Assembly (NCBI GenBank): GCA_002709915.1
Contig: PARF01000024.1
Location: 1-43,895, forward strand
DNA: 43,895 nt
Direction: 5' to 3'
Origin: Roseibacillus sp.
Lineage (GTDB): Bacteria; Verrucomicrobiota; Verrucomicrobiia; Verrucomicrobiales; Akkermansiaceae
In this document: positions 1 to 43,895 of the stretch, one piece after another
Layout of the letters: the number at the start of each line of letters is the position of its first letter
Numbering within the stretch: position 1 is the first letter of the stretch
Translations under genes and position numbers: made by a program
Notes under the pieces: model-generated
What the model saw: only the letters and a program-made list of their open reading frames with translations
What the model was told of the DNA's origin: nothing
Databases searched by the model: none

Positions 1-333
1 TAGAAGCATCAGGAGCGCTCTGGAATTCCTTCGATCGAGCAATACAAGTCCTGGAGCGAGAAACACGCTTACGAGAATCGCTATAAGGACGAAATCCATG
101 GTGGCTGCCCCATCCCCTGCGACAGAGCCACAGGATAAGTAAACGGCGCCCCCAAGTAACTCTTATTTTTAGCAACCAACCCCTGAGAAACCCCGGATCA
201 AGCTCTTCGGCCCTCGGCAACCAATAGAGCATACCATTATCACATGATAGTGACAGATCCTCCGGTGGACCTTTATTCATCCGGGCCGAGAATGAGCATG
301 ACAGCTTCTTTCCTCCTGGTCAGAGTAGTAGAG

Positions 334-3300
334 ATGGCAAACGTGATCTCCCGGAAATTAAGGACGTCTGCAACACTCTGCGCGGCGCTTATCGCCTTGA
401 TGGTGTCTATGCCAGGACACCTCCAAGGGCAGCAGAAAGACCCTGCCCTCGATCTTTATTACCTCGCGACAGGAGCCTATAACCGGAAGCTCTATCCGGC
501 GGCGATAGGGGGATTCAAGGAATTCCTCCAGAAGCACGGCAATCATACCAAGGCAGACCAGGCCCGACAGGGGCTCGCTCTTAGTCTCTACGCACAGAAA
601 CAATACGCTGAAGCGATTCCCCTGCTGACCGCGCTTCTTTCCAAACCCAATCTGCCGAAAGAGGTTAGCCGGGACCGCATTATCCTGATGCAGGGGCAGT
701 GCCTCCTGCGAAGTGGCCAGAAAGATCAGGCCCGCGAGCATTTCATCAAGGAACAATCCCGCCTCCAGAATACTGTGTATAAGGCTTCTGCGCTGGCTGC
801 GATCTGCGACATCTACTTCGGAAATCGAGATTGGGATCAAGTCAACACGTGGGCGACCCAACTGGCTAAGGCCAAGCTCTCCTCGAATCAAGCGGCCCGG
901 GGCCTTTACCAGCAGGGATTCGCCAACTACCAGCTGAAGAAGTATCACGATGCTGCCGGGATTCTCGAAAAGGTCAGTCCCCTTGAAGCTGACGTGATCT
1001 GGAAAACCAGGGCCTCATACCTCCTCGGCGAGTGTTACACTGTTGTTAAAGACCATGAGAAAGCTGGGCCCGCATTTGAGGCCGCCCTGCCCGGCCTGAA
1101 GGGTTCCGATAAAACGGAGTGCCACTATCGACTCGGAGTCACCAGATTCATCCTCGACGACTGGACCGGGGCTGCGGAGCAGTTCGAAGCCTTCCTGAAA
1201 TCAGAGCCTTCCACCCGTCCTGAGGACCAGAAGAAAGAAAACCCTAAGATCAAGGAGTCTCAGCTCTACATTGGCAGGTGCCTTCTCGAGCAGGGAGAAT
1301 TCAATGAGGCCCGTAAAAGGCTGTCGAAGCTCACTAATCTTGACGGTTCTCTGGGGGCCAGAGCGAACCTCTGGTTTGCACGCGTATTTTCCCGACCGGT
1401 AAATCCCAATTACGACCAGGCTGCTGCTTCCCTTGAGCCCGCGGTCAAGAAATACCAAAACGTCACCCCGGTGAATGACGATCTGCGCTTTGACTATGCC
1501 AATGCACTGATGAGCCGCAACGAGCCCGACTGGAAGACCGCTGCAGAGGCCCTTGGAAGAATCAACGGTGGAGCCTTCGGACAGTTTGCGGAAGTTCTCG
1601 CCCAGAGAGCAACCTGCTACCACAAGCTCGGGGACTATAACAATAGCTTGAACCTTGCCAACGAGCACATCACCAAGTTCAAGGATCATGAGATGGCCGG
1701 AGACACTCGCTTTCTGCGGGCCGAGAACATGTTCCTTCTCAGCCAGGGTGATAATGCGATCGAAGCCTACAGGGAGTTCCTTGCCACCCATAAGGACCAT
1801 TCCAATGCCCTTGCCGCGGCATTCCGGATTGCCCAGATTCATCATCACCAGGGCCGCTGGGATCAATCCCTCGCTTCCGCGGGGCCCCTCCTTGCCAGCA
1901 AGCCGGAAGGCCCCTTATTCGCCCAATTGGCCTTCCTTGTCGGTAACTCACACTTCCAGAAGGAGCAGTGGAAGGAATGTCTCGAACCGCTGGAGGCGTT
2001 CATTGCCACTCGAGTCAAGAAGACCGGGAAAAACAACCAGAGGGTTTCCGCTGAGGCAAACGTCGATACCGCGCTGATCCAGCTAGCCGTCGCGTATGAC
2101 CGCGAAGAAGATTCTGCCAAGGCTCTCGAACATCTGGAAACTCTCACGCGCTTCTACCCTGGCACCACGCCGCACCTTCCTCTCGCTCTTGCAGAACAGG
2201 GGCGGCTCGCCTACGAGCAGGAGGACCTTTCGAAAGCCCGGCAGTCCCTTGAGCGCTTTCTCAACGAGGACAAACAAAACAAGGATCCCTTCAAGAGCGG
2301 GGCTCCTGCTCAAAGGCTCCGGGTAAACTATTTCCTGGGTTGGGTTAATGCCACCGAGAAAAAGCATGAGCCTGCCGTTCTGCACTTCGGGGAGGTGGCT
2401 AAAAATCAGCAGCACGAACTCGCTGCTGATGCAGCACTGCAACAGGGCCTTGCCTACATCCAGCTGGAGCAATTTGACAAGGCTGGAAGTCTCTTCCCTC
2501 AGATTCTTCAACGCTACCCCAAACATGAAAAACTCCAGCGCGTTACCTACTACGCTGGCCTCTCTCTGGCGCGAATGGAAAAATGGGGGCCTGCAGCAAT
2601 TCATCTGCGAAAGGTCGCAGACGCCTGGCCTGACTCTGAATTCGCCGATCAGGCCCTCTATGAATGGGCGTGGTGCGAGCGTAAGCAGAAAAAGGATGCC
2701 GATGCTGCCAAACTCTACGAGAGATTCCTGAACAAGTATCGGGAGAGCTCTCTGGTCGTGAAAGTCCAGAGTGAACTCGCGGAACTAAACCTGAAAAGTG
2801 GCGAGCAAGACATGGTGATCGAACGCCTCACCAAGGCTCTGGCCGCCGTGAAGGAGGAAGCCTTGCAGGAAGACCTCCGCTACCAGCTGGCTACTGCTCA
2901 TTTCAGTAAGGGCGACTATGAGAATTCTGCCGGAATGTTTGAAGAATTACTCATTAAGTATCCCGATTCCAAGCTCAGAGCATCCATGTGCTTTCAAGCT
3001 GGTGAATCCCGTTATAAGCTGAAGGAGACTGTGATCGCCTTGACGCATTTTGCGGAGGGAATGAAGCAGGACAACCTGAAGCCAGTCCTTGCCGAGTCCA
3101 TGCTGATGCGACTCGCGGAGATGCAGAGCAGCACTGCTGATCACCCCAGCGCTTACAAGTCCTACCGCAACTTCATCAACCGCTTTCCCGAAAGCAGGTG
3201 GAAGCGCAACGCCCAGTTTGGATTAGCGTGGTCACTGGAGAATTCTGACAAACCTGGCGAAGCCATCCGCAACTATGCGCCTCTTCTTGAGTCCGACAAG

Positions 3301-3588
3301 GTAGTCGACCTCTGGACGGTCCGGGCCCGGTTCCAGACCGGTGAATGCTATTTCAACATGCAAAAGTATGAGGAAGCGGTGAAGGAGTTTCTGAACGTGG
3401 AAATTCAATATAAAAAGTATCCCGCCTGGCAGGCCAAGGGCATCCTTGAGATTGGTCGTGTTCTTCTCGCCCAGAATAAGCGTGGGGATGCCAAGGAACG
3501 CTTCAAGGATGTCATCACTCGCTACCCCAACGAAAAAGCAGCAATTGTTGCGCGCCAGTATCTTGATCAACTACGCACCAGCGGATAA
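334..3588 (+). CDS. Large secreted tetratricopeptide-repeat protein (YbgF/CpoB/BamD-like TPR arrays)
   Basis: ORF 244..3588. The internal Met at 334 (MANVISRKLRTSATLCAALIALMVSMPGHLQGQQ) gives a good signal peptide. Many TPR-like helix pairs such as AAIGGFKEFLQKHGNHTKADQARQGLALSLYAQKQYAEAI. First gene of a same-strand cluster with exbB/exbD. Confidence 0.85.
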   Translation: MANVISRKLRTSATLCAALIALMVSMPGHLQGQQKDPALDLYYLATGAYNRKLYPAAIGGFKEFLQKHGNHTKADQARQGLALSLYAQKQYAEAIPLLTALLSKPNLPKEVSRDRIILMQGQCLLRSGQKDQAREHFIKEQSRLQNTVYKASALAAICDIYFGNRDWDQVNTWATQLAKAKLSSNQAARGLYQQGFANYQLKKYHDAAGILEKVSPLEADVIWKTRASYLLGECYTVVKDHEKAGPAFEAALPGLKGSDKTECHYRLGVTRFILDDWTGAAEQFEAFLKSEPSTRPEDQKKENPKIKESQLYIGRCLLEQGEFNEARKRLSKLTNLDGSLGARANLWFARVFSRPVNPNYDQAAASLEPAVKKYQNVTPVNDDLRFDYANALMSRNEPDWKTAAEALGRINGGAFGQFAEVLAQRATCYHKLGDYNNSLNLANEHITKFKDHEMAGDTRFLRAENMFLLSQGDNAIEAYREFLATHKDHSNALAAAFRIAQIHHHQGRWDQSLASAGPLLASKPEGPLFAQLAFLVGNSHFQKEQWKECLEPLEAFIATRVKKTGKNNQRVSAEANVDTALIQLAVAYDREEDSAKALEHLETLTRFYPGTTPHLPLALAEQGRLAYEQEDLSKARQSLERFLNEDKQNKDPFKSGAPAQRLRVNYFLGWVNATEKKHEPAVLHFGEVAKNQQHELAADAALQQGLAYIQLEQFDKAGSLFPQILQRYPKHEKLQRVTYYAGLSLARMEKWGPAAIHLRKVADAWPDSEFADQALYEWAWCERKQKKDADAAKLYERFLNKYRESSLVVKVQSELAELNLKSGEQDMVIERLTKALAAVKEEALQEDLRYQLATAHFSKGDYENSAGMFEELLIKYPDSKLRASMCFQAGESRYKLKETVIALTHFAEGMKQDNLKPVLAESMLMRLAEMQSSTADHPSAYKSYRNFINRFPESRWKRNAQFGLAWSLENSDKPGEAIRNYAPLLESDKVVDLWTVRARFQTGECYFNMQKYEEAVKEFLNVEIQYKKYPAWQAKGILEIGRVLLAQNKRGDAKERFKDVITRYPNEKAAIVARQYLDQLRTSG

Positions 3589-3618
3589 CCGAAAACCCCT
3601 CAATCAATCAGATTTCCC

Positions 3619-4386
3619 ATGACCAACTACACTACCAACCAATCTTGGAAAAAAGCTTTGGGCATCGCCGCCCTTTTCCTCATGGCCCTCACCACCTCGC
3701 TTCTCGCAGCAGAGGCCGGAGCAGATTCAGGCGTGGAAAAAGAAACCATGTTTTCTCTTATCAAAAAAGGGGGCCCAATCATGATCCCTCTCGGGATTGC
3801 CTCCATCATTGCGCTGGCCTTGGCCCTCGAACGCTTTATTTCCCTGCGGCGCGACAGGGTGCTACCTGACGGATTCCTCAGCGGTCTGGGGAACGCCTGG
3901 GATTCAGATCCTTCCGGGCAGACCGCAGAGCAGTATTGCGAGCAGAGCACGGGAAGCGCAGGACATGTTTTCAAGGCCGGTCTCCAGTGGCGAGATTCGG
4001 GCCATGAAGCAGTCGCCAAGGCCATCGAAGATGCTGGTATCCGTGAGGCAGACAAACTCAAGAGAAGCCTGCGTGGACTATCGATCATTGCTGCTGTTTC
4101 ACCCCTCCTCGGCCTTCTTGGCACTGTCTACGGGATGATCGACGCCTTTCAGCGCACTTCCCAGAGCGGCGGAGCCGCAAAAACCGCGGACCTTGCCACC
4201 GGAATTTATGAAGCCCTTGTGACGACAGCAGCAGGCCTCACCATCGCCATCCCGACTCTGCTGCTCTACCAGTTTCTGCAATCCAGGGTGGATAAGATCA
4301 TCGATCACATCGACGAAGTCGGAACCGACTTCATTGTCAACCACGCCAGAAAGAACAGCACTTCCACCGGTCCCGCAACATCCTAG
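3619..4386 (+). CDS. MotA/TolQ/ExbB proton channel family protein
   Basis: Motifs MIPLGIASIIALALALERF, LRGLSIIAAVSPLLGLLGTVYGMIDAFQ and ATGIYEALVTTAAGLTIAIPTLLLYQFL are typical of ExbB/TolQ. Confidence 0.95.
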   Translation: MTNYTTNQSWKKALGIAALFLMALTTSLLAAEAGADSGVEKETMFSLIKKGGPIMIPLGIASIIALALALERFISLRRDRVLPDGFLSGLGNAWDSDPSGQTAEQYCEQSTGSAGHVFKAGLQWRDSGHEAVAKAIEDAGIREADKLKRSLRGLSIIAAVSPLLGLLGTVYGMIDAFQRTSQSGGAAKTADLATGIYEALVTTAAGLTIAIPTLLLYQFLQSRVDKIIDHIDEVGTDFIVNHARKNSTSTGPATS

Positions 4387-4412
4387 GGATCAAAGACTAC
4401 CTAACTGAATCC

Positions 4413-4829
4413 ATGAGAATCCGAAGCAGGGACAACGAACAGGGTGAGATCATCAACATCTCAAGCATGATAGACGTCATGTTCATCCTCATCATTTTCT
4501 TTCTGGTTACCACTACCTTCAAAGAGGAAGAGGTCGATCACCTCGTCAAGCTTCCCGTGGAATCCCGTAATCAGTCGCTCACCCAGACTGCAGGAAACCT
4601 GATCAAGGTCAATATCCGGGATAATGGAGCTTATGTCGTGATGGGGCAGGCGGTGACTGAGGAAAAATTGACTGAGTGGATGCAGGAGGAGCGCGAAAAA
4701 AAACCTGAGATCAAGGTTCTCGTTCGTTGCGACAAGGAATCCAAGCACCTCTACCTCGCTAACGTGATGTCTATCTGTCGATTTGTGGGAGTTCCGGAGG
4801 CAAATATTGCGGTGCGGACTGAGAAGTAG
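4413..4829 (+). CDS. ExbD/TolR biopolymer transport protein
   Basis: Single TM with conserved Asp (ISSMIDVMFILIIFFLVTTTF), 138 aa, immediately downstream of the exbB homolog. Confidence 0.95.
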   Translation: MRIRSRDNEQGEIINISSMIDVMFILIIFFLVTTTFKEEEVDHLVKLPVESRNQSLTQTAGNLIKVNIRDNGAYVVMGQAVTEEKLTEWMQEEREKKPEIKVLVRCDKESKHLYLANVMSICRFVGVPEANIAVRTEK

Positions 4830-4841
4830 TGAGACCGGATT

Positions 4842-7250
4842 ATGAGCGACCAGCAGCCCATCCCCCAATCAGCGCACAAACAACAGCAAGATTACCTCCC
4901 CGGGGATATCAGAGAAGATCCTAACCCAGATCGGATGATTCTCGGGGTCACCAGGAAGCAGCGCTTCCGTCTCTATTTCTGGCTGGCAGCGGTTCTCGTT
5001 TCTGCATTTTTCCTCTGGTCTCTCTTTTATCTCAGGCCCGACCGCTGGTATACCTATACGGATCAGGTTGCCTTTAATCAGGTCGCCCGCGATGTGACCC
5101 CCGGATATGTCATATGGGAGAAGGCGGAGCCTGCCGGAAGCGGGTTCGGACCGGAAGAAGACATCGCTACTCCTGTGATCTCCTCGAATGGGGCACGCAT
5201 GATCTACAGCTCTGGGAAAGACGATGGCAACGCCAACCTCTTTTTGCGGGAATGGGACGGTAACGACTGGAAGAACCCTCGGCCCATGCGCGCTCTTAAC
5301 AGCGCCTTCCATGAGATATCGCCCTCACTGAGCGGCGATGGAGAACTGCTCTATTTCAGCAGCGACCGCCCCGGTGGACAGGGTGGATTCGATATCTGGG
5401 TCGCGAAGTGGGATGGCGCCGAATACGCATGGCCGCTCCCTCTGACACCACGGGTAAACACCCCCTTCGATGAAATCGACCCTGATATCGCTCCAGATAA
5501 CCTCGTTCTTTACTTCGCTTCCAATCAACCTCGCCGCGCGACTGACACCTCCGAAAAAGTAGCGGCAATGCTCGAAAACGTCGAAGACCGCAAGGGTAAC
5601 TTTGACCTCTACTCCGCCGACAAGGCTGGCGAGACTACCTTTGACCTCATCGTCGAGCGTCAGTTGAGCATGCTCTACTCGCTGCGAGAAAGTGCGCTTG
5701 CGGACCCCGAGGTCATGTCCAAGTTAGGCGGAAGCAAGCAAACTGAGAGCGCCGTCGACAAGGGTCTTGCCTTCCTCGCGGCTACTCAGGAAGAGGATGG
5801 TCGATGGGATATAGGTAAGTCTGGTGGGCAGAGCGGACACGACCAGGCAGCCACTGCCTTCGCTTTGCTCGCCTTCTACGGCCGAGGAGAAGTCCACGAT
5901 GAGGAATGTAAGTATCAAGATACCGTTAAAGGCGGGATCGAGTGGCTGGTCGGACAGCAGAACGGAGCAACCGGAGACCTTAGAGGCGCCAAACCAAGAA
6001 GTAACGCTATGTATGATCATGGGATTGCATCTCTCGCAGTGATCGAAGCGTATGGCGTGACCAAGGACGCAACGTTGCGCCCCAAGGCTCAGGCAGCCAT
6101 CGACTTTATCAGCGAGACCCAGCACGAGGGAGGCGGATGGCGCTATAGTCCAAATCAGGCCGGTGACCTTTCAGTCACCGGCTGGTACATCATGGCTCTT
6201 GCAAGTGCCGAAATGTCCGGACTCATCGTCCCGGACAAGACCATGGACGGAGCAACGAAGTTCCTCGACAGTGTCAGTCATGGTAAAAACAAGGGTGCTT
6301 ACGGTTATACTGGCGCGAGCGGAGGAACAGCGGCACTTAATGCAGCAGGGTTTTTCTGCTCCCAACTTCTCGGGCGATCCTCGAACACTGCCAAAGCGTA
6401 TGAATCTTCTGCCATCGTGGACCGTCAGGGTTTCAAACTGGAAGATATTTATCACGCCTACTACGGCAGCGTAGCCTCTTATCAGCATCAGGGACCAGCA
6501 TGGCGGAAGTGGATGGAAAAAATGCATTCAGGCTTCGTGAAATCTCAGAATCCCGATGGATCCTGGAAGACCGGTGGTGGACACGGCAGGCAGATGGGCG
6601 GGGTCATCGTTACTGCCTTGGTAACGCTGTGCCTGGAGGCACATTATCGCTACAGTCCCCTTTATGGACTGGGTTGGGAGCCAGACGCCGATGGCCCTAC
6701 GGGCACCAGCAGAGACCTTGCTGAGCTCGCCGAGACCCCCCTCTTCCGTCATGCCAGATTCCTCGAGGATGTCAGTTCCCCAGCCAACGATACTGGCCCC
6801 GTACTGACCGATCATGGTGACTTTCTCTATTTCGCCTCGGAACGAGGTAGTGGAGAGGGGGGATCGGATCTCTGGCGATCTCGCCTCGGGCGAACAGAGG
6901 CAAATAAGTATGGCCAGCCAAGCAACCTGGGGCCCGAGATCAACGGGGATGGCGATGAGACAAACCCTGCCGTTCGCAACGCCGGGTTCCACCTCCTCTT
7001 CAATTCCGATCGGGCCGACAACGGAAATGCACTTTACAGCGCTCGGAGCAAGCGCGTGGTGCGCCGTTTCGATCTTACCAAGATGCCGGACATGAACTGG
7101 ATCATGGGTAACCTCCTCTGGATTATTCTCCTCGTTACTTCTCTTACAGGCTTTGTCTGGCTCACCAGACGAGCCCTGTCAGCAGGCAAGCAAGCAGATT
7201 CCGCCCGCCTCCCTGAAGATCTGCCACCTGATCCAGCCTCCTCGCCCTAA
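4842..7250 (+). CDS. Membrane-anchored PD40 (TolB-like) beta-propeller protein with inserted squalene-cyclase/prenyltransferase-like alpha/alpha toroid
   Basis: N-terminal TM (FRLYFWLAAVLVSAFFLWSLFYL). PD40 repeats such as HEISPSLSGDGELLYFSSDRPGGQGGFDIWVAKWDG, then toroid-type repeats (AVDKGLAFLAATQEEDGRWD, FVKSQNPDGSWKTGGG), then further PD40 repeats (GPVLTDHGDFLYFASERGSGEGGSDLW) and a C-terminal TM. Confidence 0.85.
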   Translation: MSDQQPIPQSAHKQQQDYLPGDIREDPNPDRMILGVTRKQRFRLYFWLAAVLVSAFFLWSLFYLRPDRWYTYTDQVAFNQVARDVTPGYVIWEKAEPAGSGFGPEEDIATPVISSNGARMIYSSGKDDGNANLFLREWDGNDWKNPRPMRALNSAFHEISPSLSGDGELLYFSSDRPGGQGGFDIWVAKWDGAEYAWPLPLTPRVNTPFDEIDPDIAPDNLVLYFASNQPRRATDTSEKVAAMLENVEDRKGNFDLYSADKAGETTFDLIVERQLSMLYSLRESALADPEVMSKLGGSKQTESAVDKGLAFLAATQEEDGRWDIGKSGGQSGHDQAATAFALLAFYGRGEVHDEECKYQDTVKGGIEWLVGQQNGATGDLRGAKPRSNAMYDHGIASLAVIEAYGVTKDATLRPKAQAAIDFISETQHEGGGWRYSPNQAGDLSVTGWYIMALASAEMSGLIVPDKTMDGATKFLDSVSHGKNKGAYGYTGASGGTAALNAAGFFCSQLLGRSSNTAKAYESSAIVDRQGFKLEDIYHAYYGSVASYQHQGPAWRKWMEKMHSGFVKSQNPDGSWKTGGGHGRQMGGVIVTALVTLCLEAHYRYSPLYGLGWEPDADGPTGTSRDLAELAETPLFRHARFLEDVSSPANDTGPVLTDHGDFLYFASERGSGEGGSDLWRSRLGRTEANKYGQPSNLGPEINGDGDETNPAVRNAGFHLLFNSDRADNGNALYSARSKRVVRRFDLTKMPDMNWIMGNLLWIILLVTSLTGFVWLTRRALSAGKQADSARLPEDLPPDPASSP

Positions 7251-7259
7251 CGCAGGCAG

Positions 7260-10200
7260 ATGGCCATGTCCGAACCAGAAAAACAAAGATCCGAAGAGGT
7301 CCCGGTAAGTAAGGCGCGTTGGCTCCTGCCGCTTGCCTCGCTTGCGGTGATGCTTGGAATCGGCCTCCTTCTCCACGGAAAACTACGGGACGAAATCTGG
7401 TCTTACTTCACGGACGATCAGGGAACCCGTGTGGAAGTTCAGGACGGTAAGGAGCGATATATCCTCTGGCAGGACCCCAGGCAGAACCTCTTTGAAGAAC
7501 AAGGATCCACCGTGGGGCCGGATCCCGTCAACCAGGCCTCGGAACGCCTTGAGGCGGCCTTCTCTCCTGATGGTATCAGGATGATTCTTGTCCGCAACGA
7601 TCCCGAGACTAATCGGGCCGACCTCTACCAGTCGACCTGGAACGGAAGAATCTGGACGCGTCCTGCCGGCATGGCATCCCTCAATACCGCATCCAACGAG
7701 CGAGGCCCCGCCTTCTCCCACGACGGAAAATATCTCTATTTCAGCTCTGACCGCGAGGGCGGTCAAGGAGGTGATGATATCTACGTGGCGCGCTGGGATG
7801 GCCACAAATGGACAGGGGTCATGGCCCTCGGAACCACGATCAACTCCCCTGCCCGGGAAACTGGACCCGCTCCCACCGCTGACGGTAAGCGACTATACTT
7901 TTCCTCCAACCGCGCTGGTGGAAATGATATTTTCGTGGCGCAGCGCCTAGAGGAGGCACCCCTCCTCGTTTCGAAACCTGATGGAGAGCAGGCTCTGGAA
8001 GCCGACAGCGAGAGAGCTTCAGCACAGACGAAGAATACCTTAAGGGACTCGGCGGCCCCGCCACTTCCCCAGTTCGGAAACGCAAACGCAGCCGGCAATC
8101 TCAACTCCAGTGCCGAGGACCTTCAGACCGCCCTTACACAGCAAGGAGATCATGTCTTTCTCGCCTCGGACCGTGACCGTAGTAATGAAATCGGATTCGG
8201 GGTCTATTTCAGTCGTGTCATCGATGGGGAAGCTCTTCCCCCGGAGCGGGTCGATCTGTATCTGAATGAGGGAAATGTTACCGATCCTGCGGTCCGGATG
8301 GAAGGGTTTGATCTCCTTTTCAGCACGAAGCCCGAAGTTGAATCTGGGAACGCGGGGTTCAAGCTCTACCGTTCCACCACACGGGAGGTAGTTGGCTACA
8401 CCAGTCTTGAGCGGTGGGAATCCTTCAAGGAGCTCATGGAGGACATCGGGTGGTGGATCCTCCTTGGCCTTCTTGCCCTTGCCGCTCTTCCCTACCTTCT
8501 GGAAAGCTGGCAGGACCTCACCAATCTCTTTCATAAGTGTCTTGCCGGCTCGGCTGCAGTCCATCTCGTCATTCTCCTGCTTCTCATGGTCTGGCTCATC
8601 GCAAAGGAGGTAGGAGGTGAGGAGCCTCAATCACCAGAAATCACAGTCAGTATAGAGGCCCTCATGGAGGAGGAAATTGCTCTTGAAAGCGAACCCGAAC
8701 AGGCCGAAATCGCAGAGACCAGGGAACTCGTAATGACGGAGAAGTTCGAAAGCGACTTTAAGATTCCAGTCTTTAGACCAGAGGAAAACACCAAGGTGGT
8801 GCCCGTTGTAACGCAAACCTCCCGTTCTTCTCTGGTTCCAAGTGTTCGTCCCTCCAGACTCAACGAATCCGAATCCGAACAGGAGCAGACTCAGCCCACC
8901 AAGGAACTCAGCGTTCTGACCGCTCTGCCCGAGACCTTTCTCCCTGAGCCTGAAGACCCGACCCTTGAGGAGGAACAGGGGACCGACCAGCAACTCGCGG
9001 AAAAGCCCGCAGATCCCGCGGATGCAGAGTTCAAGCCCACGGAATCACTGGATCAGGTGCAACCTGAGCAAGCCAGAGAGCGCGCCATCGCGGACACCGC
9101 AGTCGAAAACGAGTCCGAGGTAAGGGATGTCTCTCAACCCGATGCGGCGCCAGAGACTACCGACACCGGTGGCGACACCGTCAATCCACATCGCGGCCTC
9201 GAAGCCCTTGGGGTTCCTCCCGAACTCGATGGAGCCGGCGACGCGATCACCAACCTGCTCAACCTCCCCGGAGATGGTCAGACCAATGATCCTCTCCTTC
9301 CTGATAAGCTGGCAACCCCCAAGAATGATCTCGATGCCCGGGCTATCACCAAGCTCATGACCAAGCGCCGGGGGAGACCATCGCCTGAGACCATCGAACA
9401 ACTGGGAGGTTCAGATGCCACCGAGCGCGCCATTGGCGCCGCTTTGGAATGGCTTGCCCGCAATCAGGAGGGAGATGGCCGCTGGGACATGCGCAAACAT
9501 GGAGCCAATGGAGACTTCGATACCGCGGGAGCCGGACTGGCTCTCCTCTGTTTCTACGGCTGGGGAGAAACACACAACAAGGGAGGAAAGTATCAGGACA
9601 ACGTCAAGCGAGCCCTAGAGTGGCTTCTCAAGCAGCAGAAGGAAGATGGAGATCTACGGGGAGGAGGACGGATGTATTGCCATGGGATTGCGGCCATCGC
9701 TCTTTGCGAAGCCTATGGGTTTACCAAGGATCCGAAGCTGAAGGAGCCTGCCGAGAGGGCTATCGCGCTTATCGTCGCATCACAGAGCCCCAGCAAAGGT
9801 GGGTGGCGCTACAATCCTGCCAATTCACAGGGCAAGCCGAGTGACGACTCTGATCTTTCCGTGACCGCCTGGCAGTATATGGCTCTGCACAGCGCGCGCC
9901 TCGCAGGGCTGGAAGTTTCCGACGAACCCTTCATAGGAGCCCAGAAATACATGACCTCGGTGTCCTCCGGAACACATGGCGGACTCTATGCTTACACGGG
10001 AGGAGGCCCCAACCCCGCCATGACCGCCAGTGGGATGTTCTGCCGGCAGCTGGACCTCGTTCCTCCTACAGACCCCCGCATGGCTGAGGGCGCCGAATAC
10101 CTTGGGCGTCACAAGTTCAACAACAATCCGGATTACTATTACGTCTACTACGCGACCTTGGCTCTCTACCAACATCAGGGGCCTGTCTGGAAGGAATGGA

Positions 10201-10415
10201 ACGACAACCTCAAGGATACCTTTCCCCGGATCCAGAACAAGATCGGTATTAACCGGGGGAGCTGGGATCCGGGCGGCCGGCATGCCAATGCTGGAGGCCG
10301 TGTGGTCTCCACCACCCTTTCGGTCCTCAGTCTGGAGGTCTACTACCGCCTCCTGCCCATGTATGGATTCCGGGGCGCAAGGGACTTGCCTGACGCCAAG
10401 AAGAGAGGGCAGTAG
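7260..10415 (+). CDS. Membrane protein: PD40 beta-propeller, TM pair including a TonB-like helix, acidic linker, C-terminal squalene-cyclase-like toroid
   Basis: Paralog of the upstream gene. N-terminal TM, PD40 blades (NERGPAFSHDGKYLYFSSDREGGQGGDDIYVARWDG), TM WWILLGLLALAALPYLL, TM SAAVHLVILLLLMVWLIAKEVG, Glu/Pro-rich linker, then AIGAALEWLARNQEGDGRWD...SLEVYYRLLPMYGF. Confidence 0.85.
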   Translation: MAMSEPEKQRSEEVPVSKARWLLPLASLAVMLGIGLLLHGKLRDEIWSYFTDDQGTRVEVQDGKERYILWQDPRQNLFEEQGSTVGPDPVNQASERLEAAFSPDGIRMILVRNDPETNRADLYQSTWNGRIWTRPAGMASLNTASNERGPAFSHDGKYLYFSSDREGGQGGDDIYVARWDGHKWTGVMALGTTINSPARETGPAPTADGKRLYFSSNRAGGNDIFVAQRLEEAPLLVSKPDGEQALEADSERASAQTKNTLRDSAAPPLPQFGNANAAGNLNSSAEDLQTALTQQGDHVFLASDRDRSNEIGFGVYFSRVIDGEALPPERVDLYLNEGNVTDPAVRMEGFDLLFSTKPEVESGNAGFKLYRSTTREVVGYTSLERWESFKELMEDIGWWILLGLLALAALPYLLESWQDLTNLFHKCLAGSAAVHLVILLLLMVWLIAKEVGGEEPQSPEITVSIEALMEEEIALESEPEQAEIAETRELVMTEKFESDFKIPVFRPEENTKVVPVVTQTSRSSLVPSVRPSRLNESESEQEQTQPTKELSVLTALPETFLPEPEDPTLEEEQGTDQQLAEKPADPADAEFKPTESLDQVQPEQARERAIADTAVENESEVRDVSQPDAAPETTDTGGDTVNPHRGLEALGVPPELDGAGDAITNLLNLPGDGQTNDPLLPDKLATPKNDLDARAITKLMTKRRGRPSPETIEQLGGSDATERAIGAALEWLARNQEGDGRWDMRKHGANGDFDTAGAGLALLCFYGWGETHNKGGKYQDNVKRALEWLLKQQKEDGDLRGGGRMYCHGIAAIALCEAYGFTKDPKLKEPAERAIALIVASQSPSKGGWRYNPANSQGKPSDDSDLSVTAWQYMALHSARLAGLEVSDEPFIGAQKYMTSVSSGTHGGLYAYTGGGPNPAMTASGMFCRQLDLVPPTDPRMAEGAEYLGRHKFNNNPDYYYVYYATLALYQHQGPVWKEWNDNLKDTFPRIQNKIGINRGSWDPGGRHANAGGRVVSTTLSVLSLEVYYRLLPMYGFRGARDLPDAKKRGQ

Positions 10416-10470
10416 GAGAAGTCCTCACACAGAGGCTTCCCCTGCATGAACGCGGTATCGAGCCTCGCGC

Positions 10471-11121
10471 TTAGTGCGCCTTGACCTTGATATTGCGTAC
10501 CCAGAACGGCTGTCCGTGATCTTGGATCGCAATCTTCCCCTTCTCAGCCAGCTTCTTGTTGGGACGCTTCTTGCCCACAAGATCCAGTCCATCCTGAACC
10601 TTCTTCCCGTTGAGAACCACGGTAAGCTTGTTGTCCTTGAGGGTCACCACCATCCGATTCCATTCACCTGGCTTCTTGGCGGCATTGACAAGCGGCCCCG
10701 CGGTCTGAATCACACCACCCAGGTCGTGCGGCCCGAGCTTCTTCTTTCCGAAACAGTCGAGGATCTGCACTTCGAAGCCGTGCGCGGTAGCATCCGACTC
10801 GTCATAGATGCGAAAGTAGAGACCGGAATTTCCACCCTTGGGGTGCTTATACTCGAAATCGATGGTGAAGTCCTTGTAATCCTCCTTGAGCCACAAGTAG
10901 GACCCATAACGCGTCCAACCCCTCTCACCCGGACGCGGATCGAGGTAGAGAGACCCATCCTCCTGGATTTTCCAGTTTCCCTTCGTCTTGATATTGGAGA
11001 GGTCCTTCCCGTCATAGATGGTCTTGAACTCGTGGTGGTCGGCTAGGACACAGGTCCCCGGGATAAGAGCGGCAACAAGGGCGAGAAGAACTGGTTTCAT
11101 GATCCTTCGAGCTAGCAACAA
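10471..11121 (-). CDS. DUF1080 (3-keto-disaccharide hydrolase-like / LamG-fold) secreted protein
   Basis: Signal peptide, then FKTIYDGKDLSNIKTKGNWKIQEDGSLYLDP and YKDFTIDFEYKHPKGGNSGLYFRIYDESDATAHGFEVQILD, typical of DUF1080. Confidence 0.88.
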   Translation of the reverse strand: MLLARRIMKPVLLALVAALIPGTCVLADHHEFKTIYDGKDLSNIKTKGNWKIQEDGSLYLDPRPGERGWTRYGSYLWLKEDYKDFTIDFEYKHPKGGNSGLYFRIYDESDATAHGFEVQILDCFGKKKLGPHDLGGVIQTAGPLVNAAKKPGEWNRMVVTLKDNKLTVVLNGKKVQDGLDLVGKKRPNKKLAEKGKIAIQDHGQPFWVRNIKVKAH

Positions 11122-11345
11122 ATCCGTGAGCCCCGAAAGCAGAAACTGCCCCCCGATCCGATGACAGAGAGCGAAATCCGCTGTCTTCCCTAGCCTTATT
11201 CTAGTCCCACGTGGCTCTCATGGTTCTACTCTCTTTGGCCCCATCTCTGACCGGGTGGGGAAACCCCGCCCCGGATGCCCCAAAAGTGCTCTCCTGACAA
11301 TCCTTTGCCGCCAGTCTACCTTCTGGAATTGAGGAACCTACGCTC

Positions 11346-12587
11346 TCAGGATCCAAAGGACCAGAGAGTGAGCCGATTGAGGTCCTTGATAAGAATCTTG
11401 CTGTCGAGAAGGACCGGGGGAGCCCAGGTCTGGTCAGGGGCCACCCGGTAGACCGCCCGGGCCTGGTAAGCCGCCGGGTCAGCCGCAATGATGCGGAGCT
11501 CCCCATTGGCCCGGAGGGCCGCCACATGACCCTCGAGGGCGAGAAAGGCCACGTTCTGCCCAACCCTCCCTTCACTGAGCCAGCGGATCGTCCCATCCCG
11601 GGGATCGAGACAGAAAATCTGCCCCATCTTGAAATGTGACATTCCATAGAGGTGATCCCCGTTGATGACCGCCGTGCTCATGTCGAGTGCCACCTTGCGC
11701 TGGTGCCAGAGGCGGTTCACCGACCACTTGCCGTCCTTCAGGAGAGGCTCCAGGCACTTGATGCCCCGGTTCTCTCCCCCGAGCAGGATCCGTCCCTTAT
11801 GGAAGACTGGCGTAGGCATGTTCTGATTATGACTCCGGTGGGGGGCGGGATACTCCCAGAGCAACTTCCCGGTCCTGCTTTCCACTCCTACAAGGGCCTC
11901 ATGGTTCCACTGCACCACCTGTCGCACTCCCGCGATCTCCACAAGAAGCGGTGAGGAATACGAGGTGCCATGCTCCCCCTGCTTCCACACTTCCCGGCCC
12001 GATTTCACGTCAAAGGCCATGAGCGCACCCGCCTCGTCATTGCCGAGGTGCACGATGAGGCGTTCCCCATCCACGATGGGCGAGGTGGAGACGCCCCAGT
12101 TGGGCTGGTTTCCCTTCTCCCACTTTCCCCGGTAATCCTTGCGCCAGAGCAGGCTGCCACTTTCCACGTCCCAGGCGTGGATCATCCCGGTGATACTCAG
12201 AGTAAAAAGGCGGCCATCGGCCATCACCGGACAGGACTTCGGACCTTTCCCATGACGCTCTCCTCCCCCTCCAATCTTGAAAGGGTTCGGGTAACTCTTG
12301 CGCCAGATCTGTTTTCCACTCGCCAGATCAACACACCAGACCACCTCTTCTTCTCCCTGGCGGGCATGTTGGTAGACCCGCTGCCCCTCGACCAAGGGCG
12401 TGCCGTAGCCTGCTCCAACCTCTACGCTCCACTCCTTCTTCAATTGTTTCGGCCAACGGGCCGGAATCTTGAAATGCTCTACCCAGCCGTCACGATGGGG
12501 ACCCAGCAGCCCGGACCACACCAGTTCGGCAGCAGGGGCGAATGGAATGAAGAGCACTGTAAGTGCGAGCGTAAGGAAAGGTCTCAT
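11346..12587 (-). CDS. PQQ-binding-like (BamB-type) beta-propeller secreted protein
   Basis: Signal peptide and repeats such as VVWCVDLASGKQIWRKSYPNPF, HAWDVESGSLLWRKDYRGKWE and MAFDVKSGREVWKQGEHGT. Confidence 0.88.
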   Translation of the reverse strand: MRPFLTLALTVLFIPFAPAAELVWSGLLGPHRDGWVEHFKIPARWPKQLKKEWSVEVGAGYGTPLVEGQRVYQHARQGEEEVVWCVDLASGKQIWRKSYPNPFKIGGGGERHGKGPKSCPVMADGRLFTLSITGMIHAWDVESGSLLWRKDYRGKWEKGNQPNWGVSTSPIVDGERLIVHLGNDEAGALMAFDVKSGREVWKQGEHGTSYSSPLLVEIAGVRQVVQWNHEALVGVESRTGKLLWEYPAPHRSHNQNMPTPVFHKGRILLGGENRGIKCLEPLLKDGKWSVNRLWHQRKVALDMSTAVINGDHLYGMSHFKMGQIFCLDPRDGTIRWLSEGRVGQNVAFLALEGHVAALRANGELRIIAADPAAYQARAVYRVAPDQTWAPPVLLDSKILIKDLNRLTLWSFGS

Positions 12588-12719
12588 GGCCCTTTTTTCC
12601 TAGGACATCTGCTCCCCCGGGGCGAGTTTCAAGTTTCTACGGTAGGCCGACTAACGAAAAGAGCTGCAATATACTCTTTTGCCTTCGGCTTGCCGCCCGG
12701 GCTGGGGCAGGATGTCTCC

Positions 12720-13400
12720 ATGATCAGGAACGCCCTGGCCCTCCTCTCACTCGTTCTCACGGTTCTTCCCCTCGCACAAGCCGGTGAGTTCGAGGACCTC
12801 TTCCCCAAGGACGGTATTCCCAAGGGCTGGGTGGTGCGAGCTTGGTCTGATGTCTCAAAGCCGGGCCCAGAGGGCGCCCAATGGGTGGTAGAAAAGGGAG
12901 TCCTGAACGGAGGCGGAGCCCGGGGATCCTGGCTGATCAGTGAAGCGGAATACTCTGACCTCGAATTGCACTTCGAGTTCAAGCTCGGTCCCCAGGGAAA
13001 CAGTGGTTGTGCCCTGCGCTCTCCGGTCTCTGGAGACCCGGCCTTCGACGGCTTGGAGTTACAGATGGCAGACTATCGCTACAATACCAAAGCCACGGAG
13101 TCCGAACTGACGGGGGGAATCTACCGCGCCCTCCCACCCAGGAAGCAGGTCTACAAGCCGGAAAAGTGGAACCGCTACGAGATCAGCCTTACTGGGTCGC
13201 AGGTCAAAGTTGTCCTCAACGGAACGGTGATCCTTGATCATGACCTTTCAAGGGAAGATACCATTATCAAGAGGCACAACGGCAAGGATGCTCCGGCGCT
13301 CCGGGATCGTCCTCGCAAGGGCCGTATCGGCTTCCAGAACCTCAGCCGTGGAGGCTCCCCCGTCCTGATCCGCAACGCTCGAATCAGGACGGCAAAGTAG
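12720..13400 (+). CDS. DUF1080 family secreted protein
   Basis: Start placed at 12720 (MIRNALALLSLVLTVLPLAQAGEFEDLFPKDGIPKGWVVRAW), where a signal peptide begins. The track ORF 11970..13400 has a non-coding-like N-terminal extension. YSDLELHFEFKLGPQGNSGCALRSPVSGDPAFDGLELQMAD fits DUF1080. Confidence 0.85.
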   Translation: MIRNALALLSLVLTVLPLAQAGEFEDLFPKDGIPKGWVVRAWSDVSKPGPEGAQWVVEKGVLNGGGARGSWLISEAEYSDLELHFEFKLGPQGNSGCALRSPVSGDPAFDGLELQMADYRYNTKATESELTGGIYRALPPRKQVYKPEKWNRYEISLTGSQVKVVLNGTVILDHDLSREDTIIKRHNGKDAPALRDRPRKGRIGFQNLSRGGSPVLIRNARIRTAK

Positions 13401-13417
13401 CCCATCTCTTCTCTCGA

Positions 13418-14257
13418 ATGAACTCCCTTCCTATTGGCGTATTTGACTCGGGCATCGGCGGACTGACAGTCGTCAACGCCATCCAGAAGCACCTCCCCAA
13501 CGAGGATATTGTCTACGTTGGAGATACCGCCCGGGTGCCATACGGCTCCCGAAGTCCGGGCACCGTCACCGACTACGCAACTCAGATTGCGACTTATCTT
13601 GAGGAATCGGGTGTGAAGGAGATTCTCATTGCCTGTAACACAGCTTCAGCAGTTGCGCTCGAGACCGTAGCCACCAAGACCACCCTCCCAGTCTCCGGAG
13701 TCATCGTCCCCGGGGCCGAGGCCGCGGTGGAACTCAACGAATCCGGGCCCATCGGGGTCATGGCCACCCGCGCTACCATTACGAGTGGCGCCTACCAACA
13801 TGCCATCCAGCAAATCCAGCCCAGCGTCGAGGTGATATCCGTTGCTACCCCTCTTCTGGTCCCTCTGATCGAGGAGGACTGCATGGATGAGCCTTTTACA
13901 TTTGAAGTGCTGCAGCACTACGTCCGTCCCTCCCGTCTTGGCGAATGCGACTCTCTCATTCTGGGTTGCACCCACTATCCGCTGCTGGCGGACCAGATTT
14001 CCAAAGTCTTTGGAAAGCCCGTAGCAGATACCCCAACCGCCACCGCTCTTGCCCTCGCTAAGAATCTGGATCAGCGTAATGCCCGCAACGCACCTGCCCG
14101 GGAAGGCTCTCTCTCCATTCTCCTGACCGACGACGCAGACCGTTCTCTCGGAATCGTTTCACGTCGTCTGGGAGTGCGCATCACGGAAACGAAAAAGATC
14201 GACCTCTCCGAACTCGTCGCTCCAAAAATCCAATCGTCAGACTCATCCAGCGCATGA
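13418..14257 (+). CDS. murI: Glutamate racemase
   Basis: IGVFDSGIGGLTVVNAIQKHLPNEDIVYVGDTARVPYGSRSPGTV, LIACNTASAVAL and LILGCTHYPLL are signature MurI motifs. Confidence 0.97.
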   Translation: MNSLPIGVFDSGIGGLTVVNAIQKHLPNEDIVYVGDTARVPYGSRSPGTVTDYATQIATYLEESGVKEILIACNTASAVALETVATKTTLPVSGVIVPGAEAAVELNESGPIGVMATRATITSGAYQHAIQQIQPSVEVISVATPLLVPLIEEDCMDEPFTFEVLQHYVRPSRLGECDSLILGCTHYPLLADQISKVFGKPVADTPTATALALAKNLDQRNARNAPAREGSLSILLTDDADRSLGIVSRRLGVRITETKKIDLSELVAPKIQSSDSSSA

Positions 14258-16122
14258 AGCCCTTTGTTATTACCTTGCTGGTATTACTCCCCTTTTGCCT
14301 CTCCGCGCGGGAAGCCCCTAATCTGGTTCTTATCTTTATCGATGATATGGGCTATGGCGACATTGGCCCCTACGGATCCAAACTCAATCATACACCAAAC
14401 CTCGATCGGATGGCACGGGAAGGTCGAAAGCTCACCAGCTTCTACGCTGCTCCGGTGTGCTCGGCCTCGCGCGCGCAATTAATGACCGGCTGTTACGCGC
14501 CCCGCGTCGGCGTACCCGGCGTATTTTTTCCGGCCGGACGTCACGGGCTGAACCCGGAAGAGCACACCGTTGCGGACTACCTTAAGGAACTCGGCTACGC
14601 CACCATGTGTGTGGGCAAGTGGCATCTTGGAGATCAACGGGAATTCTTGCCCACGCGCCACGGCTTTGACGGCTACTTCGGTATTCCATACTCCAATGAC
14701 ATGGGCCGTACTGCCACAGTGAACGGCAAGCGCGTTCATCCCCTTATGCGGGATGAAAAGGTAGCAGAGCTCCTCGAGGATGAAGGTCAGCGACGCGTCA
14801 CCCGCGAATATACCGAGGCCGCCGTGCAATTCATGGAGGCCAGTAATAAGGAGGGCAGGAACTTTTTCCTCTACCTGCCTCACACCGCCATGCATGTGCC
14901 CCTGTATCCTCATCCCGATTTCTCCGGTAAATCCAGAAATGGCACCTATGGCGACTGGGTGGAGGAAGTCGACTGGAGTGTCGGACAGGTGCTCAACGCC
15001 TTGGAGCGAATGGAGGTCGCACAGAACACTCTAGTTCTCTTTACCAGTGATAATGGCCCGTGGGCTTCCAAGGGCAAGGCCGGCGGCGTATCTGGCCCCT
15101 TGCGCGGGAGCAAGGGTTGCACCCTCGAAGGAGGTGTGCGCGAACCCACAATCGTATGGTGGCCCGGCACCATTGCTCCCGGCACTGAATCTGCCGGCAT
15201 CGCAGGAACTACTGATGTGCTCCCCACTTTTGTTTCACTGGCTGGTGGCAAGGTTAAGAAAGACATTCACATCGACGGCATGGATGTTTCGGCTTGGATG
15301 CTCGGTAAAACCGAGACCTCCCCACGGAATACCTGGCATTATTTTCAGGGATCGAGATTGCAAGCGATCCGGCAGGGGCCGTGGAAACTGGCACTCACAG
15401 CCCAATCCCTCGGCATGGGAATACGCCAGCGCGATCCGGACCTCGCCAAGGGGAGGCGCCTCTACAATCTGGAAACCGAAATAGGAGAGCTGACTGACCT
15501 CGCCGAAGAGCACCCGGAGATTGTGAATAAACTGGAAGTGCTGGCGGAGCAGATGACCTCAGATATTAACGCCCATAAACGCCCAGCGGCCACAGTGTCC
15601 AATCCGGTAACTCTCTATCCCACCACCACCCGCAAGCAACCTGCCAGGAAGGCAAGGAAACCCATCAACTGGGATAACATCAGACTGGGCGACACCCACG
15701 ACAGCTCGTCTCTACTCGATATGGCCGGAAAGCCTTTCCGTATTAAGGCCAAGGTGAAAATTGAGTCCGGCAAAAAAGCCCATGGTATCATCGTGGCTCA
15801 TGGGGGCTCCGCGGCGGGTTACGCCCTCTACGCTACAAATGGGAATTTTGTTTTTGCCGTTCGCCTCGGCACAAATACCGTCCAGAAGATTGCTCTCGGC
15901 TCACAAGAAGAACACATCGAGGTCATGGCCTCTCTTGCCAGAGAAAAAATCTCGATCCAGATTGGCCAGAAATTGGTGGAAGTAACATCACGCGGGCTCC
16001 TGAAAAGACACCCTCAGGAGAGCCTTTGCATCGGACATGATGACGGCAATCCGGTAGACTCTGATGCCCCGAACAGTCGTATAAACGGCTCGCTCGAGAC
16101 CTTGAAGGTGACTAACAGATAA
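14254..16122 (+). CDS. Sulfatase (arylsulfatase A-like, Cys-type) with an extra C-terminal beta-sandwich-like region
   Basis: NLVLIFIDDMGYGDIGPYG, FGly-type motif CSASRAQLMTG, GKWHLG. C-terminal ~150 aa (FRIKAKVKIESGKKAHGIIVAHGG...GSLETLKV) looks LamG-like. The start overlaps the murI stop as ATGA. Confidence 0.93.
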   Translation: MKPFVITLLVLLPFCLSAREAPNLVLIFIDDMGYGDIGPYGSKLNHTPNLDRMAREGRKLTSFYAAPVCSASRAQLMTGCYAPRVGVPGVFFPAGRHGLNPEEHTVADYLKELGYATMCVGKWHLGDQREFLPTRHGFDGYFGIPYSNDMGRTATVNGKRVHPLMRDEKVAELLEDEGQRRVTREYTEAAVQFMEASNKEGRNFFLYLPHTAMHVPLYPHPDFSGKSRNGTYGDWVEEVDWSVGQVLNALERMEVAQNTLVLFTSDNGPWASKGKAGGVSGPLRGSKGCTLEGGVREPTIVWWPGTIAPGTESAGIAGTTDVLPTFVSLAGGKVKKDIHIDGMDVSAWMLGKTETSPRNTWHYFQGSRLQAIRQGPWKLALTAQSLGMGIRQRDPDLAKGRRLYNLETEIGELTDLAEEHPEIVNKLEVLAEQMTSDINAHKRPAATVSNPVTLYPTTTRKQPARKARKPINWDNIRLGDTHDSSSLLDMAGKPFRIKAKVKIESGKKAHGIIVAHGGSAAGYALYATNGNFVFAVRLGTNTVQKIALGSQEEHIEVMASLAREKISIQIGQKLVEVTSRGLLKRHPQESLCIGHDDGNPVDSDAPNSRINGSLETLKVTNR

Positions 16123-16145
16123 TTATCCCAGTTCGTAGAACTGGC

Positions 16146-17432
16146 TCATTCCCCCACCTCTTTTACGGCCTCGCCAAGCGCCGTGCATGCCCCGGCAATC
16201 TCCTCCTCCGTACTACACAGGGGAGGCATCATGACAATTGTATCCCTGACCGGGCGAGTGAGCAACCCGTGGGCACGAGCGGCGGCACACACCCGCTCTC
16301 CCATTCGCTCCCTGTCAGAAAAGCGTTCACCACTCTCTTTCCGCAACTCGAGCCCGGCAATAAGACCACATTGACGCACCTCGTGAACGGAAGGATGCGC
16401 GATCGCCTTTAATCCCTGCGCGAGAGCCTCGGCCCTTGCAGGAAGCTTATCCAGCAAGCGGTCTTCCTCGAAGACCCTGAGACTCTCAAGAGCCACCGCA
16501 CAACCAAGCTGATTCGCCGTATAACTATGTCCGTAGTTAAGCGTCCTCTCCCGTCCCCCCAGAAACGCATCGAAAACCCGGCCTGTCGTCAGAGTTGCCG
16601 CAAGGGGGAGGTAGCCACCGGTGAGTCCCTTAGCCAGGCAGAGAAAATCCGGAATCACCTCTTCCTGCTGACAGGCAAACATGGTCCCGGTGCGACCAAA
16701 ACCAGTCATAACCTCGTCAAGAATCAGGTGCACTCCGTGTTCATCACACCACGAACGGATCTCGGCCAGTTGGCCCTCTGGCCACGGTCTCATTTCGTTC
16801 ACTCCCTGAATGAGAGGCTCCAAGACGATTGCTGCAGCCCGATCCACCTCATCACCCGGGAGAGCACGCAGATCTGCAAGAGAATTCACTCTGGTAACAG
16901 GAAACCCAAAGCTTCGGAAGCGGTCGAAAAAAACCGATACTCCTCCCAGCGATGCCGCTCCGATGGTGTCTCCATGATATGCATTCTCAAACGCGATAAA
17001 TCCCACGCGCTTAGGTTCACCAGATTGCTGCCGGAACTGAATTGCCATCTTCACCGCGACCTCTATGGCAGTTGACCCATCATCAGAAAAAAAGACCCGC
17101 TCCAAGCTACCGGATGGGAAAAATGCCGTCAGCCTCTTTGCCAGTTCAGCAGCCCGTGGATTGCCGAACCCCAGGAACGAGGTATGGGCTACCTCATCGA
17201 GCTGCGCCCTCAGGGCCGCATCGAGCCGGGGATGACGATGGCCATGAATATTAGTCCAGATACTGGAGTTCCCATCAAAGTAACGTCTCTCCTCCGCATC
17301 AAACAACCACGGGCCTTCTCCTCTGATAAGAATGAGCTCTTCTCGTTCACTCGCCCATTCCGCATGCTGGGTAAAAGGATGCCAGCAATGTCGCCGATCC
17401 CATGAGCGCCAATTATGACCGGAGTCCGTCAA
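16146..17432 (-). CDS. bioA: Adenosylmethionine-8-amino-7-oxononanoate aminotransferase
   Basis: WDRRHCWHPFTQHAEW, GPWLFDAEERRYFDGNSSIWTNIHGHRHP and LILDEVMTGFGRTGTMFACQQEEVIPDFLCLAKGLTGGYLPLAAT are BioA hallmarks. The start codon appears to be TTG. Confidence 0.95.
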   Translation of the reverse strand: MTDSGHNWRSWDRRHCWHPFTQHAEWASEREELILIRGEGPWLFDAEERRYFDGNSSIWTNIHGHRHPRLDAALRAQLDEVAHTSFLGFGNPRAAELAKRLTAFFPSGSLERVFFSDDGSTAIEVAVKMAIQFRQQSGEPKRVGFIAFENAYHGDTIGAASLGGVSVFFDRFRSFGFPVTRVNSLADLRALPGDEVDRAAAIVLEPLIQGVNEMRPWPEGQLAEIRSWCDEHGVHLILDEVMTGFGRTGTMFACQQEEVIPDFLCLAKGLTGGYLPLAATLTTGRVFDAFLGGRERTLNYGHSYTANQLGCAVALESLRVFEEDRLLDKLPARAEALAQGLKAIAHPSVHEVRQCGLIAGLELRKESGERFSDRERMGERVCAAARAHGLLTRPVRDTIVMMPPLCSTEEEIAGACTALGEAVKEVGE

Positions 17433-17758
17433 GGAGCCTCCTTTCCCTCTCCTCTCTCGTTAGCCATATCCTCAAGTTTTTTATCAATTTTTTTGATCAA
17501 CTCCCAGGGACAACGACCACGCTGGTATTTACGCCAGAGAACTTCACGCAGCGATTCCCACTCAGCCCTGTCGATTGGCCGATGCTCCTGCCATTCTTCA
17601 TCTCCTTTCAACTGGGAATGCAACTGCCACGTCGAGGAGTGATGGGAGGCGCGATAAAATCGCACTCCCTCATCTGTTCTTTCTCGCCATGAGTGTCGCT
17701 GCACGCCCTTCCCATACGGACAAGTTTCAAAATCCCAAGAACAAACACGATTTGACAT
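17429..17758 (-). CDS. Uncharacterised small protein overlapping bioA
   Basis: ORF 17429..17824 with probable start at internal Met (MSNRVCSWDFETCPYGKGVQ...). The stop overlaps the bioA TTG start (TTGA), consistent with translational coupling. Confidence 0.6.
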   Translation of the reverse strand: MSNRVCSWDFETCPYGKGVQRHSWRERTDEGVRFYRASHHSSTWQLHSQLKGDEEWQEHRPIDRAEWESLREVLWRKYQRGRCPWELIKKIDKKLEDMANERGEGKEAP

Positions 17759-17789
17759 TTTATCGGTGCGCCCTACAGATCGCCGAGGA

Positions 17790-18872
17790 ATGAGAATTAT
17801 CCGCAGTGACGCCTCCAAGCTCATGCTATATCTCGTTTCCTGCTTTCTTCTCGCGGCCCTGCTTACACCTTGGCTGTATAATGCCGGAACCCTGCTCGGC
17901 GAGATGACCGAGGAGAAAAGCTATAACCGAATAGTTGACTACGTTGGAGAGCATGCGAGGCGCGCAGAGCTACCGAAATACTTCAAACGCTGCCTTCTCA
18001 TCGCGTCTCTTCTCCTGTTGCCCCCGCTGATTTTTGCGCTGCGACTACGCAATAACCCGGCACCTCTAAGTGAATCACCATGGGCGGCTTACCTTCCTTC
18101 CCACGTAGTAGCTCGCTCGGGAGGTCAACCGCTGTGTAATTCCCGGTGGGGGCCGCTGCAGCTTCTCGCCGGTTTCCTCCTTGCTGCTGGCCTTCTTTAT
18201 GGCACTGGATGGCTTCTGGTATCCATGGGATGGTTCTCCCTGAGGGACCCCGTGCCGTGGGACCTCGCATGGAAGAAAGCCCTCGGACCGTCTATCTCGG
18301 CCTCTCTGGTGGAAGAGATCATCTTCCGGGGCATTTTTCTAGGCATCTGTCTCCGCACTTTTCGACCCGCAACAGCCATCATCCTGGTCTCCCTTCTTTT
18401 TTCAGCGCTGCACTTTCTCCAACCTCCCAGCAATATTGCAGTATTTACCCAAGGGGAACCACTCGCGGAAGGTGCTGTCTACATCGACCCGGGAAATTCA
18501 TATTCCGGCTTTCAATTGCTTCAGGCTGTTTTGCAGCGATTCCAGAACTTTGAACTCGTGCTGTTTGAATTCATTTCCCTCACGGCGATCGGTCTTATTC
18601 TTGCCTACGCCCGCTATGCGACGGCTTCGCTCTGGCTGCCGATTGGCCTCCACACGGGCTGGATTTTCGCTTACGTCTCGTTCAAGAAAATCTCCCTTCG
18701 CCTCCCTCAGGCAGACGACTCTGTCTCCTATCTGGTAGGATCTAATCTCAAGGAAGGCCTCATTCCGATGGGGACTCTGGCCCTCACAGCCCTTCTGGTA
18801 TTTCTTTTTGTGAGGATCTTCCCGTCCCGAGGTATCACCCCTCTTCAGAAGGCTCTCGAAACAGATGACTGA
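17790..18872 (+). CDS. CPBP family intramembrane metalloprotease
   Basis: Multi-TM protein with EEIIFRGIFLGICLR and SLLFSALHF motifs. Start probably at MRIIRSDASKLMLYLVSC (17790) rather than 17766. Confidence 0.85.
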   Translation: MRIIRSDASKLMLYLVSCFLLAALLTPWLYNAGTLLGEMTEEKSYNRIVDYVGEHARRAELPKYFKRCLLIASLLLLPPLIFALRLRNNPAPLSESPWAAYLPSHVVARSGGQPLCNSRWGPLQLLAGFLLAAGLLYGTGWLLVSMGWFSLRDPVPWDLAWKKALGPSISASLVEEIIFRGIFLGICLRTFRPATAIILVSLLFSALHFLQPPSNIAVFTQGEPLAEGAVYIDPGNSYSGFQLLQAVLQRFQNFELVLFEFISLTAIGLILAYARYATASLWLPIGLHTGWIFAYVSFKKISLRLPQADDSVSYLVGSNLKEGLIPMGTLALTALLVFLFVRIFPSRGITPLQKALETDD

Positions 18873-19673
18873 GAGGGAATGTCATCCTGAACGGCCGGGT
18901 CTATCCGTGTCCGGCAACGTGCTCTCTGGATCGAATTCTCTACGAAAGCTTCTGGTGCGGTGGATGGACTTCCTCTATCCTCCTTCCTGCTCATTGTGCC
19001 GTGTCCCATTGCAGAACGGGCGCTACCTCTGTCAGTCATGCGGCGCAGGACTTCCACGGATTGAACAACCCTACTGCATGAAATGCGGCGAGAATATCGT
19101 GGGCCATGTCCCTGAAGATGTTCTGTGTAGCCATTGCCGGGGGGCGAATTATTTTTTCGATTTCGCACGATCTGTCACCAGCGCTCAGGGCCCGGTCAAC
19201 GAAATCATGCATGCCTACAAGTACGGCAGGCAAATCCATCTCCATCGCGAACTCGCCCTTCTCATGGAAGAACTTTGGAAGGATCCGCGCCTCGCGGTCC
19301 AAAAAAACCGCCCTGGGTCGTTGTTCCCGTACCCCTGCACTGGAAAAGGGAAAGGTGGCGATGGTTTAATCAATCGTACGAAATCGCAAAAACGCTGGCT
19401 CGGCAATGCAACCTCAGCTGCCAAAGAGCGCTGAGAAGAACTCGAAATACCAGCCAACAAGCTCTTCTGGACCGTGGACACCGCCTCGCAAATCTCCAAG
19501 GCGCATTTCAACTAAGCCCACGGGAACGACGCCTCGAAACCACGCGGAATAAACCCGTTCTTCTGATTGATGACGTATTCACAACAGGCTCAACGGCAGA
19601 GGAATGTGCCCGGGTTTTAAGGCAGGAAGGGGGTGCCGAAAAGGTGGTTGTCCTGACTGTTTTGCGAGGATAA
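18865..19673 (+). CDS. comF: ComF family phosphoribosyltransferase, interrupted by a -1 frame change at about 19302-19308
   Basis: The N-terminal half (WMDFLYPPSCSLCRVPLQNGRYLCQSC...CMKCGENIVG) is in frame 18865..19434. The C-terminal half (VVVPVPLHWKRERWRWFNQSYEIAKTLARQ...KPVLLIDDVFTTGSTAEECARVLRQEGG) is in frame 19134..19673. The frames meet at A7. Confidence 0.85.
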
Positions 19674-19771
19674 TATCTCCATTCAACACGAAAGTCTTTC
19701 TAAGCGCCTACCAATCCCAGCGAAGATCATCAGGCCCTTCGCACGTCCTCTCAACCAACGCGCTCTGAGCC

Positions 19772-20611
19772 ATGGGTATCTTTAACAAGCCTAAACTCCG
19801 TAGCGGCAACAAAAAGAAGGATACAGTTCCAGATGACCTCTGGACCAAGTGTCCCGACTGCGGGGAGCTGATTCACACCCTTGATCTCAAACAGAGCTAC
19901 CAAGTCTGCCTCCATTGTAATCATCACTTCCTGATGAGCGCACAGGACCGCATCAACCTGCTGGCAGACCCGGACAGCTTCGTGGAGACCGAAACGTCCC
20001 TCGAGTCCACTAATCCTCTAAGGTTCGACAAATACCCCGATAAGATTGCCACTCTAAAGCAGAAGACGGGGATGAATGACGCCGTGGTCACGGGGCGTGT
20101 CAATATCGGACGGCACCCTGCGGCTCTGGCCGTCATGGATTTCCGATTTTTTGCTGGGTCAATGGGTTCTGTAGTAGGGGAGAAGATCACCCGTGCGGTC
20201 GAGATGGCGACAAATGAGCAACGTGCCCTGATTATCCTTTCGTCGTCCTCCGGTGCGCGCATGCAGGAGGGCATGCTCTCTCTCCTGCAGATGGCAAAAA
20301 CCTGTGGAGCCATCGCCAGACACAATAATGCCGGTCTACCCTTTATTTCCGTATTAACTCATCCCACCACCGGAGGGGTAACTGCCTCCTTTGCCACGAT
20401 CGGCGACGTCAACCTCGCGGAACCGAGGTGCATGATAGGGTTCGCCGGGCCTCGCGTGGTGAAAGAGACGACGCATCAGGACCTTCCCGCAGGATTTCAA
20501 ACGGCTGAATTCATGCTGGAACATGGCCTTATCGACTCGATCGTGGAGCGCCGCTTCCTGCGGGAACGGATTATACAGTTACTGGGTTACATGATGCCCG
20601 GAAAGGAGTAG
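19772..20611 (+). CDS. accD: Acetyl-CoA carboxylase carboxyltransferase subunit beta
   Basis: Zinc finger CPDCGELIHTLDLKQSYQVCLHCNHHF; SSSGARMQEGMLSLLQMAKT; PTTGGVTASFATIGDVNLAEPRCMIGFAGPRV. Confidence 0.97.
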   Translation: MGIFNKPKLRSGNKKKDTVPDDLWTKCPDCGELIHTLDLKQSYQVCLHCNHHFLMSAQDRINLLADPDSFVETETSLESTNPLRFDKYPDKIATLKQKTGMNDAVVTGRVNIGRHPAALAVMDFRFFAGSMGSVVGEKITRAVEMATNEQRALIILSSSSGARMQEGMLSLLQMAKTCGAIARHNNAGLPFISVLTHPTTGGVTASFATIGDVNLAEPRCMIGFAGPRVVKETTHQDLPAGFQTAEFMLEHGLIDSIVERRFLRERIIQLLGYMMPGKE

Positions 20612-20621
20612 AGAGCAGCCC

Positions 20622-21848
20622 GTGAACTACTCCGAGGCCCTCGATTGGCTATATTCGACCCAGCTTTTTGGGATAAAACTTGGATTGGAAGGACCTAGAC
20701 GACTACTGCGGGAGTATCTTGCCTTCCCCCCACGAAACACCAAGGTTATCCACGTAGCCGGGACCAACGGCAAAGGATCGACGTGTGCCTTCATTGATTC
20801 TGTGGCTCGCGCAACAGGTACCCGAACCGGCCTTTTCACCTCCCCACACCTGATTGAATACCCGGAGCGCATCCGTGTCTCAGGAATAAAGATCGAAAGA
20901 GATGAAGTTGCCCTGCATCTGTCCGCTCTTCGGGAAATGGTGACGCAATGGGACCCTCACCCAACATTTTTTGAAATCAGTCTCGCGCTTGGTATGAAAT
21001 ACTTTTCGGAGCGCCAATGCGAACTGGTTATTCTGGAGACCGGGATGGGGGGCCGAATGGATGCGACCTCAGCGATCCCTGCAGATGTTGCAGTTCTCAC
21101 TCCGATCGGAATGGACCATCAGGAGTGGCTCGGAGAAACCCTGACAGATATCGCTACCGAAAAAGCTGCAATCATCGTTCCCGGTAAAAACGTGATCTCT
21201 TCCAACCAGTTACCAGAGGCGGATGCTATCATCAGGCAGGTCGCGAATGAACGCAGGGCCCCTCTTACATTCGCCGGGGAGCCCTTGGAAGGCTATGCTC
21301 TGGGACTGACAGGTGCTCACCAGCAGGAGAATGCGGCTCTGGCTGTAGAGGCCCTGCACGCCGCCGGAATCACGCTCAACTATGAAACAGTAAAAGCTGG
21401 CCTGAGTTCGACCCAGTGGCCGGGCCGGTTTGAAAGAGTTGATTTCTCAGCGAGAAAAGATGCATCCGCTACCATTCTTGACATTGCGCACAACCCCGCT
21501 GCAGCCAGAGCGTTGACGGCAACCTGGCGGAGTGAGTTCGGAAACACCAAGGCCAACCTCATCTTCGGAGCAGTTGAAGCAAAAGATATCGAGGGCATGC
21601 TCGACGCACTGGTTCCTATCGCAGGCCATCTACACCTCGTTCCCGTGAATTCTCCCCGGGCCCTCGCCCCGGAGAAACTCGTCGCATTTCTTTCCGAAAA
21701 AGCACCGGCTTTCACTATTCACTCTACCCTTGAATCGGCTCTCGAAAGCCCCAGTAGCCTACCCTCTCTCATTACTGGTTCAGCCTTTCTCATCGGAGAG
21801 ATAAAGGCTCTGCATGAACGCGCCGCTCACAGAGTGACAACGCAGTGA
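20622..21848 (+). CDS. folC: Bifunctional folylpolyglutamate synthase/dihydrofolate synthase
   Basis: VIHVAGTNGKGSTCAFIDSV, TGLFTSPHLIEYPERIRVSG, LETGMGGRMDATSAI and LDIAHNPAAA. GTG start. Adjacent to accD. Confidence 0.95.
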   Translation: MNYSEALDWLYSTQLFGIKLGLEGPRRLLREYLAFPPRNTKVIHVAGTNGKGSTCAFIDSVARATGTRTGLFTSPHLIEYPERIRVSGIKIERDEVALHLSALREMVTQWDPHPTFFEISLALGMKYFSERQCELVILETGMGGRMDATSAIPADVAVLTPIGMDHQEWLGETLTDIATEKAAIIVPGKNVISSNQLPEADAIIRQVANERRAPLTFAGEPLEGYALGLTGAHQQENAALAVEALHAAGITLNYETVKAGLSSTQWPGRFERVDFSARKDASATILDIAHNPAAARALTATWRSEFGNTKANLIFGAVEAKDIEGMLDALVPIAGHLHLVPVNSPRALAPEKLVAFLSEKAPAFTIHSTLESALESPSSLPSLITGSAFLIGEIKALHERAAHRVTTQ

Positions 21849-21909
21849 CAGGCCCGACATTCCGATTCACAGCGCCGGTTCTCCCATATAAACCTTTCCT
21901 GGACGTCCC

Positions 21910-22908
21910 ATGCGTGAACCTATTCAGCTTGAAACCGAAAACGGGCTCTATCTTCCTGACCTCGAGCTGTTCCTTGATGTGCGTACACCGGCGGAAAACG
22001 GTTTTATCTCACACGCTCACGCTGATCACTTCGCGAGGCACGAGAATATTCTGTGCTCTGAGCCCACCGCTCGCATCTTGAAGGCGCGCTACAACGTAGC
22101 TGACGAGCGACTTCACCCCAGGCCTTTCCACGAACCTCTGGATGTTGGCCCATATCGGCTGCAACTATTACCCGCGGGGCATATTTACGGCTCGTCCATG
22201 CTTCATGTTACTCGGAAACTCGATGGAGAATCCCTCCTCTATACCGGCGACTTCAAGGTGCAACCGAGTCTCACTGCCGAGGTTCCCGTGTTCCGTCAGG
22301 CCGATACTCTTGTCATGGAAACAACCTTTGGCACTCCCCAGTGGACCTTTCCCAGTAGAAATGAGATTACCGGTACGATCCTCAATTTTGTCAATGAGTG
22401 CCTTGGAGAAGAACTCTCTCCGGTCCTTTTCGCTTATTCACTCGGAAAGGCTCAGGAAGCTCATGCCATTCTCACCGGTGCCGGCATCTCTACAGTTTCT
22501 CATCCCGCAGTGGCAAAAATGACAACCGCCTGTCGTAACGCGGGGTGTCCGTTATCTACTCCTCTCATCTTCGAAGATACTATTCCTCCGAACCACGTAT
22601 TAATCTGCCCGCCCAAGGTAGTGCGCTCCGAGCAATTCCGATCGATTCCCAATTTAAGGACAGCGATGCTCTCCGGATGGGCGCTGAAGAAGAGCGCTAC
22701 CTACCGCTTTGGTGTAGATGCCGCATTCCCGCTCTCCGATCACGCTGACTTTCCAGGCCTCCTCGAGGCGGTTCAGCGGGTAAACCCGAAGCGAGTCATT
22801 ACGGTCCACGGTTATACACGGGAATTCGCTGCCGAACTCCGCAGGCGAAATTATGAGGCCAGGTCTGCGTCGGGGGGGGACCAGCTGGAGTTTGATCTGC
22901 CCCGCTAG
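21910..22908 (+). CDS. Metallo-beta-lactamase fold exonuclease-like protein (beta-CASP / mRNA 3'-processing or ligase-associated exonuclease family)
   Basis: GFISHAHADHFARH, LLPAGHIYGSSMLHVT, LLYTGDF, LSDHADFPGLLEAV and VITVHGYTREFAAEL motifs. Confidence 0.82.
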   Translation: MREPIQLETENGLYLPDLELFLDVRTPAENGFISHAHADHFARHENILCSEPTARILKARYNVADERLHPRPFHEPLDVGPYRLQLLPAGHIYGSSMLHVTRKLDGESLLYTGDFKVQPSLTAEVPVFRQADTLVMETTFGTPQWTFPSRNEITGTILNFVNECLGEELSPVLFAYSLGKAQEAHAILTGAGISTVSHPAVAKMTTACRNAGCPLSTPLIFEDTIPPNHVLICPPKVVRSEQFRSIPNLRTAMLSGWALKKSATYRFGVDAAFPLSDHADFPGLLEAVQRVNPKRVITVHGYTREFAAELRRRNYEARSASGGDQLEFDLPR

Positions 22909-22926
22909 GCAAACGCCCCTCCCGGC

Positions 22927-23073
22927 TCAGGGTAGATCCGATGGGGCCTCTGAAGAGGTTGCGGGACTTCGCACCTCCGGAGGCCAGAACAAACCCCGCC
23001 CCGCCGTGAAGCCTATCAGAAGGCCAGTTAAGACGCCTGCCAAGACTATCCAGAGAGAATACCGCGGTGCCAT
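22927..23073 (-). CDS. Putative small single-TM protein
   Basis: MAPRYSLWIVLAGVLTGLLIGFTAGRGLFWPPEVRSPATSSEAPSDLP, from an internal Met of ORF 22927..23115. It has a good TM helix but is very short. Confidence 0.4.
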   Translation of the reverse strand: MAPRYSLWIVLAGVLTGLLIGFTAGRGLFWPPEVRSPATSSEAPSDLP

Positions 23074-23136
23074 AGTCAGGATGAAATCGTAAGGTTCTGG
23101 CCCTGAAAAGGGCATACTTAGGGCCTGCCGCCTGCC

Positions 23137-23922
23137 CTATTCAACGATGAAAAATGGATTGAGGAGTTCCGGTTTGTTATAGCTCAGAGGCTCCCGGGTT
23201 ACCATGTCGAGCACCTGCTTCCCGGCCGCACTGACAACCGCGTGGGCGGCGCATGTGTCCCATTCCATGGTAGGTCCAAACCGGGGGTAGACATCCGCCG
23301 ACGCCTCTGCCACCAGGCAAAGCTTTAAGGAGCTGCCAGCGGAGAGGAAGTCCACCTCTTTACCTCTCCTTTCAATGTCCTCGACAAAGGCTGTCACCTC
23401 CGGACCCGAGTGTGAACGACTGGCAACGACCTTGATCTTGGTGAGCTCCATATAATGCGCCCCTCCCTTAATCTCCCTGGGCATACTATTTCCTGATAGT
23501 TTCCAAGCCCCCGAACTCTCCACACCAAGATACACGATATCATTAACCGGGTGATAGACCACTCCAACCACTGGCCTGCCATGCTCAACCAATGCAATGT
23601 TGACCGTGAATTCGCCGTTCCTCTTTATGAATTCCTTTGTTCCATCCAGAGGGTCCACCAGCCAGAATCTTTCCCAACTCCTTCTCTCACTATAAGGAAC
23701 CTGCTGATTCTCCTCTGATATCACGGGCACCCCCGGATACTCTCTTTCCAGAAAGGCCATAATCGCCTGATTGGATTTCTTGTCGGCCTCCGTGAGAGGC
23801 GAATCGTCTCCCTTGTATTCTATCTCGAATTCGCGCCCGTAGACCTCAAGAATTCTCGCACCAGCCAGACGAGCTGCCCCAAGCAGCCCTCCTATTTCAA
23901 TCCCGTGAGCGTTATTAATCAC
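23137..23922 (-). CDS. cysQ: 3'(2'),5'-bisphosphate nucleotidase (CysQ; inositol monophosphatase superfamily)
   Basis: DSPLTEADKKSNQAIMAFLEREYPGVPVISEENQQVPYSERRSWERFWLVDPLDGTKEFIKRNGEFTVNIALV and WDTCAAHAVVSAAGKQVLD. Confidence 0.93.
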   Translation of the reverse strand: MINNAHGIEIGGLLGAARLAGARILEVYGREFEIEYKGDDSPLTEADKKSNQAIMAFLEREYPGVPVISEENQQVPYSERRSWERFWLVDPLDGTKEFIKRNGEFTVNIALVEHGRPVVGVVYHPVNDIVYLGVESSGAWKLSGNSMPREIKGGAHYMELTKIKVVASRSHSGPEVTAFVEDIERRGKEVDFLSAGSSLKLCLVAEASADVYPRFGPTMEWDTCAAHAVVSAAGKQVLDMVTREPLSYNKPELLNPFFIVE

Positions 23923-23969
23923 GGTTTGCCTGATGTCACACGTTCTCAGGTTCCAGGTATTAAGCTTCC

Positions 23970-25142
23970 CTAGTGCGCGCGACAGAATTCCTCGAAGCGG
24001 GTAATGCCCTCATTGAGAACGTCGAGAGTGGTGCAGTAACTCAAGCGCAGGGAGGAATCATGCCCGAAGGCTATCCCAGGGACCGCTGCAACCTTGTAGC
24101 GGGTCAACAGCTTATCGCAAAGATTCTGGGATTTCAGCCCCAGAGGCTCACAATTGACAAAGAAATAGAAAGCCCCCCCCGGGTCCTGCACGCTGATATT
24201 AGGAATGGCGCTGAGGCGAGCCTGAACAAATTGTCGGCGGACATCATACTCATTCCTCATGTCCTCGACGAAGTCCTGAGAGCCCCCAAGGGCAGCGACC
24301 GCTCCGTATTGAGCAAAGGTAGTCGCGTTGGACGTAGTATGGCTCTGGATTTTTGCGATAGCCGCCGCCATCTCTGGAGGAGCCGCAGTATAACCGATCC
24401 TCCATCCAGTCATTGAATACGCCTTAGCAAACCCATGACAGACCACCGTGAGACCCTTCAACTCCTCGCTGATCGAGGCGATGCTGACATGCTTATGGTT
24501 TCCATAGATAAGCTTCTCGTAAATTTCATCTGAGAGGATTATGATATCCTCGTAGGAGGCCACCTCTCCAATCGCCCGCAACTCCTCTTCGGAGTAAACT
24601 GCTCCAGTTGGATTCCCGGGAGAGTTGATGATCACCATCTTGGTTTTAGGAGTCATCGCCTCCTCGAACTGCTCCGCAGTCATCTTCCATCCATTCTCCT
24701 CGCTGGTCTCCACGATCACTGGCTCAGCTCCACATAGCCGCACCATCTCAGGATAACTCACCCAGTATGGCGCTGGGATAATCACCTCATCCCCTTCATC
24801 GCACATTGCCATGATGGCGTTCATGCACGCCTGTTTGCCCCCGGAGGTAACACATATCTGCTTCGGGTCGTAGGTAAGACCGTTGTCTTCACGAAGTTTA
24901 TTCGCAATGCCTTCGCGCAGCTCCGGAATTCCAGCAGCAGGAGTGTATTTGGTTTTTCCGTCCTGAAGGGCCTTTATCGCTGCCGCCTTGATATGATCAG
25001 GGGTATCGATTTCAGGCTCACCTCCAGCCAGACCGTAGACCTCATCTCCCTGGGCGCGTAACGCCTTAGCCTGATTGGTAACAGCAAGGGTGAGAGAGGG
25101 AGTAACCCCTTGGACACGGGAAGAAAGCGAGTCTGGATCCAT
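23970..25142 (-). CDS. Class I/II pyridoxal-phosphate aminotransferase (aspartate aminotransferase type)
   Basis: GLAGGEPEIDTPDHIKAAAIKAL, NSPGNPTGAVYSEEEL, ILSDEIYEKLIYG and GFAKAYSMTGWRIGY. Confidence 0.93.
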   Translation of the reverse strand: MDPDSLSSRVQGVTPSLTLAVTNQAKALRAQGDEVYGLAGGEPEIDTPDHIKAAAIKALQDGKTKYTPAAGIPELREGIANKLREDNGLTYDPKQICVTSGGKQACMNAIMAMCDEGDEVIIPAPYWVSYPEMVRLCGAEPVIVETSEENGWKMTAEQFEEAMTPKTKMVIINSPGNPTGAVYSEEELRAIGEVASYEDIIILSDEIYEKLIYGNHKHVSIASISEELKGLTVVCHGFAKAYSMTGWRIGYTAAPPEMAAAIAKIQSHTTSNATTFAQYGAVAALGGSQDFVEDMRNEYDVRRQFVQARLSAIPNISVQDPGGAFYFFVNCEPLGLKSQNLCDKLLTRYKVAAVPGIAFGHDSSLRLSYCTTLDVLNEGITRFEEFCRAH

Positions 25143-25278
25143 CGGTAAGATTAGTTGTGAATGCCGCCCAAAGAGGCGGAGTCACGGACGCTGGGCGAAC
25201 ACACTCTCCTCCAGAGCGGGAGGAGTTGATAGCGCTGCTCCTCAAGGATGCAAGCGGAATTCGGTAATTAGGTCGTAT

Positions 25279-28245
25279 CTAGGGCGCTTGGCCATACTTC
25301 TTCTTGTGGAGAGCCCGAGCCTGCTTCTGCCAGCCATCCCTCCGGATCCGTTCCTTGAGGTTGAGATCTTCACTGATCGCTCGTATTTGCGGAGCTTTCC
25401 ATTCGGCGACCTGCCGATAGGTATATATGCCTGCATCATGAAGGCGCCGGCAGATCACCTCTCCCACCCCCTGTAGTTCCGTGAGGTCATCGACCTCCTT
25501 CGGAGCCTTCCGGTAAATTTTGCCCATTCGGGGGTCTTTAACCAAGTTGGCTTTGCGCCGCGAAGGTAACCTGACCACTTCATCCCCAGAGGGAGTCTTC
25601 CGCGCAGCCTGCCTTTTTGGGCGCTTGGCGGCCCCGAGCTCTGCTTTCAACGCGGCTTCAGCCTCAACGTGCTGTTCAATCTGCTCTTTGGCACGTTGCA
25701 AGGCAGCGCGCAAATCGTCCTCCGCAGCTTCACGACTTGATTCGGCCTCCTTCAGGGCCTCTGAAACCGCCTCCTCAAGCGCGCGCTCACCTTCCTCCCT
25801 GACGACCTCCACCCTCTTCTCCAGACGCTTCTTCTCTTCCTCGGTTACCGCAGCAGTAGCTTCAGCGGAAGTCAGCTTCCTACTGAGGATATTTTGTTCC
25901 TCCTTTGACTTGCTCAGCTCGGCCTGAGCTCGTCGGAACCGTTCTTCCGTGGAATGCAATTTCTCCTGAAGAGAATTCACCCGCTTTACCTTCTCTTCTG
26001 CTTCCACGAGCTCAACACGCAATCCGTTGATTTCTGTCCGCAGTATTCTGCCAGCATCCTCTACCTGCTGGCGTTCACGCTGTTGATCACCCAGCTCATG
26101 CTGGATCCTGTCTTTCTCCGCCTTGATCTGCTTGAGAAGCACCTCTGCCTTACTATCTCCCGAAAGTATTGCCATATGCTTATTCAGTTCTTTCTTCTCC
26201 TCACGCAACCGGTGTAGCTCATCAGACCACTTCGCTTCAGATACCCGACACTGTTGCAGCTCTTCCTGCTCCCGTTCCCGCTCCTGGCGCACCAGCTCAA
26301 GATCCAGCAGGACTTGCTCTATCTCACGTCGGGCAGCCATGAGCTGATCTTTCAAGACCGCCTCTTTACCCGAAGAGTCCTCAAGTTCACTCCTGACCCG
26401 TACAACCCGCTCCTCCAGTTCTCCGATGGTCACGGCTAGCGCTACCTTCTCTTCATTGGTTACTTTCAGCTTCTCATCGGCATCCCGGTATTTGCTCTGC
26501 AGTTCCCGGCTTTCCGATTCCAGCTTCGCTTTGGCTGATTCTGCTTCGTGCAGCTGCGCATGTATTTTCTCTGCTCCCTGCCTTGAGAGAAGCAGGTCGC
26601 TTTCAAGCCTCGCTCGCTCATCTGTCATTTCGGCAAGCTCGCGAGCTACTCCATCCCTCTCTTGCTCAATTGTCCTGAGCTGCGCCTCAAGACTCCCTAT
26701 TTTACGCTCTAATTCCTCCTGTAGCAGCGAGTTCCTCTCGATCTCATCCTGACGCAATTTGGCCTCGGTCTCTGCCTGTGAGGAAAGTTTCTCCTCAGTT
26801 CTCCTTAATCGTCCAAGCTCTCTCTCGCGAGTATCACGCTCACTGGCCGCAGCCTCCGCATCCTCCCGGAGAGTGTCCCTCTCCTTCCGGGTCTCAAGAA
26901 GCTCTTCAGAGGCCTTCTCGTATTGGCTCTGATGGCCTTCTGCTTCCTTCTCGAGCCTGGCCTTTGTTTCCTCATGGCGAACTTCCACCATTTCCAGCTC
27001 GTTCTTTACTTCATCACGTTCTCTCGCGAGTTCGGCAAGATGTCTCTCGGTGACTTCACGCGTCTCGCGGAGTTTCTTGAGCTCTTCCTGCAGCTTGACC
27101 CTTTCTCCATTTCTCTCCTTTTCTTGCGTTTCGATTTTTACTTGAAGGGCCTCGCGCTCCTCCCTGAGGGCAGACAATTCCCTCTCTATAGTCACATGCT
27201 GCCCCTCTACCGAGGCAAGCGCCTCTTCGAGGGTAACGGTGGCTCCCCGCAGGTATGAGAGCTCTTCCTCCAGCAGGTCCTTATCCTTCCTGTGACCCTC
27301 TTCTGCCAACTGCAGTTTACTCCTGAGGTTTCCACACTCTTCCCTGACGCCTACCAGCTCAGCTGCATTGCGGTCCCGTTCTTTGGTCACTTCTTCCAGC
27401 GCACGCTCAACATCCTCACTCACTCTCTGAAGGTCGCGAAGCTCTTGTTGCGTTTTCTGCATGTCCGCCCGCTCGTCGACGAGATGACTCTCCAACTTTT
27501 CGACCGCAGCCCCGAGGCGATCTGCCTCTGAAACTTTGACCTCGAGTTGCTTTTCAAGATCTCGAGTCTTTCTCTCCAGTGTTTTTAACTGACGGTTTGC
27601 AGACTTCTCGGCGGCAGAGAGCTTCTTGCGAAGATCGCGCCCGGCAGACGCCAGCTCCTTTTCCAATGCTCGCTTCTCGGCCTTGAATTTTTTCCTCTCG
27701 CCTTTGGAAACTATGACTTCCGCCTGTCCTTTCTTCTCAGATTCTCGGTTCCCTCCCGGGTGATCCCCTCCGGAACCGGCTCCGCCCGGTGACTGTGATG
27801 CCAGCTCCTTACCAATCTCCTCCCGTTTGAGGTTCATGCCAGCTAGATCCTGCTCAATGCTCTTCTTCTGCTGAGCCATCTCAGCAAGGCTCGACTCCAC
27901 TGCTGCTCTCTCCTTACGGGCCACCTTCAGGATTTTTTCGAGTTCCTCGTTATCTCGCCGCAGGGCCTCTATTTTCCTCTCGAGTTCGAGAGAGTTTACC
28001 GGAGCACCCTTCACGCCTCCGGTTTCCTGATAGTTCTTGAGACGCTCCCTTTCCTTACTCAAGGCGATCTCTACGACTTCGTTCACCTGTTCCGCTTCCT
28101 CGAGGCGCTGCCTCGATTCAATCTCCCCAGCACGATACTTGCCCCACGCCAACCACCCCAGAGCTGCTCCCAGTAAAGCTGCCGGCACAATGAGCAGCAA
28201 ACTGTAGAGGCCGTAATTGACCAGAAAATAGGTTATCGCGTCCAT
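25279..28245 (-). CDS. Membrane-anchored giant coiled-coil protein with C-terminal helix-hairpin-helix domain
   Basis: N-terminal TM (YFLVNYGLYSLLLIVPAALLGAALGWLAWGKYR), then more than 800 residues of Glu/Arg/Lys-rich heptad-like sequence, then DDLTELQGVGEVICRRLHDAGIYTYRQVAEWKAPQIRAI (HhH). Confidence 0.85.
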   Translation of the reverse strand: MDAITYFLVNYGLYSLLLIVPAALLGAALGWLAWGKYRAGEIESRQRLEEAEQVNEVVEIALSKERERLKNYQETGGVKGAPVNSLELERKIEALRRDNEELEKILKVARKERAAVESSLAEMAQQKKSIEQDLAGMNLKREEIGKELASQSPGGAGSGGDHPGGNRESEKKGQAEVIVSKGERKKFKAEKRALEKELASAGRDLRKKLSAAEKSANRQLKTLERKTRDLEKQLEVKVSEADRLGAAVEKLESHLVDERADMQKTQQELRDLQRVSEDVERALEEVTKERDRNAAELVGVREECGNLRSKLQLAEEGHRKDKDLLEEELSYLRGATVTLEEALASVEGQHVTIERELSALREEREALQVKIETQEKERNGERVKLQEELKKLRETREVTERHLAELARERDEVKNELEMVEVRHEETKARLEKEAEGHQSQYEKASEELLETRKERDTLREDAEAAASERDTRERELGRLRRTEEKLSSQAETEAKLRQDEIERNSLLQEELERKIGSLEAQLRTIEQERDGVARELAEMTDERARLESDLLLSRQGAEKIHAQLHEAESAKAKLESESRELQSKYRDADEKLKVTNEEKVALAVTIGELEERVVRVRSELEDSSGKEAVLKDQLMAARREIEQVLLDLELVRQEREREQEELQQCRVSEAKWSDELHRLREEKKELNKHMAILSGDSKAEVLLKQIKAEKDRIQHELGDQQRERQQVEDAGRILRTEINGLRVELVEAEEKVKRVNSLQEKLHSTEERFRRAQAELSKSKEEQNILSRKLTSAEATAAVTEEEKKRLEKRVEVVREEGERALEEAVSEALKEAESSREAAEDDLRAALQRAKEQIEQHVEAEAALKAELGAAKRPKRQAARKTPSGDEVVRLPSRRKANLVKDPRMGKIYRKAPKEVDDLTELQGVGEVICRRLHDAGIYTYRQVAEWKAPQIRAISEDLNLKERIRRDGWQKQARALHKKKYGQAP

Positions 28246-28274
28246 GCGGAATCTATCTCTTCAGGCGAGCTCTC

Positions 28275-29324
28275 TTACTTGACCATGATCTCCACTTGGT
28301 TATCACGGTCTCCCCCGGGAGCTACACCGAAGGAGCGGGTCTCAATTTGCCTCAGCGGCACTCCTTGATCCACGAGAATCTTTCCAACGATTTCTGCCCT
28401 GAGGCGCGCAAGCCGGCTATTTTCGGTGGCATTACCATCGCGTGCTGGATGCCCTCCTACTGCGTAGCGGGCTCCCTCTCCCGCAGTAATAATCGCCCGT
28501 GCGGCGATGATCACCTTGTCACGGTCACCGCTCTGGAGCTCGTCGCTTCCGGGTCGAAAGGTAACAACGCAGTCATTCAACTTACGCCGTAATTGCTCAA
28601 GGACCGTTCCATCCTGCAGCGACTCAGGCTGGTATCCCGGAAAATGATATTGAGACGAGCGTAGCACGAACTCATCAGAAACCATATCTCTGGAGACGAC
28701 CTCACTTGCCTTGGAAAGCCAATCGATTCTTAACCCACTGGTGGTATCCCCTCCGAGCATCAACCCCCCTTTCCGAAGCTCTACGCTACGATCGCCCTGC
28801 TCCCGGAAATAGTACGCGAGAAACTCTCTCCATGTTTCAACCCCCTCAGGATCGACGACAAAAGTCTGCCGCTCAAGATCAGCGTCCCACCCTGAACGTG
28901 TCTTGAGAGGGGGGGCAAGCTCAACCACCAGATCCTCGGAAACAACGCCACTCGCTTTGAAACGCCCTCTCTCCCTCTCGACTCGCAACCAGTCAGGGGC
29001 CCGTAATTCACTCCCATGATCAACTACCCGCACTCCCGATAAAGCGTCAACCCGTGCAACAACCCGGACCCGCTGCGAATCTGACTCTACCGCCCCGGAA
29101 ATGACGGCATCGAGATAGTCAAGTCGAACATCTGGATCGACCACCCCCTCCTCTTTAAGGATCTCTTCAACCTGCTTCTCAAGGCTCGGCTTGAGCTCGC
29201 TGAGGAAGATCTGCCTATGAAAATACCCGATACTGGGAATCAGAAGCAGGATCGCCAATATTACGAAGCCCTTCACGAAGGAATGCTCGTCGACAGGAAG
29301 GCTGGCGACAAAAGAAAAATTCAA
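28275..29324 (-). CDS. OmpA-family protein with N-terminal TM and BON-like domain(s)
   Basis: TM FVKGFVILAILLLIPSIGYF. BON-like segment VRLDYLDAVISGAVESDSQRVRVVARVDALSGVRVV. OmpA-C-like end CVVTFRPGSDELQSGDRDKV...AVGGHPARDGNATENSRLARLRAEIVGKILVDQGVPLRQIETRSFG. Confidence 0.82.
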   Translation of the reverse strand: MNFSFVASLPVDEHSFVKGFVILAILLLIPSIGYFHRQIFLSELKPSLEKQVEEILKEEGVVDPDVRLDYLDAVISGAVESDSQRVRVVARVDALSGVRVVDHGSELRAPDWLRVERERGRFKASGVVSEDLVVELAPPLKTRSGWDADLERQTFVVDPEGVETWREFLAYYFREQGDRSVELRKGGLMLGGDTTSGLRIDWLSKASEVVSRDMVSDEFVLRSSQYHFPGYQPESLQDGTVLEQLRRKLNDCVVTFRPGSDELQSGDRDKVIIAARAIITAGEGARYAVGGHPARDGNATENSRLARLRAEIVGKILVDQGVPLRQIETRSFGVAPGGDRDNQVEIMVK

Positions 29325-29405
29325 CTCTATGGCAAAGTGGAGAACATCTTCCCCCCAATAGCTCCATTTTTTAAGGAGAGAGGAGGCTTATACTGCTCCC
29401 GGCGT

Positions 29406-30257
29406 TCAGGCCAATCCCCCCTTGGCCGCAATCCATTTTCCTCTCTTTTGGACAACGTCAAAAGTCAGTCCTGCAGCCTGAGCGACCTCCTTGGTTTCGT
29501 CCCATTGATCCTGCAGGACCCCGGAAAGTATGAGACTTCCCCCAACCGCGAGGGCATCAGCCATTTTTACAAAGGACCGTTGGAGGACAGTCGCAAAAAG
29601 ATTCGCCATGATTACATCATACGACCTACCAGGGGTCCAATCATCAAGATCTGATTGTAAGACCTCAACCCCGTCCGCCTTATTGCGCTCTACATTACAC
29701 CGCGCCACTGAAACCGCCTTGGGGTCGATATCCATCGCCTCACACCCAGCTGCACCAAGCAGGCTCGCGGCAATCGCCAGAACCCCGGTGCCGCATCCGA
29801 CATCCAGCATGCTCCAGCACCTGCTTTGCCGGCTCCGGGCCTCATCGGCGAGAAAACGCAGGCAAGAAGATGTCGTGACATGATCCCCGGTTCCAAAAGC
29901 CATTTCAGCCGGAATTATCACTAGTGCCCTGTCGCCCCTGCTCTCCTGAAGCTCACGCAATCTCACCTTATTGGTTTCAGAAGTCACCAGCAGGGAATCA
30001 CGAATTTTCACTGGCGGGACGGGCCTCGCAGATTCTGCAACCCAGTCCACCTCCTTGAGATTTCGAACTACCCCCCCAAATTGCCCCATTAACTTAAGAG
30101 CGTCGCCTTCTCGCTTACAGTAGAGGTCTACTCGTAAAAATTTTCCACTTCTCAATCTCGTAATGACGAAATTCTGATTCCCATAAAAACGCTCCTCCCA
30201 GACCTCTTCCCGGCTTACTGCCGATCGCTTCGACCATACCCACATTGTTGCCCTCAC
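29406..30257 (-). CDS. prmA: Ribosomal protein L11 methyltransferase
   Basis: ALVIIPAEMAFGTGDHVTTSSCLRFL, MLDVGCGTGVLAIAASLLGA, YDVIMANLFATVLQ and LILSGVLQDQWDE. Confidence 0.92.
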   Translation of the reverse strand: MRATMWVWSKRSAVSREEVWEERFYGNQNFVITRLRSGKFLRVDLYCKREGDALKLMGQFGGVVRNLKEVDWVAESARPVPPVKIRDSLLVTSETNKVRLRELQESRGDRALVIIPAEMAFGTGDHVTTSSCLRFLADEARSRQSRCWSMLDVGCGTGVLAIAASLLGAAGCEAMDIDPKAVSVARCNVERNKADGVEVLQSDLDDWTPGRSYDVIMANLFATVLQRSFVKMADALAVGGSLILSGVLQDQWDETKEVAQAAGLTFDVVQKRGKWIAAKGGLA

Positions 30258-30390
30258 GCTTTACTTCACAGCCTCACGGATAGTAAACCAGATTTCGTTG
30301 TATTTTACCGGTCCCTTCCTGAAGGACTCCCTACAAAGGTTGCGGCGAGCAATACCGGAGAATCTCGGGATTCAACTCGTTGCTCCGTAT

Positions 30391-30861
30391 TCACAACCAC
30401 ATCTCATGGTCACCAGACGCTAATTGAATCAGCATTCTGACGAGTTTTCTCTGATCTCTTTCAAAGTGGTTCTTGATCAAAGTAGTGTGGTACTCTGGCG
30501 CTACATCCCATGCGTTCAAGGTTTTACTAGCTCCGAAAAAGGATAGGATCCTGAGAGGATGATCGCAGGAATACGAATAGTGTGCCCGTTGCGCCCGCAT
30601 TGGCATCACCTGCAGCGTCCTGTCTCCATCAATAAGCTGCAGGCCGGGAAAGCATCGATCTCGCCCCTCCTCCAGTGCCTGCTCGTAGGAAGATACTTCA
30701 CTTTCCCAGTCATAGGATTTCAACAGCTCAAGGCAGTGTTCAAGCGAAGGTTCCGAAACCGCCTTCAACCTGCCGTCATAGTGCTGAATCCATACTTCCA
30801 CACCCGCTTGTCTCGTTCTCCCCGGTCTAAGTCCAGCCTCGAAGCGACAAAGAAGATTCAT
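30391..30861 (-). CDS. Hypothetical protein
   Basis: 156 aa ORF with protein-like composition (MNLLCRFEAGLRPGRTRQAGVEVWIQHYDGRLKAVSEPSLEHCLELLKSYDWESE...). No family recognised. Confidence 0.55.
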   Translation of the reverse strand: MNLLCRFEAGLRPGRTRQAGVEVWIQHYDGRLKAVSEPSLEHCLELLKSYDWESEVSSYEQALEEGRDRCFPGLQLIDGDRTLQVMPMRAQRAHYSYSCDHPLRILSFFGASKTLNAWDVAPEYHTTLIKNHFERDQRKLVRMLIQLASGDHEMWL

Positions 30862-31063
30862 GCAGCGCGGTGCTTCATGGCCATCAGGATCGGTCCTCTC
30901 ACCGATTCCCCTGATTAGCCCCCTGGTCGCCCGAGCAAGAGAGGCCCCGAGGAGGCAAACGAATTAAACCCCGTACTTGTAGTATCGCTCTACTGATTGT
31001 AATCACTTCGGGTGCTCGAAGCTTTCCAAATAGTTGAGTAACTTTGGCCAGACCACTGCAACG

Positions 31064-32929
31064 ATGAGGCTAATTCTTTTTCTTCTTGGTTTCACAGCGG
31101 CTTCAGTCATGTCGACCGCCGCCAAGGAGCAGGCTTATTGGGCTTTCCAACCACTCACCCCTGTAAAAGTTCCTATCGAGGCGACTCATTCATGGGCTCG
31201 GAATGCGATTGATCTTTTCGTCCTGAAAAATGCCGGCGAGAGCCAGCTTTCCCCGAATCCTGTTGCCGCTCGAAACTCGTTGATCCGGCGTGCGTATTTT
31301 GACCTGATCGGCCTTGCCCCTTCGCGCCGAGAAGTCGAAGACTTTATCGCGAATTCTTCTTCCGACGCCTACCACCAGCTCGTCTCTCAATTACTCTCGA
31401 GCCCACATTACGGCGAACGGTGGGGGCGGCACTGGCTCGATGTAGCGCGCTTTGGTGAAAGCCACGGCTACGAAAGTGACAACGAGCGGCCAACCGCGTG
31501 GACCTATCGTGACGCCGTCATTCGGGCTCTGAATGAGGACATGCCTTTCGATAGGTTTACCCGGTGGCAGGTGGCAGGCGACGCCTTGAAAGGTGAGGAT
31601 GCTCTAGCCCAGGCCCTTACTGGATTTCTTAACGCAGGATCCACGGTAACCAATGTCGATGGAGTTGACCGTGAAAAGGCCATGTACGACAAGATGGACG
31701 ATATCGTCTCTGCCACCGGATCCGCGTTCCTTGGCCTGACCATCGGGTGCGCAAGGTGTCACGACCACAAATATGACCCAATCTCTCAGCGTGATTACTA
31801 TCGCCTTGTCGGATTTTTTCTTCCGGGTAAACCGGCAGATCGTAGTCTTGCCATTGGCGACAAGGGTAATACTGTAAAAGCACTCACGTGGAATGGTGGG
31901 AATACCCGCAAAAACCCTCTGCTTGGCAGAGGCGATGTTGAGGAAAAAGAGGGCGATGTTGGATCTGGAGTTCTGACGGTCCTCAGCCCCGCTGGCAGTG
32001 ACCTCACCAATTGGATCCGGGAGAAAGAAAACAAGAGTGGAGATGGCAGGCAAGGCCTCGCACGATGGCTCACGGATGTTGACAAGGGGGCTGGAGCCTT
32101 GTTGGCACGGGTGATCGTAAACCGTCTCTGGCAGCACCACTTCGGTATCGGACTGGTCAAAACCAGCAATAATTTCGGCAGCGTCGGGGACAGGCCTACC
32201 AATCAGGAACTCCTCGATTGGCTGGCCACCGAACTCATCAGGGAGGGCTGGAGACTGAAGCCCATCCACAAGCTCATCATGACGAGTGCGACCTATATGC
32301 AGTCTACCGAGTGGGACCAGAGGCGGCATGCCCTAGATCCCGAAAACAACCTCCATTGGCGACGGATCCCAAGGCGCCTCGAGGCTGAAATTCTTCGGGA
32401 TTCGATCATGAATACCGCCGGGACTTTGAACAGAAAACTCTACGGGCCAAGTGTTAAGCCATGGGTCTCCAGCGACGCGGTAAAAACAGGATCAACCAAT
32501 AAATGGCCCACGAATGTCAAGGATGGCCCGGAGACCTGGCGACGCAGCATTTACGTCTTCATGCGACGCTCGATGAGAGTCCCTTTCTTTGAAACCTTCG
32601 ATGTTCCAGACGCCATGCAGAGTCGAGGACTCCGGGAAAAAACTACGGTTGCGACTCAGGCTCTCCTGTTGATGAACAACGAGTTCGTGCGTCAACAGGC
32701 TGCCCACTTCGCCCGTAGAGTTACCGCCTTGGCCAAGTCTCGCGCCCCTGACTCCAAAGCAGATGAAGCCCGGGCTATCGTGGAAGAGGCCTACTGGCTG
32801 GCCTTCTCGCGGAAAGCAACGGATAACGAGATTGAACTCGGCGTCGAATTGATGGCCCGGGAGGGACAGACCGTTGAGAACTTCTGTCACGTTCTTCTCA
32901 CACTGAACGAATTTGCCTATGTCGATTAA
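31064..32929 (+). CDS. DUF1549/DUF1553 (PSCyt2/PSD1) protein, compact form
   Basis: LIRRAYFDLIGLAPSRREVEDF, HYGERWGRHWLDVARFGESHGYESD, CARCHDHKYDPISQRDYY, ALLARVIVNRLWQHHFGIGLV and LKPIHKLIMTSATYMQS. Signal peptide from MRLILFLLGFTAASVMSTAAKE. Confidence 0.93.
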   Translation: MRLILFLLGFTAASVMSTAAKEQAYWAFQPLTPVKVPIEATHSWARNAIDLFVLKNAGESQLSPNPVAARNSLIRRAYFDLIGLAPSRREVEDFIANSSSDAYHQLVSQLLSSPHYGERWGRHWLDVARFGESHGYESDNERPTAWTYRDAVIRALNEDMPFDRFTRWQVAGDALKGEDALAQALTGFLNAGSTVTNVDGVDREKAMYDKMDDIVSATGSAFLGLTIGCARCHDHKYDPISQRDYYRLVGFFLPGKPADRSLAIGDKGNTVKALTWNGGNTRKNPLLGRGDVEEKEGDVGSGVLTVLSPAGSDLTNWIREKENKSGDGRQGLARWLTDVDKGAGALLARVIVNRLWQHHFGIGLVKTSNNFGSVGDRPTNQELLDWLATELIREGWRLKPIHKLIMTSATYMQSTEWDQRRHALDPENNLHWRRIPRRLEAEILRDSIMNTAGTLNRKLYGPSVKPWVSSDAVKTGSTNKWPTNVKDGPETWRRSIYVFMRRSMRVPFFETFDVPDAMQSRGLREKTTVATQALLLMNNEFVRQQAAHFARRVTALAKSRAPDSKADEARAIVEEAYWLAFSRKATDNEIELGVELMAREGQTVENFCHVLLTLNEFAYVD

Positions 32930-32951
32930 TCTCAACAGGGCCTCAACCTTG

Positions 32952-34370
32952 ATGAACCGTCGAGAGCTTCTCTCTAACGCGGGGTGCGGTTTTGGCTCTC
33001 TGGCCCTCGCCGGGTTGATGGCGGATCAGCAGCTGCTGGCAAACCCGGCAGGCCCAATGAGCGGACCGGAGTCCCCGTTATCCCCTCGGCAGCCGCATTT
33101 CAATGCCCGTGCTAAGCGGGTCATTTTTCTGTTCATGTATGGGGGACCCAGCCACGTGGACCTTTTTGATTACAAACCCGCTCTCAAAAAATATGAGGGA
33201 AAGAACGTGAGCGAAGTCGTTGATAACAAGGGCGCGCGAAGTAGCGGCGGCCTTTTCCCCTCCCCTTATGAATTTTCGCGGCACGGCCAGAGTGGTCACT
33301 GGGTTTCCGACCGCTACCCTCACCTTTCCAGGATGATCGACCGGACAGCAATGCTGCGGGGCGTCTACGGCCATTCCATCAGCCACGCTCCGGCACTTTT
33401 TGAACTCAACACCGGAATGATCCGAACCGGGTTCCCCAGCGTGGGTTCGTGGGTCACCTATGGCCTCGGTTCTGACAACAGGGACCTTCCGGGCTTTGTC
33501 GTTCTCTACGATTATCGCGGAGGGCCGATTGGAGGGGCTCCTAACTGGGGATCCGGTTTTCTGCCTGGAGCCTTTCAGGGCACTCCGGTTCGCTCGAAGG
33601 GCACCCCGATCCTGAATTTAAACAGGCCACACAGCTTGGCCTACCCTCAGCAAAGGGAGATGCTTGATTACGCAAGCAAACTTAATCGGCGTCACATGAC
33701 GGGCTATCCCTCTGACAATGCCCTTGAGGCACGCATTCAGTCATTTGAGCTTGCCTACAGGATGCAGTCGGCAGCTCCCGAGGCACTGGATATTTCGCAA
33801 GAGAAGGAATCAACCCGAAATCTTTATGGCATTGAAAACGGGAACCCGGGAGAGTACTTCGGGAGTCAATGTCTCATGGCAAGGCGCTTGGTTGAGCGCG
33901 GAGTGCGCTTCGTGCAGCTTTACTCTGGTGGAGGGCACGGGGATAATAACTGGGATGCTCACGGCAGCATTGTAGGCAATCACGATAAGCATTGTGCCGC
34001 CACGGATCAGCCCATCGCGGGCCTGCTGCAGGACCTCGAACAGCGGGGACTTCTCGATGAAACTCTGGTGGTATGGGGAGGAGAATTCGGGCGAACCCCG
34101 CAGAAACAGGGCGGGAATGGCCGCGATCACCATCCCTTTGGGTTTACCATGTGGATGGCTGGAGGCGGCATCAAGGGAGGCACCAGCTATGGTGAAACCG
34201 ATGAAATAGGATACCACGCTGCAGTAGACCGAACCTCTGTTCATGATATTCATGCCACCATCCTCCACCTCATGGGAATCGATCATAAGGCACTCACCTA
34301 TCACTTCAGCGGACGGGATTTCCGATTGACGGATGTCGCTGGCAAGGTGATTGACAGGGTCCTAGCCTAA
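32952..34370 (+). CDS. DUF1501 domain protein (sulfatase-like, secreted)
   Basis: MNRRELLSNAGCGFGSLALAGLMA (export signal), RAKRVIFLFMYGGPSHVDLFDYKPAL, VVWGGEFGRTPQKQGGNGRDHHPFGFTMWMAGGGIKGG. Follows the DUF1549/1553 gene with overlapping ORFs. Confidence 0.95.
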   Translation: MNRRELLSNAGCGFGSLALAGLMADQQLLANPAGPMSGPESPLSPRQPHFNARAKRVIFLFMYGGPSHVDLFDYKPALKKYEGKNVSEVVDNKGARSSGGLFPSPYEFSRHGQSGHWVSDRYPHLSRMIDRTAMLRGVYGHSISHAPALFELNTGMIRTGFPSVGSWVTYGLGSDNRDLPGFVVLYDYRGGPIGGAPNWGSGFLPGAFQGTPVRSKGTPILNLNRPHSLAYPQQREMLDYASKLNRRHMTGYPSDNALEARIQSFELAYRMQSAAPEALDISQEKESTRNLYGIENGNPGEYFGSQCLMARRLVERGVRFVQLYSGGGHGDNNWDAHGSIVGNHDKHCAATDQPIAGLLQDLEQRGLLDETLVVWGGEFGRTPQKQGGNGRDHHPFGFTMWMAGGGIKGGTSYGETDEIGYHAAVDRTSVHDIHATILHLMGIDHKALTYHFSGRDFRLTDVAGKVIDRVLA

Positions 34371-34424
34371 GTCTGCACCGCCTCAATCGGTTCATCATGT
34401 GCCAGTGCTTGGACCGGCCATCTC

Positions 34425-35624
34425 CTAGCCGATAACGCCCATCTCTCGACCCGTTCTGGCGAAGGCGTCCACAGCTCGATCGAGCTGCTCCGTGGTGTGT
34501 GCCGCAGAAATCTGAGTGCGGATTCGAGCTGTTTCATGCGGCACGACCGGGTAAAAGAACCCGATGGCATACACCCCGTATTCCAAAAGCTTCCGCGCAA
34601 ACTGCTGCGAAAGTGCAGCATCCCCGAGCATGATTGGAGTAATGGGGTGGTCGGCACCAGCTATGGAAAACCCCGTCTTCGCCATGGACTCCCTGAAATA
34701 GATCGTATTTCGTTTTACGCGCTCAGCTAATTCGTTGGAGCTCTCAAGCATTTCAAACACCTTCAAGGCTGCCGCAACAATAACTGGAGCCAGACTGTTG
34801 GAAAACAGGTAGGGCCGCGAACGCTGCCGAAGTAAATCAATGATTTCCCTGCGCCCAGAGGTATACCCTCCCGAAGCTCCTCCGAGTGCTTTCCCAAGGG
34901 TTGAAGTAGTCAGGTCGATTTTCCCGAAAAGCCCGCAGTGCTCGTGAGTCCCACGTCCCCTGGGCCCGAGAAACCCTGTGGCATGGCAATCATCAAAATG
35001 CACCAGAGCACCATATTTAGCGGCCAGCTCATGAATCCCATCCAGCTGGGCGATGACTCCATCCATTGAGAAGACCCCATCAGTAGTAATCAATTTCCTT
35101 CGAGCTCCGGAGGCCTCGGCCTCCTGCAGTTTCGTCTCCAGATCAGACAGGTCGTTGTTGCGGTAGCGATATCTCCGCGCTTTGCACAGCCGGACTCCAT
35201 CAATAATGGAAGCGTGGTTCAAACTGTCAGAAATCACGGCGTCATTCGCTGTAAGAAGAGTCTCATAAAGACCTCCATTTGCATCAAAACACGAGGGGTA
35301 GAGGATGGTGTCTTCCGTTCCAAGAAAAGCCGTGATCCTCTCTTCGAGCTCACGGTGAATCGATTGAGTGCCACAGATGAAACGCACAGAGGCTGTTCCA
35401 AAACCCCACTTCGCCAGAGATTCACGGGCGGCTTCCACAACAGCCGAGTGGTTCGCAAGCCCCAGATAGTTGTTTGCGCACATGTTGAGAACCTCCCGAC
35501 CATCATCCAGCCTTATAATCACGTCCTGAGAGGAACTGATCAATTTCTCTTCCTTATGAAGGCCCTCTCCCTTGATCTCCTCGAGGAGGCGCTTGAGTTG
35601 AGATTGAAAGTCGGTGGAAAACAC
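34425..35624 (-). CDS. kbl: Glycine C-acetyltransferase (2-amino-3-ketobutyrate CoA ligase)
   Basis: [74 protein letters not shown] and [22 protein letters not shown]. Confidence 0.93.
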
Positions 35625-35721
35625 AACTGAAGTTAGAACCGTATTGACCCCGTAGGGAGGTCAAAATTGTCTCCTGTTCACTCAAGGCCTACACTCCTTG
35701 TGTCTGGTGCTGACACGCTTT

Positions 35722-36945
35722 CTATCCGGGTGCGCTATCCAGGCCGAAAACCTGGTGAACGACGCGGGCTGCATCCTCTATACGTGTCTCGGCGACCGTA
35801 ATGGAAATCTTGATCTCGGAGGTGCTGATCATCCCAATATTAATTCCAGCCTCTCCAAGCGCCTTGAACATCTGGGCCGCAACACCCGAATGAGAACGCA
35901 TCCCGATTCCAACGACCGAAAGCTTCGCGATGCCGGCTTCAGTTTCGAGGTCAGCTTCTCCTCCTAGCTCTGAGAGCACGGGCTTTAGCGAAGCCTGCGC
36001 CCGGCCCAGATCGTGAGTGTGCATTGTGAAAGAATGCCGGGCATGTCCATCATGGGCTATGTTTGAGACGATCATGTCGATATTAATCTCGTCGTCTCCC
36101 AGCACTCCGAGGATACGGCCAGACATTCCTGGTTCATCGGGAATTCCTGTGATCGTAACGCGTGCCTGTGAGCGCTCGATAGAGACTCCACGTATGACCA
36201 CAGCTTCCATTGCTTCGTGTTCTTCAGTCACAATTGTTCCGGGGTTATTATTGAGAGAAGAACGAACTTCAAACTTTACGCCATATTTCTTCGCGAACTC
36301 GACCGATCGCGACTGCATTACCTTGGTTCCCACAGAGGCGAGTTCCAGAAGCTCATCGTAGGAGATCTCAGGGAGTTTTCTCGCATCGGAAACGACGCGG
36401 GGGTCTGCAGTATAGACCCCATCCACATCGGTAAGAATCTGGCAGAGGTCGGCATCAATAGAAGAAGCGAACGCTATCGCCGAGAGATCCGAACCACCTC
36501 GCCCAAGAGTCTGAATGAGCCCCTGCTCATTAACCCCCTGAAAACCTGCCACAATAACAACCTTCCCTTGCTCCAGATAGCTCCGGCTCAGCGTCGCATC
36601 TATGGTATCAATACGCGCCCGTGTGTGTGCACCGGAGGTTTTCACTCCTGCCTGACGTCCAGTAATGGAAACTGCTTCTACTCCAATTTGCTTAAGGGCC
36701 ATGGTCACCAGCGCGATGGACTGTTGCTCTCCGGTGGAAAGCAGGACGTCCATTTCGCGGGCGGGCGGCTCATCACAGAGTTCCTCCGCCATTCCGATCA
36801 GTTTATCAGTGACTCCTCCCATGGCGGAGACAACCACTGCAATTTGGTGTCCTTCATTCAAAAGCGACTCGATCCGCCGTGCTACGCTGCGAATGCGATC
36901 GAACGATCCGACGGATGTTCCACCATATTTCTGGACGATAAGCAT
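35722..36945 (-). CDS. lysC: Aspartate kinase
   Basis: LIVQKYGGTSVGSFDRIRSVARRI, GRGGSDLSAIAFASSIDADLCQILTDVDGVYTADPRVV, FAKKYGVKFEVRSS, and a C-terminal pair of ACT-like domains. Confidence 0.97.
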   Translation of the reverse strand: MLIVQKYGGTSVGSFDRIRSVARRIESLLNEGHQIAVVVSAMGGVTDKLIGMAEELCDEPPAREMDVLLSTGEQQSIALVTMALKQIGVEAVSITGRQAGVKTSGAHTRARIDTIDATLSRSYLEQGKVVIVAGFQGVNEQGLIQTLGRGGSDLSAIAFASSIDADLCQILTDVDGVYTADPRVVSDARKLPEISYDELLELASVGTKVMQSRSVEFAKKYGVKFEVRSSLNNNPGTIVTEEHEAMEAVVIRGVSIERSQARVTITGIPDEPGMSGRILGVLGDDEINIDMIVSNIAHDGHARHSFTMHTHDLGRAQASLKPVLSELGGEADLETEAGIAKLSVVGIGMRSHSGVAAQMFKALGEAGINIGMISTSEIKISITVAETRIEDAARVVHQVFGLDSAPG

Positions 36946-37123
36946 GGAGATTCGAAATAGCCGCTTTCCCCACGAAAATTAGGATCGCAGGAAGCACGAG
37001 TCCCCGCCGGGTTAGCGCCCTCGATGAAGGAGCGCAAGCTTCTGTTCTCGAATTCGTTGCAACTTCACCGCGCGAGTGCGTCCGCTGGCACAGTTCAGCC
37101 GCAGCAGCTGCGGAAAAGGTCAT

Positions 37124-38140
37124 CTAGTCCGCCAAGGGCACCACAGGAGTGTCCCAGCCTGCCATGTCTGACGGTTTTGTGCCTGCCTTACGTCGACCAC
37201 CGCCCCTCCCCCAGGTGGGATTATATGGGCCGACGAAAGCGATTTGGGCATCAGGGATGATCTCGTCCTCCAGCCCTGCCGCCCAGAAACACCCATTGAT
37301 CAGGAGCCTTCGATAGCCTTCGTCCAGAATGTCATTGGAAGCGCCGTAAGTGCTGGTGAAAACCCTCCCCTCCTTACCGGATTTCCCACGGTAACTTCTC
37401 GTCCACGCGCCAGGCACAGGTGGCATTTTCTGGTTGGGAGGTGAATCCGCAGTCATTCCCTGTAGCGGCTGTGCCATTGCGAGAACTCTGCTGGGCTCCA
37501 GCGGTGCAGCCCGGTAGCCTCCACATTGAGCCCACATTTTTTTGATTCCCCTGAGGATCGGGTGATCTTTTTCTGCGGCTACAATGTCGAGACGAGTACT
37601 CTGGCGGTGATTCCCGCCGTAGTGGCCAGCCCACTTCTCACCAAGAACCTGTCGACCCCATCCCCCCTGATATTCCTCGCCGTTAAAGCTGTTACCATAC
37701 TTCGCCCACTTGCTGTCACTGGGGATCCGGAAACCATGTGTTGCGGTGCGCAGACCGACAATGGGGCCTCCTCTGTCCAGATAATCAACAAAATGCTGCA
37801 TCTGTTCGTCTGGCCAATTCTGGAAACGAGTAAAGACGACCATCAGGTCTGCTGACCCGAGGGCTTCCATGCCCGGCACATTAGATTGCCCGGGAGTAAT
37901 CTCACCTTTGTCGTTCAGTCCAAACAGAACAGTGCACTTGAATCCATGATGGCGGGCCAAAATCCTCGCCAGCGCCGGGAGAGTCTCCTCCGACTTATAT
38001 TCATGATCACTGGCAATAAAGACTATGTGCTTTCCTGTTCCTGCTCCACTCGGGCCTTCATAAGTCAACGGATTGGCCTTTAATTCGCCGAGGGAAGCCC
38101 CGAGACACAGAACGACAAGGAGATATCGGACGCTATTCAT
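37124..38140 (-). CDS. ThuA-like domain secreted protein
   Basis: Signal peptide (MNSVRYLLVVLCLGASLGELKA), KHIVFIASDHEYKSEETLPALARILARHHGFKCTVLFG, LGSADLMVVFTRFQNWPDEQMQHFVDYLDRGGPIVGLRTATHGF. Confidence 0.85.
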   Translation of the reverse strand: MNSVRYLLVVLCLGASLGELKANPLTYEGPSGAGTGKHIVFIASDHEYKSEETLPALARILARHHGFKCTVLFGLNDKGEITPGQSNVPGMEALGSADLMVVFTRFQNWPDEQMQHFVDYLDRGGPIVGLRTATHGFRIPSDSKWAKYGNSFNGEEYQGGWGRQVLGEKWAGHYGGNHRQSTRLDIVAAEKDHPILRGIKKMWAQCGGYRAAPLEPSRVLAMAQPLQGMTADSPPNQKMPPVPGAWTRSYRGKSGKEGRVFTSTYGASNDILDEGYRRLLINGCFWAAGLEDEIIPDAQIAFVGPYNPTWGRGGGRRKAGTKPSDMAGWDTPVVPLAD

Positions 38141-38240
38141 CGCTCGAGACTAGTAACAATCGGAGGATCCGGGCAAGTCCACATGAATCCGAAATGGCGT
38201 ATTCGACCGCTCCTTAACTCCGCAGGGCGCGGAAACCGGG

Positions 38241-38268
38241 ACAATTGAGGTAGGGCAACCTCAATTGT
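38241..38268. repeat. Perfect 11 bp inverted repeat in the divergent thuA / prepilin-like intergenic region
   Basis: ACAATTGAGGT-AGGGCA-ACCTCAATTGT, read directly. Confidence 0.75.
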
Positions 38269-38344
38269 AGGCTTGCAAGTAAGTTGCACAGCCGCTGGTC
38301 TTAGTGAGGTTTCCCAAGAACCTTCTGCTTCCCGCACTCCCAGA

Positions 38345-39121
38345 ATGAACAACAAATGCAGACCAAATCCGGCTCTTCGTCCGGGAAAATCCTACATGAT
38401 GCAGATCCTTGTTGGCACCGCGGTGGTTGTCATTGCCATTGGCATCGTGGCGACCATGGCAAAATCAGGAAAATCCAAGAACGATCGGGCAGAAGCTCTC
38501 CGCAAGTTGCAGGAAATTGGCGTAGCACTCACGGGATACCTCAATGATACCAATGGAGAGTTTCCGCTCGAAGATGCCACCGGTAAGGACAACTGGCTCA
38601 ACGCCGCAAAACCAGAGGCGGAAAGTGTTTGGTACAATGCGCTTCCAAAGCAGATGGGAGCTTCTCCTGTAAGTGAGCTGGGAGATAACCCGGCCCCCAG
38701 ATTCTATCAGAAAAGCTATCCTCTTTTCCTGTCAGGAGCTGATTACCCTCCCAGCAAAAAAGAAGGGAGACCCTACTTCGCTTTCGGATTTAACAGCAGT
38801 CTTCAGGTAAAGGGTGAGGATGGCTCAGAGCGAGCCGCCAGTCTTGCAGGAATCCAGCACAAGGATCGCACTGTCGCTTTTCTGGAGCGAGGCGTAAAGA
38901 AAGCCGAGGAGACCACAAAGCTGCAGGGGGGATTTGATGGCGGCCCTAAAGCCAATGCCAAGAATTTTGCTCCGCGTTACAACGGCAAGGGCCACATTCT
39001 CTTTGTAGACGGCCACGTTGAGTCGTTCCGATTCGAGGATATCACCGACGCGATGGGGCAGGCGGCCAACGGCCAGAATAACGTCTACTGGACCGGCGAT
39101 CCTGATAAGCGACCGAACTAG
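38345..39121 (+). CDS. Type II secretion / prepilin-like protein with C-terminal VDGH motif, lacking a canonical prepilin cleavage site
   Basis: N-terminal hydrophobic helix (MMQILVGTAVVVIAIGIVATMAKSGKSKNDRAEALRKLQEIGVALTGYLNDTNGEFP) and the typical end ARNF..YNGKGHILFVDGHVESFRFEDI. Confidence 0.7.
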   Translation: MNNKCRPNPALRPGKSYMMQILVGTAVVVIAIGIVATMAKSGKSKNDRAEALRKLQEIGVALTGYLNDTNGEFPLEDATGKDNWLNAAKPEAESVWYNALPKQMGASPVSELGDNPAPRFYQKSYPLFLSGADYPPSKKEGRPYFAFGFNSSLQVKGEDGSERAASLAGIQHKDRTVAFLERGVKKAEETTKLQGGFDGGPKANAKNFAPRYNGKGHILFVDGHVESFRFEDITDAMGQAANGQNNVYWTGDPDKRPN

Positions 39122-39148
39122 CAGCGCCACATACGGGCTCGTGGTGCT

Positions 39149-40480
39149 CTACTCCTGTAGAGTCTCGATCCGAAAAACAACAGGGCGTTCCGTGACACAG
39201 TCAAGGTCCTCAATTCCCTTAAGCGCTGACTTCAAAATTCCAAACGGACAGGTATGCAGAAGAAATACCATGTCGACAAAGGCGGCATCGGGCTCGTCAG
39301 GATCGACTGACGAGTGCGTTCCGCTGATTCCAATTCCTGCCCTTGCGAGTAACGAGGCGATATCCGCAACGACTCCCGGGCGATCCGTCACTGGAAATCT
39401 GACGTAGTAGGCCGTCTCGGTCTCATCGACCGGCTTGAGCGTTCCCTTCTGTCGATAGGGGAGAAACCCCTGTCTCTCTCCCTTTGACGCGCACCTCAAA
39501 GCTCGACCCGCATCGACCAGATCGGACACCACGGAGGATGCTGTGGGATCCTGCCCGGCGCCCCGGCCGTAAAATAGTGCGTCCCCTACCCCGTCACCTC
39601 TAATAGCGACTGCGTTGAAGACATCATTCACCGAAGCAAGAATATTGGTCTTTGGAATAAAGGATGGCTGAGTCCGGATTTCGATCGAACCATCCTCATG
39701 CTTTCGAACGATACAGAGGAGCTTCACGACGTAACCGAGCTCCTTGGCGAATCGAATATCGAGGGGTCGGACATACTCAATTCCACGCACATAGACCTCC
39801 TCAGGATCAATAACAAAACCGTGGACAATCGTCGCAAGCAGCATCGCCTTATGGGCAGCATCCCAGCCATTGACATCGAGTGTCTCATCCGCTTCGGCAT
39901 ATCCAAGCTCCTTGGCCTCGTTAAGGGCAGAGGGGTAATCAAGCCCGGCCTCAGTCATTCTCATCAGGATATAGTTGGAAGTTCCATTTATGATTCCTGA
40001 TATCAAGTCGATCTGGTTACCGACAAAAGACTCCCGGACTGCTTTAATGATGGGAATTCCTCCTGCGACTGCCGCCTCAAAATACACCGGAGTCTGGTGG
40101 CGACATGCCAGAGCAAAAACCTCCTCACCCCGCTCGGCAAGAAGGGCCTTGTTCCCCGTAACCACCGGTTTACCTGCTCCCAATGACGCCGCGACCAGTT
40201 CAAATGCCTCCTCCGTTCCCCCGATTAACTCTATCACGATATCAACGAGGGGATTTTCCACCATGGATTTCCAGTCCGTCGTAAACAGCTCAGCCGGTGC
40301 CGTGGCCTCGCGGGGCTTGTCTGTATCGCGAACGATGATCTGGCGGATCTCAAATTGCACACCCGATCCAGCACGTTCTGTGATGAGGCCGCCATTTTGA
40401 GCCAAGGCGTTCCATACCCCGGATCCGACCGTGCCAAATCCGGCAAGACCTACTCCGATGGTGCCATCATTTGTGATCAC
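39149..40480 (-). CDS. hom: Homoserine dehydrogenase
   Basis: IGVGLAGFGTVGSGVWNAL, VIELIGGTEEAFELV, VTGNKALLAERGEEVFALA, GIINGTSNYILMRMTEAGLDYPSALNEAKELGYAEADETLDVNGWDAAHKAMLLA, C-terminal ACT. GTG start proposed at 40480 rather than the track's 40561. Confidence 0.96.
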   Translation of the reverse strand: MITNDGTIGVGLAGFGTVGSGVWNALAQNGGLITERAGSGVQFEIRQIIVRDTDKPREATAPAELFTTDWKSMVENPLVDIVIELIGGTEEAFELVAASLGAGKPVVTGNKALLAERGEEVFALACRHQTPVYFEAAVAGGIPIIKAVRESFVGNQIDLISGIINGTSNYILMRMTEAGLDYPSALNEAKELGYAEADETLDVNGWDAAHKAMLLATIVHGFVIDPEEVYVRGIEYVRPLDIRFAKELGYVVKLLCIVRKHEDGSIEIRTQPSFIPKTNILASVNDVFNAVAIRGDGVGDALFYGRGAGQDPTASSVVSDLVDAGRALRCASKGERQGFLPYRQKGTLKPVDETETAYYVRFPVTDRPGVVADIASLLARAGIGISGTHSSVDPDEPDAAFVDMVFLLHTCPFGILKSALKGIEDLDCVTERPVVFRIETLQE

Positions 40481-40717
40481 TCCTGAGCGATAGCGGATAT
40501 CGTGCGTGCCGCAAAGGCTCAAAGGACGCCTTGTCACGCTGAGATTGTGCCACGAGGTCACAACCGAGCGGCATTTTACCTAATCCAAAGTCCCGGCCTG
40601 ATCCCCTGACATGATAGATTTTTGCATAGGAAAGCGGGATTTTCGTGCTTTCCATGGAGATCATCGCTTTTCTCTGAATTGAGGAAGTCGCCGGCAGCGT
40701 TATACTAATGTGATCAG

Positions 40718-42010
40718 ATGAGCATCGACTCGCGCTATACATGGGATTCCCTCAGATCCAGAGAGGGCCGCGATCCGAGTTCGCGCCGTCGGAGATTCGG
40801 ATTCTGGGTCCTCCTGTCAGTTACGGGGGCTGTAATCCTCCACGTCGTGGGCCTTTGGGCTCTCGGAAAGTTTAATCTGCTTCTCGAGCTGGCCGATTTC
40901 GAATGGAGCTCCCAGACTTTTCACGTCAGCGAAACACATGAACTTCCTGCAGACGCTATAGCCCCTGCTCCTGATACTCAGGATTCTACTCCTCCCGCCA
41001 GTGCTGAAACTCTGCTCACTGAAATCGAGGAGCTTCTTCCTGAACTGGACGATTTGGAGATCGATATTCTCCCTGAGCTCGAAAAACCCGAGGTCTCTCT
41101 GGAACCACTCCGGCCGGCCAGATTAGGAGAAGAAAATGCTCCCTTGCTAGAGCCCTTGAAAGCCCCTGAAGTACAAGCCACTCTGGCAAACTTGGGACGC
41201 AACGAACCGCTCTTCACCGAAGTCCCGGAAGGACGCGTTGTTATTGAGGAAGGGCGCATCACCGCAGACCTTCCGGATCCCGACTCTTTTTTGAAGGATG
41301 CGGCCCTCCGTGGCGCCAATGGTTTGGACGAGAACGGGCTCCTCGAAGGCTACACTGAACTCGGGCGCTACCTCAGTTTTGATGTGGATCAGCTGGATCA
41401 GGGAAGAGCCGCCCTGCCAAGTGACCTCCTGTTTGAATTTAACGAGAACGAGCTCAAGCAGAACGCCCGCCTTGGGCTCATGCAGCTCGGCATGCTGATT
41501 GATCGAAATCCCAAGATGTATTGTATTCTCGAAGGACATTCCGACCTGTTCGGAACCGAGTCCTACAATATCGAACTTTCACGCAAACGGGCAATGGCCG
41601 TAAAAAACTGGTTGGTTCGCTCACTCGACCTCGATGGAAGCCGCATTATTGTCCGGGCTTATGGCCACGCCAGACCCAAGGTCCTCACCGGCGACCCGAA
41701 AGCACAGGCCATCAATCGCCGGGTTGATATTCTGATGCGTAAAACCGTTCCACCACAGGAAGCTCTTCCGGTCCGAGTAACGCCTTCCGTGGCTCTCCCG
41801 GTCGCACCCGACCCCCAAAAACCGGCCATCCCGCCAAAAGCCCTGCCAGTTGAGGAGGACATTCAGCCTCCCCCTCCGCCACCAGCCGAAGAGCTGCGCG
41901 AGCCTCCTCCCGCTCGCGCAATTCCCATTGAAGAGGCGCCACCCGCTCGAGCAGTCCCCATTCCGGAAGTGGGCCCCTCCCCGCCAGAAGAGCCAGTCCA
42001 AAACCCCTGA
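40718..42010 (+). CDS. TonB-like N-terminal TM protein with OmpA peptidoglycan-binding-like domain and Pro-rich C-terminal tail
   Basis: TM FWVLLSVTGAVILHVVGLWAL, acidic/Pro linker, OmpA-C domain (DLLFEFNENELKQNARLGLMQLGMLIDRNPKMYCILEGHSDLFGTESYNIELSRKRAMAVKNWLVRSLDLDGSRIIVRAYGHARP...NRRVDILM), tail PPPPPPAEELREPPPARAIPIEEAPPARAVPIPE. Confidence 0.85.
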   Translation: MSIDSRYTWDSLRSREGRDPSSRRRRFGFWVLLSVTGAVILHVVGLWALGKFNLLLELADFEWSSQTFHVSETHELPADAIAPAPDTQDSTPPASAETLLTEIEELLPELDDLEIDILPELEKPEVSLEPLRPARLGEENAPLLEPLKAPEVQATLANLGRNEPLFTEVPEGRVVIEEGRITADLPDPDSFLKDAALRGANGLDENGLLEGYTELGRYLSFDVDQLDQGRAALPSDLLFEFNENELKQNARLGLMQLGMLIDRNPKMYCILEGHSDLFGTESYNIELSRKRAMAVKNWLVRSLDLDGSRIIVRAYGHARPKVLTGDPKAQAINRRVDILMRKTVPPQEALPVRVTPSVALPVAPDPQKPAIPPKALPVEEDIQPPPPPPAEELREPPPARAIPIEEAPPARAVPIPEVGPSPPEEPVQNP

Positions 42011-42035
42011 GACTCCACTGGGATCACGGGCAATT

Positions 42036-42746
42036 TCAGTCCCGCTCCGGAGACGTCTCTGCTTCCACTTCGGTTTCGTTGCCCTCCTCGGGCTCGCTGG
42101 CCACGGGCTCATCAGGGGAACCCTTTTCCGCCTGCAGGACCCCTTCTCCTTCCGAATCTGCTTCCGATAAGGCGCCCCCCTCCTCGGCGGGAGCTGCCTC
42201 AGGCTCCTCTCCCAGCCGGACCCGGTGATCATTAGAGATCAGATTTTCAAGAGCTTCCCATCCTCCGGGCCGTTGAAGGTTGAAGAGATTCAGATAGAGC
42301 GAAACGATCCGGGGATTAAAATCCGCATAGAGCCCATCGACAGTTTCATTAAGCTTGTCCTCATCCAATTCGTCAGGGAGAGCTCCCTCGACCGATCCCT
42401 CCCCATTGTGCTCGATCCCCATCCCGTCACAAAATCGGACGAGTAGTGGTTGCTGGAATTTCATGAACCACACCTGGAGAAGATGCTCCCCAACCGTATC
42501 ACTTCCGCGAAGCTTGAGGGTCTTGTGCATCCACGCAATCTGATCAGCAACCGACTTTCTCTGAACGAACACGGCGCGTAATTTGCGAGACTGGGCCAGA
42601 CTCGCTAACGCACTTTTATAAACATCGCGATCTTCCTCGCGGAAAGTGGTGAAGAGCTCCGTGACGATCGCAGGTTCTACTTCTTTGAAAATTTCGTGTG
42701 GTCTCACTTCGCTCTGCTTTATCTTCTCTCTGGCGCTCAGGGTCAA
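42036..42746 (-). CDS. Hypothetical protein with acidic C-terminal tail
   Basis: 236 aa ORF. Helical N-terminal two-thirds (MTLSAREKIKQSEVRPHEIFKEVEPAIVTELFTTFREEDRDVYKSALASLAQSRKLRAVFVQRKS...) and a Glu/Ala/Pro-rich tail. Confidence 0.7.
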   Translation of the reverse strand: MTLSAREKIKQSEVRPHEIFKEVEPAIVTELFTTFREEDRDVYKSALASLAQSRKLRAVFVQRKSVADQIAWMHKTLKLRGSDTVGEHLLQVWFMKFQQPLLVRFCDGMGIEHNGEGSVEGALPDELDEDKLNETVDGLYADFNPRIVSLYLNLFNLQRPGGWEALENLISNDHRVRLGEEPEAAPAEEGGALSEADSEGEGVLQAEKGSPDEPVASEPEEGNETEVEAETSPERD

Positions 42747-42757
42747 GGCGGTCTTCC

Positions 42758-43552
42758 CTACTCGCCCTCCGAGAGGGTCAGAGAAAGGTAATTCTGAATT
42801 TCATCCCCGGGCACATTCGCTCTCATGAGAGATTCCCCTACCAGAATGGCATTCGCCCCTGCATCAAGGGCGACCTGTGCATCATGCGCTGTCTTTATCC
42901 CGGACTCTGAAACAACCATGACATTGTCAGGCACCTCATCGGCAAGTGTTTGAGTTGCGGAAAGATCAGTTTCAAAGGTTTTCAGGTTCCGGTTATTTAT
43001 TCCGATAAGGTCAGCTCCGAGGTCAATAGCCCTTTCCATTTCTGGCAGGTCGTGAACCTCAACCAGAACGTCCAGCTGAAGATCTCTGGCTGTCTGATAA
43101 AGCCGGTGAAGATCTTCGTCCTCGAGACAGGCCACGATCAGCAGGATTGCGTCAGCCCCGGCAATCACTGCCTCGTAAATCTGAGCTTCATGTACGGTGA
43201 AATCCTTCCGCAGGAGGGGCACTTGAGAATCCTTGGAAATTTCGGACAGGTAGGTCAGCGATCCCTGAAAGTATTTCCTGTCTGTCAGGACCGACATGCA
43301 GGAAGCTCCTCCATCGATATACATCCGAGCCTGCCGGAGAGGATCGAAGTTCTGGTCGATCACGCCGACTGAGGGGGAGGATTTCTTCACCTCCGCGATA
43401 ACTCCCAAGCGATCGGGACCCCGATCCAGAGCCGATCGAAAACCTCGAAAATCGTTTCTCTGTAGGGCTTGAGCCTTGAGCTTGGGCGCGAGAGGAACAA
43501 GGGGCTCTACCTCGACACGTTTATGGGCAATGATTTCATCAAGCTTGTTCAT
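42758..43552 (-). CDS. trpC: Indole-3-glycerol phosphate synthase
   Basis: LGVIAEVKKSSPSVGVI, ASCMSVLTDRKYFQGSLTYL, PLLRKDFTVHEAQIYEAVIAGADAILLIVACL, IGINNRNLKTFETDL and VSESGIKTAHDA. Confidence 0.97.
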   Translation of the reverse strand: MNKLDEIIAHKRVEVEPLVPLAPKLKAQALQRNDFRGFRSALDRGPDRLGVIAEVKKSSPSVGVIDQNFDPLRQARMYIDGGASCMSVLTDRKYFQGSLTYLSEISKDSQVPLLRKDFTVHEAQIYEAVIAGADAILLIVACLEDEDLHRLYQTARDLQLDVLVEVHDLPEMERAIDLGADLIGINNRNLKTFETDLSATQTLADEVPDNVMVVSESGIKTAHDAQVALDAGANAILVGESLMRANVPGDEIQNYLSLTLSEGE

Positions 43553-43648
43553 GCGGCTGCAGGGGTTTAACCGGGAATCTACCCTTATGGATACGAGATT
43601 TTTCGCACAAAAGGGGTCAAGTCTCTCTCCACTGGCAGGAAAAAGGAC

Positions 43649-43676
43649 TTGCCGGCCGTTTCCCGCGGTGTATCTA
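43649..43676 (+). promoter_or_regulatory. Possible sigma70-type promoter for tRNA-Gly
   Basis: TTGCCG (43649-43654), 16 bp spacer, TATCTA (43671-43676), about 15 nt upstream of the tRNA 5' end. Match is partial. Confidence 0.35.
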
Positions 43677-43690
43677 GGCTTCTCACGGAA

Positions 43691-43765
43691 GCGGGTGTAG
43701 CTCAGTGGTAGAGCGTCACCTTGCCAAGGTGAATGTCGACGGTTCGAATCCGTTCACCCGCTCCA
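43691..43765 (+). tRNA. tRNA-Gly (anticodon GCC), 3' CCA encoded
   Basis: GCGGGTG...CACCCGC acceptor stem, GTAGCTCAGTGGTAGAGC D-arm, anticodon stem-loop TCACCTTGCCAAGGTGA, T-loop GGTTCGAATCC, TCCA end. Confidence 0.97.
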
Positions 43766-43772
43766 CTTAATC

Positions 43773-43800
43773 AGCCGGGAGAGGCCCTCCTCTCCCGGCT
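43773..43800 (+). terminator. Strong hairpin, likely intrinsic terminator after tRNA-Gly
   Basis: AGCCGGGAGAGG-CCCT-CCTCTCCCGGCT: perfect 12 bp stem with 4 nt loop. The following sequence GACTTGTCTCTTT is only moderately T-rich. Confidence 0.6.
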
Positions 43801-43895
43801 GACTTGTCTCTTTCCAAGGGCACAATCAACTGAGAACAACCCAAGAGGCCTGTTCTCGCCGCGCACGGGCACCCCGGGATGCCACAGACCAGTCT

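Follow-up and report, generated by a model that had tools for sequence, protein, structure and literature searches.

Analysis of a 43,895-nucleotide stretch of Roseibacillus sp. DNA (hereafter the window) revealed a five-gene operon that appears to encode a machine of a known kind with a new architecture, in which a toroid-headed transducer carries a built-in propeller. With a probability of about 0.7, the operon specifies a pulling machine of the Ton/Tol superfamily that spans the envelope and is driven by the proton motive force, the product of its last gene (gene B) being the force transducer. Gene B is best read as a transducer of the TonB/TolA type that has a toroid where the C-terminal domain would normally be and whose chain also includes a TolB-like propeller tethered to the membrane. 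The energised envelope device proposed in an earlier note on this DNA is supported by the ExbB/ExbD motor, the conserved TonB/TolA-like helix and the toroid head described below.

Organisation of the operon

The five genes, in the order TPR, ExbB, ExbD, A and B, occupy positions 334-10415 on one strand (Table 1) and are separated, from 5' to 3', by gaps of 30, 26, 12 and 9 bp. An ORF check of the window confirmed the reading frames, coordinates and gaps behind the earlier description of five closely spaced, same-strand genes. The Pfam search assigned TPR repeats to the first product, motor domains to the second and third, and PD40 repeats to both large proteins; NCBIfam agrees with these assignments. 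SQHop_cyclase matches in A and B are weak and below the cut-off; together with the PD40 matches they agree with the two PD40/toroid paralogs that the earlier note had recognised. The five-gene arrangement is far beyond chance: all complete related loci show it, and Planctomycetota have it in a form without gene A. A scan for promoters and terminators found sites no more numerous than in shuffled sequences. The source genome comprises 3.6 Mb in 93 contigs, and among named relatives a Roseibacillus MAG (Verrucomicrobiota) comes closest, with 96% identity over the core of gene B.

Table 1. Features of the operon (positions in the window)
Feature	Position	Strand	Basis
Secreted TPR-solenoid protein, 1084 aa	334..3588	+	ORF; TPR families; heads the locus in nearly all relatives
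ExbB/TolQ-family motor protein, 255 aa	3619..4386	+	MotA_ExbB 1.5e-31
ExbD/TolR-family motor protein, 138 aa	4413..4829	+	ExbD 1.4e-25
Gene A, 802 aa: TM helix, TolB-like propeller with inserted alpha/alpha-toroid, C-terminal TM helix	4842..7250	+	Pfam (PD40 2e-27); 25-sequence alignment; AlphaFold model; Foldseek
Gene A toroid, helices 267-603	5640..6650	+	Model secondary structure
Gene B, 1051 aa: putative force transducer	7260..10415	+	
Gene B PD40 propeller, between TM1 and TM2	7437..8399	+	PD40 4.8e-24; alignment
Gene B TM3, TonB/TolA-like motor helix with SAAVHLVILLLLMVWL; Ser431, His435	8544..8600	+	
Gene B Glu/Pro-rich disordered linker	8613..9329	+	Composition
Gene B D-box (motor box)-like strand EITVSIEAL	8637..8663	+	Conserved segment
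Gene B C-terminal alpha/alpha-toroid head	9330..10394	+	Alignments; AlphaFold; Foldseek

The motor proteins and the TPR protein

Pfam scores above the cut-off, a pore aspartate and pore-helix segments place the second and third gene products among the ExbB/ExbD (MotA-TolQ-ExbB / TolR-ExbD) motors. The segments LLGLLGTVYGM and ALVTTAAGLTIAIP of ExbB are conserved in the alignment, and the pore residue Asp21 of ExbD (nt 4473-4475) aligns with Asp25 of E. coli ExbD. The NCBIfam equivalog cut-offs are missed, with scores of 93.2 for tolQ (cut-off 221), 64.3 for exbB (206.2) and 51.6 for tolR (127.3). The TPR protein has a signal peptide by inspection, with no lipobox cysteine seen. It has no Pfam match to the CpoB trimerisation domain (PF16331, TolA_bind_tri) and is a long protein, CpoB/YbgF being short; its tol_pal_ybgF score in NCBIfam reflects the many repeated TPRs.

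Gene B as a putative force transducer

The product of gene B is arranged in the order TM1, propeller, TM2, TM3, long linker and C-terminal toroid, with hydrophobic helices at residues 22-40, 392-410 and 429-447. Since the N terminus is placed inside and the membrane is crossed three times, the propeller and the toroid are both predicted to be periplasmic. His435 of TM3 is invariant in an alignment of 22 sequences, and position 431 is occupied by Ser (18 sequences) or Ala (4). Across 104 homologs, the motor-helix His was found in 103, as was Ser or Ala four positions before it (103/104); L208, the sole row without an aligned His, has A-x3-H nearby, which suggests a misalignment. TonB and TolA bind their motors by means of the SHLS motif (PMC12204202), of which the Ser/Ala-x3-His of TM3 represents the Ser-His half; neither the Leu nor the second Ser is conserved among gene B homologs.

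The strand that follows TM3 resembles the TonB D-box peptide QPISVTMVTPAD, which binds ExbD via strand addition (PMC10907165). Its core, ITVSI, lies 26 residues past the motor His, a suitable distance for a D-box, and is conserved across the family. Only 38 of the 80 sequences follow the strict alternating five-position D-box rule, which makes this assignment no more than suggestive; the strand may represent a D-box-like motor-docking element. The linker is very variable in length, from about 240 residues in gene B to about 930 in relatives, as judged from locus coordinates. No TonB_C or TolA C-terminal domain was found in gene B, the toroid being there instead; Pfam searches detected no VWA domain in A or B and no OmpA domain in the PD40 proteins.

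The toroid head

The AlphaFold model of the gene B toroid (371 residues) is confident, with a pLDDT of 84.7 and a pTM of 0.85. Foldseek places it closest to single-toroid squalene-hopene-like cyclases and GH76 mannanases; the TM-score of about 0.6 indicates similarity at the fold level only. Its sequence profiles reach squalene-hopene cyclases at 1e-9. The domain is strongly conserved, with 60% mean column identity and many invariant aromatic residues. It shares the alpha/alpha-toroid fold with single-toroid class II terpene cyclases (8paj, MstE) but lacks their DxDD motif, which is absent from all 48 toroid sequences, making terpene or hopanoid catalysis unlikely.

The remote similarity to squalene-hopene cyclases, the fold match to 8paj and the degree of conservation could be taken to mean that the toroid is a cyclase of terpenes, hopanoids or other lipids and that ExbB/ExbD are incidental. 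This is scarcely credible, and was rejected as the main reading, given the lost motif, a fold match of a quality shared with many unrelated toroids, the tethering of the domain by a long linker behind a TonB-like helix, and its close coupling to ExbB/ExbD. The catalytic lipid or hopanoid head put forward in the earlier note was accordingly not upheld, the predicted topology also placing the toroid in the periplasm. Two other candidates were discarded, a complement-like thioester toroid (CGEQ in 0/48) and catalysis of the GH76 type (DD pair in just 4/48). The strong conservation argues for a specific job of the toroid, and with the cyclase motif gone, binding appears likelier than catalysis. 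Seven further toroid genes occur elsewhere in the source genome, which indicates that these bacteria make wide use of the fold.

The paralogous gene A

In the AlphaFold model of gene A (pLDDT 73, pTM 0.72), propeller strands at 90-262 precede the toroid and others at 635-738 follow it, the nearest strands around the insertion being 255-261 and 635-640. A Foldseek search matched the propeller part to TolB (1c5k, 4r40) and also retrieved toroid structures. The two proteins are paralogous, with 44% identity in the toroid and 37% in the propeller, but differ in domain wiring, the toroid lying inside the propeller in A and at the C terminus in B. No motor helix was found in gene A, which is probably a lineage-specific duplicate without this element, acting as an accessory ligand holder.

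Distribution and modularity of the family

The order TPR-ExbB-ExbD-A-B is retained in every complete Verrucomicrobiota relative found. Among 57 named loci, obtained with a profile of the closer alignment subset, 29 have A and B immediately after ExbB and ExbD, always in the same order, 13 are two-gene TPR-B loci with no adjoining motor, and the other 15 end at contig edges. The motorless loci imply that some copies must borrow a motor or are unenergised. Several genomes hold both forms of the locus (for example L126 with L152, and L168 with L158), so a two-gene locus may make shared use of a motor encoded elsewhere in its genome.

The propeller-helix core was found in 13 of 388 sampled Verrucomicrobiota genomes, one truncated copy included, and full-length B-like matches in 7 of 60 genomes of the family. 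In the phylum of genome G521 (labelled Planctomycetota), 49 of 294 genomes gave a match of some kind, in many cases to the propeller alone. The examined Planctomycetota loci contain TPR, ExbB, ExbD and B in order, mostly with the toroid, and this one-transducer form is widespread in the phylum. Conserved synteny beyond the source genome, the lack of which would have refuted the reading in the earlier note, is present in both phyla, in the A-less form in Planctomycetota. Gene A is present in loci of Verrucomicrobiales/Opitutia, being absent from L108, L109 and L118. It is also absent from the examined Planctomycetota loci except those of L180/G521 and G643, which resemble the locus in the window and may be mis-binned or transferred. 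A quick tree erroneously included the gene A sequences L159, L166 and L175, which share one long branch, and therefore permits coarse statements only. In this tree the 20 Planctomycetota sequences all fall to the same side of a branch (SH-aLRT support 86), and this grouping suggests that the system is old in both phyla.

Some two-gene TPR-B loci (L075-L077) adjoin sulfatase-like genes. This adjacency, the occurrence of GH76 mannanases and other glycan enzymes among the fold neighbours of the toroid, and its many invariant aromatic residues are consistent with a role in the uptake or handling of large polysaccharides, in which the toroid and/or propeller would bind glycan and the motor would pull it or open a port. 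Such a role is improbable. The adjacency carries little weight, given how common sulfatases are in these genomes; the two-gene loci of the genus represented in the window (L068, L069) have other neighbours, invariant Trp and Tyr can be structural in toroids, and the operon contains neither a TonB-dependent receptor nor a SusCD-like gene.

The domain content of relatives varies around the motor helix. The helix, linker and toroid are kept without a recognised propeller in L193, L194 and L209, whereas L110-L117 retain the propeller and helix but end in a short C-terminal tail in which no domain was recognised. The head is swapped in L112, L113 and L219, in the last case for a CarboxypepD_reg-like head. 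The motor helix is the constant part of the family, and this variation suggests a modular family in which heads are swapped on a constant motor-helix core, matching the prediction for a force transducer with exchangeable heads. It also bears on the explanation that A and B are passive membrane scaffolds sharing an operon with the motor by happenstance. The indirect nature of the case for force and the missing motor helix of gene A would fit this explanation, but the near-universal Ser/Ala-x3-His of B, retained when the propeller or toroid is lost, makes it very unlikely.

Relationship to known energised systems

The closest published relative of the proposed transducer is the vWA transducer class, described in 2025 from PVC and other bacteria with an SHLS-type helix, an essential His and, at that time, no described function (Williams-Jones et al. 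2025, PMC12204202). Their genes adjoin TPR, tolQ-like and tolR-like genes (PMC12204202). They resemble gene B in the helix with its His, although gene B keeps only the Ser-His half of SHLS, in a disordered or Pro-rich linker with a motor box (in gene B a motor-box-like strand), in a C-terminal head unrelated to TonB or TolA, and in the TPR and motor gene neighbours. The vWA transducers have a vWA head and one helix, whereas gene B has a toroid head, with a PD40 propeller and two helices before the motor helix; unlike the vWA loci, the toroid operon has one ExbD gene and an added second toroid-propeller protein. The vWA transducer paper makes no mention of a toroid, PD40, squalene or prenyl domain (PMC12204202). 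No description of the toroid transducer gene set was found in the open-licence literature searched.

The motor family, the Ser-x3-His helix, the D-box-like strand and the Pro-rich linker are features in common with TonB-ExbB-ExbD, from which the system differs by its head and propeller, by a gene B without TonB_C and by an operon without a receptor. In TonB and TolA the motor helix is located at the N terminus, whereas in gene B it follows the propeller and two other helices. The source genome contains one TonB_C gene (contig C48), four TonB-dependent receptors and five other ExbB-family loci; with no TolB_N domain found in the operon or the whole genome by the domain search, the toroid machine appears to be additional to a Ton system. 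In NCBIfam the PD40 repeats best match models of PD40-OmpA proteins of the PorE / CHU_0125 type, below the cut-off, from which A and B differ by their inner-membrane helices and lack of a detected OmpA domain.

With Tol-Pal (TolQRAB-Pal-CpoB) the operon shares a motor, a TolA-like helix, a TolB-like propeller fold and a TPR protein, but it lacks TolB_N, Pal and the TolA C-terminal domain. TolB is soluble, with TolB_N and a C-terminal propeller, whereas the propeller here is membrane-tethered and fused to the transducer. A classical Tol-Pal system was rejected on the absence of TolB_N. The one-to-one analogues of CpoB, TolQ, TolR and TolB listed in the earlier note hold only loosely: the TolQ and TolR scores are below the cut-off, and the CpoB trimerisation domain and TolB_N are missing. 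The operon might also be a lineage-specific replacement of Tol-Pal, with the propellers as TolB, B as TolA and the TPR protein as CpoB, holding the outer membrane to the wall during division. The Foldseek matches of the propeller to TolB, the TolA-like helix, the TPR gene, the lack of TolB_N in the genome and a separate helix/OmpA-domain protein in the window (40718-42010) would be in accordance with this. Such a replacement is nevertheless rather unlikely, since the patchy occurrence given above is too sparse for a housekeeping Tol-Pal, the operon has no Pal gene, and the TolQ, TolR and CpoB comparisons failed. Both the Tol-Pal replacement and the polysaccharide role are narrower roles within the force-transducer explanation.

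Proposed mode of action and significance

According to the force-transducer reading, ExbB and ExbD would form the inner-membrane motor, on which gene B would dock twice, through the Ser/Ala-x3-His of TM3 to ExbB and through the D-box-like strand to the periplasmic domain of ExbD. The disordered linker would transmit force to the C-terminal toroid, which may grip a partner across the periplasm, such as a protein, the cell wall or a glycan. This partner could be positioned or regulated by the gene B propeller, which TM1 and TM2 would anchor to the inner membrane, together with the TPR solenoid in the periplasm. An outer-membrane or cell-wall task is the best guess, envelope tethering and macromolecule handling both being possible. 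Several points count against the transducer reading: of the SHLS motif just the Ser/Ala and His are conserved, the motor helix lies behind a propeller and two other helices, the D-box rule is followed in part of the sequences, the two-gene loci have no adjoining motor, and the operon contains no gene for an outer-membrane partner.

More tentatively, the operon can be considered a possible representative of a separate class of envelope machines, proton-driven, of ancient origin and common to Verrucomicrobiota and Planctomycetota, with a TolB-like propeller and a TolA-like transducer in one polypeptide, interchangeable heads and a task specific to these bacteria, for example the movement of macromolecules across the envelope. 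If the force-transducer reading is true, the toroid would be added to the few force-transducer heads so far on record (TonB, TolA and vWA), and the propeller and transducer of a Tol-like machine could be a single chain. It would also provide a concrete gene set for the poorly understood energising of the outer envelope in Planctomycetota and Verrucomicrobiota.

Motor-linked and related proteins

The proteins of loci L195 and L196 adjoin ExbD and carry a VWA domain at the N-terminus and a Ser-x3-His helix mid-protein, with a DUF4159 domain at the C-terminus of the L195 protein; they are an additional head type among motor-linked proteins. The ExbB-ExbD loci L079 and L081 (contigs C27 and C88 of the window's own genome) likewise include large TPR genes. 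L081 shares the presence of two ExbD genes with the published vWA force-transducer loci (PMC12204202), and no VWA was found in its two scanned neighbours. The TolA/TonB-like protein of L080 has an AVILH helix and no Pfam match, and its gene adjoins a peptide-deformylase-like gene.

Coordinates of the additional features
Feature	Position	Description
OmpA-domain protein	40718-42010 of window	lone hydrophobic helix, linker, OmpA, tail
L195 protein	ORF 7007-11797	ExbD neighbour
L080 ExbB-ExbD operon	5810-8251	with 407-aa TolA/TonB-like protein

Toroid proteins of about 490-525 aa are encoded at L011, L013 and L014 with no ExbB/ExbD nearby. With their N-terminal TM helix, Pro/Gly-rich linker and conserved SPTIVAY strand, these proteins appear to have the shape of a transducer, but the His of the helix is missing.

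Genomic surroundings

Directly downstream of the operon lie genes for two 3-keto-disaccharide hydrolase-like proteins and one PQQ-propeller protein (10471-11121 and 12720-13400). As judged from visual inspection, sulfatase-like genes and genes for large secreted proteins of the planctomycete DUF1501/1553 type flank three of the TPR-gene B pairs without adjacent motor genes (L075, L076 and L077).

Elsewhere in the window, the only hydrophobic helix of the OmpA-domain protein (6.1e-14) is N-terminal and TonB/TolA-like (SVTGAVILHVVGLWAL), followed by an acidic/Pro-rich linker, with a Pro-rich tail; this protein is possibly a further transducer or a Pal-like inner-membrane tether.
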